A program made the translations under genes and the position numbers. Below the pieces are notes generated by a model. The model made no database searches, was not told where the DNA came from, and saw only the letters and a list, made by a program, of their open reading frames with translations. Source: Pararhizobium sp. IMCC21322 (GTDB lineage: Bacteria > Pseudomonadota > Alphaproteobacteria > Rhizobiales > GCA-2746425). Taken from it: 64,000 nucleotides of DNA. Numbering within the stretch: the stretch's first letter is position 1; every line of letters begins with the position of its first letter. The stretch lies in NCBI RefSeq assembly GCF_030758295.1, contig NZ_CP132335.1, positions 3,200,412-3,264,411 of the forward strand, in the 5' to 3' direction. Below, piece after piece: positions 1 to 64,000 of the stretch.

Positions 1-867
1 GCGTGGACCGGTGCACAAGCCATCGCACATCTTATCCAGGAAGTTGTTGTGTCGCGTATTGGCGGTACAGCGGAATTGGTTCCAGGTGATAATGCAGCGA
101 TTTTTGCAGCCATGGATGCCGGCAAGGGTGACATTGATGTCCATCCTGATGTGTGGTTGCCAAACCAGCAGAGTTTTACAAAAAAATACGTAGATGGCAC
201 AGGCAATGTGGCCCTGTCTGACAAGCCCTATGAAGGCAAGCAGAGTTTTTGCGTAACCAAGCAGTTTTCAGAAGCCAATGGCGTCACATCCATCTTCGAT
301 CTGGCGCGTCCGGAAATTGCATCGCTGATGGACGGCGATGGCAACGGCAAAGGCGAAATCTGGGTTGGTGCACCTGGCTGGGCGTCAGCGAATGTCAATC
401 AGGTGAAAGTCCGAGACTATGGCCTGCTGCCGTTCATGGAACCGATCCGGGCAGATCAATCCGTTATGACAGCGACTGTCGGTGATTCCATCAAGAAGGA
501 AATCGGTTACGCATTCTACTGCTATTCACCGCACGCCATCTGGTTCCAGCATGATATTGTGCGGCTGGAAGAGCCTGAGTTCGATCCTGCGAAATACAAG
601 GCGCTTCAGCCTGATCAGGACCCCAACTGGTATGAAAACTCCAAAGTCATGACGGAAGACGCTCTGAAAAATGTTCAGGTTGCCTACTCCAAATCACTCG
701 GAGAGCGCTCCCCTGCAATTACGGAATTCTTGAAAAACATGCAGCTTACGGGCGAAGATGTGTCAAATTTTGCGTTCCAGATCGAAGGTGGAAAACCGGC
801 TGACCAGGTTGCAAAAGAGTGGGTTGCTGAAAATTCAGACCGCGTTGACGGATGGCTCGGTCTCTAA
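1..867 (+). CDS. proX: Glycine betaine/proline-type ABC transporter substrate-binding protein (5' truncated)
   Basis: This is the periplasmic binding protein of a quaternary-amine (glycine betaine, proline betaine or choline type) importer. The reading frame is open from base 1, so the start codon and signal peptide lie left of the window; 288 residues are visible. The protein has the OpuAC-type fold pattern, with a GDNAAIFAAMDAGKGDIDVHPD stretch near residues 27-48 and a C-terminal helix ending DRVDGWLGL. It is followed at 70 bp by the ATPase and then the permease genes, giving an X-V-W order. The exact substrate cannot be read from the sequence. An internal ATG at base 49 is too far into the domain to be the true start. 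Confidence 0.9.
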   Translation, partial: AWTGAQAIAHLIQEVVVSRIGGTAELVPGDNAAIFAAMDAGKGDIDVHPDVWLPNQQSFTKKYVDGTGNVALSDKPYEGKQSFCVTKQFSEANGVTSIFDLARPEIASLMDGDGNGKGEIWVGAPGWASANVNQVKVRDYGLLPFMEPIRADQSVMTATVGDSIKKEIGYAFYCYSPHAIWFQHDIVRLEEPEFDPAKYKALQPDQDPNWYENSKVMTEDALKNVQVAYSKSLGERSPAITEFLKNMQLTGEDVSNFAFQIEGGKPADQVAKEWVAENSDRVDGWLGL

Positions 868-936
868 TTGGACTGAACAGAAGAGTGTGGTGCCCAGACT
901 TTCAAGGCACCACACTGATCACCTTGGAGAACCCTG

Positions 937-2010
937 ATGGCTGATTCAAATCCAGACCATGAATATGCGGTTGAGATTTCCGACGTATGGAAAATATTTG
1001 GCGGGCATGCAGCTGAAGCATTGGCTGATATCAAATCGACTGGATTGGGTAAAAAGGCCGCCCTTGAAAAGTACGGATGTGTTGTTGGTGTCGCAGACGC
1101 CTCCATGAAAATTCGGCCCGGCGAGATATTTTGCATAATGGGCCTTTCGGGCAGCGGAAAATCCACGCTGGTGCGCCACATCAACCGGCTGCTGGAACCG
1201 ACAGCTGGACAAATTATCGTAAACGGCGAAGACATCATGGCGATGCCGTCCGACGTGCTGCGCCGATACCGCAATGAACATATTGCGATGGTGTTTCAAA
1301 ACTTTGCGCTCATGCCTCACCGCTCTGTCGTCGATAATGTTGCCATGCCGCTTGAAATTCGCGGTGTCAGCAAGAATGAACGCATTGAGACCGCGGAACG
1401 CACAATCGATATGGTTGAGCTGACCGGATGGGGTCATAAGTTTGCGCATGAGCTTTCCGGAGGCATGCAGCAACGCGTCGGCCTGGCGCGGGCGCTTGCA
1501 GCTGATCCTGAAATTTTGCTTATGGACGAACCGTTCAGCGCATTGGACCCTTTGATCCGAAGACAATTGCAAAACGAGTTCATGAAGCTTGCCTCGCAGA
1601 TGAACAAGACAACGGTGTTCATCACACATGATCTGGATGAAGCGGTCCGAATTGGCGATCGCATTGCCATCATGCGTGATGGGCGGGTCGTGCAAATAGG
1701 CACGCCCGAAGACATCGTAATGAAGCCCGCTGACGACTATGTCGCCGACTTTGTTGCCGGTATTTCACGGTTGAAGGTGGTGCGGGCCCATGCGGTGATG
1801 GCATCAATTTCCCAGTTTGAGGAAAAGCATGGCGGGCTGACCGATTTCAGCAACACCGTGAGTGAAGATGCGGATCTGTCCAGCCTTATCGAACATGCCA
1901 TCGAACACGAAGCGCCGATCGCTGTTGCTGACGCAACGGGTAAGCGCGTTGGTGTGATCACAAGAGCGGATCTTTTGCGGACTGTCATCGAAGGAACGGA
2001 AACGTCATGA
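937..2010 (+). CDS. proV: Glycine betaine/proline ABC transporter ATP-binding protein with CBS region
   Basis: This 357-residue ATPase energises the betaine/proline importer at the inner face of the membrane. Walker A (GLSGSGKST) is at residues 69-77, the ABC signature LSGGMQQR is near 174 and Walker B (LLMDEP) near 195. The N-terminal 60 residues (VWKIFGG, an alpha-helical insert with KAALEKYG) and the C-terminal roughly 80 residues, which resemble a CBS segment, are typical of ProV/OpuAA. CBS domains in this family sense ionic strength. The stop overlaps the permease start (ATGA, 2007-2010), so the two are translationally coupled. Confidence 0.93.
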   Translation: MADSNPDHEYAVEISDVWKIFGGHAAEALADIKSTGLGKKAALEKYGCVVGVADASMKIRPGEIFCIMGLSGSGKSTLVRHINRLLEPTAGQIIVNGEDIMAMPSDVLRRYRNEHIAMVFQNFALMPHRSVVDNVAMPLEIRGVSKNERIETAERTIDMVELTGWGHKFAHELSGGMQQRVGLARALAADPEILLMDEPFSALDPLIRRQLQNEFMKLASQMNKTTVFITHDLDEAVRIGDRIAIMRDGRVVQIGTPEDIVMKPADDYVADFVAGISRLKVVRAHAVMASISQFEEKHGGLTDFSNTVSEDADLSSLIEHAIEHEAPIAVADATGKRVGVITRADLLRTVIEGTETS

Positions 2011-3548
2011 GCCAGACAGATACAGTCCTGAATGCGGAAAGCATGAGCGATTTGGCCGATACGCGCGCCGAAAGCCGCGCAGAATTGACTGCAGAGTTTG
2101 TTGAGACAAATCCAGACTATTATCAGCGGCAATTCGCAAACATCGGTTCGACATCTCAGTTCACCTGGACCTTCAATCTGATGGCCGCGCTGCTCGGTCC
2201 TATTTGGTATGGTATGCGCAGCATATGGAAGTGGGGCCTTCCCTTTGTCATCCTGGAGACATTTGCGCTCATACAAATTGCGCGCGGCCTTTTTGGCGAT
2301 CTTGGTGCTGGTGTCCGCGAACGCATAACTCAGATCGAGGGAACCTTGTCATTCCGACGCGAGCAGCTTGAGGCCGCGATCAGCAAAAACGCAGACAATG
2401 TTGATGTGTTCAAGCGGGCAATTGCATCTCTTGAACAAGCCGTAGAAGATTTCAACGCAGAGGCAGTCGCCGCGCAGGAAGGGGCTGTTTGGATCGCGCT
2501 ATTTGGTTTCATCGCGCTTCTGATCATAAAACTGGCTGAGGGCGTGATAGCCAACTCGGCTCTTGAAAGCCGATTTTCAGAGTGGCTTTCTGACCGCTCC
2601 ATAAACTCAGGCCTGACGATACAAAGAACCTGTGTAAGCGTCGGATTTGTGCTCATCATATTCGCCGTCAGCATCATGCACTTCACCTTTCCCGGCGCTG
2701 TGCAAGGCCTTGCGGAATTCCCCACCGATGGTTCAATTCGCTTGACTGCCATTGGTTGGGTTGAAGCATTATTCGAATTTATCCGCTCTGCGGGACAAGG
2801 TATTTTTGACTTCATCAGCTACGGTATTCGCGTGGTACTTGATGGCCTGGAAGTCATATTTGTTGCCACGCCATGGCCGGTGATTGCCAGTTTCATCATA
2901 TTGCTGACCTTTCTAACCGCAGGCAAAGGTGCTGCTGTGGCGGCCGCCTGTTTCCTGGCCTATATGGGTTTTTTCGGATTTTGGGAAAAAGCAATGACCA
3001 CGCTTGCACTGCTTGGCACAGCAGCGTGTATCTCAATTCTCCTTGGCATACCGCTTGGATTGTTCTGCGCACGTCGGCCCAGGGTTTATGCGGTCATTCG
3101 TCCCATCATGGATTTCATGCAGACAATGCCCTCATTCGTCTTCATGATTCCCGTCATCGCCTTTTTCAGTGTCGGCAAGCCCGCAGCTGTCATCACAACC
3201 ATGATTTTTGGCGGAACACCGGTCGTGCGGCTTACAGTCCTGGGCATGCGCGGCGTACCGGAAACCATCCGTGAGGCGGCAATCGCGTATGGTGCATCCA
3301 AGTGGTATCTGCTCACAAAGGTCGATTTGCCGTTGGCCGCGCCATCAATTCTGGCGGGTGTAAATCAGACCATCATGCTGAGTCTGGCAATGGTCGTTGT
3401 GGCATCGTTGATTGGGGCAAAAGGGCTTGGCGAGGATGTTCTGGAGGCGTTGCAATATTCCTCGGTTGGCCAAGGCATTCTGGCGGGTTTCGCCATATTG
3501 TTCTGTGCCATGATCCTCAATCAGATTGTCCAGGGCAAACGCGATTAG
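2007..3548 (+). CDS. proW: Glycine betaine/proline ABC transporter permease
   Basis: This 513-residue inner-membrane permease completes the importer. It is longer than most ProW proteins. The C-terminal 230 residues are the binding-protein-dependent transport domain, with the EAA loop GVPETIREAAIAYGASKWYL near residue 416. The N-terminal half has extra membrane segments around residues 55-90 and 160-230. Between them is a charged helical stretch (about 105-155) that looks like a coiled coil. The gene overlaps proV by 4 nt. A perfect-stem hairpin at 3629-3660 follows the stop. Confidence 0.9.
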   Translation: MSQTDTVLNAESMSDLADTRAESRAELTAEFVETNPDYYQRQFANIGSTSQFTWTFNLMAALLGPIWYGMRSIWKWGLPFVILETFALIQIARGLFGDLGAGVRERITQIEGTLSFRREQLEAAISKNADNVDVFKRAIASLEQAVEDFNAEAVAAQEGAVWIALFGFIALLIIKLAEGVIANSALESRFSEWLSDRSINSGLTIQRTCVSVGFVLIIFAVSIMHFTFPGAVQGLAEFPTDGSIRLTAIGWVEALFEFIRSAGQGIFDFISYGIRVVLDGLEVIFVATPWPVIASFIILLTFLTAGKGAAVAAACFLAYMGFFGFWEKAMTTLALLGTAACISILLGIPLGLFCARRPRVYAVIRPIMDFMQTMPSFVFMIPVIAFFSVGKPAAVITTMIFGGTPVVRLTVLGMRGVPETIREAAIAYGASKWYLLTKVDLPLAAPSILAGVNQTIMLSLAMVVVASLIGAKGLGEDVLEALQYSSVGQGILAGFAILFCAMILNQIVQGKRD

Positions 3549-3628
3549 CGAAATCGGTTCATGCTCATAGTCGCATGCGCAATCGGTGATAAGCGAAATG
3601 GCTGTGAGTTTGCCCTCGGCAACCCTGG

Positions 3629-3660
3629 CAGACCAGGCCACAAAGAAGCGGCCTGGTCTG
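3629..3660. terminator. Hairpin between convergent proW and lipoprotein gene
   Basis: CAGACCAGGCC (3629-3639) pairs perfectly with GGCCTGGTCTG (3650-3660) across a 10-nt loop. It lies between two convergent genes and could end transcription from both sides. Neither side has a clear T-run, so rho-independent activity is uncertain. Confidence 0.55.
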
Positions 3661-3673
3661 AGACAGAAGTCGA

Positions 3674-3952
3674 TCAGCAGTAAGCTGGACGACGTTGGAA
3701 CAGATTGAACTGACATTCGTTTGTAACAGCTCCAGTTACTGCACCGGCAGCAGCACCAATTGCTGCACCACCCGCAATTGAACCACCGGTTGCTGCCGCC
3801 AGGCCAGCGCCTGCTGCGGCACCGGCGCCGCCACCGGTCAAGGCACGTTCACCGGGCGTCGAGCCACAGGCTGCCAAAGCCAGAGTGCTTCCGATCATGA
3901 TCGCCATGCCGAAATGACGGGCGACAGAGTGTTTTCTTATGCGTATGGTCAT
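3674..3952 (-). CDS. Small glycine-zipper lipoprotein
   Basis: This 92-residue exported protein has a basic N-terminus, a hydrophobic stretch and a lipobox LALAAC with the lipidated Cys near residue 29. The mature part is almost entirely Gly/Ala repeats (GGGAGAAAGAGLAAATGG and GGAAIGAAAGAVTGAV), the glycine-zipper pattern of small outer-membrane-associated lipoproteins. It ends in NECQFNLFQRRPAYC, so there are further cysteines in the tail. A purine-rich ribosome site (GGAAGGAAA) precedes the ATG. No specific function can be assigned. It is convergent with proW. Confidence 0.75.
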   Translation of the reverse strand: MTIRIRKHSVARHFGMAIMIGSTLALAACGSTPGERALTGGGAGAAAGAGLAAATGGSIAGGAAIGAAAGAVTGAVTNECQFNLFQRRPAYC

Positions 3953-4058
3953 GAGAAATTTCCTTCCTTGTGCGACACATCACATGCCGTAACCTTTGCC
4001 AGATTTTACGCTGGTTGTGAAATATGAACATAAAAACAACCGTTGCCAAGGCTATAGA

Positions 4059-4445
4059 ATGCTTCATGCCCTTACTTTGTTCCTGATTTGTCAATTGTTT
4101 GGTGAATTTTTGGTTCGTGTCACTTTTATACAATTGCCCGGACCGCTGGTCGGCATGATCCTGCTCCTGCTGGTTCTTTTCGTCTGGAGCAGATGGAAAA
4201 GCACATCTGCCACGCTAAAAAGCAAGGCTATGGATGGAACTGCCGTTGATCGCGCTGCAGATGTGATACTGGGAAATCTGTCGCTACTTTTTGTGCCGGC
4301 AGCCGTCGGCATCATCCAGCATCTCCCTTTGATTGCAGATCACACAATCTCTCTGACCCTGACGATTTTGGGGTCAACACTTCTGACACTGCTTGTCTCA
4401 GTCGGCATTTTCCGCTTGCTGAGCACAGATCGACAAGATTCCTGA
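4059..4445 (+). CDS. lrgA: LrgA/CidA family holin-like membrane protein
   Basis: This 128-residue integral membrane protein belongs to the CidA/LrgA family. It carries the family signature (LPGPLVGMILLLLVLF) near residues 28-43 and LFVPAAVGIIQ near residue 77. Partners of LrgB, these proteins affect autolysis and, in some bacteria, small-carboxylate export. The ATG at 4059 gives the normal family N-terminus (MLHALTLFLICQLFGE); an upstream in-frame codon at 3996 would add 21 polar residues and is less likely. The LrgB gene begins one base after its stop. Confidence 0.85.
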   Translation: MLHALTLFLICQLFGEFLVRVTFIQLPGPLVGMILLLLVLFVWSRWKSTSATLKSKAMDGTAVDRAADVILGNLSLLFVPAAVGIIQHLPLIADHTISLTLTILGSTLLTLLVSVGIFRLLSTDRQDS

Positions 4446-4446
4446 T

Positions 4447-5175
4447 ATGGAAGAGATCGACAACAGCAGCCTGTTTGAAGTTTGGGTCTATCTGTCACAA
4501 ACGCCATTGCTCTGGCTCACAACAACGCTCGTGGCTTACATAGTGGCAGATAGCATCTCCAAAAAGCTGGACCGTCATCCCCTCGCCAATCCGGTGATTA
4601 TCGCAGCTGGCGTTCTCATCATCATCCTTGAAATCAGCGGCACAACTTTTCAGACTTACTTTGAGGGCGCTCAATTCGTTCACTTTCTGTTGGGTCCGGC
4701 CACTGTCGCGCTCGCTGTTCCTCTTTTCAAAAACCTGCCAAAGGTTACATCCCGGCTTGTGCCTGTGCTCGCAGCCCTTATTGGCGGGTCCATAACCGCA
4801 ATCCTGAGTGCGCTTGCCATTGGCTGGGCTTTGAACCTGCCCTCCGACATTCTGGTATCACTCGCGCCCAAATCAGTCACAACACCAATTGCGATGGGTA
4901 TTTCAGAGCAACTGGGCGGAATTCCAACACTGACGGCAGTGCTTGTCATAGCGACCGGGATCACAGGGGCTGTCATGGTCACACCGCTGATGAATGTTCT
5001 GAAAATTCAGGATTATGCAGCCAGAGGATTTGCGGTGGGCATTGCCTCCCACGGCATCGGAACGGCCAGAGCTTTTCAGATAAACCCCTTGGCCGGAACC
5101 TTTGCAGGCATTGCCATGGCACTGAATGGTGCCTTGACGGCTTTGCTGGTCCCCTTGCTTGTCAAATTATTCTGA
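4447..5175 (+). CDS. lrgB: LrgB/CidB family membrane protein
   Basis: This is a 242-residue polytopic membrane protein of the LrgB/CidB/YohK family. Conserved features are FLLGPATVALAVPLF near residue 79, SVTTPIAMGIS near 143 and GIASHGIGTARAFQ near 198. It follows lrgA with a 1-bp gap, so the two are one transcription unit and should act as a complex. In plants and some bacteria the LrgAB fold transports glycolate, glycerate or pyruvate; which applies here cannot be told. Confidence 0.9.
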   Translation: MEEIDNSSLFEVWVYLSQTPLLWLTTTLVAYIVADSISKKLDRHPLANPVIIAAGVLIIILEISGTTFQTYFEGAQFVHFLLGPATVALAVPLFKNLPKVTSRLVPVLAALIGGSITAILSALAIGWALNLPSDILVSLAPKSVTTPIAMGISEQLGGIPTLTAVLVIATGITGAVMVTPLMNVLKIQDYAARGFAVGIASHGIGTARAFQINPLAGTFAGIAMALNGALTALLVPLLVKLF

Positions 5176-5194
5176 CACGCTTTGCTTCAGGCGA

Positions 5195-5848
5195 TCAGGG
5201 ATTCAGCCTTTGCTTGGTCCAGGACTGTCCGTCACCGGCCTCGCGGGAAAACACAATCCGGTCGTGTAACCGGTATGGGCGATCATGCCAGAATTCAATC
5301 TCAACCGGTTTTACCCGAAAGCCGGACCAATGCTGTGGTCGTGGAATATCCTTGCACGCATAGCGTTTGGTATAGTCTTCAACAGCACGCTCAAGATCGT
5401 CGCGGGATTGCAGGGGGCGCGACTGCTGGCTAGCCCAGGCGCCAATACGACTGCCTTCCGATCGGCTGTTATAATAGATATCAGCCTCATCATTCGACAC
5501 CTGCTCAATCGGCCCACGAATGCGAACCTGTCGCCTCAGGGATTTCCAATGGAAGCAGAGCGCAGCGTGCCGATGCGCCAACAATTCCCGACCCTTGTTA
5601 CTTTCAAAATTCGTGTAGAAAACAAAACCGCGTTCATCAAACCCTTTCAGAAGCAGAATACGCACATTTGGCACACCTTGCCCGTCAACAGTTGCGACCG
5701 ACATGGCATTGGGATCATTCGGTTCACTCTGCTCTGCATCACCCATCCATGCTGCGAATAACTCAAACGGCGCAGACGCTGTGGGCTCTATTTCTGTGAA
5801 GTCACGGCTCATTAACCTAGATTGTGTAGTTTTATCGTCACTAGTCAT
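5195..5848 (-). CDS. pdxH: Pyridoxamine 5'-phosphate oxidase
   Basis: This FMN enzyme oxidises pyridoxine/pyridoxamine 5'-phosphate to pyridoxal 5'-phosphate, the last step of vitamin B6 synthesis and salvage. It has the family blocks [50 protein letters not shown] and a C-terminal RLNP where the family usually has RLYP or RLAP. The start at 5848 (MTSDDKTTQ) gives 217 residues, the usual length; an in-frame codon at 5890 would add 14 residues. It is convergent with lrgB and divergent from the lipoprotein gene at 5911. Confidence 0.92.
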
Positions 5849-5910
5849 GGAATTGATGACCCGCTGTATGAATGATGAAGATACTTCCACCCAGATATAG
5901 GCATGTAAGC

Positions 5911-6330
5911 ATGAGCCGCCAATTGCGAAAATGCATTTTTGCCGCCCTATGTCTGGTTCCCATAGCGGGCTGTTCCATATCGCCAGGTCTTTTGGACGAC
6001 GGTGCAGACGACATCATAACCGGCTCAATCAGCACCTCTCCCAAGCCAAACAATGTGGAAATCTCGGACTGGCTGGAGATGCGAACAGCGCTGAATGAAG
6101 CAGCCAATCAAAAAGCCGCAGGATCGCTCATTCCCTGGGAAAACGACCGCACCGGTTCCAGCGGCAGTCTCATGGCGTTTGCAGCGCCCAGTGATGAAAT
6201 TGGTCGCTGCCGGAATTTTGCTGCCACATTGCAAAATATCGACGGCATCCATCGCTATAAGGGTGAAGCCTGTATTGCCGGGCAGAAAAATTGGCAGATC
6301 AACCGCTTCGAATTGGTCGATCGCAGCTGA
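5911..6330 (+). CDS. Surface lipoprotein of the RT0821/Lpp0805 type
   Basis: This is a 139-residue predicted lipoprotein with an [11 protein letters not shown]-terminus, hydrophobic core and lipobox VPIAGC with the lipidated Cys near residue 21. The C-terminal half has the spacing [39 protein letters not shown], as in 17-kDa-antigen-like surface proteins. ATG 5911 is preferred over the ATG at 5872 because it places a proper signal peptide at the N-terminus. It is divergent from pdxH. The role is unknown. Confidence 0.7.
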
Positions 6331-6444
6331 GCAAGCATTGCTTCAGTACCTGCACAGCTCATAACCAAACTCAAATCACGTTCCCGATTGCGTTGCGGCT
6401 TCGTCTCGATAGCGGGAGGCACAACAAGAGTTCCACATTTCAGG

Positions 6445-7740
6445 TCAGTCAGGGATGCTTTTTTTCGACCATTTCTCTGGTTCTTGTAACTGGTCCATTG
6501 CCCAACCAACTGTAAAACCGTGCAAAATAGTCGATAGGAGAATTACCAGGCCAACCAACGACCACAATTGCGCTTCGTTGACAAACTCCATATGACTGCC
6601 AGCATAACAAAGATAATAGATTGAGCCGATCCCTCGCACGCCATAAACCGAGACCACAGCTCGGTCTCTGTGAGCCATGTTGGAACCAATCAACGCTATC
6701 CAACCCGAGAGTGGCCGGATAACCACCAGGAGCAAAATGGCCACAGCAATATGGCTCCACGACAGATACAGAAACAGAGCGGGCAAAACAGTACCCAGTG
6801 CCACCAGCAACAGCGCAGTCAATGCATGTTCTATGGATTCTGAAAAGTCATGAAGACGTCTGTGAAAATGGTGTCGGTTTTCAATACGCCTGAGTTTAAG
6901 TCCCATTATCGCCACAGCGATGAAACCATACCCTTCAACCAACTCGGTTGAGCCGTAACACAGGAACACACCTGCAAGAGCGACCACACCCGATCCGGTA
7001 TTGGCCAAAAGCGCATCCTTTGGGATAACAAACAGAATTTGCCCAAGCGCCCATGCGCCGGCCCACCCCATGGCAACACCAACGACAATGCGGTAAACGA
7101 CATCGCGCAAAAGCCACTCAAGCCCCCACTCGCCGGGATTGAGACCCTGGACCGCCACGATCAGCCCAAGATAAACGAAGGGAAAGGCCAGACCGTCATT
7201 AAGTCCCGCTTCGGTCGTAAGTGTAAAGCGAACCGGATGCTCCGCCCCTTCTTGCGGCGGACCAACCTGAACATCCGCTGCAAGAACCGGATCTGTGGGC
7301 GCCAGCACAGCGCCGAGCAGAATGGCACCGGCAGCGGTCAACCCGACTAAACTTGAGCCCACCAATGCCACCGCCAGAATGGTCAAAGGCATTGCAATAC
7401 ACAACATGCGGGCTGTGGGGGTCCATTTTCTCCACGGCCGCAGGCTATCAATACGCATGCCCGCCCCGAACAAGGCAATAATGACAGTCATCTCGCTAAC
7501 GAGCTCCCAGGGCAAAGGTGACTCCCGGGGGTCGGGCATATCTGGAAAACCCGGAATAAGGAGCGCCGCGCCTGCGCCGAACAGGATCATGAGCGGAGCA
7601 GACGCCGGCTCACGCGTCGAAATTAGCCTGGGCAGCCAACGCGCCAGAATGACGACGATACCAATGACCGATAAAAGGACATGATAGGAATTGAATGAGA
7701 AGAAAGGTTCGCCGGACAAAACTGCTCCTGCTGCTGCCAT
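6445..7740 (-). CDS. Cation:proton antiporter, CPA1 (NhaP-like) family
   Basis: This 431-residue membrane protein exchanges Na+ or K+ for H+. It has about 12 hydrophobic segments and the CPA1 hallmarks GAVLAPTDPVLAADVQVG (residues 145-165 area) and TEAGLNDGLAFPFVYLG, whose acidic residues form the ion site. The C-terminal part (RDRAVVSVYGVRGIGSIYYL) matches the conserved Arg-containing helix. There is no large cytoplasmic regulatory tail. Ion selectivity cannot be decided from the sequence. No operon partner is evident: the P450/luxI operon lies upstream on the same strand, ending 99 bp away. Confidence 0.88.
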   Translation of the reverse strand: MAAAGAVLSGEPFFSFNSYHVLLSVIGIVVILARWLPRLISTREPASAPLMILFGAGAALLIPGFPDMPDPRESPLPWELVSEMTVIIALFGAGMRIDSLRPWRKWTPTARMLCIAMPLTILAVALVGSSLVGLTAAGAILLGAVLAPTDPVLAADVQVGPPQEGAEHPVRFTLTTEAGLNDGLAFPFVYLGLIVAVQGLNPGEWGLEWLLRDVVYRIVVGVAMGWAGAWALGQILFVIPKDALLANTGSGVVALAGVFLCYGSTELVEGYGFIAVAIMGLKLRRIENRHHFHRRLHDFSESIEHALTALLLVALGTVLPALFLYLSWSHIAVAILLLVVIRPLSGWIALIGSNMAHRDRAVVSVYGVRGIGSIYYLCYAGSHMEFVNEAQLWSLVGLVILLSTILHGFTVGWAMDQLQEPEKWSKKSIPD

Positions 7741-7839
7741 AACAATCGTAATGCCTTATACGATTCGCAAACAATGTCAGAACACGCAAGTCGCAGTTTG
7801 TCGAGACGTCACAGCACTCCTTCGATAGGCTTCGGTGCT

Positions 7840-8040
7840 TCAGTGCTTCATTACCAGCTCTGATGTAATTTTAGAGGCAATCATCAGCTTTGCGGTTTCC
7901 AGATGTCGCGCCGCATCTGGCTCCAGCTCGGATGCTTCCGAAATCGCATATTCCAGAATAGCCATCAGAGCTTGCCGTTGCTTGTATTCATCGCTGTAAC
8001 GATCAATGAAATCACGCAGATCATGGTTGGCTTCCCGCAT
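7840..8040 (-). CDS. Small 66-residue protein coupled to the P450 gene
   Basis: The ATG at 8040 follows the P450 stop codon with one base between (TGATATG on the minus strand), which suggests translational coupling. The product starts MREANHDLRDFIDRYSDEYK and ends ITSELVMKH. It is highly charged, predicted helical, and has no signal peptide. A longer in-frame reading from 8295 runs antisense-like through the P450 gene with a Trp/Cys/Pro-rich composition and is rejected. No family is recognised. Its position as third gene of the luxI operon suggests a part in signal production or P450 function, but that is inference. Confidence 0.6.
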   Translation of the reverse strand: MREANHDLRDFIDRYSDEYKQRQALMAILEYAISEASELEPDAARHLETAKLMIASKITSELVMKH

Positions 8041-8041
8041 A

Positions 8042-9337
8042 TCAGGCCACCGCCATACGGTCTTTGAATTTGCGTTCATCCCGGACGGTAAAACTAAGTT
8101 CATGATCTGGTGCCAACAGCGTAATGGAGGGAATGGGTACCATGTCAGCCGCGGTAAATGTGCCAGACATGTTGAAGGCAGATGCAAATTGCAGCGCCAC
8201 CAATTGCAGCTCGAATAAAGCAATGGCCATGCCAATGCACGCTCTGCCACCCACGCCAAATGGCATGTAGGATGGATGTGAGTAATCACGATCAAGCCTG
8301 AACTCGTCCGGCTGTTCCCAGTTGCGGGGGTCTTTATGCAAGGTCCACGGGCTGATCATCACCATATCGCCCCGACGGAAGCGCTTGCCCTCCACTTCGG
8401 CCGGTTGCAAAAACTCTCGTGAGGTCCACCATCCGGCAGGGTAAACCCGCAGGGTTTCCTTGACAAAGGACTCGCTCAAAGGCGCGCGGCGCAAAGCGCT
8501 GGAATCGCCTTTTTCCAATGCTGCCATGACACCATCTGCCTCATAGGCCAGAATATCCGCAAGCGCAGGATCACGTGCCAGTTGGTAAAGCATCCAGGCA
8601 ATTGATGCGCCAGTTGTGTGATGCCCGGCGATCAGCAATCCAAGCAATTCCGCATTCACCTGATCATCACTCAAACCTGCCTCTTCCAACGCGTTCAATA
8701 AAGGCGATTTGTTGTTATTGGCACGCGCCCTGTTGATAACGGCGCCAACGATTTCCCGAGCGCCATCAATACGTTTGGACCTTTCTGCAGCTTTTCTGGG
8801 TCCGTTTGGCAAGACGCGAAACATATCATCTGCAAGCTCGGCTTCAACTGTCTGAACAGCTTCAATCAGCGCCATGCGATCTGCAGCACTCAGCACATCA
8901 TGTCCAAACAAGGCAGTCGCCCCCATCTGCAGCGCAAGCGGTGCAGAAATCGAGGCCGGCCGGAAGCTTTTGTCAGATGACAGTCCTGCAATATAGCCAT
9001 TTACGACAGCAATCATCTTGTCGATGTTGCCAGAAATGGCATTGCGTTGAAGATGCCTGTGAATGGCAGCTTTCGAAGCCTTGTGCGCCTCACCATTATT
9101 GGTCAGCAAGCTCTCGCCCATAATGGGACGCAAGCGCTGTACCAGGGACCCCTTATCCAGTTCCGCTGTCGGCCATTTCAAGATTGAGCGGGCCGTCATC
9201 GGTCCATTGCACAAATAGATCGGGCGCACACCGAGCGCCAGAGGCACAAAACCCTGTTCCGCTGCCTGAGCCTTGCTGTTTAACAGCGTCAGCGGGTCAC
9301 GCCGAAATGCTGCGACGTCGCGGTAAGGAATATACAT
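8042..9337 (-). CDS. Cytochrome P450 in the luxI operon
   Basis: This 431-residue haem monooxygenase has the I-helix oxygen-binding motif LLIAGHHTTGAS, the K-helix ExxR (ETLRVYP) and the haem loop FGVGGRACIG with the thiolate Cys near residue 367. No membrane anchor is present, so it should be soluble and depend on separate ferredoxin or flavin reductase partners. The start at 9337 has a strong ribosome site (GGAGGAG) four bases upstream and overlaps the last 41 nt of luxI. An alternative upstream start at 9475 would lie deep inside luxI. The substrate is unknown; the overlap with luxI makes an acyl-homoserine lactone, or its acyl chain, a candidate. Confidence 0.9.
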   Translation of the reverse strand: MYIPYRDVAAFRRDPLTLLNSKAQAAEQGFVPLALGVRPIYLCNGPMTARSILKWPTAELDKGSLVQRLRPIMGESLLTNNGEAHKASKAAIHRHLQRNAISGNIDKMIAVVNGYIAGLSSDKSFRPASISAPLALQMGATALFGHDVLSAADRMALIEAVQTVEAELADDMFRVLPNGPRKAAERSKRIDGAREIVGAVINRARANNNKSPLLNALEEAGLSDDQVNAELLGLLIAGHHTTGASIAWMLYQLARDPALADILAYEADGVMAALEKGDSSALRRAPLSESFVKETLRVYPAGWWTSREFLQPAEVEGKRFRRGDMVMISPWTLHKDPRNWEQPDEFRLDRDYSHPSYMPFGVGGRACIGMAIALFELQLVALQFASAFNMSGTFTAADMVPIPSITLLAPDHELSFTVRDERKFKDRMAVA

Positions 9338-10004
9338 CGGACTCCTCCAAAGGATTGGCGTGAGACAAAAGCTGTAAAAACCGGGACCCGATTTGAGCAG
9401 CCATGGGTATTTCCCCCGAGACCACCTTGACCGGTCTGCCCGCAGCATCAATTCCGATCTGAAATGGCGGGCCATAACGTTCGGTCACAATCCCTATGCG
9501 TGATAGCAGACGCTCGTGAGACAGGTCTGAAAAGGCCACAAGACGATCAGCATTCACTGCAAAAGCAAAGCGAAACATAGAGGCATAGGTGGTCAGGGCA
9601 TATGAAAAACGCCGCTCGCCCATGGCGACCACAAAACGGCTGATTTCCCAACTGCTTTCGTCTTCCGGATAGGATTTGAGAGTGGCGAGGTGACGGAATT
9701 TTTCTGCTGCAAGATAAGTCCTGTCAGCTCTGATAGCCCGGAAAGATCCAACCAGAATGTCCTTATGCCGAACCGCACAATGCACGGTGTCAGCCCGGTC
9801 GAACTCATCCCGTTCCAAACCTTGGGTAACCGTAAGATCCCAGCCAAGTGAATCAACCAGAATGCGCTTGCGAAACGCCATCACATCAAGCACATCCTGG
9901 CAGGCGTCTTCAGCAGTTCCGATGACAATTTTTATGTCTGAATCTGAATTTGAAGTACCTGTTAAAAGCAAGGTCGCCTCCCGCCAGCAGCTATGGTGAG
10001 ACAT
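9297..10004 (-). CDS. luxI: Acyl-homoserine lactone synthase, LuxI family
   Basis: This enzyme makes an N-acyl-homoserine lactone from S-adenosylmethionine and an acyl carrier. Nearly all family-invariant residues are present in correct spacing: Arg45, Trp55, Asp66 and Asp69 (ERDEFD), Arg89, Phe103, Glu120 and Arg123 (SSWEISRF). The position equivalent to LuxI Phe28 is Leu49, a departure from consensus. The ATG at 10004 leaves only 34 bp to luxR. A TTG at 9971 preceded by GGGAGG would give a more usual N-terminus and is a fair alternative. The gene runs into the P450 gene. The acyl chain cannot be predicted from sequence. Confidence 0.93.
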   Translation of the reverse strand: MSHHSCWREATLLLTGTSNSDSDIKIVIGTAEDACQDVLDVMAFRKRILVDSLGWDLTVTQGLERDEFDRADTVHCAVRHKDILVGSFRAIRADRTYLAAEKFRHLATLKSYPEDESSWEISRFVVAMGERRFSYALTTYASMFRFAFAVNADRLVAFSDLSHERLLSRIGIVTERYGPPFQIGIDAAGRPVKVVSGEIPMAAQIGSRFLQLLSHANPLEESDVYSLPRRRSISA

Positions 10005-10038
10005 AACGATTTATGCTAGCAAATAACCATCCCGATAA

Positions 10039-10833
10039 ATGGTGAGTTTTGAAATGAAACTTGAGAAGGCAATATCTGACATCGAAAGATGTTCTTCTCA
10101 GGACCAGTTGGTGTCTGTCCTCAACACCATTGTGAATGATTTCGGATTTGCCGCATTCTGCTTTCTTGATGGTGGAATGCCCGGCGAAATTGACCCCTTC
10201 TACGTCGGAACAACGGGCAGCGGATGGGAGATCGACTACGCCTCAAACGACTTTATCCTAATTGATGAATGTCTCAAAACCGCTCGCAGAACGAATGTGC
10301 CCTTCCTGTGGGCCAGTGTGCCGCTTCCACAAAGAACCGGAAAAAGAAAACCTGGTGCCCACAGGCTCATGGAAGCCGCCATGGATTATGGATTTCAGGA
10401 AGGCCTCGTCATACCGTTCCATTTTGTCGATGACATTGGGCGCATGCGCTCCTGCGTCTGCACCTTGTTCTGGCATGAAAAGCCAGCGCGCCTGTATCAG
10501 CACATCGAAGATATGCGCCATTTCCTCCATGTCATCCTGATCTACTGGATGCAGGAGCTCATGCGCATTCGGGAGACAGGAAAAAGCAACGGCGACGTAA
10601 TACCCTTCAGCCGGCGGGAACAGGCATTTCAAACAACGCGCCTTACGGATCGTGAACGCGAAGTGCTGTCATGGGCAAGCAGGGGCAAAACGGCAGCGGA
10701 AACCGCACGTATTTTATCTATTTCAACAGAGACAATTGATACCCATATAAAGAATGCTATGGAGAAGCTTCAGGCCGGTAATAAGACGCATGCTGTTGCC
10801 AGAAGCATCTTTCTTGGTTTAATCGACGTTTAG
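10039..10833 (+). CDS. luxR: LuxR-family quorum-sensing transcription regulator
   Basis: This 264-residue regulator has an N-terminal autoinducer-binding domain (about residues 15-165) and a C-terminal LuxR helix-turn-helix (LTDREREVLSWASRGKTAAE to HIKNAMEKLQ, about residues 200-250). It is divergent from luxI and is its likely cognate receptor. An ATG at 10054 with GGTGAG upstream is an alternative start, five codons in. The intergenic gap is only 34 bp, with a TGCTAGCA palindrome at 10014-10021. No convincing 20-bp lux box was found there, so any operator may extend into the coding regions. Confidence 0.9.
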   Translation: MVSFEMKLEKAISDIERCSSQDQLVSVLNTIVNDFGFAAFCFLDGGMPGEIDPFYVGTTGSGWEIDYASNDFILIDECLKTARRTNVPFLWASVPLPQRTGKRKPGAHRLMEAAMDYGFQEGLVIPFHFVDDIGRMRSCVCTLFWHEKPARLYQHIEDMRHFLHVILIYWMQELMRIRETGKSNGDVIPFSRREQAFQTTRLTDREREVLSWASRGKTAAETARILSISTETIDTHIKNAMEKLQAGNKTHAVARSIFLGLIDV

Positions 10834-10885
10834 GCTGCGAATATACGGCCTGTTAAGAGAAACAACACAAATCTGGAAAATCCCA

Positions 10886-11902
10886 ATGTCAGATCCCTAC
10901 AAGATTCTGGGGGTGACGAAGGGCGCGAGTGCTGCTGATATAAAGTCTGCATTCCGCAATCTCGCCAAAAAGAACCACCCGGACCAGAACCCGGACGACC
11001 CAAAAGCAAAAGAACGCTTTTCGAGGCTCAACAATGCCTATGATGTCATAGGTGACAGTGAAAAACGTGCGCAGTTTGATCGCGGTGAGATCGACGGCGA
11101 CGGTAATCCCGTTCACCCTGGTTTTGGTGGCGGCGGTGCCGGCGGCGGCGGTTTTGGCGGTTTTGGCCAAGGCGGCGGTCCACGTCCAGGCGGCGCATCG
11201 GGGCAGACATTTTCTGGCGGTGGCGCAGAAGAAATCCTCAGCGAGATATTTGGCGGACGCGGCGGCTTCGGACGTCCCGGGTCTGGGCAAAGTGGACCCG
11301 GACAAGGCGGGTTTGGACAAGGCGGATTTGGCCAGGCTGGCGCTGGACAACAGGGATTTGGTGGCGCCCGCAGAGCACAAAAAGGCGCTGATGTCGAAGG
11401 CAGGCTGGCCATCACTCTGGAAGATTTTGCGTCAGGAAAAAAAGCGTCTGTAACGCTCGGCGACGGCAGAACTGTTGCCGTAGCGGTGCCAATAGGCACA
11501 AAGGACGGCCAGACCATAAGACTGAAGGGCCAGGGCGCACCAAGCCCTACGGGTGGCGCGCCTGGAGATGCCAGGATTACAGTAAGATTTGTGCCCCACC
11601 CGCTGTTCAAAGTGGATGGTACGAATCTGCGGTACGACGCCCCCATCCATTTGCATGAAGCCTATCTTGGTGGCAAAATTCAGGTCCCGACCCTGGCTGG
11701 TCGAATTAACCTGACAGTCCCGCCAAAAAGCAACTCCGGCAGCACAATGCGAATTCCCGGCAAAGGTCTGCCGGGAAAATCAAAGTCTGGCGATCTGTTG
11801 GTGAGTCTGCAAATACAATTTCCAGATCAGCCGGAACCTGAACTGGAAGCCCTCATGAAACGCTGGGCGCAAGAAGGCCGTCCTCCACTGAAACAAAAGT
11901 GA
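10886..11902 (+). CDS. DnaJ-type J-domain co-chaperone (CbpA-like, no zinc finger)
   Basis: This 338-residue Hsp40 has a J domain at residues 1-70 with the HPD motif (NHPDQNPD) that stimulates DnaK ATPase. A long Gly/Phe-rich linker (about 80-170, with repeats of GFGQGG) follows, then the C-terminal substrate-binding domains (EGRLAITLEDF, PHPLFKVDGTNL, VPTLAGRINLTVPP). The CXXCXGXG zinc-finger repeats of DnaJ are absent, so this is a class B protein like CbpA. The Sua5 gene begins right at its stop, which suggests one transcription unit. Confidence 0.9.
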   Translation: MSDPYKILGVTKGASAADIKSAFRNLAKKNHPDQNPDDPKAKERFSRLNNAYDVIGDSEKRAQFDRGEIDGDGNPVHPGFGGGGAGGGGFGGFGQGGGPRPGGASGQTFSGGGAEEILSEIFGGRGGFGRPGSGQSGPGQGGFGQGGFGQAGAGQQGFGGARRAQKGADVEGRLAITLEDFASGKKASVTLGDGRTVAVAVPIGTKDGQTIRLKGQGAPSPTGGAPGDARITVRFVPHPLFKVDGTNLRYDAPIHLHEAYLGGKIQVPTLAGRINLTVPPKSNSGSTMRIPGKGLPGKSKSGDLLVSLQIQFPDQPEPELEALMKRWAQEGRPPLKQK

Positions 11903-11904
11903 CG

Positions 11905-12942
11905 ATGTCTCAAACAAGCAGTCACGAACACCAAGGCCTGATGCCGCAAGGTCCTGAAGCTGCAGTTGCAGCTTTAGCCCTTCTTGCGGAGGGGCAACTG
12001 GTTGGCCTGCCAACAGAAACAGTCTATGGGCTGGCAGCCGATGCCACGAGCGACCGGACCGTTGCACAAATATATGCCGCCAAAGGTCGCCCCAGCTTCA
12101 ACCCGCTGATCTGCCACGTGGATGGGGTCGATATGGCTCACTCATTCGCCCATATCGATGAACGTGCGCATCAACTCATCAAAAAATTCTGGCCCGGCGG
12201 TCTTACGCTGGTATTGCCTCGCAAAGCCGGGGCGTCAGTCAGCGAGCTGGCAATTGCTGGCCTTGAAACTATAGCCCTGCGCTGCCCGGACAGCGCCTTC
12301 ACCAGATCAATCATCAGCCAACTGCAACGCCCCCTCGCCGCTCCCAGCGCCAATCCCTCTGGCCTCCTGAGCCCCACACGGGCCAGTGATGTCCGGTTGG
12401 CCTTCCCGATTGACACAGTTCCGCTGGTGGTTGACGGCGGACCCTGTCCGGTGGGACTGGAATCCACAATTGTTGCCTGCTGTCCCGGAGCTCCATTGAC
12501 ACTCCTGCGACCTGGTGCCGTCACCCGGGAGCAATTAGAGGCTGCGTTGCACGGAGAGGTCCTTGAAGATCACCGGGCAACTGCAGATGATCAACTCTCA
12601 CCATCTGCGCCAGGCATGCTCACATCCCACTACGCGCCAAGGGCAAAAGTTTGCTTGAGTTCCGGGGCCGCGTCACACGTGGGACACAATGACGCAGTCC
12701 TGACATTTGCCGGACACAGCCTTCCCGGCCAAACAGACGCAAACACCTGTCTGGACCTCAGCAGATCCGGAGACTGCGTGGAAGCAGCCGCAAATCTGTT
12801 TTCCATGCTGCGCAGATTGGATGCACTCCACCCAGACACAATTCACGTTGTAGCGCCCCCCAGGAAGGGTCTTGGCGTAGCAATTTACGACCGCTTGCAG
12901 CGTGCATCCGCGCCGCGTAACAATGACAAACACGATTTGTGA
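11905..12942 (+). CDS. L-threonylcarbamoyladenylate synthase (Sua5/YrdC)
   Basis: This enzyme makes threonylcarbamoyl-AMP from Thr, bicarbonate and ATP for t6A37 modification of tRNAs reading ANN codons. The YrdC domain fills residues 15-205, with the KxR...SxN pattern (AAKGRPSFNPLI) and PTETVYGLAADA, PSANPSGLLSPT and LESTIVACCPG. A C-terminal Sua5 domain (SAPGMLTSHYAPRAKV onward) makes it the two-domain Sua5 form of about 345 residues. ATG 11905 lies two bases after the dnaJ-like stop; a GTG at 11899 that overlaps that stop is possible. Confidence 0.92.
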   Translation: MSQTSSHEHQGLMPQGPEAAVAALALLAEGQLVGLPTETVYGLAADATSDRTVAQIYAAKGRPSFNPLICHVDGVDMAHSFAHIDERAHQLIKKFWPGGLTLVLPRKAGASVSELAIAGLETIALRCPDSAFTRSIISQLQRPLAAPSANPSGLLSPTRASDVRLAFPIDTVPLVVDGGPCPVGLESTIVACCPGAPLTLLRPGAVTREQLEAALHGEVLEDHRATADDQLSPSAPGMLTSHYAPRAKVCLSSGAASHVGHNDAVLTFAGHSLPGQTDANTCLDLSRSGDCVEAAANLFSMLRRLDALHPDTIHVVAPPRKGLGVAIYDRLQRASAPRNNDKHDL

Positions 12943-12964
12943 TTTTTGTGATTCATTTGTGATT
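12936..12964. repeat. Three tandem copies of TTTGTGATT
   Basis: TTTGTGATT occurs at 12936-12944, 12945-12953 and 12956-12964, exactly in each case. The first copy includes the Sua5 stop codon. The array sits 15 bp before the TTG start of the deacetylase gene. It may be a replication-slippage product or a binding-site cluster for the downstream gene. Confidence 0.6.
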
Positions 12965-12978
12965 TAGAGGCACGGAAT

Positions 12979-13914
12979 TTGGCTACCCAGCTATATCAGC
13001 ATGACAGCTTCCTCAATCACGAGACACCGGTGGGGCATCCAGAACGACCCGACCGGATACGTGCACTGAAAGATGTCCTCGCCGATCCGCATTTTGACGC
13101 ACTGGTCAAGGTGGACGCGCCGATGGGCGATATAGAGACAGTTCTGCTGGCTCACCCGGAGAGCTATCTGAACATGATACGGGATGCCATTCCCGATGCA
13201 GGCATTTCACGGATCGACAATGACACAGTGGCGTCTCCCGGTTCATGGGAAGCAGCGCTACGTGGCTTTGGCGCGGCCAATGCAGCTGTCGATGCCGTGA
13301 TGACCGGCGAGGCACACAATGCCTTCTGCGCCATTCGTCCGCCCGGCCATCACGCCGAGCGAACCACAGCAATGGGATTTTGCCTTTTTAACAATGTGGT
13401 TATTGCAACACGTCACGCCCAAAAGGCCCATGGCGCGGAGCGCGTCGCAATTGTGGATTTTGATGTTCACCACGGCAATGGATGCCAGGATATCCTTTGG
13501 AATGATCCGACAGCACTATATTGCTCGACCCATCAAATGCCGCTTTACCCCGGCACCGGTTCACTGAATGAGACCGGAGACCATGACAACATTGTCAATG
13601 CGCCCTTGACCGCAGGTGATGGCGGCGCCGAGTTTCGTGAAGCCATGGAAACACGTATATTTCCGGCAATCAGCAATTTCCAACCGGACCTTATAATGAT
13701 TTCAGCAGGTTTTGATGCGCATCATCGCGACCCGCTTGCGCAAATCAACCTGCAGGGTGAGGATTTCAAATGGGTCACGGAGAAACTGCTTGAACTGGCC
13801 GATACGCATGCATCCGGCCGGGTGGTTTCACTGCTGGAAGGTGGTTATGATCTGATGGGACTGGCCGAATCAGCTGCCCGTCATATAGATGAACTGATGA
13901 ATGCGAGCACCTGA
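12979..13914 (+). CDS. Histone deacetylase-like / acetylpolyamine amidohydrolase family protein
   Basis: This 311-residue zinc-dependent deacetylase belongs to the HDAC/AcuC/AphA superfamily. The charge-relay and zinc residues are all visible: RPPGHHAERTTAMGFCLFNN (catalytic His pair), VDFDVHHGNG (Asp and His zinc ligands) and SAGFDAHHRDPL (third ligand Asp). The product starts at a TTG with a GAGG sequence about ten bases upstream (TTGGCTACCCAG). The natural substrate could be acetylated protein or acetyl-polyamine and is not decided here. It is followed at 6 bp by xseB, an arrangement common in alphaproteobacteria. Confidence 0.9.
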   Translation: MATQLYQHDSFLNHETPVGHPERPDRIRALKDVLADPHFDALVKVDAPMGDIETVLLAHPESYLNMIRDAIPDAGISRIDNDTVASPGSWEAALRGFGAANAAVDAVMTGEAHNAFCAIRPPGHHAERTTAMGFCLFNNVVIATRHAQKAHGAERVAIVDFDVHHGNGCQDILWNDPTALYCSTHQMPLYPGTGSLNETGDHDNIVNAPLTAGDGGAEFREAMETRIFPAISNFQPDLIMISAGFDAHHRDPLAQINLQGEDFKWVTEKLLELADTHASGRVVSLLEGGYDLMGLAESAARHIDELMNAST

Positions 13915-13920
13915 GGAGCA

Positions 13921-14166
13921 ATGATGAGCGACGACAAAGCAGATCTGAAATCCATGAGTTTTGAAACTGCGCTCGCAGAATTGGAAACAATTGTCGCCCG
14001 CCTGGAAAAAGGCGACGTGCCTTTGGAAGAATCCATTTCCATCTATGAGCGTGGCGAAGCACTAAAAGCCAGATGCGACACTCTGTTGAAATCAGCGGAA
14101 GAAAAAGTCGAGAAAATCAGAACCAATGCTGATGGACAAGCAGCATCGACCGAGCCGCTCGACTGA
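13921..14166 (+). CDS. xseB: Exodeoxyribonuclease VII small subunit
   Basis: This is the 81-residue small subunit of the XseA/XseB single-strand exonuclease. It shows the family core SFETALAELETIVARLEKGDVPLEESISIYERGEAL, a helical hairpin, followed by CDTLLKSAEEKVEKI. The length matches the family. It follows the deacetylase at 6 bp, with GAGGAG as its ribosome site, and may be co-transcribed with it. The large subunit gene is not in the window. Confidence 0.93.
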   Translation: MMSDDKADLKSMSFETALAELETIVARLEKGDVPLEESISIYERGEALKARCDTLLKSAEEKVEKIRTNADGQAASTEPLD

Positions 14167-14268
14167 TCAATTGTTTCACAGATATTGACGGTTATTCTAC
14201 AGCGTCAACCATTGGTGTGATTTCTCGACTGTGATCTAAATCTGTAATAACAGATGAGGAGATCAGAC

Positions 14269-15186
14269 ATGACCTGGCACCCCGCAGAAGACCCCGTCCC
14301 GGGTGATAAAAAAGCCTGCGACGCGATCGAGACAATCATTGTGCCCCGTGCCCGTGATCTTGGCGGGTTTGAGGTTCGCCGCGCTCTGCCATCTGCCCGG
14401 AAACAGATGATTGGGCCCTTCATATTCTTTGACCAGATGGGCCCTGCAGAATTCCTCACCGATCAGGGCATTGATGTGCGGCCCCATCCGCATATTGGTC
14501 TGTCGACGGTGACCTATCTGTTTTCCGGTGAAATCTACCATCGCGACAGCCTGGGCACTGAACTGCCAATTGCGCCAGGTGCCGTCAACTGGATGACCGC
14601 GGGCAAAGGTATCGTCCATTCCGAACGCACTTCAGATGAAACACGCAAGAAAGGTCAGAACCTGTTTGGCATTCAGACCTGGGTGGCCATGCCCAGGCAG
14701 TTTGAGGAAATCGATCCTGATTTTGAGCATCAATCAGCCAATGCCCTGCCAGTCCTCAATGATGGCGGCGCGAACACGCGGATCATCATAGGTGACATGT
14801 ATGGTCAGAAATCGCCGGTAAAAACCTATTCCGACATGTTCTATGCCTCTGCGGAATTACAGGCAGGCGGCGTTTTACCGCTGGATGCGGATTACGAGGA
14901 ACGCGGCGTTTACATTGTATCGGGCGAAATTGACATTGCCGGGGACCGTTTTGAAGGCGGGCGGCTTCTGGTATTCCGCCCCGGCGACCGGATCACAATC
15001 CGCGCCAACAAACCATCGCGGCTGATGTTGCTGGGCGGTGAGCCGATGGATGGACCACGTCACATCTGGTGGAACTTCGTATCATCCAGCAAAGAACGGA
15101 TTGATCAGGCCAAAGAGGACTGGCGTCAGGCGCGCTTTGATACCGTTCCCGGTGATGAAGAAGAGTTTATTCCCTTGCCCGGATAG
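14269..15186 (+). CDS. Pirin family protein
   Basis: This 305-residue bicupin is of the pirin type. The N-terminal cupin carries the metal-binding signature FDQMGPAEF...RPHPHIGLSTVTYLFSGEIYHRDSLG, with His residues and a Glu placed for Fe binding, and the family block GIVHSERT. The C-terminal cupin begins near residue 180. Some pirins have quercetinase activity and others act as redox regulators; no choice is possible here. ATG 14269 is chosen because the in-frame ATG at 14254 overlaps the AGGAG ribosome site (14257-14261). Confidence 0.9.
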   Translation: MTWHPAEDPVPGDKKACDAIETIIVPRARDLGGFEVRRALPSARKQMIGPFIFFDQMGPAEFLTDQGIDVRPHPHIGLSTVTYLFSGEIYHRDSLGTELPIAPGAVNWMTAGKGIVHSERTSDETRKKGQNLFGIQTWVAMPRQFEEIDPDFEHQSANALPVLNDGGANTRIIIGDMYGQKSPVKTYSDMFYASAELQAGGVLPLDADYEERGVYIVSGEIDIAGDRFEGGRLLVFRPGDRITIRANKPSRLMLLGGEPMDGPRHIWWNFVSSSKERIDQAKEDWRQARFDTVPGDEEEFIPLPG

Positions 15187-15281
15187 GCAACAAGGGACAT
15201 ATATGTGTCACAATCAATGCATAAATCGCACTGTCCAACGGCCAGATGGTCAAAGGGCCCAACCGCGAAAATCAAGAAAGC

Positions 15282-17207
15282 ATGGCCGTGAGCACAAGAC
15301 CGGAGACCCCGCTGCTGGATCAGGTGAATACTCCTGACGATTTGAAAAAAATCGCGGAGTCCGACCTGCCAAGGCTCGCCGAAGAATTGCGGGCCGAAAT
15401 GCTGGATGCCGTCTCGGTAACCGGTGGCCATCTTGGAGCCGGTCTTGGTGTGGTAGAGCTGACAATAGCCCTGCATTATCTGTTTAATACGCCTGACGAT
15501 CGCATTATCTGGGACGTCGGCCACCAATGCTATCCGCACAAGATCCTGACCGGCAGGCGCGACCGCATCCGCACGGTTCGTCAGGGCGGTGGCCTCTCCG
15601 GTTTCACCAAACGCAATGAGAGCATCTACGATCCATTTGGGGCCGCGCACTCCTCCACATCAATCTCAGCCGGGCTGGGAATGGCTGCTGCCCGGGATCT
15701 GGATGGCAAATCCCATAAGGTCATTTCTGTCATTGGCGATGGATCAATGTCTGCCGGCATGGCCTATGAAGCCATGAACAATGCTGGTGCCGTGGATGCC
15801 AGACAGATCGTCATTCTGAACGACAATGACATGTCTATCGCACCGCCTGTTGGGGCCATGAGTGCGTATTTGGCGCGCCTTGTATCAGGACGCACCTATA
15901 TCGGCATCCGCGAAGCGGCAAAGGCCCTGACCAGTCATCTGCCGAAATTCATTCAGCGTAATGCCCGCAAAACGGAAGAATTTACGCGCAGCTTCTTTAC
16001 CGGCGGAACGCTGTTCGAGGAACTCGGTTTCTTCTATGTGGGGCCTGTTGACGGGCATAATTTTGACCATTTGCTGCCGGTTCTGAAAAACATCAAAGAG
16101 GCCGAAAAAGGCCCGATTTTGCTGCATATCGTCACAAAAAAGGGTAAGGGCTACGCGCCTGCAGAGGCCTCCACTGACAAATATCATGGCGTGTCCAAAT
16201 TCAACGTCATTACCGGTGAACAGGCCAAATCCATTCCCAATGCGCCATCCTACACCAGGGTCTTTGGCAGCAGCCTGGTCGATGAGGCACAGCGCGATAA
16301 TAAGATTGTTGGTATCACCGCCGCCATGCCATCGGGCACCGGCATAGACCTGTTTGAAGAATCATTCCCCGAGCGAACGTTCGATGTGGGCATCGCCGAG
16401 CAACATGCCGTTACCTTTGCCGCAGGAATGGCATCGGATGGCTACAAACCATTTGTGGCCATCTATTCCACCTTCCTGCAGCGCGCCTATGATCAGGTCG
16501 TGCATGATGTGTCTATCCAGCAGCTCCCGGTCCGCTTTCCGATCGACCGTGCAGGACTTGTGGGCGCTGACGGCCCCACACATGCTGGCTCGTTCGACAT
16601 TGCCTATCTCGCCTGTCTGCCAAAATTTGTTGTCATGGCTGCTGGCGACGAGGCTGAATTGCGCCACATGGTAGCCACCGCTGTAGCCTATGATGAAGGT
16701 CCGATTTCCTTCCGCTATCCGCGAGGAGAAGGTTTGGGAGTTGAATTGCCGGAGCGGGGCCAAATTCTGGAAATCGGCAAAGGCCGAATTCTGCAGGAAG
16801 GCACCAAAATCGCGCTTCTGTCCTTTGGTGGGCGATTGGGGGAAAGCCTCCAGGCCGCCGAAAGGCTCAATGCTTTGGGCCTGTCGACCACGGTTGCCGA
16901 TGCTCGTTTCGCCAAACCTCTGGATACAGACATGATCGCTGATCTGGCCCGCAATCATGAAGTGCTGATTACCGTCGAAGAGGGCTCTGTTGGCGGGTTT
17001 GGCAGCCATGTGGCAAACTTCCTGACCTTGAACGGATTTTTGGACGGAGTGGTGAAATTCCGCCCCATGACTTTACCTGATATGTACATTGATCAGGATA
17101 AGCCAGACGTCATGTATGCAGCCGCTCTGCTGGATGCAGGTGCGATTGTCGACACCGCAACAAAAGCACTCGGATTGCAGAAAAGCGAACTGATACGTCG
17201 CGCCTGA
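15282..17207 (+). CDS. dxs: 1-deoxy-D-xylulose-5-phosphate synthase
   Basis: This thiamine-diphosphate enzyme condenses pyruvate and glyceraldehyde 3-phosphate in the first step of the MEP isoprenoid pathway. Its 641 residues show the ThDP motif [18 protein letters not shown] with the distal NDN (ILNDNDMSI), the N-terminal [16 protein letters not shown] and [15 protein letters not shown], and the transketolase-like centre [20 protein letters not shown] 15282 (MAVSTRPE) has a purine-rich site upstream; an in-frame ATG at 15246 would add 12 residues. The gene sits in the common alphaproteobacterial xseB-dxs-tlyA neighbourhood. Confidence 0.96.
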
Positions 17208-17249
17208 TACAGTGTCAGGTCAAAACCTTCACTAAGTAGAAATTTCAAC

Positions 17250-17281
17250 GGCCATATTTTTTGTGATTGGCCTGTTTTTTT
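17250..17281 (+). terminator. Weak terminator-like stem with T-run after dxs
   Basis: GGCCA (17250-17254) can pair with TGGCC (17268-17272), and seven T residues (17275-17281) follow. The stem is only 5 bp and the loop is 13 nt, so activity is uncertain. Confidence 0.35.
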
Positions 17282-17300
17282 CGAGTGACTGGCATCCCAA

Positions 17301-18677
17301 ATGTTTAAAACAATAAGCTCTATCGGCATAATTTTAGTCGCGGTAGCCATGATCCTCTTCGGTCACGGGCTACAGAGCGCTTTGGTGCCTTTGCGCGCCC
17401 AGATTGAAGGCTTCGGGACGCTTGCAATCGGCATTAGCATCTCTTCCTATTTTGGCGGATTCGTCGTTGGCTGTCTGGTAGGGCCTTTTCTCATCTTGCG
17501 GGGCGGACATATACGCGCCTATGCCGCCATGGTCTCACTGGCCTCGGCAGTGGCACTCCTGCATCCTTTGTTGATCAATGAAGTCGCATGGTCTGTCTTC
17601 CGCTTCATAACAGGCTTTTGTATCGCCGCCTTTTACGTCGTGATCGAAAGCTGGCTCAATGAACGCGCCACCAACGAAAACCGCGGCTTCATCATGTCCA
17701 CTTACATCGTGATTGCACTTGCAGCCACTATGGCAGGTCAGCTCGCCACGGCCTTTACAACGGTGGAAGGGTTTACATTGTTCATTGTGGCTTCAATTGT
17801 GGTGTCAGTAGCGGTCATTCCAATTACCATGACAACCGCAACACAGCCGGCACCCATTACGCTGGTTCGGTTTCGACCCAAACAACTCTACGACACCTCC
17901 CCCGCAGCCTTTGTCTCTGCTCTGTTGATTGGCGTATCAGCAGGAACCACCTGGATGCTGGCACCGGTGTTTGCCACCGGACGCGGCTTTGACACCAGCT
18001 TTGCGGCCATTTTTTCTGCCATCATGATTGGCGGTGGCGCAGTGGCCCAATGGCCTATAGGACGGGCTTCCGATAAATTCGACCGACGTTTGGTCATTGT
18101 ATTCCTTGGTATCGGATCTGCAATTTTCTGCACCCTTTTGGGGCTGATCGAAGGTGACTCCCGTTGGAGCTTTCTGGCACTTGTCTTCATGGTTGGGGTG
18201 TTCACCCACTCAACCTATGCGATTGCTGTAGCCCATGCCTTCGATCACAGCGAGCCTGATACCTATGTCGAAACCTCATCAGGCCTGCTTTTGGCATTTG
18301 GAATTGGGTCCACAATAGGCCCATTAGTCGCCTCATACCTGATGGCACAAACCGGCCCTGGCGCTTTGTTCCTGTCAGTCGCAGTGGTGCAGGTCGTGAT
18401 GGTTGGTTATCTGATCTGGCGCGTTTGGGCGAACAAGGCCGCGAAACACAAAAACAGAGAAGACTTCGATCTGGCATCAACGGCGCCTGTTATTGCCATG
18501 ACCTATGATGAGGCCGTAGACCTCAATACCGACCTTCTCATCCCGGATGGGATTGCCGAAGCTAACGAGTTTGAGGAAGCGCAGACAGCGGTTCAGTACA
18601 ATGATTTCGGGTATTCCATGGACGAAACCGCTGAGGCAGATCAAAGCGTTGAATTTCAATCGGAAACCCGTATATAG
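17301..18677 (+). CDS. MFS transporter, YcaD-like
   Basis: This 458-residue inner-membrane protein has about 12 hydrophobic segments. It resembles the YcaD/UMF group, with GLQSALVPLRAQIEGFGTLAIG near the N-terminus, FGGFVVGCLVGPFLILRGGH as the loop 2-3 motif and WPIGRASDKFDRR as the equivalent motif in the second half. An acidic, non-membrane C-terminal tail of about 75 residues (from HKNREDFD to SETRI) is unusual for the group. The substrate is unknown. It is on the same strand as dxs and sco1. Confidence 0.85.
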   Translation: MFKTISSIGIILVAVAMILFGHGLQSALVPLRAQIEGFGTLAIGISISSYFGGFVVGCLVGPFLILRGGHIRAYAAMVSLASAVALLHPLLINEVAWSVFRFITGFCIAAFYVVIESWLNERATNENRGFIMSTYIVIALAATMAGQLATAFTTVEGFTLFIVASIVVSVAVIPITMTTATQPAPITLVRFRPKQLYDTSPAAFVSALLIGVSAGTTWMLAPVFATGRGFDTSFAAIFSAIMIGGGAVAQWPIGRASDKFDRRLVIVFLGIGSAIFCTLLGLIEGDSRWSFLALVFMVGVFTHSTYAIAVAHAFDHSEPDTYVETSSGLLLAFGIGSTIGPLVASYLMAQTGPGALFLSVAVVQVVMVGYLIWRVWANKAAKHKNREDFDLASTAPVIAMTYDEAVDLNTDLLIPDGIAEANEFEEAQTAVQYNDFGYSMDETAEADQSVEFQSETRI

Positions 18678-18766
18678 AGGCAACAATTTCAGCTTGGTAT
18701 CTGCTCTTCACAGGCGGTCGATTTGAGACGCGCCGTTAATTGTTCCATAGACCAATTGGATGTGTA

Positions 18767-19363
18767 ATGAAGACTTTCAGAATTATCACATGGGTGTTGG
18801 TTGCCATTGTTCTCGTTGGCGTCGGTTACATGACCTGGCAGGAACAAAAACCCGGTTCAGATTCCATAACATTCGCCCAGATTGGCGGACCGTTTGCGCT
18901 TGTTGATCACAATGGTCAGCAGGTTGATCAAACCATGTTTGATAACAAGCCCTACGCCCTGTTTTTCGGCTTCACCCATTGCCCTGAAATCTGTCCGACC
19001 AGCCTTTATGAAATGGCCGGCTGGATTGAAGGATTGGGCGCAGAAGCCGACAAAATGAGATTTGCATTTGTAACAGTTGATCCAGAGCGTGACACGCCAG
19101 AAATGCTCAAGGATTATATAACGGTATTCTCCGACAAGATCACAGGCCTGACCGGCTCGGAAGAGCAGGTTCAGGCAACAGTTAAATCCTACGGCGTTGT
19201 TGCCGAGCGTGTTGCGCTTGAAGACGACGATTATACGATGAACCACACAGCAAGCGTCTTCTTGATGAACGCTGATGGCACCTTCCGGGGCACCATTGCC
19301 TATGGTGAAGATGCAGATGTCGCCCAGAAGAAACTCTCAAACCTTATCGCAGTTGGTTCTTGA
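18767..19363 (+). CDS. SCO1/SenC family copper chaperone / thioredoxin-fold protein
   Basis: This 198-residue protein is anchored by one N-terminal membrane helix (residues 7-24) with its thioredoxin-like domain outside the membrane. It carries the copper-binding CPEIC in FTHCPEICPTSL and the distal ligand His in NHTASVFLM. SCO proteins help build the CuA site of cytochrome c oxidase or act in thiol redox control. ATG 18767 starts the membrane anchor properly; an upstream in-frame TTG (18740) is rejected. The stop overlaps the TlyA-like start by four bases (TTGA). Confidence 0.92.
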   Translation: MKTFRIITWVLVAIVLVGVGYMTWQEQKPGSDSITFAQIGGPFALVDHNGQQVDQTMFDNKPYALFFGFTHCPEICPTSLYEMAGWIEGLGAEADKMRFAFVTVDPERDTPEMLKDYITVFSDKITGLTGSEEQVQATVKSYGVVAERVALEDDDYTMNHTASVFLMNADGTFRGTIAYGEDADVAQKKLSNLIAVGS

Positions 19364-20112
19364 GCAAAGCACGACTTGATCTTGAACTTGTGAACCGTGG
19401 CCTGCTGCCCAGCCGTGCCAGAGCACGGGATGCAATACTGCGTGGCGCGGTCACGCTCAATGGGGCAATAAGCAAAAAAGCCTCGCAAAATGTAACCGCC
19501 TCGGACACCATCGAACTCCGTGACCCGGCCAGCCAATACGTATCCCGCGCGGCGCTGAAACTGAAACACGGCCTGGCAAATTTTGAACTGTCACCTGCAG
19601 GTGAAAACTGTATTGACGTTGGTGCCAGCACGGGCGGATTCACTCAAATCTTGTTGGAAGAAGGCGCAAACGCAGTCTTTGCCTTTGACGTTGGCCATGG
19701 ACAACTCCATCCCACAATTGAGGCAAATCATCGTGTCACCAGTGTCGAAGGTTTGAATGCGCGCAATCTGACTTCGGAAGATCTGCCATTCCCAGTGTCG
19801 TTTATCGTTAGTGATGTCAGCTTCATTTCTCTGACCCTTGCCCTGCCACCGATCCTGTCCCTGGCTGATCCAGGCTCTGTTGGTCTCTTCCTCATCAAAC
19901 CCCAGTTTGAAGTCGGCAAAGGTCAATTGGGAAAAGGTGGAATTGTATCAGATCCGGCTGTGGCCCTTGCCAGCGCGGAAAAAATCGCCCATTGGCTGGA
20001 AGCAGACCAGCAATGCCAAATCATCGGCCTCACCGAATCCCCAATTTCAGGCGGTGACGGAAATCAGGAGTTCCTGATTGCGATCAGGACACCCGGATAC
20101 AACGAAACATGA
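19360..20112 (+). CDS. tlyA: TlyA family rRNA methyltransferase / putative hemolysin A
   Basis: This 250-residue protein has an N-terminal S4 RNA-binding domain (residues 1-60, ARLDLELVNRGLLPSRARAR) and an FtsJ-like Rossmann methyltransferase (CIDVGASTGGFTQILLEEGA as SAM motif I). TlyA of mycobacteria makes 2'-O-methylcytidines in 16S and 23S rRNA; this group is often annotated as hemolysin A. Translation appears to start at a TTG inside the sco1 stop (TTGA). The stop overlaps the next gene (ATGA, 20109-20112). Confidence 0.9.
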   Translation: MSKARLDLELVNRGLLPSRARARDAILRGAVTLNGAISKKASQNVTASDTIELRDPASQYVSRAALKLKHGLANFELSPAGENCIDVGASTGGFTQILLEEGANAVFAFDVGHGQLHPTIEANHRVTSVEGLNARNLTSEDLPFPVSFIVSDVSFISLTLALPPILSLADPGSVGLFLIKPQFEVGKGQLGKGGIVSDPAVALASAEKIAHWLEADQQCQIIGLTESPISGGDGNQEFLIAIRTPGYNET

Positions 20113-21365
20113 TCAAGACCCTTACAATCGACCATCTGGGACGCGAAGGCGACGGCGTTGCGCGTACAGAAGACGGACCGATTTTTATCCCCTACACCCT
20201 GCCCGGCGAAACCGTGCGCGCCTATGTCGACAAGGGCCGCGGCGAAATCATAGATATTCTGGAGCCAAGCGCAGACAGGGTTGAGCCAGCCTGCCGTCAC
20301 TTTGGAACCTGCGGCGGCTGCGCGTTGCAGCACATGAAGCCGGAGAGCTATCTGGAATGGAAACGCCAGCAGGTTGAAAACGTGCTGCGTAAGAATGGAA
20401 TCGCGTTCACGGTGCCGGGTCCGATACCTGTCGCTCCGGGCACAAGGCGTCGCGCCGCCTTTTCATTCAAAGCTGCAAAAGACGGTGTGCATCTTGGTTT
20501 TCATGCCAGAAAATCAAACGAGATCGTGTCACCCCAGGAATGCCCAATCCTGCATCCGCTTCTGGAACAGCAGCTGGTTCCCAAACCCGGCAGCAAGAAG
20601 AGCACCGGCAATCTTGGCCGTCTGGCCGCTTTGGCCATACGTGCCAAACACGAAGACCGAATGATTGCAACGCTCGGTCAGAACGGCATTACAATCGAGT
20701 CGACAGGCCGTTCACCCGGCAACAATCGGCATCAGCTTGAAGAAATGTGGAACGCAACGTCACCATTCTGGAAAGTCACACTGAATGATGAATTGGCCAG
20801 CATGGATCAGGGCGATGATGTCATCGAAAGTGATGGCTTTGAGCTGTCATTTCCACCAGGAGCCTTCCTGCAGGCAACATCCGAGGCTGAGGCGGCACTC
20901 ATCGATCACGCAGTGTCCTTTTTGAACGGCTGTAAATCCTGCGCAGATTTATTTTGTGGTATTGGAACCTTTACTCTGCCAATGGCCAGATTTGCCACGG
21001 TGTTGGCCGTCGAGACAGAACAGAGCGCTCTTGATGCGTTGAATAAAACCGCATCCAGAACAAGAAAAATCAAAAAAATCAAAACCCTGCGGCGTGATCT
21101 GTTCAAACACCCGATGTCTCATATAGAATTGAAAAAGATCGATGGCGTGTTGTTTGATCCACCGCGTGCCGGTGCCAGCGCGCAGTGTGAGCAGTTGGTG
21201 AAATCAGGCGTGGGCCGCATTGCCGCCATTTCCTGCAATCCTGTGAGTTTTGCACGAGATGCCCGAATTCTGATCGATGGGGGCTTTGAAATGAAGTCCC
21301 TGCAGCCGGTCGACCAGTTCCTCTGGTCCCCGCATATCGAATTGGCAGCCACTTTCGAGCGTTAG
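20109..21365 (+). CDS. TrmA/RlmD-type RNA 5-methyluridine methyltransferase
   Basis: This 418-residue class I SAM methyltransferase targets U in RNA. A short TRAM-like N-terminus (TIDHLGREGDGVARTEDG) is followed by the iron-sulfur cysteines in CRHFGTCGGCALQH. The methyltransferase part has ADLFCGIGTFTLPMA (SAM), LFDPPRAGAS and the catalytic Cys region AAISCNPVSFARD. The iron-sulfur cluster favours an RlmD/RlmC role (23S rRNA U1939 or U747) over tRNA TrmA. The exact position cannot be assigned. The gene is coupled by ATGA to tlyA. Confidence 0.88.
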   Translation: MIKTLTIDHLGREGDGVARTEDGPIFIPYTLPGETVRAYVDKGRGEIIDILEPSADRVEPACRHFGTCGGCALQHMKPESYLEWKRQQVENVLRKNGIAFTVPGPIPVAPGTRRRAAFSFKAAKDGVHLGFHARKSNEIVSPQECPILHPLLEQQLVPKPGSKKSTGNLGRLAALAIRAKHEDRMIATLGQNGITIESTGRSPGNNRHQLEEMWNATSPFWKVTLNDELASMDQGDDVIESDGFELSFPPGAFLQATSEAEAALIDHAVSFLNGCKSCADLFCGIGTFTLPMARFATVLAVETEQSALDALNKTASRTRKIKKIKTLRRDLFKHPMSHIELKKIDGVLFDPPRAGASAQCEQLVKSGVGRIAAISCNPVSFARDARILIDGGFEMKSLQPVDQFLWSPHIELAATFER

Positions 21366-21392
21366 GAAATCGGCTGGACGGATGACAACGGT

Positions 21393-21527
21393 GGATACTC
21401 GGAACAAGTCCGAGTATGACGAGGCTGGGTTACGCCGACCAAGCCGAATGCCATCTGCAATGCCTAAATGCTAATTTCTGACGTTAATTGCGAAGTGCCG
21501 TCATACTCGGACTTGTTCCGAGTATCC
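21393..21527. repeat. 29-bp inverted repeat whose arms are themselves hairpins
   Basis: The 29 bases at 21393-21421 are the exact reverse complement of 21499-21527, with 77 bp between. Each arm holds an inner hairpin with stem ATACTCGGA / TCCGAGTAT around a 5-nt loop. The element lies between convergent genes (RNA methyltransferase and rsmB-like), so it may be a bidirectional terminator or a REP/MITE-like repeat. Similar ATGCTCGG...CCGAGCAT hairpins are common between genes in alphaproteobacteria, as I recall. Confidence 0.85.
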
Positions 21528-21541
21528 ATCAGCACCCACCT

Positions 21542-22834
21542 TCAAGACACCTTCTGCATCACCGCAAAATAGAACCCGTCCGTTGCCGTTGAGGCAGGTG
21601 TCAGAGTGATTGACATCATGTCCGCAGACCATGGCTGCGGCTTGTCAAAGCCGAAGACGTCCTGCCAGACCTCACCAGCTGAAACCAGCTCAAAGGCCGG
21701 GTTCTCATTCAGAAAACCAGCAACACTGTCTTCGTTCTCAGCAGCCAAAACGCTGCAGGTCATGTAAACGAGAAAGCCTTCATTGCGCACAAAGGGTGCC
21801 GCTTCTTCCAGCACAACCTGTTGCTCTTCCTGTCGCGCCAGCAATTGCTTGTCAGTCAACCGCCACTTGGCATCAGGTTTGCGCCGCCATGTACCTGACC
21901 CGGTGCATGGCGCGTCCACCACAACACGGTCGCAAGCGCCAAGCAGGCCAGCCAGGCGGCCATCATCCGGTTTCAGAACAATGGTCTGGCTTGCCCCTGC
22001 CCGTTCCAGACGCTCAAAGATACCGGCTTGCCGGTTTCGGTCATTGTCATAAGCGTAGAGCTTGCCCGTGTTCTTCATGGCAGCAGCCAATGCCAGGGTT
22101 TTGCCGCCCGCTCCGGCACAAAAGTCCAAAATAGTTTCATCAGGTTGGGCAAAGATGAGTTCAGAAGCAATCTGGCTGGCCTCATCCTGTATCTCGATCC
22201 TGCCTAATTGATAGGATTCCTCGACCTGAACATTGGGATGCCGGCGCGCCCCATCCGATGGCTGTATGCGTAATCCTGTGGAGGAAATGTCCGTCAACTC
22301 GGCACCCAGAGACTGCAAGGCGGTCAATTCCGTCCCGCGATCCGATTTCAGTGTGTTGACCCGCAAATCCAATGGCGGTCTGCCAGAAAGGGCCTGAGCT
22401 TCGGCAATCCATTCATCGGAAAAGTTGGATTGAAAATGCGGCACAAGCCATTTGGGAAGGTCGGCCTGTATCCACTCTGGCGCATCGGACAGGCGTCTGG
22501 CATCTGCCGCCTCCCGCTTCGATTTTCCAGGAAGTGGCGGTGCAAACTTGTCGCCGTCAAAAGTCGTCTCCAACTCCTGCCAGCTTTGATTCCACCGATA
22601 GACCACGGTTCCAAAGATCAGAGAGGATGCTTTATCGCTGTCCATGATCCAGCGTGTCGATGCGCGCCAACGCAGAGCATCATAGGCCAGATTGCCGATG
22701 AAGGCTCGATCACCAGATCCGGCAAACCGATGGGCTAATCCCCAATCTTTCAAAGCCTCCGAAATAGGCCGCCGCCGGTTCTGGACATCCTCCATCACCT
22801 CAATTGCTGCCTGAATGCGTCCGCCAAGTCTCAT
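21542..22834 (-). CDS. RsmB/NOP-family rRNA cytosine-C5 methyltransferase
   Basis: This 430-residue RNA m5C methyltransferase has a SAM site DFCAGAGGKTLALAAAM, motif IV with DAPCTGSGTWRRKPDAKW and the catalytic Cys motif LVYMTCSVLAAEN. The N-terminal roughly 140 residues resemble the RsmB N-terminal RNA-binding region. ATG 22834 (MRLGGRIQAAIEVMEDV) fits the family; a codon six positions upstream is also in frame. The likely target is 16S rRNA, but the site is not certain. It is convergent with the preceding gene across the 21393-21527 repeat. Confidence 0.88.
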   Translation of the reverse strand: MRLGGRIQAAIEVMEDVQNRRRPISEALKDWGLAHRFAGSGDRAFIGNLAYDALRWRASTRWIMDSDKASSLIFGTVVYRWNQSWQELETTFDGDKFAPPLPGKSKREAADARRLSDAPEWIQADLPKWLVPHFQSNFSDEWIAEAQALSGRPPLDLRVNTLKSDRGTELTALQSLGAELTDISSTGLRIQPSDGARRHPNVQVEESYQLGRIEIQDEASQIASELIFAQPDETILDFCAGAGGKTLALAAAMKNTGKLYAYDNDRNRQAGIFERLERAGASQTIVLKPDDGRLAGLLGACDRVVVDAPCTGSGTWRRKPDAKWRLTDKQLLARQEEQQVVLEEAAPFVRNEGFLVYMTCSVLAAENEDSVAGFLNENPAFELVSAGEVWQDVFGFDKPQPWSADMMSITLTPASTATDGFYFAVMQKVS

Positions 22835-22898
22835 TGAAAATACTATCCACAAATTTGCTGATGACAGACGTCGCCAGCTTTAACTATCGTCAGGTGCC

Positions 22899-24464
<1,566 letters not shown>

Positions 24465-24490
24465 CTATGTTGCAAATGCGAAAAGCGTCT

Positions 24491-25231
24491 TTATTCCGCT
24501 TCTGTGTCGACTTTCGAGTCACGACCCCGGTAATCTCTGGCAATCAGATAGGTTTCAGCGGAGTCTTTTCGGCTGGCCGGCGGCTTGTAATGCCCCACCT
24601 TTTTGAAATCACGCTTCAATTCATTCAGCAAAGTGTGTTCCGTGCCACCCTGAAACACCTTGGCCACAAAGGCACCGCCGGGCTTGAGCACTTCACGCGC
24701 AAATTCAACAGCGACTTCGCAGAGTTGAATGATGCGCATATGGTCCGTCTGCTTGTGTCCGGTGGTTGGTGCAGCCATGTCAGACAGAACCAGATCAGCC
24801 ATATGACCACCCAGCGCCTCGCGCAACTGATCGGGTGCATCATCATCCAGAAAGTCTTTCTCCAGAAGCGTCACGCCCGGCAAAGGTTCCATGGATAGAT
24901 AATCAATCCCAACCACCCGAATGTCATCAATGTGACTGCCGACCCGCTCCGCTGCCACCTGAGACCAGCCACCGGGGGCCGCTCCCAGATCAACAATGCG
25001 ATGTCCCTTGCGCAACAAATTATATTTCTCGTCAATTTCCAAAATCTTATAGGCGGCTCTGGAGCGCAGGCCATCAATCTTGGAGCGCTGCACATAAGGA
25101 TCATTGAGATGGCGCTGCAGCCATTTGGTTGAAGAAATTTTGCGCCCACGTGCGGATTTCACACGCACCGAAAGGCCACGATAGCCGCCTGTGCCACGTT
25201 TTCCGCCAGACCCTCTGGAGTTACTATTCAT
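24491..25231 (-). CDS. rlmE: 23S rRNA 2'-O-ribose U2552 methyltransferase (RlmE/FtsJ)
   Basis: This 246-residue methyltransferase modifies U2552 of 23S rRNA, aiding the last step of 50S assembly. The SAM motif is [15 protein letters not shown], and the K-D-K-E catalytic residues fall in SKWLQRHL / SDMAAPTTG / FVAKVFQGG / SAETYLIAR-type blocks. The first 30 residues are a Gly/Ser/Arg-rich leader. ATG 25231 overlaps the end of ppx by 8 nt, so the two are translationally coupled. The longer reading from 25345 lies inside ppx and is rejected. Confidence 0.93.
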
Positions 25232-26756
25232 CAGATGTGCCGTCCGTATTTGCGTTTGCATGTGCGTTTTGTTTGGCTTTTGATCTCGGGCGCTTGCGGC
25301 GCCATGGCGTGCTGCGATGGCCGCGTCGGGACAGACCATGCCCATCCTTGCTCATGAGTTCAACCAGTATGCCTTCCCGCAACCCGCGATCTGCTACGCG
25401 CAACTGGTCGCAGGAGAATTCCCGTCTGATGGCTTCAAAAATCGCGCAGCCCGGCAACACCAGATCAGCCCGATCGTGCCCGATGCAGGGATGCCCGATC
25501 CGCTGTTCATAGCTCAATGTCAGCAATTTATCGATCATGGATGCCGCATCATTGTTGCTCATCCACATACCATCAACACGGCGCCTGTCATAGCGACGCA
25601 ACCCCAGATGCACACCTGCAAGGGTTGTTACCGTGCCTGATGTACCCAGCAGATGGTGGCGCCCACGGGACAGGGCCTGCTGCAATTCGCGGCGTTTTGG
25701 AAATGCAACCAGCATGTCCCGCACTTCATTGACCATGACCTCGAAGCTGTCGCGGGTAACATTCTTTCCATCATGACGCTCAGACAGGGTCACAACGCCG
25801 ACCGGCAGAGAATCCCACGCCCGCAGCGTTCCGCCAAGGCGATTGCGCTTTCTGCGTCCACGCCGATCCAGCCAGACGACTTCTGATGAACCACCGCCAA
25901 TATCAAACAGCACCACACCATCAGAGCGTGGTTCCACAAGTGAGGAGCAACCGGTTACCGCCAGACGTGCCTCTGTCTCGCGATCAATGATCTCCAGTTC
26001 AAGGCCGATTTCCTGAAAGACCCGCTGCAGAAATTCAGCGCCGTTTTCAGCAGATCGGCAGGCCTCGGTCGCAATCAGGCGCACCTTCTCGACCTTGTGG
26101 TACTTCAGTTTGTTCCAGCATACCCGCAGCGCTGAAATGGCGCGTGTCGACGCTTCGTCGCTCAGGCGATTATTCATTGATATGCCTTCACCCAAACGCA
26201 CAATACGCGAAAAGGAATCGATGACGCGAAACCCTTCATCGCGCGGTTCGGCAATCAGCAATCGGCAATTATTGGTTCCAAGATCCAAAGCAGCATATTT
26301 GGCAACTTTGCCCTCGGTCGATTTCGCGATCCCGTAATTCTTGTGATGCCTGGCGCTGTTATGCCGTTTTGGCGCAGCATTTTCGAAGGCTATCTTTGCG
26401 TCAGGATTGTTATTGGTGGCGCCATCAATGCGCGCCATTCCCTGGCCGGATGCCGCGTTGTTAACGCCATCACCCTTCAGATGCTTCGCATCACGCTCAG
26501 CTTTTCCGGCATTTTGTGCCGGTTCATCCAACACGGAAACAGAATCGACCTGCTTCGATGCAACCCCGATGACTGCAAAAGCCGAGACTGACTCGGCGGA
26601 TTCACGGTCGTCAAACGGTTTCGCGGAGACGTTATGCTGCTGCAAAACAGATATGGGTTCGACACCTGTGGCGTCGTCTGACATATCCCTGCGCGCAAGT
26701 TCTACGTCCTGCGAGGATGAGCCCGAATTGCCGGGAACCCCATCCTTGTTCGTCAC
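25224..26756 (-). CDS. Ppx/GppA phosphatase (exopolyphosphatase) with long N-terminal extension
   Basis: This 510-residue member of the actin-like ASKHA phosphatases hydrolyses polyphosphate or pppGpp. The catalytic domain starts only near residue 152 ([19 protein letters not shown]). It continues with [14 protein letters not shown] and [12 protein letters not shown], the nucleotide and phosphate loops. The first 150 residues are polar, low in complexity and probably disordered, which is unusual for the family. The C-terminus is Arg/Lys-rich. Stop codon and rlmE start overlap. Whether the substrate is polyphosphate or pppGpp cannot be told. Confidence 0.87.
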
Positions 26757-26886
26757 TATACTTTCCTCGCGCCTTACGCTGGCGGATTGCCAGTGGCGCT
26801 TTTACGTTGCAGCCAGTTTAGGCACGGAAAGCACAGTTCGCAAGCATGCGCGTGATTAATGATATCTTTAGGCAAATTGCAACTTG

Positions 26887-26901
26887 GGGTGCGGACCCTA
26901 G
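26887..26901. repeat. Copy 1 of GGGTRCGGACCCTAG motif
   Basis: The bases GGGTGCGGACCCTAG lie here, overlapping the stop codon of the acrylyl-CoA reductase gene. They differ at one base from 34288-34302, and 13 of 14 bases match 56057-56070 in the opposite orientation. Confidence 0.65.
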
Positions 26902-27902
26902 CTGGCAGCCGATTTTATGTTGATCAGCGCACGCCCCTTCACCTGTCCTTTGAGGATGGCAGGCCCAAGCGCCGGTAAATCGGATAATGCATGCTCCTCA
27001 ATCATCGGCTCCAGTCTGTCGAGGGGCATTTCAGTCACAAGGCGCTTCCAAGCAGCGACACGGCGCTCATAAGGGCAAGTCACGGAATCGATCCCAAGCA
27101 GGTTCACACCACGCAACAAAAACGGCACGACAGTAAAGGAAGGCACGGCAGCGCCGCCCGCAAGCCCGATTGCCGCGACCGAGCCACTGGTTTTTGTTTG
27201 TTTCAGAACGCGGGCAAGCATTTCACCGCCTACTGCATCCACAGTGCCGGCCCAGCGCTCAGACTCCAGCGGACGCTTGTTTTCCTCTGTCAGTTCCTCG
27301 CGCGGAATAATTGTGCTTGCGCCGAGACCTTTCAGATAATCTGCCGTTTCCGGGCGACCGGTCACGGCTGCAACCTCGTAACCGAGATGAGACAAAATCG
27401 AAACGGCAACAGACCCAACACCACCAGCGGCACCAGTCACCAGAACCTCACCCTTTTCAGGTGTCAAACCGTGATCTTCCAGCGCCATGATCGCGATCAT
27501 GGATGTCAGACCCGCAGTACCGATTGCCATTGCATGCTGCGCTGTCATGCCATCCGGCATTGGCACTAGCCAATCCGCCTTGACGCAGGCCTTCGTCGCG
27601 TAGCCACCCCACCAAGCCTCTCCAACACGCCATCCTGTCAGGATGACTGGATCACCGGCCTTGTAGCGGCTGTCTGAGGATTGCGACACAACACCTGCAA
27701 AATCGATGCCCGGTACATGCGGAAACGTTCTCACCAGCCCCCCTTTGCCGGTAATGCAAAGGCCATCCTTGTAGTTGAGCGTGGAATAAGCCACATCGAC
27801 GACCACGTCTCCATCAGGCAAACGACTGTCATCCATGGTTTGGATGGTTTGCGTGACGGTTCCCGCCTCGTCCTTATCAACAACCAAAGCTGTAAAACTC
27901 AT
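26898..27902 (-). CDS. acuI: AcuI/YhdH-type acrylyl-CoA reductase (MDR family)
   Basis: This 334-residue NADPH-dependent medium-chain reductase has no catalytic zinc. It shows DYSTLNYKDGL-like family text (AYSTLNYKDGLCITG), HVPGIDFAGVV and the Rossmann motif VTGAAGGVGSVAVSIL. AcuI reduces toxic acrylyl-CoA to propionyl-CoA, a step in DMSP degradation in marine alphaproteobacteria and a detoxification step elsewhere. ATG 27902 (MSFTALVV) matches the family; upstream in-frame starts would add up to 21 residues. No ddd or dmd genes are in the window, so the DMSP link is inference. Confidence 0.85.
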   Translation of the reverse strand: MSFTALVVDKDEAGTVTQTIQTMDDSRLPDGDVVVDVAYSTLNYKDGLCITGKGGLVRTFPHVPGIDFAGVVSQSSDSRYKAGDPVILTGWRVGEAWWGGYATKACVKADWLVPMPDGMTAQHAMAIGTAGLTSMIAIMALEDHGLTPEKGEVLVTGAAGGVGSVAVSILSHLGYEVAAVTGRPETADYLKGLGASTIIPREELTEENKRPLESERWAGTVDAVGGEMLARVLKQTKTSGSVAAIGLAGGAAVPSFTVVPFLLRGVNLLGIDSVTCPYERRVAAWKRLVTEMPLDRLEPMIEEHALSDLPALGPAILKGQVKGRALINIKSAAS

Positions 27903-27980
27903 TTGCGTCCCCATTTCCCGGAAGTAATTTATGATTTGGCGCCAAATTGACAGGAATTGACGCATACAAAAAGAGATACT

Positions 27981-28958
27981 TTAGGCGTTGCCAATCAGGA
28001 TACCGGTTGCGAACACCAGTGCCCCACCCAGAACAACCTGAAAAGCCGCCCGAAAAAAGGGCGTATCCATATATTTTTTCTGAATCCACGCAATGGCCCA
28101 CAACTCGATGAACACAATGGCAAATGCGATGTTGGTTGCTATCCAGAAATCTGGAATGAGATAGGGCAAAGCATGTCCCAAACCGCCAAGCGTGGTCATG
28201 ATTCCCGATGCAAACCCGCGTTTGATTGGTGAGCCCCTGCCCGATATCTGGCCATCATCAGAGGCCGCTTCTGTGAACCCCATGGAAATCCCGGCACCAA
28301 TGGATGCTGCAAGCCCTACGAGAAATGTGGTCCAGGTATCCTGCGTCGCAAAGGCGGTCGCAAAAATTGGCGCCAATGTGGAGACCGAGCCATCCATCAG
28401 TCCGGCAAGGCCCGGCTGCACCCATGTCAGCACAAATTTGCGATAGGATTCCTTGTCTTCCTGCTCCAAAGCCTCTGCATCCAGATGCTCATCCTGAAGT
28501 TCGCCGGCTTTCACCAAATGACCCGCCTCAGCCTGCGCCAGATCGCCCAGCAGCTTTCTGGTGTTGGCATCGGTTACCCGCTTTGCGGCACGCAGATAAA
28601 AATCCCGAGCGGTGTCTTCCATATTGGCAACTTCATTGCGAATCCGGTCAATGCCAAGGTTTTCAATCAGCCAGACGGGTTTGCGTGCGTAATAGCCTGC
28701 AACATGTTCCCGTCGTATCAAGGGAATCTGATTGCCAAACCGCTCTTTATGCAAATCGATCAGCTGTTGCCGGTGCAAATTTTCTTCTTCCGCCATACCG
28801 TCCAGTAGCGCAGCACTGGCAGGAAAGGTCTCACGGACCGAATGTGCATAAGTCTCATAAATCCGCGCATCATCTTCTTCTGCAGAAATGGCAAGCGCCA
28901 GTATTTCCTGTTCCGACAAATCCAGAAAACGCCGCGCATTTGAAAAACGACTGAGCAT
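27981..28958 (-). CDS. mbfA: Membrane-bound ferritin MbfA (ferritin-like domain fused to VIT1/CCC1 domain)
   Basis: This 325-residue protein has an N-terminal erythrin/ferritin-like four-helix domain (residues 1-165) with carboxylate iron ligands (ISAEEDDARIYETY, MAEEENLHRQQL, AQAEAGHLVKAG). A C-terminal VIT1-like membrane domain follows (PGLAGLMDGSVSTLAPIFA, SIGAGISMGFTEAASDDG, with about five helices). MbfA exports iron and protects against hydrogen peroxide in rhizobia, where Irr controls it. No clear Irr (ICE) box was found upstream. ATG 28958 is preferred to the in-frame codon at 29027. Confidence 0.92.
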   Translation of the reverse strand: MLSRFSNARRFLDLSEQEILALAISAEEDDARIYETYAHSVRETFPASAALLDGMAEEENLHRQQLIDLHKERFGNQIPLIRREHVAGYYARKPVWLIENLGIDRIRNEVANMEDTARDFYLRAAKRVTDANTRKLLGDLAQAEAGHLVKAGELQDEHLDAEALEQEDKESYRKFVLTWVQPGLAGLMDGSVSTLAPIFATAFATQDTWTTFLVGLAASIGAGISMGFTEAASDDGQISGRGSPIKRGFASGIMTTLGGLGHALPYLIPDFWIATNIAFAIVFIELWAIAWIQKKYMDTPFFRAAFQVVLGGALVFATGILIGNA

Positions 28959-29158
28959 TACGGTCACCTTTTGCTGTTGGGCCAAAAGCCTGCAGAAAGC
29001 AGCGCTTTCCAACTGAAGATACAACATGCATTGCAGAAACGCCCTGACAATTACACGGCAGAATCAAGTGCGCAGCAAAGCCAGAATGTATTGACCTGCT
29101 ACCAACCTCGACTGAAGATCAATTTCCTGGGCAGAATGCAACACAGAAAGAACACCAA

Positions 29159-30052
29159 ATGGCATCAATCGGCTTTATTGGTCTTGGCAATATGGGACTG
29201 CCCATGGCATCAAATCTTCAAAAGGCAGAATACAAGGTCTCCGGTTATGATGTCTTTGACACAGCTCAACAGGCGGCGCGTTCAAGCGGCCTTGCTCTGG
29301 CAAACAGCAACACAGATGCAGCCTTGAACGCAGACGCCGTCGTTATAATGCTGCCCAATGGGGCAATAGCCATTCAAGTTGCAAAAGAAATCCTGCCCAA
29401 AATGACCCCGAGCAGCCTGCTGATCGACTGCTCGACAATTGATGTCGCTTCGGCGCATGAAGTACACAGGCTGGCGACAGTGGCAGGCATCCTGTGTCTG
29501 GACGCACCGGTTTCCGGCGGTGTGGGTGGTGCCACCGCAGGAAGTCTGACCTTCATGGTTGGTGGCACAAACGAAGCCTTTGCAACAGGTGAGCCATTGT
29601 TTGCCGTCATGGGTCAGAAAGCCGTTCATTGTGGCGATGGCGGCACCGGACAGGCCGCAAAAATCTGCAACAATATGTTGCTTGGCATCTCTATGATCGG
29701 CACCTGCGAAGCTTTTGCACTGGCGGAAAAGCTGGGCCTGTCGCAATCGGCTTTGTTTGATGTTGTATCCACCTCGTCCGGTTCATGCTGGTCCGTCAAC
29801 ACCTATTGCCCGGTGCCCGGCATCGGTCCGAAGAGCCCGGCTGACAACGCTTACAAGTCTGGATTTTCAGCAACCCTGATGCTGAAGGACCTCGGCCTTG
29901 CGCAACAGTCCGCCAATGACACGGATGCTGTAACACCACTTGGAAGCCACGCAAAAAACCTCTATCAGCAGATGGTGGATGCCGGATTTGGAGAGACCGA
30001 TTTTTCCGGCATGATTGAGTTTCTGACAGATGCGAAGGACGGCAAAATATGA
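29159..30052 (+). CDS. mmsB: 3-hydroxyisobutyrate dehydrogenase
   Basis: This 297-residue NAD-dependent enzyme oxidises 3-hydroxyisobutyrate to methylmalonate semialdehyde in valine catabolism. It shows the N-terminal Rossmann motif [16 protein letters not shown], the substrate signature [22 protein letters not shown] and the catalytic Lys region [16 protein letters not shown]. The C-terminal helical domain includes [21 protein letters not shown]. It is divergent from mbfA and overlaps the enoyl-CoA hydratase by ATGA, a typical valine-degradation pairing. Confidence 0.93.
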
Positions 30053-30819
30053 GCGATCTTGTTTTAGTGGACATACAGGACCGGATTGCAATCCTGACCC
30101 TCAACCGGCCTGAGGCTCTTAACGCGCTCAACACTGATCTGTTGGCTCAACTCAACGCGCATGCCGAAGAATTGTCACGCAATCCGGACATCGGCTGCTT
30201 GATCATCACCGGGTCGGAAAAAGCCTTTGCCGCCGGTGCAGACGTCAAGGAAATGGCCGACAAATCACAAATCGACATGCTGATGAGCGACTTTTTCGGG
30301 CGCTATAATTCCCTGTCGGGCACACGCCTGCCCGTCATTGCTGCAGTCAATGGATTTTCGCTGGGCGGTGGCTGCGAACTGGCAATGATGTGCGACATGA
30401 TATTTGCCGCAGATACGGCCAAATTCGGTCAGCCGGAAATCAAGCTGGGCATCATGCCCGGCATGGGCGGTACGCAGCGCATGGCGCATGCGGTCGGCAA
30501 GGCCAAGGCGATGGATATGATTCTCACCGGGCGCATGATGGATGCCGAAGAAGCAGAACGTTGCGGCCTCGTGGCGCGGATCATTCCGGCAGCAGATCTG
30601 ATGAGCGAAACCATCAAAGCTGCCAAAACCATCGCCAGCTATTCCAGGCCATCCGTCGTTACAGCCAAAGAAGCGGTCAACCGCGCCTTCGAAACAACAC
30701 TGACCGAAGGATTGCACTACGAACAACGCGTGTTTTATGCCCTGTTCGCAACAGAAGACCAGAAAGAAGGCATGGCCGCCTTTGCCGAAAAGCGGAAGCC
30801 CAACTTCAAGCACAAATAG
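30049..30819 (+). CDS. Enoyl-CoA hydratase
   Basis: This 256-residue crotonase-fold enzyme hydrates trans-2-enoyl-CoA. The oxyanion and catalytic blocks are [32 protein letters not shown] and [16 protein letters not shown], where both catalytic Glu residues are kept. Coupling to mmsB suggests methacrylyl-CoA hydration in valine breakdown, though general fatty acid oxidation is possible. It is convergent with the demethylase-like gene at 30856. Confidence 0.93.
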
Positions 30820-30855
30820 GAAAGCCCGCCAGTATCCGAATCGTGGAAAACCGCG

Positions 30856-33303
30856 TTAGCTGCGCAGTCTTTTGTTTTCCGGGTCCCATAAGGGCTGGTC
30901 TTCCTGAACAACGGCCTTGAAGCGCCTGCCGAAAATCTCCGCCTCAATTTCACGGCCCGCCGCGGCAAGGTCCGCGCGCAACATGCCAAGGGCAATGGAT
31001 TTATCGATCCGGTGTCCCCAGCCACCTGATGTGATCTCGCCAACGACCTCATCTCCCAGCCAAAGCGTTGACATATAGGGCGCATCGCAATCATCGGCTT
31101 CAATGATCAAGGTCACAAAGCATTTGGATACGCCCTTTTGCCTTTGTGCCTCCAAAGCCGCCTTGCCAACAAAATCCGGTTTGTCCCATTTGATAAACCG
31201 CGCCATGCCGCCTTCCAGCAAGGTGTAATCAGTCGACAGATCGGTCTTCCAGGCGCGGTATCCCTTTTCCAGCCGCAATGAATTGAGCGCAAACATGCCA
31301 AATGGTTTGAGACCATGAGAGTGACCTGCGATCATGAGCGCGTCGAAAATCGCAGCTGTATCATCAATCTTGCTGTGAATTTCCCATCCCAGTTCACCAG
31401 CAAATGAGACGCGCACCAACTGGCAGTGCCGGTCAGCAATCTGCGTGGTCTGATGAGACAACCAGGAGAGCTGCAGATCCGCATCGCACAAATCCTTCAA
31501 GATGGCCCGCGCATTTGGACCCGTCAGCAGCTGACACGAAAACGCGTCGCTCACATCCTGTATCGCAATGTCCGTTCCATCAGGAAGATGGCGCTGAAGC
31601 CACTCAAAATCATGGCTCTGGGCAGGTGCCGCAGTCGTCAGGAAGAAGACATCCTGATCCAGCGCCATGATCGACATTTCCGTCAGAATGCGTCCATCCC
31701 GGTCGGAGAAATAAGCCAGTCCCATACGCCCCGGCTTCGGTGCACGACTGGTGATGAGACTGTTCAGCCAATCTCGCGCGCCTGCTCCGCTGAGCCGATA
31801 TCGGGAAAAGCCCGGCAAATCCAGAATGCCCGCATGATCGCGAACCGCCAGACACTCCTCCCGCACACGCGCAAACCATGGGCCGTTACGATCCCAGCGC
31901 TGTGTGCCGGCTTCCGACACATCATCGCCATCGTGAGCAAACCAGTCAGCGCGTTCCCAGCCATTATAAGGACCGAACCGGGCCCCCATATCAGCGATTT
32001 CCTGATGTACCGGAGACAGTTTCTTGCCGCGTCCCGCAGGCCATTGGTGGTGGGGAAAATGCATTGCATATTCATGGCCGTAGACTTCCATACCTTTGGC
32101 AATGCAATAGTCCTGATCAGCAAAAGCGGTGAAGCGGCGTGGATCAACCGCCCACATATCCCATTCTGTCTGCCCTTCGGTAATCCACTCAGCCAGAACC
32201 TTGCCCGCACCGCCCGCCTGACAGATGCCAAATGTAAACACACAGGCCTCAAATGCATTGGGAACGCCTGGCATCGGACCAATCAGGGGATTGCCATCAG
32301 GGGTGTAAGGAATGGGTCCATTGATGACTTTGGAAAGGCCCGCCGTCTGCAGTATGGGCACTCGTTTTGCCGCGTCTTCCAGATACCATTCCAGCCTATC
32401 CAGATCATCCGGGAAAAGTTGAAACGAGAAATCTTCGGGCATTGGATCATCCGAACTGATCCAGTGCGCCTTGCAATTGCGTTCATACGGACCAAGGTTC
32501 AGCCCATATTTTTCCTGTCTCAGATAGTAGGAACTGTCTACATCGCGCAGCAGCGGCAGTTTCGCACCGGCTTCGCGGGACCAGGCCTCAATTTCGGGAA
32601 CATCATCAAACAGCAGATACTGATGGCTCATCACCATCATCGGCACATCACGACCGAAGAATTTTCCAACTTCGCGGGCATAATACCCGGCGGCATTGAC
32701 CACATAATCACAGCGAATCTCGCCCTGATCCGTCTCGACAATCCACTCATCCTTGTCGCGGCGCGCACCAGTAACTGAACAGAAGCGGATAATTTTGGCA
32801 CCCATATCGCGTGCGCCCTTTGCCAGCGCCTGGGTCAGTTGCGCCGGATCGATATCACCATCAAATGGGTCGTAAAGACCGCCCTGCAAATCATGGGTTT
32901 CAATAAACGGATATTTCGCCTTGATGTCGTCGACACTCATCATGTCGATATCCATGCCCTGATACCGCCCCATACCGGCAACACGCTCAAACTCCTGCAT
33001 ACGTTCTGCAGAATGGCCAAGACGGACAGATCCGGAGACATGGTAATTCATCGGATAGTCCACTTCGGCACCTAAACGCCGATATAACTCCGTGGAATAC
33101 CTCTGCATATTCATGATTGCCCATGAGGGCGAAAACGTAGGGATATTGCCCGCTGCGTGCCATGTAGACCCTGCTGTCAGCTCGTTTTTTTCCAGCAACA
33201 CACAATCGGTCCAGCCAAGTTTTGCCAAATGATAGAGTGCAGACGCGCCAACCACGCCGCCGCCAATGATCACGACACGTGCATTTGTAGGCAATTCAGC
33301 CAT
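30856..33303 (-). CDS. FAD-dependent dimethylglycine/sarcosine dehydrogenase-like protein (DAO + GcvT)
   Basis: This 815-residue fusion has an N-terminal FAD amine-oxidase domain (ARVVIIGGGVVGASALYHLAKLG; residues 8-380) and C-terminal GcvT/aminomethyltransferase domains (from about residue 430, with REECLAVRDHAGILDLPGFS). Such enzymes oxidise N-methyl groups and pass the one-carbon unit to tetrahydrofolate. GSTWHAAG supplies the His that carries covalent FAD in dimethylglycine dehydrogenase. An AGGAGG site is 5 nt before ATG 33303. The gene is divergent from a LysR gene, which may control it. The substrate is not known; see the paralogue at 41153. Confidence 0.87.
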   Translation of the reverse strand: MAELPTNARVVIIGGGVVGASALYHLAKLGWTDCVLLEKNELTAGSTWHAAGNIPTFSPSWAIMNMQRYSTELYRRLGAEVDYPMNYHVSGSVRLGHSAERMQEFERVAGMGRYQGMDIDMMSVDDIKAKYPFIETHDLQGGLYDPFDGDIDPAQLTQALAKGARDMGAKIIRFCSVTGARRDKDEWIVETDQGEIRCDYVVNAAGYYAREVGKFFGRDVPMMVMSHQYLLFDDVPEIEAWSREAGAKLPLLRDVDSSYYLRQEKYGLNLGPYERNCKAHWISSDDPMPEDFSFQLFPDDLDRLEWYLEDAAKRVPILQTAGLSKVINGPIPYTPDGNPLIGPMPGVPNAFEACVFTFGICQAGGAGKVLAEWITEGQTEWDMWAVDPRRFTAFADQDYCIAKGMEVYGHEYAMHFPHHQWPAGRGKKLSPVHQEIADMGARFGPYNGWERADWFAHDGDDVSEAGTQRWDRNGPWFARVREECLAVRDHAGILDLPGFSRYRLSGAGARDWLNSLITSRAPKPGRMGLAYFSDRDGRILTEMSIMALDQDVFFLTTAAPAQSHDFEWLQRHLPDGTDIAIQDVSDAFSCQLLTGPNARAILKDLCDADLQLSWLSHQTTQIADRHCQLVRVSFAGELGWEIHSKIDDTAAIFDALMIAGHSHGLKPFGMFALNSLRLEKGYRAWKTDLSTDYTLLEGGMARFIKWDKPDFVGKAALEAQRQKGVSKCFVTLIIEADDCDAPYMSTLWLGDEVVGEITSGGWGHRIDKSIALGMLRADLAAAGREIEAEIFGRRFKAVVQEDQPLWDPENKRLRS

Positions 33304-33379
33304 TTCGACCTCCTGGAAAGCTGGGAATTCAGTGTTGTTTCGATAGGATCGGAATGCAATTCCAACGAAACGGGTTTAT

Positions 33380-33398
33380 TAATCGAAAAAATCGATTA
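33380..33398. promoter_or_regulatory. Inverted repeat between the demethylase and LysR genes
   Basis: TAATCGA (33380-33386) and TCGATTA (33392-33398) form perfect 7-bp arms around five A residues. The site is between the divergent starts of the FAD/GcvT gene and the LysR gene, where a LysR operator is expected. Binding by this regulator is inferred only. Confidence 0.5.
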
Positions 33399-33435
33399 GG
33401 CTGAAATCTGCCATTCTTGCGCCGGGAACAATCGC

Positions 33436-34302
33436 TTGGACATTCAGCTACTCGAGACTTTTACCGATCTGATGGAGACCAAAAGCTTCAATCAGACCGC
33501 AGAGCGGCTGGGCATCACGCAATCCACAGTCTCGCACCGCGTTCGCACGCTGGAAACAATGTTGGGCAAGCGTCTGTTCAACCGCAGCCGGGCTGGCACA
33601 CATCCCACCATTGCCGGCAACCGGTTTCTGGAACACGCAAGAGCGCTCAATCTGGAATGGCGCGAGGCTGTGCGTCATGTCTCCACAGCCCGCGCTTTCG
33701 ACCGCGTTATCCGGCTGGGAATGCATCACGATATTGCCAGCGGCCAGGCTGGAACAACCATACAGCGGTTGCGCACGCAGTTTTCAGAGACATCATTTTT
33801 TCTCGGCGTGGATTTTTCCGCCAAAATCGTCGCGGATTTGTTGGATGGCAATCTCGATTTCGGCCTGATTTTGACGCCGCACTACTCCCCTGATCTTCAC
33901 ATCATGCCTTTGGGTGATCTGATCTATCAAATGATCAGCAATGCGGCATTCAATCTGGATCAGGTCTCAGCGGAGCATTACATCTTCCCGGACGTGTCTT
34001 CGGTGTTTGCTCAAACTCACAAACAGCTCCTGCCGCAATTCACCGACACACAAGTGTCCTGTGGGCCATCGCCTGCCATTGCCACACTTCTGCAAACCAT
34101 GTCTGCAACATCATACCTGCCACAAGGCACGATGGACCCCACGGCTTCAAGGAAACGTCTGCATGTGCTGAATGACGCGCCGGACATATCACAGCCGATC
34201 TACGCAGCCGTTCATGTGCGCAACCGGCATGTGCATATCCACCTGCAAATGATGGATGTTTTTCACCAGATATTTGGCAAGAGCAACGGGTACGGACCCT
34301 AG
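33436..34302 (+). CDS. LysR-family transcription regulator
   Basis: This 288-residue regulator has an N-terminal winged helix-turn-helix (LETFTDLMETKSFNQTAERLGITQSTVSHRVRTLE), residues 5-60, and a periplasmic-binding-like effector domain after residue 90. A TTG start at 33436 is used; no ATG gives a full HTH. It is divergent from the demethylase gene with an inverted repeat in the gap. Its stop TAG shares the CTAG palindrome with the stop of the convergent tauC gene. Confidence 0.88.
   Translation: MDIQLLETFTDLMETKSFNQTAERLGITQSTVSHRVRTLETMLGKRLFNRSRAGTHPTIAGNRFLEHARALNLEWREAVRHVSTARAFDRVIRLGMHHDIASGQAGTTIQRLRTQFSETSFFLGVDFSAKIVADLLDGNLDFGLILTPHYSPDLHIMPLGDLIYQMISNAAFNLDQVSAEHYIFPDVSSVFAQTHKQLLPQFTDTQVSCGPSPAIATLLQTMSATSYLPQGTMDPTASRKRLHVLNDAPDISQPIYAAVHVRNRHVHIHLQMMDVFHQIFGKSNGYGP
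34288..34302. repeat. Copy 2 of GGGTRCGGACCCTAG motif
   Basis: The bases GGGTACGGACCCTAG form the last codons and stop of the LysR gene and also overlap the convergent tauC stop. One base differs from the copy at 26887-26901. Confidence 0.65.
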
Positions 34303-35165
34303 CCTTTCCCCTTCCAGGGAATGAACACACGCTCCAGAAAACGCATAAACATTTCAATGATATAACCAATGACGCCAATGATGATGATGCCGATAACAAC
34401 GGTATCTGTTTGCAGGAAATTCTTGGCGATCATGATCATGGAGCCAACGCCCTTATCGGCGGCAACCAGTTCGGCCGCGACAACGGTTCCCCAGCAAACC
34501 CCCATGGATGTACGAAGCCCGGTGAAGATTTCCGGAAGCGCATTGGGTAAAATGACATGTCTGAGAATCTGAAGCTTCGATGCGCCCAGAGAATAGGCTG
34601 CATGAACCTTCGAGATACGAACACTGGAGACGCCAGACCGCGCTGCAATGGTCATAATAAAAAGAGAGGCCAGAAACAGCAGCGCGATTTTCGCGGTTTC
34701 ATCAATGCCAAACCAGAGAATAATCAACGGGATCAGCGCAAGTGGCGGGATCGGACGCATGAATTCCACTATCGGATCAAACAAGCCGCGAGCGACTGAC
34801 GACAGACCCATCGAGAAGCCAAGCGGAATGCCGACCAGAGCGCCCGACAGAACACCGGCAAGTACGCGATACACGCTTATGCCAACATGTTCCCACAAGG
34901 GCACATTGCGAAATCCTTCACTCACCAGTTTGACAATCCGGTCGCCGGTTCCGCCGATTGTCGGCCAGTAAAATGGCTTAACCAGTCCGAAGACCGACGA
35001 GATAATCCAGGCCAGCAACAGAACAACTACAATGAGGATGGAATAAAACCGGCCTGAATTCACCGCACTTTCATCGCCGAACTTTACCGTCTTTTGTCGC
35101 GTGAAAGAATTGTCGGCAAGGCCCAGCCAAATCGCCAGACTGGAAGGGTTTTTCTGTTCACGCAT
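34299..35165 (-). CDS. tauC: Taurine-type ABC transporter permease
   Basis: This 288-residue inner-membrane permease is of the SsuC/TauC group. It has six predicted helices and the EAA loop SKVHAAYSLGASKLQILRHVILPNALPEI. A polar 35-residue N-terminus precedes the first helix. It follows tauB on the minus strand with an 11-bp gap. The tauR and tpa neighbours point to taurine, though aliphatic sulfonates are possible. Confidence 0.9.
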   Translation of the reverse strand: MREQKNPSSLAIWLGLADNSFTRQKTVKFGDESAVNSGRFYSILIVVVLLLAWIISSVFGLVKPFYWPTIGGTGDRIVKLVSEGFRNVPLWEHVGISVYRVLAGVLSGALVGIPLGFSMGLSSVARGLFDPIVEFMRPIPPLALIPLIILWFGIDETAKIALLFLASLFIMTIAARSGVSSVRISKVHAAYSLGASKLQILRHVILPNALPEIFTGLRTSMGVCWGTVVAAELVAADKGVGSMIMIAKNFLQTDTVVIGIIIIGVIGYIIEMFMRFLERVFIPWKGKG

Positions 35166-35176
35166 CGCTCAGACCT

Positions 35177-36016
35177 CTAAATTCCATCGCCGCCACCCAT
35201 AATTTCTTCTTCCATGTCCCAGATCATGGAAAGCACCTCCTCCCGCTTCGCAACAAATTCAGGAGAGGCCTTCACCTCACGGGCATTTGTCGTCAGTGCC
35301 TGTTCGGGAAATGGCAGGCTGCAATCTTCAACAATGCGTCCTGGCCTCGGCGCCATGACAATCAGACGCTCGCCCAGAAACAGCGCCTCTTCCACAGAAT
35401 GGGTGATTAGAATTATGGTTTTTCCGGTTTCTTTCCAGAGCTTTAGAACCAGCCCCTGCATTTTTTCTCGCGTCAGGGCATCCAAAGCGCCCAGTGGCTC
35501 GTCCATCAAAATGACGTCGGGATCATTTGCCAGACACCGCGCAAGCGCGACACGCTGCTGCATCCCGCCGGACAATTGGTAGACCGGCTTTTCGCCAAAA
35601 CCGGCAAGGCCCACAATGTTCAGGAGTTCGTCGCATTTGGCGGCGGATTCCTCTTTTGGCTTTCCGGCCATCCTGGGGCCAAATTGTATATTGTCGTTTA
35701 CCGTCAGCCATTCAAACAGTGCGCCTTGCTGAAACACCATGCCACGTTCAGCGCCAGGTCCCGTGACGGTATGATTGTTAAGCCGAACTTCTCCGTCTGT
35801 GGGGGAAAGGAAACCGGCAACAATGTTCAAAAGGGTTGTCTTCCCACAGCCCGATGGCCCCAGAATCGAAACAATCTGACCTGGCTCGATATCAAGTGAA
35901 ACATTGTTAAGCGCATGGACAGCTCCGCCGTCAGGCAGCGTGAACTCCATGGATATTTTGTCGATGCTTATGCCGGTCACAAAACTTTCCCAGATTGGAT
36001 AACAAAAGGGTGGCAA
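35177..36016 (-). CDS. tauB: Taurine-type ABC transporter ATP-binding protein
   Basis: This 279-residue ATPase belongs to the TauB/SsuB group. Walker A is LGPSGCGKTTLLN near residue 52, the signature is YQLSGGMQQRVALAR and Walker B VILMDEPLGALDALT. The last 40 residues (EFVAKREEVLSMIWDMEEEI) form an acidic tail. A GTG at 35980 gives a more typical N-terminus and may be the true start; the ATG at 36016 adds 12 residues. The order tauA-tauB-tauC on the minus strand is standard. Confidence 0.92.
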   Translation of the reverse strand: MPPFCYPIWESFVTGISIDKISMEFTLPDGGAVHALNNVSLDIEPGQIVSILGPSGCGKTTLLNIVAGFLSPTDGEVRLNNHTVTGPGAERGMVFQQGALFEWLTVNDNIQFGPRMAGKPKEESAAKCDELLNIVGLAGFGEKPVYQLSGGMQQRVALARCLANDPDVILMDEPLGALDALTREKMQGLVLKLWKETGKTIILITHSVEEALFLGERLIVMAPRPGRIVEDCSLPFPEQALTTNAREVKASPEFVAKREEVLSMIWDMEEEIMGGGDGI

Positions 36017-36041
36017 TGCAAGTCTGCCGCCCTGCTTTGAC

Positions 36042-37028
36042 TTATTTCAAGAAGCTGTCATCGATGAATTTGGAGTAGTCATCCAGCGCTTTGTCCATGC
36101 CACCGGAAGACACCATGATGTCTGCAACACCCTTGGTCATTTCCTGGACACCACCGCCGAGCCAGTTTTCACTTATTTGATCTGCCGCACTGGGGAAACC
36201 GAAATTATTCATGGTTGAAACGGTTGCGTCCATGTCCATACCCGCAGCTTTTGAAACCGCTGCATAGGCACCTTCTGGATTGGCCTTGTAAGCCTCATTG
36301 GCTGCTTCGGTCACTTCCAGAAACTTGCGAACGAGATCCGGGTGCTCCGCTGCAAAATCATCCGTAACGGACACAATATCGAATGTATTGATGCCGATCG
36401 CCTGTTGCTCAGCCCCAGTCATAAGAGGTTTTCCGACCGTTTTCATCCGCTGCAGCGAACCACCAAATGCACAGCCCATGACCACGTCACCACGCACAAG
36501 TGCGACAGCCGCGTCAGCAGGGTTCATCTGAACCAGGTTCACCTTGTTCACATCAACGTCGAGATGCTCAAGTGTTTTCAGAAGTTTGTAATGGGTCACA
36601 TTGCCGATTGGCGTCGCAACTTTCTTACCTTCCAGCTCTTTCGCATTCTCTTTGGTAATGCCCGCATCATCACGCACAATGCAAAGATCGTTTTCAGCAT
36701 AGGTCACCGCCACGCCGACCATCTTCAAAGGCGCACCGTTGGAGGTACCAACGACAAACGGCACAAACCCCTGACTGTAGGCAATCTGAACATCACCGGA
36801 CACCATGGCCTGGGTCATTTCATTGCCATTGCCAAATGCGCGCCATTCAACTTCCACGCCCATGGCTTCATCATAGGTTTTCTCAATCTGAGCCACCTGA
36901 TTGGCCGTTGGCCATTCCAGAAAGTAAGCCACAGTAACTTTGTCGAGCGCCTGTGCACCGTTCATGCCCAGTGACGCGACCATAGCGACACCGGTAACAA
37001 GCGCGAATGCAAATTTTTTGGTAATCAT
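36042..37028 (-). CDS. tauA: Taurine ABC transporter substrate-binding protein
   Basis: This 328-residue periplasmic protein captures taurine for TauBC. It has a signal peptide (MITKKFAFALVTGVAMVASLG...AQA) and the TauA/SsuA fold text VTVAYFLEWPTANQVAQ and WRAFGNGNEMTQAMVSGDVQIAYSQG. ATG 37028 starts the signal peptide; an upstream in-frame start at 37160 adds 44 unrelated residues and is rejected. It is the first gene of tauABC and lies downstream of tauR on the same strand. Confidence 0.93.
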   Translation of the reverse strand: MITKKFAFALVTGVAMVASLGMNGAQALDKVTVAYFLEWPTANQVAQIEKTYDEAMGVEVEWRAFGNGNEMTQAMVSGDVQIAYSQGFVPFVVGTSNGAPLKMVGVAVTYAENDLCIVRDDAGITKENAKELEGKKVATPIGNVTHYKLLKTLEHLDVDVNKVNLVQMNPADAAVALVRGDVVMGCAFGGSLQRMKTVGKPLMTGAEQQAIGINTFDIVSVTDDFAAEHPDLVRKFLEVTEAANEAYKANPEGAYAAVSKAAGMDMDATVSTMNNFGFPSAADQISENWLGGGVQEMTKGVADIMVSSGGMDKALDDYSKFIDDSFLK

Positions 37029-37349
37029 GAGTAGTCCCCTGTATTGACAAAAGTGTGTTCTGAAAACCAGTTCGAACGCGCACGTCTGAAAGAAAGTTGA
37101 CAGTCTTCCCGACACTGTCATAGGACGTAACGTGACGTTGCGTAAACTTATACAACTCAAGCGGTTAACTGGAATTTAAATCCGCTGCGAACCAGGCAAC
37201 AGCAGGATTGTCAGCACACAACGGAATGGCCTCTCCGCCTAGTGCCAAATTGTGCGCCATGATGGCACCAGAAGTGATTTTTTAACTGTTTTCGAGACTT
37301 GGGGTATTAAAAATGGTTCCTTTTCACAGCTTTTGACCGTCACAACGCA
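37029..37349. other. Intergenic region between tauR and tauA (tauABC promoter region)
   Basis: This 321-bp gap has no supported gene. It should hold the tauABC promoter, read on the minus strand. GTGCCA (37242-37247) and TGGCAC (37263-37268) form a 6-bp inverted repeat around 15 bp. CTGGAATTTA (37169-37178) is similar to, but does not match, the CTGGACYTAA box reported for TauR. No terminator for tauR is clear. Confidence 0.5.
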
Positions 37350-38822
37350 CTACATCATGCGCTTGGCGACATCTGCCAATTTGATGATACCAGGCTCAAT
37401 CTGTTCGTCCGCTATGGACGAAAATCCCAGGCGAAAATAGTTTCGCGGGCCATCTGAACTTGCAAAGTGCACGTGACCGGGTTCGATCACCACGCCCTCT
37501 TCCAGAGCCTTCACCGCCAATTCATCAGTGTCCAGACCATCCGGTCCCCTCACCCAAAACGACGTGCCACCGAAACCCGGTGTCTGAAACCAGCCCGGGA
37601 AATGGTCTGTCAGTGCCTTGCCAAGAATCTTCCAACGCTCTGCGTAAGTTCTGTGCAACCGGGCTATCAGGGCATCATGCCGACCCAAAGACAGAAAGAG
37701 CGCAACAATGCGCTGATTATTGCCTGGCGGATGACGCAGCATCAACCGACGCAGCGCGCGCACCTCGGCAATCAGATCTGCCGGCCCGACAAGGTATCCC
37801 ATACGCAGCCCGGGCATGATCGATTTTGAAAGACTGCCGATGTAAAGAACCCGGCCCATACCATCCAGCGACTTAAGGGCGGGAGTTGGCTCGCCAATAT
37901 AATTGGTTTCAAACTCATAATCATCTTCAATGATAAGCCCATCATTCTTGTCGGCCCACTCCAACAGGGCACGACGACGTGGCAGAGACATGGTTACATT
38001 CGTCGGGAATTGATGGCTGGGCGTCACAAACACGATTTCTGAATCGGTTAATCCATTGACATCAATGCCCTCCTCATCGACCGCAACAGGCCGCACATCA
38101 TCGGACATCAGCGTGAATGTGTTGCGCATATCCGGATAGCCAGGATCTTCAATCGCGACCGCTGTGTGTGGTTTTACCAGCAGATTAGCCAGAAGATAGA
38201 GCGCGTTTTGTGCGCCCAAAGTGACGAGGATTTCATCAGACTCGGCCAAAATACCCCTGCGCGGCAGAATTCGCTGGCGGATCTGCTCAACCAACCGCGG
38301 ATCATCCTCAGAATAACGATCATCAGTCCATGCATCCAGCCATTTACGGTTCATCGCCTGCCGCGTGCAGTCGCGCCACGCCGTAATCGGGAAAAGAGCC
38401 GGGTCCGATTGACCGTAGATGAAGGGAAATGGATAATCATGCCAGTTGGGCGGCTTGACAATATTTGACTGACCGCTGGGATGAAGCCGAAGCTTTTTGT
38501 TCCAGTCAACAGGATTGACCGTTTCCACTTTTTTCGGAAATGAAGACACATTGGTCGCAGCCAGCCCGGCCTGCAATTCCGGTGACACATAAAACCCCGA
38601 GCGCTCACGCGCTTCAAGATAGCCATCGGCTGCCAGTGCCTGATAGGCTAACATGACAGTGTTTCTGGAGACTTTTAGGCGCTTGGCCATAGCTCGGGTT
38701 GAAGGTATTGGCGAGGACGCAGGCAATTGCCCGGCCAGCATCGCTGTTACCAGCATCTCTCGAATTTGGGCCTGGAGCGTTGTCGCCTCCATCCGCTCAA
38801 CGTGAAATAGACTATCCCGCAT
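37350..38822 (-). CDS. tauR: MocR-type (GntR-aminotransferase) regulator, TauR-like
   Basis: This 490-residue regulator has an N-terminal GntR winged helix (residues 10-80, AMAKRLKVSRNTVMLAYQALAADGYLEA) fused to a type I PLP aminotransferase domain. The PLP lysine is in LYIGSLSKSIMPGLRMGYLV. In Rhodobacter capsulatus TauR activates tpa and taurine uptake genes, and this gene lies between tauABC and tpa. It is divergent from tpa, with a TauR-box-like site (38877-38886) in between. Confidence 0.88.
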   Translation of the reverse strand: MRDSLFHVERMEATTLQAQIREMLVTAMLAGQLPASSPIPSTRAMAKRLKVSRNTVMLAYQALAADGYLEARERSGFYVSPELQAGLAATNVSSFPKKVETVNPVDWNKKLRLHPSGQSNIVKPPNWHDYPFPFIYGQSDPALFPITAWRDCTRQAMNRKWLDAWTDDRYSEDDPRLVEQIRQRILPRRGILAESDEILVTLGAQNALYLLANLLVKPHTAVAIEDPGYPDMRNTFTLMSDDVRPVAVDEEGIDVNGLTDSEIVFVTPSHQFPTNVTMSLPRRRALLEWADKNDGLIIEDDYEFETNYIGEPTPALKSLDGMGRVLYIGSLSKSIMPGLRMGYLVGPADLIAEVRALRRLMLRHPPGNNQRIVALFLSLGRHDALIARLHRTYAERWKILGKALTDHFPGWFQTPGFGGTSFWVRGPDGLDTDELAVKALEEGVVIEPGHVHFASSDGPRNYFRLGFSSIADEQIEPGIIKLADVAKRMM

Positions 38823-38876
38823 GACTCAGTTCTTTCTTCCGTTCTGAAACGGATGTGGCTCCATATTCAGTTCCAT

Positions 38877-38886
38877 CTGGACCTAT
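38877..38886. promoter_or_regulatory. TauR-box-like site between tauR and tpa
   Basis: CTGGACCTAT matches nine of ten positions of the CTGGACYTAA box I recall from Rhodobacter capsulatus. A degenerate copy (GTGGCTCCATA) starts 22 bp upstream at 38855, a spacing of two helical turns as expected for MocR dimers. The second copy matches only partly, so the assignment is tentative. Confidence 0.5.
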
Positions 38887-38990
38887 TATGAGACCAATTT
38901 CATCGGCACTATCAACTGGAAATTTTGAAAACCTGCATTTCAGATAAATTTCCTATGGGAAAACTGATGCGCGCACAGGAGGATGACGGC

Positions 38991-40328
38991 ATGAACATGG
39001 TGGCCAAACCGCTTGAGAAATTTGTCACAAACTCGCTTGAACAGCATTGGATGCCCTTTTCCGCAAACCGTGACTTCAAGGAATCGCCTCGCCTGATCAC
39101 AAAAAGCGAAGGCATGTATCTGTGGAACCAGAACGGCGATCGTCTGATTGATGGTTCGTCGGGCCTGTTTAATGTTGCCTGTGGTCACGGCCGCAAGGAA
39201 ATTGCCGACGCTGTCTATGCGCAAATGCTGCAAAATGACTACACAGCGCCATTCCAACTGGGACAGCCGACATCTTTTGCCTTTGCTGCCAAGCTCGCCA
39301 AAATCATGCCGGAACCGTTCAACCATGTGTTCTTCACCAATTCCGGCTCTGAATCCATTGAGACGGCTCTGAAGATGATCATGGCCTACCACCGGGCACG
39401 TGGAGAATCCCAGCGCATTCGCTTTGTCTCCCGCGAACGGGCCTATCATGGCGTCAATATGGGCGGCGTGTCCCTGTCGGGCATGGTGCGCAATCGCGAA
39501 ACCTTCCCGGTGGTGATGCCGAATATCGTCATGCTGCGCCACACCTGGGAAGAAGATCAGCTTTTTACACGCGGTCAGCCTGAGACGGGCGCACACCTTG
39601 CCAATGATCTGCAACGCCATTGTGAGACCTATGGCGGCTCGACCATTGCTGCGGTGTTTGTTGAACCTATTGCTGGCTCCACCGGCTCGCTTGTGCCGCC
39701 AAAAGGGTATCTTGAGCGCCTGCGTGAAATCTGTGATCAGCATGGCATTCTGCTGGTCTTCGATGAGGTGATCACAGCCTTTGGTCGTTTGGGAACGCCG
39801 TTCGCTGTGGACGCGTTCAATGTCATGCCGGACGTCATTACCATGGCAAAAGCGCTGACCAATGGTGCCATTCCCATGGGAGCTGTATCGGCCACTGACG
39901 AAATCTACGAAACCATCATGAACGCAGCGCCTGAAAATGCCATCGAGTTTTTCCACGGCTATACGTATTCCGCACACCCTGCAGCCTGCGCTGCGGGTCT
40001 CGCGACCCTTCAAATCTACGAAGATGAAGGCCTGTTTGAGCGTGCGGCAGAAATGTCGGACTACTTCCTCGATGCCGTCTGGTCGCTGAAAGAACTTCCC
40101 ATTGTGAAGGATCTGCGCGGATACGGCATGATGGCCGGTATTGAGGTTTTCCCGGAAGAAGGAAAACCCGGCATTCGTGGCAATAATCTTCAAAAAGAGC
40201 TGTTCTGGAAAGGCTGCCATGCCAAATGGACCGGAGATACAGCCATTCTTGCACCATCTCTGATCGCCGAGAAAAGCCACATTGATGAAATCATCGACGC
40301 GTTCCGCAACACCTTGAAGAATATGTGA
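38991..40328 (+). CDS. tpa: Taurine:pyruvate aminotransferase
   Basis: This class III PLP aminotransferase converts taurine and pyruvate to sulfoacetaldehyde and L-alanine. Its 445 residues show the family blocks FTNSGSESIETALKMI, EPIAGSTGSLVPPKGYLERL, LLVFDEVITAFGRLG and the PLP-lysine area DVITMAKALTNGAIPMGAV. ATG 38991 has a strong AGGAGG site; the in-frame ATG at 38925 adds 22 residues and lacks such a site. The divergent tauR, the nearby tauABC and the xsc, pta and ald genes support the taurine assignment. Confidence 0.9.
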   Translation: MNMVAKPLEKFVTNSLEQHWMPFSANRDFKESPRLITKSEGMYLWNQNGDRLIDGSSGLFNVACGHGRKEIADAVYAQMLQNDYTAPFQLGQPTSFAFAAKLAKIMPEPFNHVFFTNSGSESIETALKMIMAYHRARGESQRIRFVSRERAYHGVNMGGVSLSGMVRNRETFPVVMPNIVMLRHTWEEDQLFTRGQPETGAHLANDLQRHCETYGGSTIAAVFVEPIAGSTGSLVPPKGYLERLREICDQHGILLVFDEVITAFGRLGTPFAVDAFNVMPDVITMAKALTNGAIPMGAVSATDEIYETIMNAAPENAIEFFHGYTYSAHPAACAAGLATLQIYEDEGLFERAAEMSDYFLDAVWSLKELPIVKDLRGYGMMAGIEVFPEEGKPGIRGNNLQKELFWKGCHAKWTGDTAILAPSLIAEKSHIDEIIDAFRNTLKNM

Positions 40329-40354
40329 CCTCATCTGCAGCGTCCCTGACGATC

Positions 40355-40391
40355 CGAAGGCGGGAAGTTTCGACAACCCGCCTTCGCTTTA
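40355..40391 (+). terminator. Rho-independent terminator after tpa
   Basis: CGAAGGCGGG (40355-40364) pairs perfectly with CCCGCCTTCG (40377-40386) over a 12-nt loop. A CTTTAATAA tail follows. It lies 27 bp after the tpa stop. Confidence 0.75.
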
Positions 40392-40416
40392 ATAATATGT
40401 TTGCATAATTGTCAAA

Positions 40417-40447
40417 AAAATGAAAAATATACGAATAATTTCATTTT
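40417..40447. promoter_or_regulatory. Inverted repeat before the XRE-cupin gene
   Basis: AAAATGAAA (40417-40425) and TTTCATTTT (40439-40447) are perfect 9-bp arms spaced by 13 bp. Centre-to-centre spacing is 22 bp, two helical turns. It lies in an AT-rich stretch 19 bp before the regulator start, so it is a candidate operator for that protein and the downstream operon. Confidence 0.55.
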
Positions 40448-40466
40448 AGACTATGGATGTGAATTG

Positions 40467-41132
40467 ATGAAAGACGGCATGGCAAACAAATCGGCCCATC
40501 CCAATCCAAACGACCAAGCCAATAAAAATGACAGGGCGAAACAAAACGAGCAGGCCCGGTTTTTGGCAGCAGAGCGATCCGCTTCTGGCCTGATTGGCGA
40601 TGACATTCGCGCCCTTCGCAAACAGAAAAACCTGACATTGACGGACCTTGCAGAAGCTCTTGGCCGTTCAATCGGCTGGTTGAGCCAGATTGAACGCAAT
40701 CAGACAGATCCTTCCATCCAGGACCTCCAGAAAATCGCGAAGAAATTCGAAGTTCCCATCAGTTTCTTTTTTCGCAACAGTCAGGCTCCGGCTGAAGAAC
40801 TGGGAACCATCGTCCGCAAACAGAACAGAACGGCGCTGGGCTCACGCGAAAGCGGCCTTGTCGAGGAGCTTTTATCGCCTGACATTGCGGGTGATTTTGA
40901 GATGTTGAGATCGATATTTGCCCCCGGCGCGAAGAGCGGCGACAAGCCAGCCCGGCCCGTTCAGGAAGGTGGCTTTGTCGTATCCGGACAATTGGAAATC
41001 TGGATTGGCGGACGCCACCACACGCTGCATGAAGGCGACAGCTTCCAGTTCCAAAACAAAACCTGCAGCTGGCACAATCCCGGTGATGAACCAGCTGTTG
41101 TCATCTGGGTTATTTCACCCCCCATCTATTGA
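40467..41132 (+). CDS. XRE-family regulator with C-terminal cupin
   Basis: This 221-residue regulator has an Asn/Lys-rich N-terminus, a helix-turn-helix at about residues 44-98 (IRALRKQKNLTLTDLAEALGRSIGWLSQIERNQ) and a cupin at 145-220 (GGFVVSGQLEIWIGGRHHTLHEGDSFQF). This layout is common among regulators of amine and amino acid catabolism, such as PuuR. It sits just before the second FAD/GcvT gene, whose start is 20 bp after its stop, so it probably controls that gene and itself. Confidence 0.88.
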   Translation: MKDGMANKSAHPNPNDQANKNDRAKQNEQARFLAAERSASGLIGDDIRALRKQKNLTLTDLAEALGRSIGWLSQIERNQTDPSIQDLQKIAKKFEVPISFFFRNSQAPAEELGTIVRKQNRTALGSRESGLVEELLSPDIAGDFEMLRSIFAPGAKSGDKPARPVQEGGFVVSGQLEIWIGGRHHTLHEGDSFQFQNKTCSWHNPGDEPAVVIWVISPPIY

Positions 41133-41152
41133 GCTCAATTGGAGGCACAAAA

Positions 41153-43597
41153 TTGGCTAATCTTCCTGAAAAGGCCCGTGTGGTTATTATTGGTGGCGGC
41201 GTATCGGGCTGCTCGGTTGCTTACCACCTGGCCAAGCTTGGCTGGACGGACATTGTGCTTCTGGAGCGCAAGCAACTGACAAGCGGAACCACCTGGCACG
41301 CGGCCGGGCTGATCGCTCAATTACGGGCAACCCACAATATGACGCGCCTGTCGAAATACAGTCAGGAACTCTACGCGACCCTGGAAGCCGAGACCGGCCT
41401 TGCCACCGGGTTTCGCCGCTGTGGGTCAATCAGCGTGGCATTGACAGAAGCGCGCCGTGAAGAATTGCTGCGCGGTGCCTCAATGGCGCGCGCATTTGGT
41501 GTTGAAGTCGAAGAAATCGGCCCTGATGACATCAAACAGCGATATCCATTTCTGGAAACAGAAGATGTCGTCAGCGGGATTTTCGTGGAAAAGGATGGTC
41601 AGGGAGATCCCTCAAACATCACACATGCGATGGCCAAAGGTGCGCGTCAGAATGGCGCGCAGATTTTTGAACAGACAAAAGTCAAAGCCATCCATTCCAG
41701 CAATGGTGCCATAACCGGTGTCACGGCTGAAAAGGACGGTGTCGAGCAACATATTGCCTGCAATCACGTGGTCAATTGCGCTGGCATGTGGGCACGGGAA
41801 CTGGGTGCCATGGCAGGGGTTCCCATACCTTTGCAGGCTTGTGAGCACTTTTACATTGTCACCGAAACCATTCCCGATTTGCCGCAATTGCCGGTTTTGC
41901 GCGTTCCCGATGAATGCGCTTATTACAAGGAAGACGCTGGCAAGATTCTGCTTGGGGCGTTTGAACCTGTCGCAAAGCCTTGGGGCATGGACGGCATTCC
42001 GGAAGATTTCTGTTTTGATCAACTGCCCGAAGATTTCGATCATTTCGAACCCATTCTGGAACAGGCCATAAATCGCTTCCCGCTTTTGGCCGAAACCGGA
42101 ATTCACACCTTCTTCAACGGCCCGGAAAGCTTCACGCCTGATGACCGCTACTATCTGGGCGAAACACCACAATTGAAAAATTTCTGGGTGGCCTGCGGCT
42201 ACAATTCCGTCGGCATCCAATCTGCCGGTGGTGCTGGAATGGCTCTGGCACAATGGATGAATGATGGTGAGCCTCCCTTCGATTTGTGGGATGTTGACGT
42301 GCGCCGCGTACAACCGTTTCAGGCCAACCGCAGCTATCTCTACAACAGGACAAAAGAGACACTGGGTCTGCTCTATGCCGACCACTTCCCATATCGCCAA
42401 ATGGAAACCGCACGCGGTGTCCGCCGCTCGCCTTTACACAATCATTTGCAGGAGCGTGGTGCTGTCTTTGGCGAATTGGCCGGTTGGGAGCGTGCCAACT
42501 GGTTTGCCAAAAAGGACCAGCCAAGGCGCTATGAATACTCGTGGAAACGTCAGAACTGGTTCGACAATCAGCGCGAGGAACACCTCGCGGTGCGTGAAAC
42601 TGCTGGCCTGTTCGACATGTCTTCCTTCGGCAAAATCAGAATTGAAGGGCGCGACGCCCTGCCCTTCCTCAACCATATTTGCGGCAACCAGATGGATGTT
42701 GAACCGGGTAAAATAGTTTACACACAGATGCTCAACCGGCGTGGCGGCATTGAAAGCGACCTCACCATCACACGGCTGTCAGAAACGGCATTTCTGGCCG
42801 TAGTCCCCGCAGCCACGCTCCAGCGTGACCTTGCCTGGATGCGCCGTCATGTCGATGACTGGAATGCTGTCATTACAGATATGACCGCCAGCGAAGCTGT
42901 GCTCTGTCTGATGGGCCCGAAATCCAGAGACATCCTTCAGGCCTGTTCACCGAATGATTTTTCAAACGAACACCACCCATTTGGCCAGATGCACGAAATT
43001 GAAATCGGCATGGGTCTGGCACGTGCGCACCGGGTCACATATGTCGGAGAACTGGGCTGGGAGATTTATGCATCAAGCGATATGGCGGCCCATATATTTG
43101 AAAGCATTGAAGCTGCCGGTCACGATGCTGGCCTGAAACTATGCGGCCTTCACACGCTTGATTCCTGCCGTATCGAAAAAGCCTACCGCCATTTTGGCCA
43201 TGACATTACCGACGAGGACCATGTGCTGGAGGCTGGCCTTGGCTTTGCTGTGAAAACCGCCAAACCGGAATTTGTTGGCCGCGATGCGGTCTTGCGCAGG
43301 AAGGAAAACGGCTTGTTGCGACGGTTTGTACAGTTTCAGCTCACCGACAGCACGCCAATGCTCTACCACAATGAGACAATCCTCCGGGACGGCAAAATCG
43401 TGTCTCATCTGACGTCTGGAAATTACGGCCATCATCTGGGCGCCTCCATTGGCCTTGGCTATGTGCCATGCGAGGGGGAAACCATTGCCGAGATGCTGGA
43501 GAGCAATTATGAAATCGAAGTCGCCGGAGAGCGGTTTCCGGCATTGGCATCCACACGACCGCTTTATGATCCAAAGTCGGAGCGCGTGAAGGCCTAG
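41153..43597 (+). CDS. FAD-dependent dimethylglycine/sarcosine dehydrogenase-like protein (DAO + GcvT), second copy
   Basis: This 814-residue protein has the same DAO plus GcvT layout as the 30856-33303 gene. The nucleotide-binding loop is ARVVIIGGGVSGCSVAYHL and the covalent-FAD His is in TTWHAAGLIAQLRATHN. The start is a TTG at 41153, supported by a GGAGG seven bases upstream and by alignment with the paralogue (ANLPEKAR versus AELPTNAR). It is closer to classical sarcosine/dimethylglycine dehydrogenases than the first copy, which reads GNIPTFSPSW at the same site. The stop codon lies in the CTAG that flanks the IS element. Confidence 0.88.
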   Translation: MANLPEKARVVIIGGGVSGCSVAYHLAKLGWTDIVLLERKQLTSGTTWHAAGLIAQLRATHNMTRLSKYSQELYATLEAETGLATGFRRCGSISVALTEARREELLRGASMARAFGVEVEEIGPDDIKQRYPFLETEDVVSGIFVEKDGQGDPSNITHAMAKGARQNGAQIFEQTKVKAIHSSNGAITGVTAEKDGVEQHIACNHVVNCAGMWARELGAMAGVPIPLQACEHFYIVTETIPDLPQLPVLRVPDECAYYKEDAGKILLGAFEPVAKPWGMDGIPEDFCFDQLPEDFDHFEPILEQAINRFPLLAETGIHTFFNGPESFTPDDRYYLGETPQLKNFWVACGYNSVGIQSAGGAGMALAQWMNDGEPPFDLWDVDVRRVQPFQANRSYLYNRTKETLGLLYADHFPYRQMETARGVRRSPLHNHLQERGAVFGELAGWERANWFAKKDQPRRYEYSWKRQNWFDNQREEHLAVRETAGLFDMSSFGKIRIEGRDALPFLNHICGNQMDVEPGKIVYTQMLNRRGGIESDLTITRLSETAFLAVVPAATLQRDLAWMRRHVDDWNAVITDMTASEAVLCLMGPKSRDILQACSPNDFSNEHHPFGQMHEIEIGMGLARAHRVTYVGELGWEIYASSDMAAHIFESIEAAGHDAGLKLCGLHTLDSCRIEKAYRHFGHDITDEDHVLEAGLGFAVKTAKPEFVGRDAVLRRKENGLLRRFVQFQLTDSTPMLYHNETILRDGKIVSHLTSGNYGHHLGASIGLGYVPCEGETIAEMLESNYEIEVAGERFPALASTRPLYDPKSERVKA

Positions 43598-44452
43598 GGT
43601 CAGGTTTCATTGATTGATCCAGAAGATGACGCTTGCTGCGATACAGGTAACCGACAGGAATGTATGGGCACAGCGGTCATATCTGGTTGCGATACGCCGC
43701 CAGTCTTTGAGTTTTGCGAACATGTTTTCGACTTTGTAACGTTGCCTGTACAAAGATTTGGAGTAATTCCTTGGTGCAATGCGGTTTGATCGTGGCGGGA
43801 TGCAGGCCCCGATCTTATGGGCATTCAGCGCATCCCGGAACTCGTCGCTGTCATAGCCTTTGTCGCCAATCAGGACTTTGGCATTCGGCATCGCCGGATA
43901 GATCAACTTCGCCCCAATATGATCGGAAAGCTGGCCTTCACTCAGGCACAGAACTAACGGTCTTCCAATACCGTTACACGGAGCATGAAAATTGGAGCTC
44001 AGGCCGCCCTTCGTTCGACCAATGCGGCGCGGAACAGCCCTCTTTTTGTCAAACTCAAACTGCAGGCAGTCCGGTGAACTTTCAAGTGTGTGGCATCGAT
44101 CATGACGATGTCTGACTCTTCTCCACTACCGGCCAAGCCGCTAAAGATACATTCAAACAAGCCCATTCGTGACCAACGGACGGGCGATTGTAGAGGGTCT
44201 TGTGCGGCCCATAATCTTCTGGTTCATCCCCCCACCTCAAACCGTTTCGGATGAAGTGGATTATCCCGCTGATCACACGCCGGTCATCGACACGTGGTCT
44301 GCCATGGGAGCGCAGGAATTAAGGTTTGATGCGCTCGAGTTGGGGTTCGGTCAGCCAATAGTGATCAGACATGAGCAGGTCCTCCTGCCCACTTGAACCA
44401 CATCTTAAATTAGATTTGAATCCTTGAAGTTGCAAACGTCAGGTCTGCGGAC
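43598..44452 (-). mobile_element. Decayed IS5-family insertion sequence
   Basis: An IS5-type transposase remnant fills this interval. CTAG occurs at both edges (43594-43597 and 44453-44456), which fits the YTAR target duplication of IS5-group elements. The left end starts GGTCAGGTTTC-like and the right end, read inward, GGTCCGCAGACCTGACG. The two ends match poorly, so the terminal repeats are not firmly defined. The left edge falls exactly on the stop codon of the demethylase gene and does not damage it. Confidence 0.75.
43607..44372 (-). pseudogene. IS5-family transposase pseudogene
   Basis: The start ATG is at 44372 (MSDHYWLTEPQLERIKP). Codon 18 is TAA (44319-44321) where a Tyr is expected before FLRSHGRPRVDDR. 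The frame then shifts near 44181-44186, one base lost in the LYNRFVRW region, and again near 44040-44070. After that the frame is open to 43607 with GDKGYDSDEFRDALNAHKIG and the C-terminal DDE part (YRQRYKVENMFAKLKDWRR). MIDATHLKVHRT in the middle frame holds the first catalytic Asp. Three lesions make it inactive. Confidence 0.88.
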
Positions 44453-44456
44453 CTAG

Positions 44457-44786
44457 TGGCTTGGAATATTACGGAGCAATGTTTTTAACGCGACAAGCAT
44501 TTGAGCATTGATAGATGCCAAAACCAGTCGTTGAAGAGTTAGAATAGAGCAACGGAAATTGAAACGAAAAATCGACCAGCAAACACTCATCGTGTGCCGA
44601 ATTTGAGTTCGCCAGAGCATCAAGAGAAACAACGCGCATTTCTATCCTACTTTCGAAAGCACTGTCATGCTGCCAATCTCGGATAATGTTGGCATGCAAT
44701 CCATAGCCCCAAATTCCCAGATACCTTCCTGGTTTCGTCTAACATTGCTATGATCTAAAATTCAACGAACAGGCATGGAGGCGATT
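44457..44786. other. Gap between IS element and ankyrin-cytochrome gene
   Basis: This 330-bp stretch looks more AT-rich than its surroundings. One minus-strand reading frame (44469-44699, 76 codons) has no recognised domain, no good ribosome site and a composition that gives no support for coding. No hairpin with a T-run was seen. It probably contains the promoter of the downstream gene. Confidence 0.4.
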
Positions 44787-45722
44787 GTGAATAGCATCTT
44801 TCGTAAGTTTGCGGTGGCTGTGGCCACGTGCATCACAGCAACCGTCAGCTATGGCGGGCCGCTTCACACGGCTATCCAAAAGGGTGATCTTGATCAGGTA
44901 AAGCTAGAGATCGCGAACGGCGCTGATGTTACAGAACAAGATATGTTTTTGGGAGGAGCTTTGCTCCTGGCAATCGTCCAGGGTAACGTTCAAATCATCG
45001 AGCTTCTCATAAGTCATGGTGTTTCGATCGAGGCCGCGGACGTTACCACCGGCACGGTACCACTTCATGCCGCCGCGGTTCACGGTAATCTGAGTGTCGT
45101 GAAAATCCTGATAAAGAATGGTGCAAATATTGATGCGGTAAGAGCCTCCGATGGAGAGACTGTGTTGCATGCGGCGGCTGAGGGAGGCAACGGCGAAGTC
45201 GTTGAGCTACTTATATCCTTGGGTGCTGATGTTAATGCCCGTAGCAAATATGACAATGCGCCCATCCATTCAGCGGCAGCATCGGATCACATGGAAGTAG
45301 TGAAACTCCTCCGCGCCAACGGCGCTGTTGCTCGTCCTATTGATCCGATTGCTCCTCAAATGCACTTAGCTGACTCCGATGCTGGAGCCAGCATATTCCC
45401 AGTCGTTTGTGGTAGATGCCACACCGTCGACAATGGTGGCCCGAGCGTACATGGCCCCAATCTTTGGAACATTGTTGGTAAAAAAATAGGAAGCCACCCA
45501 GGCTACAACTACTCGTCTGCGCTCATACGGCATGAAGGTGTATGGACCAACGAGGCGCTCTTCGCCTTCATTACGCGACCAACGGACTTCATACCAGGAA
45601 CAAAGATGATCTCAATGGGCCGACATGGTTACAGGGGAGTGAAGGACCGTCGTCAGCGTGCAAATATAATAGCCTACCTACTGCAATTGAGCAACAATCC
45701 CACCAACCTGATATCGCCGTAG
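44787..45722 (+). CDS. Ankyrin-repeat/cytochrome c fusion protein, predicted periplasmic
   Basis: This 311-residue secreted protein has an N-terminal signal (NSIFRKFAVAVATCITATVSYG), four to five ankyrin repeats (about residues 24-190, with PLHAAAVHGNLSVVKILIKNGA and LHAAAEGGNGEVVELLISLGA). A C-terminal class I cytochrome c (about 205-305) carries haem motif CGRCH and likely Met ligand in PGTKMISMG. The start is a GTG at 44787, with GGAGG at 44777-44781; the overlapping ATG at 44775 would sit on the ribosome site. The partner and role are unknown. The gene lies beside a decayed IS and may be acquired. Confidence 0.85.
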   Translation: MNSIFRKFAVAVATCITATVSYGGPLHTAIQKGDLDQVKLEIANGADVTEQDMFLGGALLLAIVQGNVQIIELLISHGVSIEAADVTTGTVPLHAAAVHGNLSVVKILIKNGANIDAVRASDGETVLHAAAEGGNGEVVELLISLGADVNARSKYDNAPIHSAAASDHMEVVKLLRANGAVARPIDPIAPQMHLADSDAGASIFPVVCGRCHTVDNGGPSVHGPNLWNIVGKKIGSHPGYNYSSALIRHEGVWTNEALFAFITRPTDFIPGTKMISMGRHGYRGVKDRRQRANIIAYLLQLSNNPTNLISP

Positions 45723-45839
45723 CTTGTTTGGAGAAGCTAGCAATTTTCCTACTCCACCCGTGACACGATCAAATCGGGTAAAAACGGCTCGAACCGGTCA
45801 TTGCCGACCATCGGATTAATGGGTCCTGACTCTAAAACT

Positions 45840-46610
45840 TTACACCAGCAATTGTGCCAAATCGTCAGCGCCTGCTCTCAAGCGATCAAGATGAGCGCCC
45901 GCGTCTTTGAGGCTGAGGCGCTGGGTCGGGGCGTGGAACGACAATGTTGAGACCAGGCGTCCATGGACGTCAATAATGGGAACTGCGATGGCAATCATGC
46001 CTTCCATGAACTCTTCATTATCTTCCGAATAGCCTTGGCTGCGGGTTTTCTTGATTTCGGCCAGCAACTCATTCTGATCGGTGATCGTTTTGGGCGTCCT
46101 TCGCTCAAGATTCACCGAGGCCAGATACCGCTCAAGATGCGCCTTCTTCAATTTGCTGAGGTAGAGTTTGCCACTGGCCGTGCAATAGAACGGCACGCTG
46201 GTACCGATGGGCAATTGAATGCGTAACGGCCATTTGGTCTCCACACGATCAATATAAATCATGGAATCCCGGTCCGGCACCGAAATATTGCAGGTCTCGC
46301 CAATGTGTTCCGCCAGCGCGTTCAGCACCGACAGACGCGCCGTGCGCACCCGCAGGGAGGACAACACACCCATGGACAGATGTCGCAGACGCCGGCCTGG
46401 AGCGTATGACCGCCCGTCAATTTCGCGCTGCAAAAAGCCTTCGCTTTCAAGCGTTGAAAACAGGCGGTGAATCGTCGGCTTGGGCAGGCCAAGCTTCTGA
46501 TTTATCTCAGTCGGCGTCATCGGCACGCCGGCATTTGACAATTCCTCCAAAACGAACAGCAAACGCAGATTTGTCGGGATCGTGTCGTTGGTGTCGTTCT
46601 GGTCTGTCAT
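45840..46610 (-). CDS. IclR-family regulator, probably of the sulfonate (isethionate) module
   Basis: This 256-residue regulator has an IclR helix-turn-helix (residues 18-75, MTPTEINQKLGLPKPTIHRLFSTLESEGFL) and an effector-binding domain. ATG 46610 follows a TTG in frame and a GGTAGGT site. It lies downstream of the TRAP permease gene on the same strand. In isethionate-degrading bacteria an IclR regulator (IseR) sits next to the transporter and dehydrogenase genes, and this setting matches, but the ligand is unproved. Confidence 0.85.
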   Translation of the reverse strand: MTDQNDTNDTIPTNLRLLFVLEELSNAGVPMTPTEINQKLGLPKPTIHRLFSTLESEGFLQREIDGRSYAPGRRLRHLSMGVLSSLRVRTARLSVLNALAEHIGETCNISVPDRDSMIYIDRVETKWPLRIQLPIGTSVPFYCTASGKLYLSKLKKAHLERYLASVNLERRTPKTITDQNELLAEIKKTRSQGYSEDNEEFMEGMIAIAVPIIDVHGRLVSTLSFHAPTQRLSLKDAGAHLDRLRAGADDLAQLLV

Positions 46611-46637
46611 ACCTACCAATCCGTGTGGGATATTCCT

Positions 46638-47999
46638 CTAACGGCTCGGCAACAGAAAGGTTGAGAGTTCCGGCACCAGGGCCACCACAAACCAGACCGC
46701 AATCAGCGCCGCCAGATACGGAACCGTATAGCGCAGCAGTCTGAAATAGGGAACACCCGTCACACCACTGGCCACATAGAGGTTCAATCCATAAGGCGGC
46801 GTAATGAAACCAATCGATGCTCCAACCAGGAAGATGACTGCAAACTGGACCGGGTCAACGCCTATGGAAGCTGCAATCGGCGCCAGGATTGGCGCAAGAA
46901 TAATGGTCACGGGCAGGCTTTCCAAAATCATGCCGAAGACAAAAACAATGGCCATGGATGTGAAGAGCACTGCGTGATACCCGCCCATGCTTGTCACAAA
47001 GGCAGTGATGGTCTCTGCCGCGCCAAGACTGGACAGGATCTGTTGCATGACAACCGAGATCCCGATCAGGGGTGCCAGAATGCCGGTAATCTGGGCAGAC
47101 CGCAGCGTAATCGCCGGAATTTCGGTTAGTTTGAAGCCTTGGACCACCAGCATTTCACCATAACTCTTCTCGGTATGCGGTCGGGCCTCATCCCGCGATC
47201 CCATCATTTTGTAAAGCGGCAGGGAAATAAGCCCGACAATAATGCAGAAGCCCACTGTCACACCGGCGGCTTCCGTTGGAGAGAATTTGCCGGTGTAGAT
47301 GCCATACAGAACAAGCCCGATGGCGAAAAAGCCCAGCCAGGCACCAAAGGCCGTTTTCAGAACCCGGGTCAGTTGCAAGGGAATCAGATAGCCCCAGCCA
47401 TTAAGACGACAAATAATCCAGCACGCGAATTGCATACCCACAACCATCAGGGTTCCGGGAATGATTCCGGCAATAAACAGGTCCGAAATCGGAAGATTCA
47501 TCAAGAACCCGTAAATAATGAAAATGATGGATGGCGGAATGATGATGCCAACCGTGCCGCCGGCAGCAGCCGTAGCTGCCGAAAACCGCTCATCATAACC
47601 GCCCTTCACCATCTCCGGATGCAGCATGGACCCAATGGTGGCCGTTGTGGCGGAGTTGGAACCGGAGATCGCGGCAAACAGGCCGCAGGCAGCCAATGCA
47701 GCCATCGCCAAACCGCCGCGTAACCAGCCAAGGCATGAATAGGCAAAATCCGACAATCGCCTTGCTATCCCGGATTTGTTGATCAAATCACCCGTCAGGA
47801 TGAAGAGCGGCATCGCTAACAGCGCAAAGCCGTCGGTGAAGACATCGGACAAGGCAGTCCCGATATTTATCAGGGGCAGTCCTATGACGAAGCTGCAACC
47901 CAGCACCCAATAGGCGATGACAAGAAATACCGGTACTCCCAGCATAAAAAGCAGGGTCACCCCAATTGAAATTAGCGTAATCCATGTTCCATCAGTCAT
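46638..47999 (-). CDS. TRAP transporter large permease (DctM type)
   Basis: This 453-residue membrane protein carries out the sodium-coupled uptake step of a TRAP system. It has about 12 helices and the DctM family text ALLAMPLFILTGDLINKSGIARRL and SGSNSATTATIGSMLHPEMVKGGY. ATG 47999 has GAGGAG six bases upstream; an in-frame ATG at 48023 would overlap the small permease gene. The substrate is probably isethionate, judged from the neighbours only. Confidence 0.92.
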   Translation of the reverse strand: MTDGTWITLISIGVTLLFMLGVPVFLVIAYWVLGCSFVIGLPLINIGTALSDVFTDGFALLAMPLFILTGDLINKSGIARRLSDFAYSCLGWLRGGLAMAALAACGLFAAISGSNSATTATIGSMLHPEMVKGGYDERFSAATAAAGGTVGIIIPPSIIFIIYGFLMNLPISDLFIAGIIPGTLMVVGMQFACWIICRLNGWGYLIPLQLTRVLKTAFGAWLGFFAIGLVLYGIYTGKFSPTEAAGVTVGFCIIVGLISLPLYKMMGSRDEARPHTEKSYGEMLVVQGFKLTEIPAITLRSAQITGILAPLIGISVVMQQILSSLGAAETITAFVTSMGGYHAVLFTSMAIVFVFGMILESLPVTIILAPILAPIAASIGVDPVQFAVIFLVGASIGFITPPYGLNLYVASGVTGVPYFRLLRYTVPYLAALIAVWFVVALVPELSTFLLPSR

Positions 48000-48009
48000 G
48001 ATGCTCTCC

Positions 48010-48678
48010 TCACTCTCCGCCAATGACAGCAGTCGAAATCAGGTCTTCACCAGACCTGAAATTGGCAATGTCTTCACTGAGGTTTTGATAGGCGCGTGCC
48101 GCCAACATCACAAAACTGATGGGCACACTAAGCAGGAACCACCACTGCATAACATCATCGGTGCCCAGCATGATCTGAAAATTGGCTGCCGAATTCACAA
48201 CAACTTGCGTGGAGGTGACAACAACAACCCAGCAAATGCCAATCCATAGAACCGCATCCAACGACAGGCACAGCATCTGTCCGACACGCGGTAGATTTGT
48301 CCGAAATTCTGAAAAAGCGAGATGGGTCCGCAGCCGGACGTTATAGGCACATCCGAACCAGGTCATTATCAAAAAGAGATAAGGCGGCAGGGTCGTGGAC
48401 CAGGGCACCTGTTCATTGAAAACGAACCGCCGCACGACTTCCACAAAGATGATACCGGCGATCAGCAAATAGCTCCACACCATCAACGCACGTTCAAGAT
48501 GCTTTTCGATGAACGGGCTGAGCTCATAGACTTTCGCGATCAACCCGGCCCCAAGCAAGACAGTAATCAGCCCGATAAGCCAGATACCCGGTCCACCAAA
48601 GGCCTCTTTCATCCCCCAGGAATCACCTGCAAGAATTGCGGTAAAAACAGCCGCAACATCTCCAAAAATGGAGCCCAT
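48010..48678 (-). CDS. TRAP transporter small permease (DctQ type)
   Basis: This 222-residue protein has four to five predicted helices and the DctQ-like text LIAGIIFVEVVRRFVFNEQVPWSTTLPPYLFLIMTWFG. It is the small membrane subunit between the binding protein and the large permease. The N-terminus is longer than in many DctQ proteins. It is transcribed before the large permease with a 10-bp gap and lies after the hairpin at 48782-48819. Confidence 0.9.
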   Translation of the reverse strand: MGSIFGDVAAVFTAILAGDSWGMKEAFGGPGIWLIGLITVLLGAGLIAKVYELSPFIEKHLERALMVWSYLLIAGIIFVEVVRRFVFNEQVPWSTTLPPYLFLIMTWFGCAYNVRLRTHLAFSEFRTNLPRVGQMLCLSLDAVLWIGICWVVVVTSTQVVVNSAANFQIMLGTDDVMQWWFLLSVPISFVMLAARAYQNLSEDIANFRSGEDLISTAVIGGE

Positions 48679-48781
48679 AACTGATTTCCTCCCCAGAAAT
48701 CATATCGCCCTGATTGTCAGGCCCAAGCTTGCTGCCAGGTTCAAGCCTACCGACATGTCCTGGCTTGGGTGGCAACGAACC

Positions 48782-48819
48782 ATGCTGGCGGTTTGTGTAC
48801 TTCCGCAAACCGCCAGCAT
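48782..48819. terminator. 14-bp perfect hairpin between TRAP binding-protein and small permease genes
   Basis: ATGCTGGCGGTTTG (48782-48795) pairs perfectly with CAAACCGCCAGCAT (48806-48819) around a 10-nt loop. No T-run follows on the minus strand. Such hairpins after a binding-protein gene often stabilise that message or reduce read-through to the permease genes. Confidence 0.7.
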
Positions 48820-48829
48820 TTTAGTTGGA

Positions 48830-50062
48830 TTAACCGCGCCACCAGCGACGTGGTTCAACATTTTCCGGCAACATGTCAGCAGGAACTTCACGGGCGACCT
48901 TGTGGATATCCGCGTAAGTATCGATACCGCCAGACCAGTTGTTCAGACGCTCGCGCCAAGGCGCCCATGGCTCTGGATTAAACTCCGGAGAGCACATTTC
49001 TTCCGCCATCTTGATCTGATCAGCTGGAAGGAAGGCTGGACGCACATTGTTTTTGACGAAAATTGTGTCCGGAAGCTGTGGATCGGAGAAGCCGACCGTT
49101 TTCACAAGAGCTGCTTCGTTGGCTGCCTGCACGTGGACCTGCGCCAGATAGGATGATTCCATAATGGCATCCTGCAGATGTCCGTCCATGGCATCAAACA
49201 CTTTTGCCGACATGGAAGTGTGCTCGGTTCCGCAGAAGAACTTCAGATCAACCGACTGGGACACAACAGGTGACATATTGGCATAGGCCACGGCTGACGC
49301 CCATGTTTCTGCACCATCAATAAGGCCCTGCTTCAAGCCATCAAGGGTTTCTTCCCAGGCCACAGGCACAGGGTTCAGGTTCAACAACTGCATGGCGATC
49401 CGGCCAAGCTGCGTACCTGTCACACGGTTTTTGGTACCAAACAGCTCTTCCAGCTTCGTCACTGTCGGCTTGTCTTCAAATTTCAGACCCAATTGAATGC
49501 CGCGCAATTCGCAATGGCTGAACAGGAACTTCAAACCGTGGCGTTTTTCAAGCGGATCACGCAGAATCCGTTGGCTTTCAGGGCTGTAAAGGAAGTGATA
49601 CTGGGACGCACGCCCCGGGAACATGTAGGCATAATCCAGCACGTTCAGATAGGGCGCACCACCGGCTGAGTTCTGTGTGGATGCAGCATAAATATCCACA
49701 ATACCCAACTGGGTTTTCTCAACACACGACAATTGACCACAAATCTGGTTGTCACCGATGAACTCAACGCGAATTTCGCCTTCGGTACGCTCTTCAAGAT
49801 CACGAGCGAACTCAAGCGCGCCAGCACGTTCAATCAGAAGGTTGCGAGCATTGAAGCCGGATGCGCCGAATTTCAGCGTGTGTTTGGCTTCTTTCTTGTA
49901 GCGCTTTGTATAAGTCGACTCAGCTGCCTGCGCGAGGGACGCCAGCGTAATACCGCCACCCATTGCACCGGCTGCCAGAAGCGTTGTTGTCAGGCCATAT
50001 TGCCCGGATAACTTGAAAAGGTCACGACGAGATATGCCACTCAAAGCATTAGAGACTTTCAT
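48830..50062 (-). CDS. TRAP transporter substrate-binding protein with Tat-type signal
   Basis: This 410-residue periplasmic protein is of the DctP family. Its N-terminus has the twin-arginine motif SRRDLFKLSG and a hydrophobic stretch ending LASLAQAAES, so Tat export is likely. The DctP fold text is FDAMDGHLQDAIMESSYLAQ and the ligand-anchoring Arg region. It lies divergent from the GMC gene and, with the two permease genes, completes a TRAP system. Confidence 0.9.
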   Translation of the reverse strand: MKVSNALSGISRRDLFKLSGQYGLTTTLLAAGAMGGGITLASLAQAAESTYTKRYKKEAKHTLKFGASGFNARNLLIERAGALEFARDLEERTEGEIRVEFIGDNQICGQLSCVEKTQLGIVDIYAASTQNSAGGAPYLNVLDYAYMFPGRASQYHFLYSPESQRILRDPLEKRHGLKFLFSHCELRGIQLGLKFEDKPTVTKLEELFGTKNRVTGTQLGRIAMQLLNLNPVPVAWEETLDGLKQGLIDGAETWASAVAYANMSPVVSQSVDLKFFCGTEHTSMSAKVFDAMDGHLQDAIMESSYLAQVHVQAANEAALVKTVGFSDPQLPDTIFVKNNVRPAFLPADQIKMAEEMCSPEFNPEPWAPWRERLNNWSGGIDTYADIHKVAREVPADMLPENVEPRRWWRG

Positions 50063-50198
50063 GAGTTCCTCCCAGAAACATCAATAATTAAGACTTGCAG
50101 TCTCAAAAATACATATTATTGTGCGATTAGCAAGTCAGAACTGGAACTGACATTTAATAGATGACGCCAAATGTGGCGTTTGGGGAGGATACCGTGCC

Positions 50199-51806
50199 AT
50201 GGAGCAATTGGAGGCCGACTACGTAATCATTGGCGCCGGTTCTGCGGGCTGCGTTATCGCCAACCGGCTCAGCGCCGACCCATCCATAAAAGTAATTCTG
50301 CTGGAAGCGGGCGGCCGCGACTGGAATCCGTGGATCCATATCCCGGTCGGTTATTTCAAAACCATGCACAATCCCAGTGTGGATTGGTGCTACACCACCG
50401 AAGCCGATCCAGGGCTGAATGGCCGAAAGCTGGATTGGCCACGTGGCAAGGTCCTGGGCGGGTCTTCTTCGCTGAATGGCTTGCTCTATGTCCGCGGACA
50501 GGCACGGGATTACGACGGGTGGCGGCAGATGGGCAATGAAGGCTGGGGCTGGGATGACGTTCTTCCCCTCTTCAAACGCGCAGAAAATCAGGAACGCGGC
50601 GAAGATGATTTCCACGGCGTCGGTGGCCCGCTGGATGTGTCCAACATGCGCCTCAGCCGTCCGATCTGTGATGCCTGGGTCGCAGCGGCCCAGAACGAGG
50701 GCTACGATTATAACGACGATTATAATGGCGCGAAGCAGGAAGGCGTCGGTTACTTTCAGCTGACCACCCGCAACGGCCGCCGCTGCAGCGCAGCCGTCGC
50801 CTATCTCAATCCGGTCAGAAATCGCGAGAACCTGCAAATCATCACCCGTGCAAATGTTCAGCGGCTCGCTATTGAAGACCGGCGCGTGACTGGCGTTGTT
50901 TTCAAAAACGCGCAAGGCAAGGAACAGACGGTCAAGGCGCGAAACGAAGTTATTTTGTCGTCCGGTTCTATCGGTTCACCACAATTGTTGATGCAGTCGG
51001 GAATTGGGGAAGCCGAACAATTGCGAAGTGCCAATATTGAAATTGTCGCCGACCTGCCCGGTGTCGGCAAAAATCTGCAGGACCACCTTCAGGCGCGTCT
51101 GGTTTACAAGTGTAATGAACCCACTTTGAACGATGAAGTACGCAGTCTGTTCAATCAGGCACGCATCGGTCTGAAATACGTTTTGTTCAGAGCTGGCCCT
51201 ATGACCATGGCAGCCAGCCTTGCTACAGGTTTTCTGAAAACAAGAAAAGAACTGGAAACACCCGATATACAGTTTCACATCCAGCCATGGTCTGCTGACA
51301 GCCCTGGCGAAGGCGTACATCCATTTTCTGCCTTCACCATGTCTGTCTGCCAACTCAGGCCGGAAAGCCGAGGAGAAATTCGCCTGAACACCAAAGACCC
51401 ATCCGGATATCCAACAATTCATCCCAATTATCTGGCAACAGAATCCGATTGCAACACAATCATCGAAGGCGTGAAAATCGCCCAGAGGATCGCCAGGCAA
51501 AAGCCGTTGGATAGCAAAATCGCCGGTCCTCATGCGCCGAAACAGGCACTGGTTGAAGACTCTGATATTCTGGAATGGGTCCGCAATACGGCCACCACCA
51601 TCTACCACCCCACAGGCACCTGCAAGATGGGATCAGATGAACAGGCTGTGGTGGATGCACGGTTGCGGGTCCATGGGATAGATGGATTGCGGATAGCGGA
51701 TTGCTCCATCATGCCGGAAATTGTATCCGGCAACACGAATGCGCCGGCCATTATGATCGGTGAAAAAGCAAGTGATTTGATCTTGGAGGACAGGCGTAGC
51801 CTCTAA
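50199..51806 (+). CDS. GMC-family FAD alcohol dehydrogenase, probable isethionate dehydrogenase (IseJ-like)
   Basis: This 535-residue flavoprotein has the N-terminal FAD motif YVIIGAGSAGCVIANRL, the GMC signature PRGKVLGGSSSLNGLLYVRG and the C-terminal active-site region TTIYHPTGTCKMGSD with the catalytic His. It resembles choline and other alcohol dehydrogenases. As the gene is divergent from the TRAP genes and 71 bp before xsc, oxidation of isethionate (2-hydroxyethanesulfonate) to sulfoacetaldehyde is the most economical role. Choline or another alcohol remains possible. Confidence 0.88.
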   Translation: MEQLEADYVIIGAGSAGCVIANRLSADPSIKVILLEAGGRDWNPWIHIPVGYFKTMHNPSVDWCYTTEADPGLNGRKLDWPRGKVLGGSSSLNGLLYVRGQARDYDGWRQMGNEGWGWDDVLPLFKRAENQERGEDDFHGVGGPLDVSNMRLSRPICDAWVAAAQNEGYDYNDDYNGAKQEGVGYFQLTTRNGRRCSAAVAYLNPVRNRENLQIITRANVQRLAIEDRRVTGVVFKNAQGKEQTVKARNEVILSSGSIGSPQLLMQSGIGEAEQLRSANIEIVADLPGVGKNLQDHLQARLVYKCNEPTLNDEVRSLFNQARIGLKYVLFRAGPMTMAASLATGFLKTRKELETPDIQFHIQPWSADSPGEGVHPFSAFTMSVCQLRPESRGEIRLNTKDPSGYPTIHPNYLATESDCNTIIEGVKIAQRIARQKPLDSKIAGPHAPKQALVEDSDILEWVRNTATTIYHPTGTCKMGSDEQAVVDARLRVHGIDGLRIADCSIMPEIVSGNTNAPAIMIGEKASDLILEDRRSL

Positions 51807-51831
51807 GACTTTCAATAATTGAATAAACACG

Positions 51832-51850
51832 CCGCATGTCACCCATGCGG
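51832..51850 (+). promoter_or_regulatory. Short hairpin between GMC dehydrogenase and xsc
   Basis: CCGCATG (51832-51838) pairs with CATGCGG (51844-51850) over a 5-nt loop, 27 bp before the xsc start. It has no T-run. It may be an mRNA-processing or regulatory hairpin, or chance. Confidence 0.3.
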
Positions 51851-51877
51851 TTCAGGGTTTGGTGAAAGGACACTGCC

Positions 51878-53656
51878 ATGAAAATGACGACCGAAGAGGC
51901 ATTTGTAAAAGTACTTCAGATGCACGGCATTGAACACGCGTTTGGCATTATCGGTTCTGCGATGATGCCTATCTCCGACTTGTTTCCCAAAGCGGGAATT
52001 AAGTTCTGGGATTGCGCCCATGAAACCAATGCTGGCATGACAGCTGACGGTTACACGCGCTCAACAGGCAAAATGAGCATGGCGATTGCTCAAAATGGTC
52101 CGGGCATCACCAATTTTGTGACCCCTGTTAAAACCGCTTTCTGGAACCACACACCGCTGCTGCTGGTCACACCTCAGGCTGCAAACAAGACAATCGGTCA
52201 GGGTGGCTTTCAGGAAATCGAACAGATGAAACTGTTTGAAGACATGGTTTGCTATCAGGAAGAAGTACGTGATCCTTCCCGCATGGCAGAAGTTCTGAAC
52301 CGGGTTATCGAAAAGGCCTGGCGCGGATCAGGTCCTGCACAAATCAACGTGCCACGTGATTACTGGACACAGGTGATTGATATAGAGATGCCGCAGATCG
52401 TGCGGCTGGAACGTCCTTCTGGCGGAAAAGAAGCCATTTCACAGGCTGCAAAACTCCTGTCGGAAGCCAAATTCCCGGTCATACTCAACGGAGCCGGCGT
52501 AATACTGGCTGGCGGCATCCCCGCGTCTGCAGCTTTGGCAGAGCGTCTCAGCTCTCCTGTATGCTGCGGTTATCAGCACAATGACGCATTCCCTGGAAGC
52601 CATCCCCTGTCCGTCGGACCACTTGGTTACAACGGTTCAAAAGCAGCTATGGAACTGATTTCCAAAGCCGACGTCGTGCTGGCTCTTGGAACCCGTCTCA
52701 ACCCATTCTCCACCTTGCCTGGCTACGGCATCGACTATTGGCCCAAAGATGCCAAGGTCATTCAGGTGGATATGAATTCAGACCGTATCGGCCTCACCAA
52801 AAAGGTCACTGTTGGAATTCAGGGTGATGCGAAACTGGTTGCAGAACAATTGCTGGAGCAATTGACAGAAGATGCTGGCAATCACGAGCGCAAGCAGCGA
52901 GAAGCACAGATCCATCAGATCAAGTCAGCCTGGCTGCAGCAATTGAGTTCGATGGATCACGAAGATGATGATCCAGGCACAAGCTGGAACGAGCGTTCGC
53001 GCAATCGCCAGCCAGATCATATGTCGCCACGCATGGCATGGCGGGCAATCCAGTCAGCATTGCCAAAAGACGCCATTATCTCGTCAGACATTGGCAATAA
53101 CTGCGCCATCGGCAACGCCTATCCGACCTTTGAGCAGGGCCGCAAATATCTGGCACCGGGCCTCTTTGGCCCATGTGGCTATGGCTTCCCGTCCATCTTG
53201 GGTGCAAAAATTGGCTGCCCTGATGTGCCTGTTGTCGGATTTGCAGGTGATGGCGCATTCGGCATTTCCATGAATGAAATGACTGCGTGTGGCCGCAATG
53301 ACTGGCCCCCGATCACCATGATCATTTTCCGCAACTACCAATGGGGCGCTGAGAAGCGCAATACCACCCTTTGGTATGAAGACAATTTTGTCGGAACTGA
53401 ACTCAATCTGGGTGTGGAATACGCAAAGGTTGCAGAAGGCTGCGGCTTGAAAGGTGTTCAGGTCACCACGATGGAAGACTTGACCAACGCACTGAACACC
53501 GCTGTTAAAGAGCAGATGGAAGACGGCATAACAACTTTCATCGAAGTGGTGCTGAATCAGGAACTGGGTGAACCATTCCGCCGCGATGCTATGAAAAAAC
53601 CAGTCGCTGTGGCAGGTATCGATCCAGCTGACATGCGCCCGCAGGCAGGCGCATAA
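51878..53656 (+). CDS. xsc: Sulfoacetaldehyde acetyltransferase
   Basis: This ThDP enzyme cleaves sulfoacetaldehyde with phosphate to acetyl phosphate and sulfite. It has 592 residues and full-length three-domain ThDP architecture. Conserved text includes AFGIIGSAMMPISDLFPKAG at the N-terminus, NPVK-equivalent AIAQNGPGITNFVTPVKTAF, and the ThDP-binding block VGFAGDGAFGISMNEMTACGRND. A strong terminator follows at 53690. It is the shared node of the taurine and isethionate routes in the window. Confidence 0.95.
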   Translation: MKMTTEEAFVKVLQMHGIEHAFGIIGSAMMPISDLFPKAGIKFWDCAHETNAGMTADGYTRSTGKMSMAIAQNGPGITNFVTPVKTAFWNHTPLLLVTPQAANKTIGQGGFQEIEQMKLFEDMVCYQEEVRDPSRMAEVLNRVIEKAWRGSGPAQINVPRDYWTQVIDIEMPQIVRLERPSGGKEAISQAAKLLSEAKFPVILNGAGVILAGGIPASAALAERLSSPVCCGYQHNDAFPGSHPLSVGPLGYNGSKAAMELISKADVVLALGTRLNPFSTLPGYGIDYWPKDAKVIQVDMNSDRIGLTKKVTVGIQGDAKLVAEQLLEQLTEDAGNHERKQREAQIHQIKSAWLQQLSSMDHEDDDPGTSWNERSRNRQPDHMSPRMAWRAIQSALPKDAIISSDIGNNCAIGNAYPTFEQGRKYLAPGLFGPCGYGFPSILGAKIGCPDVPVVGFAGDGAFGISMNEMTACGRNDWPPITMIIFRNYQWGAEKRNTTLWYEDNFVGTELNLGVEYAKVAEGCGLKGVQVTTMEDLTNALNTAVKEQMEDGITTFIEVVLNQELGEPFRRDAMKKPVAVAGIDPADMRPQAGA

Positions 53657-53689
53657 ATCAACGAACTGCTCTATGAAGCGGAAGAGACA

Positions 53690-53730
53690 CAGGCCAGCGC
53701 ATTCAAAAAGAATGTGCTGGCCTGATTTTT
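53690..53730 (+). terminator. Strong rho-independent terminator after xsc
   Basis: CAGGCCAGCGCATTC (53690-53704) pairs with GAATGTGCTGGCCTG (53710-53724), a 15-bp stem with one G-T wobble and an AAAAA loop. ATTTTTAA follows. It lies between xsc and pta. Confidence 0.9.
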
Positions 53731-53779
53731 AACCAATGATACCGATTGCCAGATAACGGCCTTAAGGATTTGAATCTTT

Positions 53780-54781
53780 ATGGAAAATCCGATGGAAGCC
53801 CTGTTGCGGGCCGCCCGTGCAAACCCGCGGCATATTGTGATGGCCGAAGGTGAAGACGACCGCATCCAGTCTGGCGCACTGCGCGCAGTCAATGACGGCA
53901 TTGCACGCGTCACACTTGTGGGCGATCAGGGCCGGATTCTGAAAAGCGACAATTTTCAGGATGACTTACCAGACGGTTTGCAGATTGTTGATCCGGCAAA
54001 ATCTGAGCTGATCAAGCCCTTTGCGCAAGAGTTCTATAAACTGCGCAAACATAAGGGCATTACATCGGAACAGGCTGCGCAAGCGGTGCTGAACCCGCTC
54101 GCATTTGCAGCCATGATGGTGCACGAAAACCACGGCGATGGAACAATAGCCGGTGCGATCTCAACCACTGCCGACACAGTGCGCGCCGCTTTGCAGATTA
54201 TCGGCACTGCGCCAGACACAGATCTGGTCTCTAGTTTTTTCCTGATGATCCTGAACAAACCCCACCACGATAAAAAAGGCGTGTTCGCATTTGCCGACGC
54301 TGGCTTGAGCATTGCGCCGAATGTTGAAGAACTGGCGACCATCGCCCTCGCCTCTGCCGCATCTTTTCAAAGACTGATCGGAGTTGAGCCGCGCGTTGCC
54401 ATGTTGAGTTTTTCAACCTTTGGAAGCGCGAAACACCCCAAAGTCGATGCCGTCTCGGCCGCGACCGCATTGGCACAATCGCGCGCACCTGCATTGAAAA
54501 TCTCTGGTGAGTTGCAGTTCGACGCGGCCTTTGTTCCCTCAGTTGCTGCCGCCAAGGCTCCGAATGCTGTCATTCAGGGCGACGCGAATATCTTCGTGTT
54601 TCCCAACCTTGAAGCGGCCAATATCGGCTATAAGATTGCACAGCGTATTGGCGGCGCGGAGGCTATTGGCCCAATTCTGCAGGGACTTGCAAAACCGGCC
54701 AATGATTTGTCCCGCGGCTGCAACGCAGACGATGTCTATAATCTTATTGCAGTCACCTGCACACAGGTGACTGCCCCATAA
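53780..54781 (+). CDS. pta: Phosphate acetyltransferase
   Basis: This enzyme converts acetyl phosphate and CoA to acetyl-CoA and phosphate. The 333-residue short Pta form has HIVMAEGEDDRIQSGALRAV at the N-terminus and the conserved PVTAGAIS-equivalent AGAISTTADTVRAALQIIG, DAGLSIAPN and SFSTFGSAKHP blocks. Its placement after xsc is the usual one for sulfonate degraders. The terminator between the genes suggests separate transcription. Confidence 0.93.
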   Translation: MENPMEALLRAARANPRHIVMAEGEDDRIQSGALRAVNDGIARVTLVGDQGRILKSDNFQDDLPDGLQIVDPAKSELIKPFAQEFYKLRKHKGITSEQAAQAVLNPLAFAAMMVHENHGDGTIAGAISTTADTVRAALQIIGTAPDTDLVSSFFLMILNKPHHDKKGVFAFADAGLSIAPNVEELATIALASAASFQRLIGVEPRVAMLSFSTFGSAKHPKVDAVSAATALAQSRAPALKISGELQFDAAFVPSVAAAKAPNAVIQGDANIFVFPNLEAANIGYKIAQRIGGAEAIGPILQGLAKPANDLSRGCNADDVYNLIAVTCTQVTAP

Positions 54782-54797
54782 GCCATCCTGCCGACGA

Positions 54798-55304
54798 TCA
54801 GATGTTCTGACCGGGAGCCAGAACAATCAGACATCCAGCAATCTTCCACTGGCCATCAGCCTGTTTTGTCAGAAAATAGGAGGCCAGCCACTGAAGACCA
54901 CGCTCATCCTTGATGTAAACACTCTGCACCGGAACGCCATCGCTGATGCTTACACCATCAAATCGGACCAGGCTGCCATTCACAACAGGTCGATGGACCT
55001 TTTGCATCCGCTGCAAGAATGCGTTCGGCGTGGCGTATTTGCTAATAACTGCCTCAGCAGCTGTCAGATAGAGCAGATCCGCCTGCTTATTGGAAATTGC
55101 CCACAAATAGGAATGGACCAAAACACGCATCTCCAGAAGTTCGGATGCCTGAAACTCTTGAGTTGAAGCAGTCAGACCGACATTAACCAGATGGTCGGTC
55201 CCGACTTTGCTGGCAGATGATTCCACCTGTTCAGCAATCGCTGGAGCCACAAGCAGTCCAAGCGACACTGCAAGCATTTTGGGAAGTTTTGAAAAATGTC
55301 TCAT
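54798..55304 (-). CDS. DUF4864-like exported protein
   Basis: This 168-residue protein has a signal peptide (MRHFSKLPKMLAVSLGLLVAPAIAEQ) and a C-terminal domain (about 70-165, TPNAFLQRMQKVHRPVVNGSLVRFDGVSISDG, ASYFLTKQADGQWKIAGCLIV) that matches the DUF4864 pattern as I recall it. ATG 55304 starts the signal; an in-frame codon at 55388 is less likely. Function is unknown. It is convergent with pta. Confidence 0.72.
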   Translation of the reverse strand: MRHFSKLPKMLAVSLGLLVAPAIAEQVESSASKVGTDHLVNVGLTASTQEFQASELLEMRVLVHSYLWAISNKQADLLYLTAAEAVISKYATPNAFLQRMQKVHRPVVNGSLVRFDGVSISDGVPVQSVYIKDERGLQWLASYFLTKQADGQWKIAGCLIVLAPGQNI

Positions 55305-55483
55305 AACGATGTCTCCTGTCTCTAAGTGCCCCGCTATAGGTGAAACGTAGGGAGTTTTGGGTCGGAAATCACCAATCTGGGCGCTCACTTCACATCAACT
55401 AATTGTTTTGCAAGGTGACCGGCATGATTCAAAAATGTAAAAATCCATTCTAAAACTCTGTATCAAAACACTTTTAAGACAGG

Positions 55484-55942
55484 TCAGATGCGCACTGGAA
55501 ATTCCTGGGTGCCCTTGATGGACCGTAAGATAAAGCTGGTGTGCATACTGGATACGCCCGGCAGTTTTGCCAGACAATTGCGGTGAATGCCGTCGTAATC
55601 GGCCACATCGCGTGCCGCAATCCTCAGAAGATAATCCGCCTCCCCGGTGGTCAGGTGGCACTCCAGAATGTCTTCAAAGCGCAGCACCGCCTGTTCAAAG
55701 GCATCAAGCACATCCTGGCTTTGGGACGTGAGAGCAATTTCCACAAATACCATGATTTTGAGGCCGAGCTTCGCGCGGTTGATCCGGGCCGCATAGCCCT
55801 CAATCACGCCATCTTCCTCCAGTAGCTTAATCCTGCGATGACAGGCAGACGCGGATAGCCCCACGGCATCGGCGAGTTCAGAAACAGGGATTGCGGAGTC
55901 CCGCTGGAGACGCCGCAATATCCCACCATCAATGCGATCCAT
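55484..55942 (-). CDS. Lrp/AsnC-family regulator, probable regulator of ald
   Basis: This 152-residue regulator has an N-terminal helix-turn-helix (residues 3-50, GGILRRLQRDSAIPVSELADAVGLSASACHRRIKLLE) and a RAM effector domain (55-150). It is divergent from ald with a 21-bp AT-rich palindrome between. Lrp-type proteins next to alanine dehydrogenase (AldR) respond to alanine and activate it, so control of ald is a good guess. Confidence 0.9.
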   Translation of the reverse strand: MDRIDGGILRRLQRDSAIPVSELADAVGLSASACHRRIKLLEEDGVIEGYAARINRAKLGLKIMVFVEIALTSQSQDVLDAFEQAVLRFEDILECHLTTGEADYLLRIAARDVADYDGIHRNCLAKLPGVSSMHTSFILRSIKGTQEFPVRI

Positions 55943-56005
55943 AGTATTTTATCCGGTTTTAAATCTATAATGTCGAATAATTACGCGAAACTCGGAGCGA
56001 TTTCC

Positions 56006-56026
56006 ATATTTTTTCGCAAAAAATAT
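56006..56026. promoter_or_regulatory. AT-rich palindrome between lrp-type gene and ald
   Basis: ATATTTTTT (56006-56014) and AAAAAATAT (56018-56026) are perfect 9-bp arms around CGC. This is an Lrp-like site in composition, placed 63 bp before ald. Binding is inferred. Confidence 0.55.
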
Positions 56027-56056
56027 CACGTAAACCGTGAAACACTGTCAACAGAT

Positions 56057-56070
56057 CTAGGGTCCGCACG
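56057..56070. repeat. Copy 3 of GGGTRCGGACCCTAG motif, opposite orientation
   Basis: CTAGGGTCCGCACG is the reverse complement of CGTGCGGACCCTAG, which matches 13 of 14 bases of the 26887-26901 copy. It lies in the leader of ald. Confidence 0.6.
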
Positions 56071-56088
56071 TCAGCTTGGGAGGCAACA

Positions 56089-57204
56089 ATGCGCATCGGC
56101 ACACCAAAAGAAATCAAAAATCACGAATACCGCGTCGGTCTGACACCGGAAAGTGTCACGGAACTGGTCGCAAATCAGCACGAGGTTCTGGTCGAGACAG
56201 AAGCTGGCAGCGGCATCGGCGCTACAGATCAGGATTATGTGGATGCCGGCGCACGTATCGTTGATACGGCTGCGGAAATCTTCGCAGAATGCGATATGGT
56301 TGTGAAAGTCAAAGAACCACAGCCCGTTGAGCGGGCGCAACTGCGCGAAAGCCAGATCCTCTATACCTATCTGCATCTTGCGCCAGACCCCGACCAGACA
56401 AGAGACCTTGTTAAATCCGGCGCTGTTTGCATCGCCTATGAAACCGTCACAGACCGCCTTGGAGGGCTGCCGCTGCTCAAACCAATGAGCCAGGTTGCCG
56501 GGCGGATGTCGATTCAGGCAGGCGCCACAGCGCTCGAAAAATCTCATGGTGGTCGCGGCATCCTGCTGGGCGGTGTACCCGGCGTCGCCCCGGCAAATGT
56601 TTTGATTATCGGTGGCGGCGTTGTCGGCTACAACGCCGCGCAAATGGCCGTTGGTCTTGGTGCAGATGTCACCATACTGGACCGAAGCCCGGAAGCTCTT
56701 GAACGCCTCGATGCGCATTTTGGCTCCCGTGCCAAAACGCTCTATTCAAACCGCGCCAATCTGGCCGCCAGTGTTGCCGAGGCTGATCTTGTGATCGGCG
56801 CGGTACTGGTTCCAGGTGCCGCCGCACCAAAGCTGGTTTCCAGAGAGATGCTCAGCACCATGAAGAACGGATCTGTGCTGGTGGATGTTGCCATTGATCA
56901 GGGTGGTTGTTTTGAAACCTCAAAGGCAACGACACACGCCGAGCCAACCTATGTGGTTGATGAAATTGTGCATTATTGCGTGGCCAACATGCCAGGCGGT
57001 GTTGCAAGAACCTCCACATATGCACTCAACAACACCACACTGCCCCACGCGGTGAGGATTGCAAATCTGGGTTGGAAAGCTGCGCTGTCCAAGGATGCGC
57101 ATCTGCGCAATGGTCTGAATGTATGCAATGGCAAAGTGACATGCGAACCCGTTGCTCAGTCTCTTGGCTACGATTACGTGCCCGCCGAGACGCTGTTGAA
57201 CTGA
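56089..57204 (+). CDS. ald: Alanine dehydrogenase
   Basis: This NAD-dependent enzyme oxidises L-alanine to pyruvate and ammonia. Its 371 residues span the full family length. The N-terminal domain has the substrate residues in RIGTPKEIKNHEYRVGLTP and VVKVKEP, and the Rossmann motif is NVLIIGGGVVGYNAAQMA. NMPGGVARTSTYALNNTTLP marks the C-terminal catalytic part. In the taurine route it would recycle alanine made by Tpa to pyruvate. GGGAGG is the ribosome site. Confidence 0.95.
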   Translation: MRIGTPKEIKNHEYRVGLTPESVTELVANQHEVLVETEAGSGIGATDQDYVDAGARIVDTAAEIFAECDMVVKVKEPQPVERAQLRESQILYTYLHLAPDPDQTRDLVKSGAVCIAYETVTDRLGGLPLLKPMSQVAGRMSIQAGATALEKSHGGRGILLGGVPGVAPANVLIIGGGVVGYNAAQMAVGLGADVTILDRSPEALERLDAHFGSRAKTLYSNRANLAASVAEADLVIGAVLVPGAAAPKLVSREMLSTMKNGSVLVDVAIDQGGCFETSKATTHAEPTYVVDEIVHYCVANMPGGVARTSTYALNNTTLPHAVRIANLGWKAALSKDAHLRNGLNVCNGKVTCEPVAQSLGYDYVPAETLLN

Positions 57205-57243
57205 TGGTCATCTGAAGCATCTGATTTGATCAAACACGCTTGA

Positions 57244-57288
57244 TGAGCCTTACAGCCCAAATGACAATTGAGCAGGCTGTAAGGCTCA
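57244..57288 (+). terminator. 14-bp perfect hairpin after ald
   Basis: TGAGCCTTACAGCC (57244-57257) pairs perfectly with GGCTGTAAGGCTCA (57275-57288) over 17 nt. No T-run follows. It lies inside the 5' extension that a 57240 start would give to the epimerase gene, which favours a later start for that gene. Confidence 0.6.
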
Positions 57289-57380
57289 AACACAATCGCT
57301 TGCATATCCGTTGCCATGGGTCCAAAGTTTGGGACCCTGCCTATGGTTTACACGGCGCATCGCCAGCGAGTTTCCCCCAA

Positions 57381-58268
57381 ATGCAAAAAATAGACTGGTC
57401 CCGCATAATCCCGTCATCAGGACGAGAGTTCGTGAAGATGCAGGGATTGCATAATCACTTTGTAATCGTGGATGGTCGCAAAACCCATTATAATCCAACA
57501 GTCAAAGAGACTGTTCAAATCTGCGACGTGAATACCGGCATCGGCGGCGATCAGCTTTTAATCATAGAACCGCCAACCACAGATGGGGCTTCCAGCGGCG
57601 CTTATGCCTTCATGCGGATCATCAACATTGATGGGCAGGATGCTGAAGCTTGTGGCAATGCCACAAGGTGCTTTGCATGGCTGATGCTGGAAGAGACAGG
57701 ACTGGATGAAATTCTGCTCGAAACGTCTGTCGGGCCCTTGCGCTGCTGGCGCCGGGGTAAGCAGCAGGTAAGTGTGGAAATGGGAAAGATTTCAAACCAT
57801 TGGCAGGCAATTCCATTGGCCCGGGATGTTGACACGCTGAACATTACTTTGAGCAATGGTCCGCTGAAAAACGGCGTTGCACTCAACATTGGCAATCCGC
57901 ATGTTGTCTTCTTTGTTGAAGATCTGGATGCTCTCGATGTGGCGGCATTGGCGCGGCCAATTCAGAATGATCCGCTTTTCCCGCAAAAGGTAAATGTTGG
58001 CGTTGCGCAGAAAATGAGCAATAGTCTTGTCCGGCTTTCTGTTTTTGAGCGTCCAGGCATTCTAACAAAAGCCTGCGGTTCGGGGGCATGCGTTGCTGCA
58101 CGCGCCGCACAGCTACTGGGGCTGACAAACAAAAAAGAGATCGTCGTGGACATGTTAGCCGGATCGGTTAATGTGATCGTTGAGGAAAGTAGAAACGCGA
58201 TTTTGACGGGCCCCGTCGAGTTTTGTTTCAGTGGCCGCCTAACCGGTCGGGAGGGACGTGCCGTATGA
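57381..58268 (+). CDS. dapF: Diaminopimelate epimerase-like protein tied to amino acid transporter
   Basis: This 295-residue protein has the DapF fold with both catalytic Cys regions, [16 protein letters not shown] and [22 protein letters not shown]. The usual function is interconversion of LL- and meso-diaminopimelate without cofactor. The first active-site loop reads EACGNATRC, where DapF proteins usually have MCGNGxRC. Its stop overlaps the ATPase start (ATGA, 58265-58268), so a role in catabolism or uptake of an amino acid is possible. ATG 57381 (MQKIDWSR) is preferred; a 57240 start adds 47 residues across a hairpin. Confidence 0.8.
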
Positions 58269-59017
58269 ATGATCCAATGATTGTGATCGACAAGGTCAGC
58301 AAGACCTACTATCTGAAATCACGCCCTGAGCCGGTTCACGCATTAAATAATGTAACCAATCACATTGATCGGGGCGAAGTCGTTGTCATCATTGGTCCTT
58401 CCGGCTCCGGGAAATCAACACTCCTACGATCTATCAACCGTCTGAACGACGTCGATACCGGGACAATTACCATTGATGGTGTGAACGTTACAGACAAGAA
58501 GACCAACATCAATGCTCTGCGCGCCGAAGTCGGCATGGTCTTCCAGCACTTCAATCTGTTTCAGCATAAAACGGCCATGGAAAATATTGTCATGCCGCAG
58601 ATGATCGTGGCCAAACGCAGCCGTAAGGAAGCAGAAGAAATTGCAAATGATCTGCTGGAGAAAGTTGGCATTCCTGATCGCGGTAACAATTATCCATCCA
58701 TGTTGTCCGGCGGTCAGCAACAGCGTGTGGCCATTGCCCGTTCGCTGGCCATGAAGCCGAAAGTCATGCTGTTTGACGAGGCCACTTCAGCGCTGGACCC
58801 TGAAACGGTTGGCGGCGTTCTGGAACTGATGCGCGGCCTTGCCGCCGATGGCATGACCATGGCCGTTGTCACCCATGAAATGGGCTTTGCGCGCGAAGCC
58901 GCACATCGCGTGATCTTTATGGATGAAGGGGCGATCATTGAGGAAAACAATCCGGACGATTTCTTTGATAATCCGCAGACCGACCGCGCGCAGGATTTCC
59001 TGAGGCAAATTCTTTAA
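58265..59017 (+). CDS. Polar amino acid ABC transporter ATP-binding protein
   Basis: This 250-residue ATPase is of the GlnQ/HisP group. Walker A is [15 protein letters not shown], the signature [19 protein letters not shown] and Walker [15 protein letters not shown]. The H-loop is [22 protein letters not shown]. It starts within the stop of the DapF-like gene and is followed by the 31-codon ORF and the binding protein. The order is ATPase, binding protein, permease, permease. Confidence 0.93.
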
Positions 59018-59043
59018 GAATCAAACAAGTTCGTCAGGAGAGC

Positions 59044-59139
59044 ATGATGAGACAAACCAGCGCAAAAAAACCTGAAAAACAGCGCGTGGATCATGAACTT
59101 CAAAATCAACTGTCTAGAAACCAAAGTGGAGAACATTAG
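59044..59139 (+). CDS. Candidate 31-residue small ORF between transporter genes
   Basis: The ATG at 59044 follows a good ribosome site (CAGGAG, five bases upstream), and the frame ends at a TAG (59137-59139), three bases before the binding-protein start. The peptide is hydrophilic (MMRQTSAKKPEKQRVDHELQ at the N-terminus), with no membrane segment or signal. It could be a leader whose translation affects the binding-protein gene, or chance. No family is known. Confidence 0.45.
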   Translation: MMRQTSAKKPEKQRVDHELQNQLSRNQSGEH

Positions 59140-59142
59140 AAA

Positions 59143-59940
59143 ATGAAACTGACATCACTCATTACAACCACCGTCAGCGCAGCCGTGCTTGCCCTGGCTT
59201 CAACTGCTTCCTGGGCCGAAACCACGATGGAAAAAATCGTGCGTACAGGTGAAATGACCATTGCTGTGCAGACACAGGGTCCCCCCGTAAGCTTCGTCAA
59301 CAAAGATGGAGTTCGCACAGGCTTTGCCATTGAGCTTGCACAGATGATGGCTGATGACATGGAAGTCACACTGATCATTCAGGATTATGACTGGAAAGGT
59401 CTTATCCCTGCCCTGTCATCGGGCAAAGCGGATTTCATCGCCGCTGATATGACACCAACTGCAAAACGTCACATGCAGATTATATTCACCGAGCCTGTCT
59501 TCTTTTCGGAGACCATTGCGTTTTCTTTGAAAGACTCTGGCTACACAACATGGCAGGAGCTGAATTCAGCTGATGTGTCCGTTGGTGCTACACAGGCATC
59601 TTCCTGGGCCGAAACAGCACGTAAGGTGCTGCCAGATGCTGATTTGAAGGAATTTGCAGGTGGTACCGCTCAAGTGGTTCAGGCTGTTGTGTCTGGTCGC
59701 GCAAAAGCCGGTCTCTCTGACAAGGCAACCATTGCCGGCTTCATGAGCTCAATTGAGGAAATCAAGGTCTTGGACGGCCTGCTTGCCCAGGAGCCTCTTG
59801 GTTTTGCAACCCGTCCAGATTCCATGCATCTGCTGCTGGCGATCAACAACTACATGCGTCTGATCCGTGCCGATGGCCGTTTGGACCAGAAGCTTGAATA
59901 CTGGTGGAATTCCACTGCCTGGGAAGCCGACCATAAATAA
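59143..59940 (+). CDS. Polar amino acid ABC transporter substrate-binding protein
   Basis: This 265-residue periplasmic protein has a signal peptide (MKLTSLITTTVSAAVLALASTASWAE) and the type 3 binding-protein fold (MTIAVQTQGPPVSFVNKDGVRTGFAIELAQMM, GKADFIAADMTPTAKRHMQ). Its ligand is likely a polar amino acid, not determinable here. A hairpin at 59948-59973 follows its stop. Confidence 0.93.
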   Translation: MKLTSLITTTVSAAVLALASTASWAETTMEKIVRTGEMTIAVQTQGPPVSFVNKDGVRTGFAIELAQMMADDMEVTLIIQDYDWKGLIPALSSGKADFIAADMTPTAKRHMQIIFTEPVFFSETIAFSLKDSGYTTWQELNSADVSVGATQASSWAETARKVLPDADLKEFAGGTAQVVQAVVSGRAKAGLSDKATIAGFMSSIEEIKVLDGLLAQEPLGFATRPDSMHLLLAINNYMRLIRADGRLDQKLEYWWNSTAWEADHK

Positions 59941-59947
59941 GAACTGC

Positions 59948-59973
59948 TTCGGGGCGCCTCAGGGCGCCCCGAA
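59948..59973. terminator. 11-bp GC-rich hairpin after the binding-protein gene
   Basis: TTCGGGGCGCC (59948-59958) pairs perfectly with GGCGCCCCGAA (59963-59973) around TCAG. No T-run follows. It probably protects the binding-protein message or cuts read-through to the permeases. Confidence 0.75.
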
Positions 59974-60028
59974 CCTCTCACACCGCCCCACCCGCATTGG
60001 GCTGCGTATCAACGCCCACGGATAGATT

Positions 60029-60727
60029 ATGGAATGGCTTCAGAACTACTTTAATTTTCGGATTGTCGGACAATATGCCGACGTCTTTGTTGCCGGTGTA
60101 GGGCAAACGCTTTGGATTTCTGCGCTTTGCCTCGTTCTGTCACTGATTATCGGGACCTTTCTCGCGCTTGCGCGGATGTCCGAAAATCCGATGATCTGGC
60201 GTCCGGTTGCCGGCTACATTCAATTTATCCGATCAACGCCGTTGCTCATTCAGATCTATATTGTTTATTATGGACTTCCAGCCCTTCTGCCCCGCGGCTA
60301 TGGCGATTTTTTCGACGAGACAGAAACCGGCATTATTGCCCTGACCATCCATACAGCGCCTTATATGGGCGAGATCATTCGGGCGGGCATTGGATCTGTC
60401 AATCGCGGCCAGATCGAAGGCGCGCTGTCTGTTGGCATGACGCCACGACAAACGCTGACGAATGTCACCCTGCCGCAAGCAGTTTCAAATGTAATGCCGC
60501 CCCTGCTGGGCCAGACCGCCGTGCTGATCAAGGATACGTCCCTGTTGTCCATCATTGCCGTCTTCGAGTTGATGGGAGCCGGGCTCCAGATGTTCTCAGA
60601 GACAGTGATTGCAACCGAGAGCTATGTCACCACAGCCGTCTGTTATCTGGGTATCTACGCAATGATGCTGGTCCTGTCAGGTATCGTCCAGAAAAAATTG
60701 GGCGGTAGCGCCTGGAAAGCCAATTAA
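60029..60727 (+). CDS. Amino acid ABC transporter permease 1
   Basis: This 232-residue His/Glu/Gln-type permease has five predicted helices, YIQFIRSTPLLIQIYIVYYGL in the early part and the EAA loop GQIEGALSVGMTPRQTLTNVTLPQAVSNVMPP near residue 130. It forms a dimer with permease 2. It is 88 bp after the binding-protein gene, beyond the hairpin. Confidence 0.92.
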   Translation: MEWLQNYFNFRIVGQYADVFVAGVGQTLWISALCLVLSLIIGTFLALARMSENPMIWRPVAGYIQFIRSTPLLIQIYIVYYGLPALLPRGYGDFFDETETGIIALTIHTAPYMGEIIRAGIGSVNRGQIEGALSVGMTPRQTLTNVTLPQAVSNVMPPLLGQTAVLIKDTSLLSIIAVFELMGAGLQMFSETVIATESYVTTAVCYLGIYAMMLVLSGIVQKKLGGSAWKAN

Positions 60728-60738
60728 GGTATGTTGAT

Positions 60739-61425
60739 GTGGAAATGATCGCAGAAAAAATCTCCATCGTTCAGAGCCTTTGGCCCTTCCTTTTGAAGGG
60801 ACTTTGGATAACGTTTCAGATATCCATAATCTCGATCCTGCTCGGATCGCTGATCGGTTTTGCTCTGGGTATCGGAAAGACCCTTGGCATTTACGTGCTG
60901 GAAAAATTCATCAACGCCTATTTGCACGTGCTGCGCGGATCGCCCTATCTGGTGCAATTATATATCATATATTTTGTGCTGCCATCTCTGGGCATCGCAT
61001 GGCTTTCCTTCGACAGCTACACAGCCGCTATCGTATCACTGTCGCTTTATACCTCCAGCTATGTGACGGAAATCGTGGCTTCGGCGATCTTCGCTGTTCC
61101 TAACGGCCAAAGCGAAGCTGCGCGCTCTGTCGGCATGTCAAAAACCCAGACCTATCGCAATGTCATTATTCCGCAGGCTCTGAAGCTGACCATACCGCCA
61201 ATGGCAAGCGTCTATGTGATTGTGATCAAAAGTACAGCGGTGCTGTCAGTCATTGGCATTGCAGAACTGACCCGCCAGGGTGAAGTTGCCATCATGCGTA
61301 TGCCCGGCGACATCATGTTTATCTACATGCTGATCGCCTTCTTCTATTTCCTGTATTGCTACCCGGTTCTGCGCTTCTCAAGATGGGCAGAAGGCCGCTT
61401 TGGTCAATTGGGGGACGGGCATTAG
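60739..61425 (+). CDS. Amino acid ABC transporter permease 2
   Basis: This 228-residue permease matches permease 1 in fold, with YLHVLRGSPYLVQLYIIYFVLPSLG and the EAA loop GQSEAARSVGMSKTQTYRNVIIPQALKLTIPP. Translation starts at GTG 60739 or ATG 60745. It closes the importer operon and is 11 bp after permease 1. Confidence 0.92.
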   Translation: MEMIAEKISIVQSLWPFLLKGLWITFQISIISILLGSLIGFALGIGKTLGIYVLEKFINAYLHVLRGSPYLVQLYIIYFVLPSLGIAWLSFDSYTAAIVSLSLYTSSYVTEIVASAIFAVPNGQSEAARSVGMSKTQTYRNVIIPQALKLTIPPMASVYVIVIKSTAVLSVIGIAELTRQGEVAIMRMPGDIMFIYMLIAFFYFLYCYPVLRFSRWAEGRFGQLGDGH

Positions 61426-61687
61426 GAACTGCCGCGCAGACCAGCAAAACTGAGTATAAAGTGTCCCGCAAAACCAATCGCGGGACACAGTTTGAGGCTA
61501 TTTGTTTCGGGCGTAACGGCCAACAAAACTCGTTGCCGCAATGCTGTCCAATAGCATCTGGCCAAATGCCCATAACCAGGACGCATGTTGCTTTGCATCA
61601 GAATTCGAATTTGGATTGAATGGATGTGATGGCATTGGAGGGCAGCGCGGTGATATCCTGAATGCAGCCTAATCAGATCCGGATAGA
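61426..61687. other. Gap after permease 2, no supported gene
   Basis: Open frames on both strands (for example 61422-61733 on the minus strand) have no recognised domain or ribosome site. No terminator stem with a T-run was seen. The stretch may be decayed coding DNA linked to the adjacent Gfo/Idh/MocA remnant. Confidence 0.3.
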
Positions 61688-62066
61688 TCAGATCCGCACC
61701 CAGCTGGATCCCTGCAGATTTGAGCGCACACACGCATCAATGAATTGCAGCCCGGCAAGTCCGTCTGCCGAGTCCGGAGCCATCGCTGCCGGGTCAGAAA
61801 CACAATCACCATCAGCGGCGCGTATCAGCTCGGCGGCTTTCCGGTAGATGGTTGCAAACCCTTCCAGATAGCCTTCCGGATGGCCAGCGGGAATGCGCGT
61901 GACACGGCTTGCCGCCTCGCCCGCTTCAGGCGAACCACGAGTGATTTTTCGCGTGGATGCGTCCAGATCATGCACCCAAAGAATATTTGGCTCTTCCTGA
62001 GCCCACTCCAACCCACCCTTGCTGCCAAAGACGCGCAGCAGAATATGCGCGCTGCCATTCAGTTGT
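61688..62066 (-). pseudogene. C-terminal remnant of a Gfo/Idh/MocA oxidoreductase
   Basis: The minus-strand frame gives the C-terminal end of a Gfo/Idh/MocA-type sugar or inositol dehydrogenase. The marks are LNGSAHILLRVFGSKGGLEW, RIPAGHPEGYLEGFATIYRK and a tail with GLAGLQFIDACVRS. It opens right after an in-frame TGA near 62070, so the N-terminal Rossmann domain is absent and the frame has no proper start. About 125 residues remain of a family that is usually 330-390. Confidence 0.75.
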
Positions 62067-62332
62067 CGCCTGGGAACTCAATCAAGTATTTACATCATCA
62101 CTCGCATATCCGTAATTTTTCTACAAAAACATGACCATTCAGATGATTTTTCCCATGAATTCCACACAACTGGCTGGATTACGCGTCAAGTCCTTAAGGG
62201 CATAAATCGCCAAAACATCCGAATTTGGTGCTTTCAAAGCCATTTGAAATTTTTCAGAAAAGCATCATTGCTCCAGTTGACAGAATGTAGAAAAAATACA
62301 TATTGTTCTCCATACACGCCTTGGGAGGCCTC
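62067..62332. other. Region upstream of sulfatase gene, no gene
   Basis: This AT-rich stretch has only short frames without recognisable domains. It holds the likely sulfatase promoter at 62277-62304. Confidence 0.4.
62277..62304 (+). promoter_or_regulatory. Candidate sigma-70-type promoter of the sulfatase gene
   Basis: TTGACA (62277-62282) is followed after 16 bp by CATATT (62299-62304), 28 bp before the ATG. The -35 is exact; the -10 matches TATAAT at four of six positions. Confidence 0.4.
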
Positions 62333-63853
62333 ATGAAAACGCTGTTTATTCTATTTGATTCGCTCAACCGTCATGCATTGCAGACCTATGGTGGTGATGT
62401 CATCACACCGAATATGGAGAGGTTTGCCCAACGCTCCGTGACGTTTGACAACCATTATGTGGGTTCAATGCCGTGTATGCCAGCTCGGCGCGACATGCAT
62501 TCTGGACGGGTCAATTTCCTTCATCGGTCTTGGGGACCGCTGGAACCCTATGACCCTTCCTATTCGGAAATTCTCCGCGCCAATGGCACCTACACCCATA
62601 TGTTGACCGACCATTATCACTATTTTGAAGATGGCGGGTCGACGTTTCATAACCGCTTCACAACTTGGGATTTTGTGCGCGGACAAGAATGGGATGCCTG
62701 GAAAGCAGTGGTTGAGCCGCCGCTGGCCGAGTTCAAAAACAAGTATCACGATATGCAATATGAGGACGTCCGCCAGTTCTCTGGGCGTCTGCAAAACATG
62801 CTCAACCGAACCGAGATATCTGAGGAAAAAGATTTCCCGATGGTGCAGTGCTTCGACCGGATGTTCGATTTTCTCGATACTAACCGCGATTCAGACAATT
62901 GGTTTTTCCAACTTGAGTGTTTTGACCCACACGAGCCGTTTCAGGCACCACAAAGATTTCGGGATATGTACCCGACCGATTATGAAGGACCCATTCTCGA
63001 TTGGCCGCGCTACCGTGAAGTGCGTGAAACCGATGAAGAAGTGCGGGAAGTGCGTGCCAACTATGCCGCTCTGCTGACGATGGTGGATGAATATTTTGGT
63101 AAATTGATCGATTACATGGACGAGCATGACATGTGGAAAGACACATGTGTGATCCTGACTACAGACCACGGAGTGATGCTGGGTGAGCATGATTGGTGGG
63201 CCAAGAACCGCCAGCCATTCTATCAGGAGATCAGCCATATTCCGCTGGTCGTTTACCACCCTGACCACGCCGACATGGCCGGAGAGCGGCGTAGCGGTTT
63301 GACACAAACTCAAGACCTGATGCCAACCATTCTGGATGTGCATGGAGTGAATGAGGTGCCAGATACTGTTCTGGGCAAATCAATTCTGCAACTCATGGAT
63401 AAAGACGAAGCACACCATGACGCAGTGATCTACGGCCTGTTCGGCGCTGCGACCAATGTGACGGACGGACAGTATACCTATTTCCGATATCCAACGAATT
63501 TCTTTGATCAGGAACTTTATGAATACACGCTTCTGCCGCTGCATACGAAAAGCTTTTTCGCAGCCAACGAGTTTGAAGGCGTAGAGTTTACCTCGGAGTT
63601 TGAATTCACTGGCGACTACCCGGTCATGAAAATCCTCGCCCGAAAGGACGCAAAACGGCCTCCTGGGCAGGGCGGGCCGCCGTCAGATATGTTCAACCAG
63701 CTTTACGATGTTAAAGCCGATCCCGGTCAGGTGCAGCCTCTTGATGATCCCGATGTCGAGGCACGCATGATCGAATTGATGATTACCCAAATGCAACGCA
63801 ATGAAGCCCCGCCTGAGGCCTACACACGCCTTGGCCTTGAAGTGCCAGCATAA
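62333..63853 (+). CDS. Sulfatase family protein
   Basis: This 506-residue alkaline-phosphatase-superfamily enzyme hydrolyses sulfate esters. The formylglycine motif CxPxR is CMPAR at residues 48-52 (SMPCMPARRDMHSGR), where the Cys is the nucleophile precursor. Metal residues appear in LFILFDSLNRHAL and ILTTDHGVMLGEHDWW. There is no signal peptide, so a cytoplasmic role is likely. The substrate is unknown. It precedes a TctC-type transporter protein gene at 27 bp. Confidence 0.9.
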   Translation: MKTLFILFDSLNRHALQTYGGDVITPNMERFAQRSVTFDNHYVGSMPCMPARRDMHSGRVNFLHRSWGPLEPYDPSYSEILRANGTYTHMLTDHYHYFEDGGSTFHNRFTTWDFVRGQEWDAWKAVVEPPLAEFKNKYHDMQYEDVRQFSGRLQNMLNRTEISEEKDFPMVQCFDRMFDFLDTNRDSDNWFFQLECFDPHEPFQAPQRFRDMYPTDYEGPILDWPRYREVRETDEEVREVRANYAALLTMVDEYFGKLIDYMDEHDMWKDTCVILTTDHGVMLGEHDWWAKNRQPFYQEISHIPLVVYHPDHADMAGERRSGLTQTQDLMPTILDVHGVNEVPDTVLGKSILQLMDKDEAHHDAVIYGLFGAATNVTDGQYTYFRYPTNFFDQELYEYTLLPLHTKSFFAANEFEGVEFTSEFEFTGDYPVMKILARKDAKRPPGQGGPPSDMFNQLYDVKADPGQVQPLDDPDVEARMIELMITQMQRNEAPPEAYTRLGLEVPA

Positions 63854-63880
63854 TTCGAAAACGTGAGGAGGAGACCCACA

Positions 63881-64000
63881 ATGAAACTGAAACTGATTGC
63901 AACAGTCACCCTACTAGCGCTGCCAACACTCGCATTGGCGGACGGACATACAAATTACCCTGAAAAACGCGTAAATGTCCTGATCCCATTTAACCCCGGC
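63881..64000 (+). CDS. TctC/Bug-type tripartite tricarboxylate transporter binding protein (3' truncated)
   Basis: The first 40 codons are visible, from a clear GAGGAG ribosome site. The N-terminus is a signal peptide (MKLKLIATVTLLALPTLALA) followed by NYPEKRVNVLIPFNPG, which matches the TctC/Bug family start (YPxKxI-x-LIVPFxPGG). The rest lies beyond the right edge. It is probably co-transcribed with the sulfatase. Confidence 0.8.
   Translation, partial: MKLKLIATVTLLALPTLALADGHTNYPEKRVNVLIPFNPG

Follow-up and report, generated by a model that had tools for sequence, protein, structure and literature searches.

Described acyl-homoserine lactone systems

The diversity of acyl-homoserine lactones (AHLs) is usually ascribed to the choice of the acyl donor by the synthase. 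For MOLA 401, a marine member of the Rhodobacteraceae with poly-hydroxylated AHLs, the authors have proposed that a cytochrome P450 modifies the AHL acyl chains (PMC5479921). Here, a P450 homologue is present in the genome, its linkage to luxI is not stated in the sections of the report drawn on, and the role of the P450 is put forward as a hypothesis. In Novosphingobium and other sphingomonads, a phytanoyl-CoA dioxygenase gene adjoins luxI (novI-phyH), in Novosphingobium in four out of five pairs (PMC3704786, PMC4288048). In contrast to the locus described below, this enzyme is an iron(II)-dependent oxygenase, the genes are convergent, and the relevant sections of both reports mention neither overlap nor fusion.

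The locus 02191/02192 of Bradyrhizobium prioriisuperbiae BL16A displays divergent luxI/R genes with a 77-bp spacer, and the gene directly downstream of luxI is annotated as farnesene synthase/epi-isozizaene monooxygenase (PMC13136126). The excerpts of this report deal with the neighbourhood of one genome and speak neither of an operon, an overlap or a family nor of signal tailoring; judged from them, the locus is possibly a member of the family reported here. Furthermore, small proteins co-transcribed with luxI are described, CinS from Rhizobium leguminosarum and MmaP from Methylobacterium fujisawaense, which bind PraR (PMC4149787, PMC10790750).

The luxI-P450 locus of Pararhizobium sp. IMCC21322

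The window, a stretch of 64,000 nucleotides from the genome of Pararhizobium sp. IMCC21322, contains luxI, a P450 gene and a small ORF on the minus strand, opposite a divergent luxR on the plus strand. All four genes are present as the first-pass annotation had described them:

10039..10833, plus strand: luxR, autoinducer-binding regulator (Pfam Autoind_bind 7.4e-13, GerE 2.1e-16), adjoining luxI
10026..10045, no strand: candidate lux-box, palindrome ACCATCCCGATAAATGGT(GA), between luxR and luxI; best shared 20-mer
9297..10004, minus strand: luxI, acyl-homoserine-lactone synthase (PF00765, 8.9e-17)
9297..9337, minus strand: luxI/P450 overlap, 41 nt in two reading frames, with the in-frame P450 ATG inside luxI
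8042..9337, minus strand: cytochrome P450, 431 aa (PF00067, 5.5e-43)
7840..8040, minus strand: small ORF, 66 aa, 1 nt past the P450 stop; predicted two-helix protein

The locus shares with the canonical LuxI/LuxR system (PF00765; PF03472 and PF00196) the synthase residues except Phe28, the divergent LuxR and an intergenic palindrome. In contrast to the canonical system, the window-clade synthase has a P450 as its partner in ten of ten genomes of the order sample, and the two genes overlap.

The Autoind_synth domain of LuxI reaches 61.7 bits and thereby exceeds the curated Pfam cut-off of 24 (PF00765). The residues R45, W55, E64, D66, D69, R89, F103, E120 and R123 match the other LuxI sequences of the alignment. 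The conserved LuxI positions, which we take to be Arg24, Phe28, Trp34, Glu/Asp/Asp, Arg69, Glu100 and Arg103, are all kept apart from Phe28, which is occupied by L49 (counted from ATG 10004). This substitution within an otherwise almost invariant set had been pointed out in the first-pass annotation and is real. Among 53 aligned LuxI sequences, one of which (L032) has no residue at this position, Leu is found only in the three genomes of the window's genus, and clade members outside the genus with an aligned residue carry Phe. Leu28 is thus a genus-level change and was dropped as a mark of the luxI-P450 system. The LuxI of the window is predicted to produce an AHL.

Translation from ATG 10004 yields a LuxI of 235 aa, translation from TTG 9971 one of 224 aa. 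Since ATG 10004 is absent from the congener G003, and a GGAGG followed by the in-frame TTG (9971 in the window) is kept in all three congeners, LuxI is probably the 224-aa protein. For luxR, a start at 10054 instead of 10039 is possible. A palindrome of the candidate lux-box kind was recognized by eye in 18 of 20 loci, and the motif score of 394 compares with 189-211 in six shuffles; the loci include near relatives, which inflates the nominal significance.

The overlap of luxI and the P450 gene, reported before as 41 nt, was measured at this very length. The junction of the P450 gene and the small ORF had also been called an overlap; it actually consists of the stop TGA, one T and the ATG and leaves a 1-nt gap. 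The overlap was measured in 26 loci, 17 of which belong to the core clade; 16 of these 17 show precisely 41 nt. The exception is L137, where it amounts to 140 nt because the LuxI frame runs on. For L032, which lies outside the 26 loci, 44 nt to the P450 ATG were found. In the window, the P450 ATG at 9337 is preceded by GGAGGAG. The 41-nt overlap persists among proteins that are about 40% identical; it is old and of fixed length.

Distribution, repeated linkage and fusion

The synteny search which the first-pass annotation had suggested found the pair in seven families of the order sample, on a Bradyrhizobium japonicum plasmid and, beyond the order, in Azospirillaceae. Together with a P450-LuxI fusion (see below), this rules out a synteny confined to the genome of the window. 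Since the arrangement recurs this widely and keeps its overlap at such protein divergence, it exceeds chance.

LuxI of this clade (E<1e-50) is present in 10 of 397 genomes of the order, with the next match at 3e-27. The P450 (E<1e-150) occurs in the same ten genomes, in each of them directly downstream of luxI; the next P450 matches are G134 at 2e-133, which is cut by a contig end, and then one at 7e-53. Named strains that carry the pair include Amorphus coralli DSM 19760, Microvirga lenta SM9, Aquabacter cavernae Sn-9-2 and Niveispirillum lacus 1-14. In a scan of named genomes, the ten best of 46 LuxI loci all have the P450 downstream, and at 32 of the 46 no P450 was detected, so a P450 is no general requirement of LuxI. 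Within the window's genus, the system is missing from two of the five genomes (G001, G004).

Across 18 loci the identities of LuxI, P450 and LuxR correlate with r between 0.81 and 0.90 (0 of 5000 permutations), LuxR tracking LuxI with r=0.90, and here as well near relatives inflate the nominal significance. Among 55 further genomes with luxI in the class-wide sample, 10 or more contain a P450 that is fused to LuxI or whose gene lies no more than 1 kb from luxI, where 0.51 are expected (P ~2e-11, nominal and inflated by near relatives), which rules out adjacency by chance. Counted by family, a luxI-linked or fused P450 is present in 8 of 35 (P 2e-9, nominal). G490 and G641, where luxI lies at the end of one contig and a P450 at the end of another, are uncounted. 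The luxI-linked P450s form three groups on the P450 tree. G439 and G612 belong to the core clade on the P450 tree and are placed outside it on the LuxI tree, with weak support.

A single P450-LuxI polypeptide of 686 aa is encoded in both genomes of one distantly related genus (96% identical), both metagenome-assembled and the sole source of this fusion, which corresponds to 2 of the 17 genomes of its order. A frame of sufficient length is present in one of 71 class-wide luxI rows (G543, 699 aa), and none of 377 matching plasmid records covered 80% of the fusion.

The P450 and its possible role in signal tailoring

The P450 contains the I-helix motif AGHHTTG, the ExxR motif (E294, R297) and the heme ligand Cys367 within FGVGGRACIG; T241, E294, R297 and C367 are invariant across 19 aligned sequences. 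Its AF2 model displays the P450 fold (mean pLDDT 85, pTM 0.87). Among the matches listed, the nearest folds include two P450s of fatty acids, namely CYP184A1, which is listed with oleic acid as well, and BM3, of which one listed variant was crystallised with N-decanoyl-homoserine lactone. CYP170A1 (3el3) is near as well; its description, farnesene synthase/monooxygenase, recurs in the annotation of the BL16A gene downstream of luxI. The listed neighbours are only 17-22% identical and include carotenoid, sterol and drug P450s. The NCBIfam P450 equivalogs were rejected as an identity, since their scores are far below the cut-offs, and a Pfam scan of nine window genes revealed no redox partner.

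In view of the conserved pair, the overlap, the repeated linkage and the fusion, the P450 is best read as an enzyme that oxidises the signal or a precursor of it. With a probability of roughly 0.7, the locus would encode a LuxI/LuxR quorum-sensing system with built-in P450 tailoring, leading to an oxidised AHL or acyl donor. A P450-modified signal had been suggested from the window itself; this stands as the best reading, with the pair conserved across families and a fusion in existence, while the substrate is one we infer. Here, LuxI would use S-adenosylmethionine and an acyl donor to make the AHL. The P450, probably co-translated with luxI through the overlapping genes and presumably co-transcribed, would insert oxygen into, or otherwise oxidise, the acyl chain of the AHL or the acyl group shortly before its transfer. 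LuxR, which is divergent and kept with the pair, should prefer the oxidised product.

Included in this probability is a rather doubtful order of events, in which the P450 precedes LuxI: it would hydroxylate or desaturate acyl-ACP or acyl-CoA, or cleave a C-C bond in it, and LuxI would transfer the resulting odd acyl group. It is established that LuxI enzymes draw on acyl carriers, and a fused or overlapping-gene enzyme pair suits either reaction order, but the data look alike for oxidation of the finished lactone, and CYP107H1/BioI, which reportedly performs C-C cleavage, is not among the P450 family matches or the 50 fold matches listed. The P450 might also turn the AHL by oxidation into a less active compound and thereby limit or time the signal, which would fit the BM3-AHL crystal complex among the listed matches and the oxidation of aliphatic chains by P450s, for which PMC5479921 in its relevant section cites Chowdhary et al. 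2007. A synthase and a breaker made together, even as one polypeptide, would however be wasteful, and LuxR co-diverges with the luxI-P450 pair, so that we regard this as improbable.

Conservation of the gene pair can be explained by shared regulation alone. Quorum-sensing operons often carry outputs, and the P450 could be a mere regulated output enzyme, located in the luxI operon and serving secondary metabolism or detoxification. One such locus is read as a secondary-metabolism neighbourhood in the excerpts of PMC13136126. Three P450 groups at luxI, the fusion and the fixed overlap argue against this, as does the finding that in the 397 order genomes every P450 at E<1e-150 lies at luxI, and we give such a role little credence.

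Signal tailoring by the P450 would have wider consequences. We lean slightly toward the view that P450-oxidised lactones represent a separate, widespread signal class of Alphaproteobacteria, for which different P450s were recruited to luxI several times, with the pair kept together in the main clade by a dual-coding 41-nt overlap and turned into a single bifunctional P450-AHL synthase in one genus. If the synthase has a dedicated oxidase encoded beside it or joined to it in one protein, AHL diversity would gain a tailoring step, signals could become private, and lactones that escape standard biosensors and LC-MS comparison with standards would be accounted for.

The small protein

The small protein had been described as having no known family. 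It indeed has no Pfam match at E<=0.1 and no NCBIfam match, but a conserved unnamed family exists. A profile built without the window's genus recovers the small ORF at E=1.2e-4, with the database size set to 8982 ORFs and the protein set chosen after the ORFs had been seen. In G087, a related domain is fused to the C terminus of the P450 (E=1.6e-8). The AF2 model predicts a two-helix protein (helices 2-39 and 41-65, mean pLDDT 83). Other members have small ORFs in the corresponding position; those of G232, G287, Erken, Dive96 and XanthoMAG, which were tested, and that of G310, which was aligned only, revealed no sequence tie to the core family.

Like the CinS and MmaP systems, the window contains a short ORF in a putative luxI operon and its genome a PraR-like gene, a 146-aa cro/C1-type HTH frame before metK, named by gene order and by eye. 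Since PMC4149787 describes PraR as conserved across the class, this gene is weak evidence for such a role. Two tests for homology to luxI-downstream small ORFs in general came out weak, with hhalign probabilities of 9% and 4% and a profile rank of 221st. Owing to these weak homology tests, the likeness, which is suggested by position, is kept as an analogy. By this analogy, the protein at the operon end may, as its most likely role, be a quorum-sensing output effector of the CinS/MmaP sort, perhaps doing no chemistry.

The P450 on a Methylosinus sp. C49 plasmid was rejected as a member of the family, as it adjoins an IS66 gene and the stretch shown has no luxI annotation; behind it lies a 57-aa ORF that resembles P450 C-terminal sequence and not the small protein.

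Genetic Organization of the luxI-P450 System

The luxI-P450 system is real, conserved and under-described. In the window, it comprises the following features:

7840-8040, minus strand: small ORF, no domain or family match
8042-9337, minus strand: P450, p450 domain
9297-10004, minus strand: luxI (AHL synthase gene), Autoind_synth domain
10026-10045, luxR-luxI spacer: palindrome, shared motif
10039-10833, plus strand, divergent from luxI: luxR, Autoind_bind and GerE domains

The first-pass annotation had described a 41-nt overlap of luxI and P450, and indeed 41 nt are common to both genes; GGAGGAG precedes the P450 start codon. The overlap it also placed at the P450/small ORF junction was not recovered, the small ORF starting one base past the P450 stop. 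Since the ATG at 10004 is absent from the congener G003 and GGAGG with an in-frame TTG (9971 in the window) is common to all three congeners compared, luxI probably starts at TTG 9971.

Downstream of the operon, a Na+/H+ antiporter gene (6445-7740) is found on the same strand. It adjoins the operon in G003 also and was not found in a 19-kb stretch of G002, so it probably lies outside the luxI-P450 unit.

Distribution of the luxI-P450 Pair

The search for synteny in relatives, which had been set as a check, revealed that the pair is kept in 10 of 397 genomes of the order (seven families) and beyond the order too. Here, the LuxI profile gave E<1e-50 in ten genomes (next match 3e-27) and the P450 profile E<1e-150 in the identical ten, followed by a gene cut by a contig end (G134, 2e-133) and then by 7e-53. 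In all ten, luxI is immediately followed by the P450 gene. Within the window's genus, the system is present in three of five genomes and was not found in G001 and G004.

A separate profile scan of genome contigs yielded 46 LuxI loci. The P450 is directly downstream in the ten best (L064-L073) and in L079, and is fused to LuxI in L107 and L108. L090 stops 74 nt past luxI, and for the remaining 32 no P450 was detected at E<=1e-4 within the flanking sequence searched. The pair is old and widespread, named carriers being Microvirga lenta, M. pudoricolor, Aquabacter cavernae, Amorphus coralli, Azospirillum sp. RU38E and Niveispirillum lacus, as well as the Bradyrhizobium japonicum plasmid NZ_CP066352.1, which is typed conjugative.

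On the latter, an IS1380-family transposase gene lies behind the pair (L148:9986-11329), with a possibly helical small ORF past it (11993-12205). On plasmid pMSC49b of Methylosinus sp. C49, a clade-related P450 is next to an IS66 element (L182:3337-5232); no luxI is annotated in the stretch examined around it. Tyr occupies the position of the conserved LuxI residue Phe28 in a second LuxI of M. lenta and in one of M. subterranea (L100, L101).

Dual Coding and Co-divergence

The overlap was measured in 26 loci, 17 of which belong to the core clade (the window's luxI/P450 type) outside Azospirillaceae. Of these 17, 16 have an in-frame P450 ATG that gives an overlap of exactly 41 nt; in the 17th, L137, the overlap is 140 nt and the LuxI frame runs on. 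A further locus outside the measured set, L032, has 44 nt to the P450 ATG, as read from its sequence. The overlap is 1 nt in two Azospirillaceae loci, candidate P450 starts of G439 and G612 are 11 and 4 nt inside luxI or behind it, and in the five group-B tandem loci measured the P450 starts at least 187 nt behind luxI. The same bases encode the N-terminal F-x-R-D-P run of the P450 and the C-terminal S-A-stop of LuxI. Compared with the window, LuxI has a median identity of about 40% and the P450 one of 39%, so the shared stretch has kept its two-frame coding through much divergence.

For 18 loci, identity matrices correlated at r 0.87 (LuxI-P450), 0.90 (LuxI-LuxR) and 0.81 (P450-LuxR), with 0/5000 permutations for each pair. 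The LuxI and P450 trees concur on several sub-clades, with G043, G367 and G287 placed differently. The P450 tree unites G439 and G612 with the core (100/98), and the LuxI tree, with weak support at that point, leaves them outside it. G641 has a long-branched LuxI within the core and, on its other contig end, a P450 within group B. The spacer palindrome, a candidate operator, was seen by eye in 18 of 20 loci (motif score 394 vs 189-211 in six shuffles).

P450 Linkage Outside the Core Clade

The class sample (385 genomes) contained 71 luxI rows in 56 genomes; with the window's own excluded, 55 were searched for P450s and gene models checked for positions. A P450 is fused to luxI or within 1 kb of it in at least 10 of these 55 (G439, G530, G630, G711, G579, G599, G700, G612, G665, G543), three of which come from a single genus. 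Under random placement, 0.51 linked genomes would be expected (P about 2e-11), a figure that is slightly low because only 24 P450 candidates were scored in seven genomes. Counted by family, linkage occurs in at least 8 of 35 (P about 2e-9).

The P450 tree sorts the luxI-linked P450s into three sets: group A, group B and the fusion. Group A (23 rows; support 100/98) holds the window, its order relatives, Azospirillaceae, G439 and G612. Group B holds G700, G530/G630/G711, G579, G599 and three further P450s outside the luxI-linked set, two of which sit at contig ends in genomes that carry luxI. P450s without luxI linkage fall between the three; the fork joining them is open, and the number of origins is therefore not firm.

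The fusion genes, opposite luxR, are located as follows:

L107:4543-6603
L108:2614-4674
also L184

In both L107 and L108, a single 686-aa frame encodes the P450 half followed by the LuxI half. The two proteins are 96% identical, and their LuxI half retains the aligned catalytic residues. Their genomes, G543 and G785, are both genomes of genus g284, among 17 of their order; G785 is placed in the window's class.

Group-B tandem loci (L149, L150, L151, L152, L153, L143) show the order luxR-luxI-small ORF-P450. In L152, the gene behind the P450 (7856-9385) resembles, by eye, an AMP-dependent acyl-CoA/acid ligase.

The P450 and Its Putative Role

T241, E294, R297 and Cys367 of the P450 are invariant across 19 aligned sequences. 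Its AF2 model has a mean pLDDT of 85, being low around the heme loop (362-364). Among the matches listed, the closest folds are CYP184A1 (also its oleic-acid complex), P450 BM3, CYP97A3 and CYP170A1; identity across the best 50 is 17-22%, and one of them is a BM3 variant crystallised with N-decanoyl-homoserine lactone. These modeled fold neighbors are compatible with an acyl-chain substrate, without proving one.

Judged from sequence, oxidation of the signal or its acyl donor by the P450 is the best explanation, with a probability of roughly two in three (0.68); action on the acyl precursor is a sub-case of this. No conserved luxI-P450 operon or P450-LuxI fusion was found reported in searches confined to open-licence PMC papers. 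The nearest published cases are a locus in one genome, where a terpene-type monooxygenase gene immediately follows a divergent luxI (PMC13136126), and MOLA 401, for which a P450 is hypothesized to modify the poly-hydroxylated AHLs (PMC5479921).

The Small Protein

The first-pass annotation had stated no known family for the small protein, and domain and family searches gave none. It is predicted to form two long helices. Profile comparison groups it into one family with proteins of Amorphus, G134 and Aquabacter and with the tail at the C terminus of the P450 of G087. Leave-out profiles, scaled to a database of 8982 ORFs, gave E 1.2e-4 for the window's protein, 1e-8, 8.6e-5 and 8.3e-5 for those of Amorphus, G134 and Aquabacter and 1.6e-8 for the G087 tail; the G003 ORF reached only 0.21. 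In G087 (L031:8946-10439), the domain is fused to the P450 C terminus. Same-position ORFs of G232, Erken, G287, Dive96 and XanthoMAG showed no family tie (E 2.2 to 230). Six group-B loci carry a 64-83-aa ORF between luxI and P450, and a similar ORF was seen by eye behind at least eight luxI genes for which no P450 is known; comparison of these ORFs with the window's family did not establish homology.

By analogy, a natural model for the small protein would be CinS and MmaP, small proteins that are co-transcribed with luxI and bind the regulator PraR (PMC4149787, PMC10790750). In the window's genome, a cro/C1-type frame lies directly before metK, matching the described praR gene order. The gene after metK is presumably trmB.
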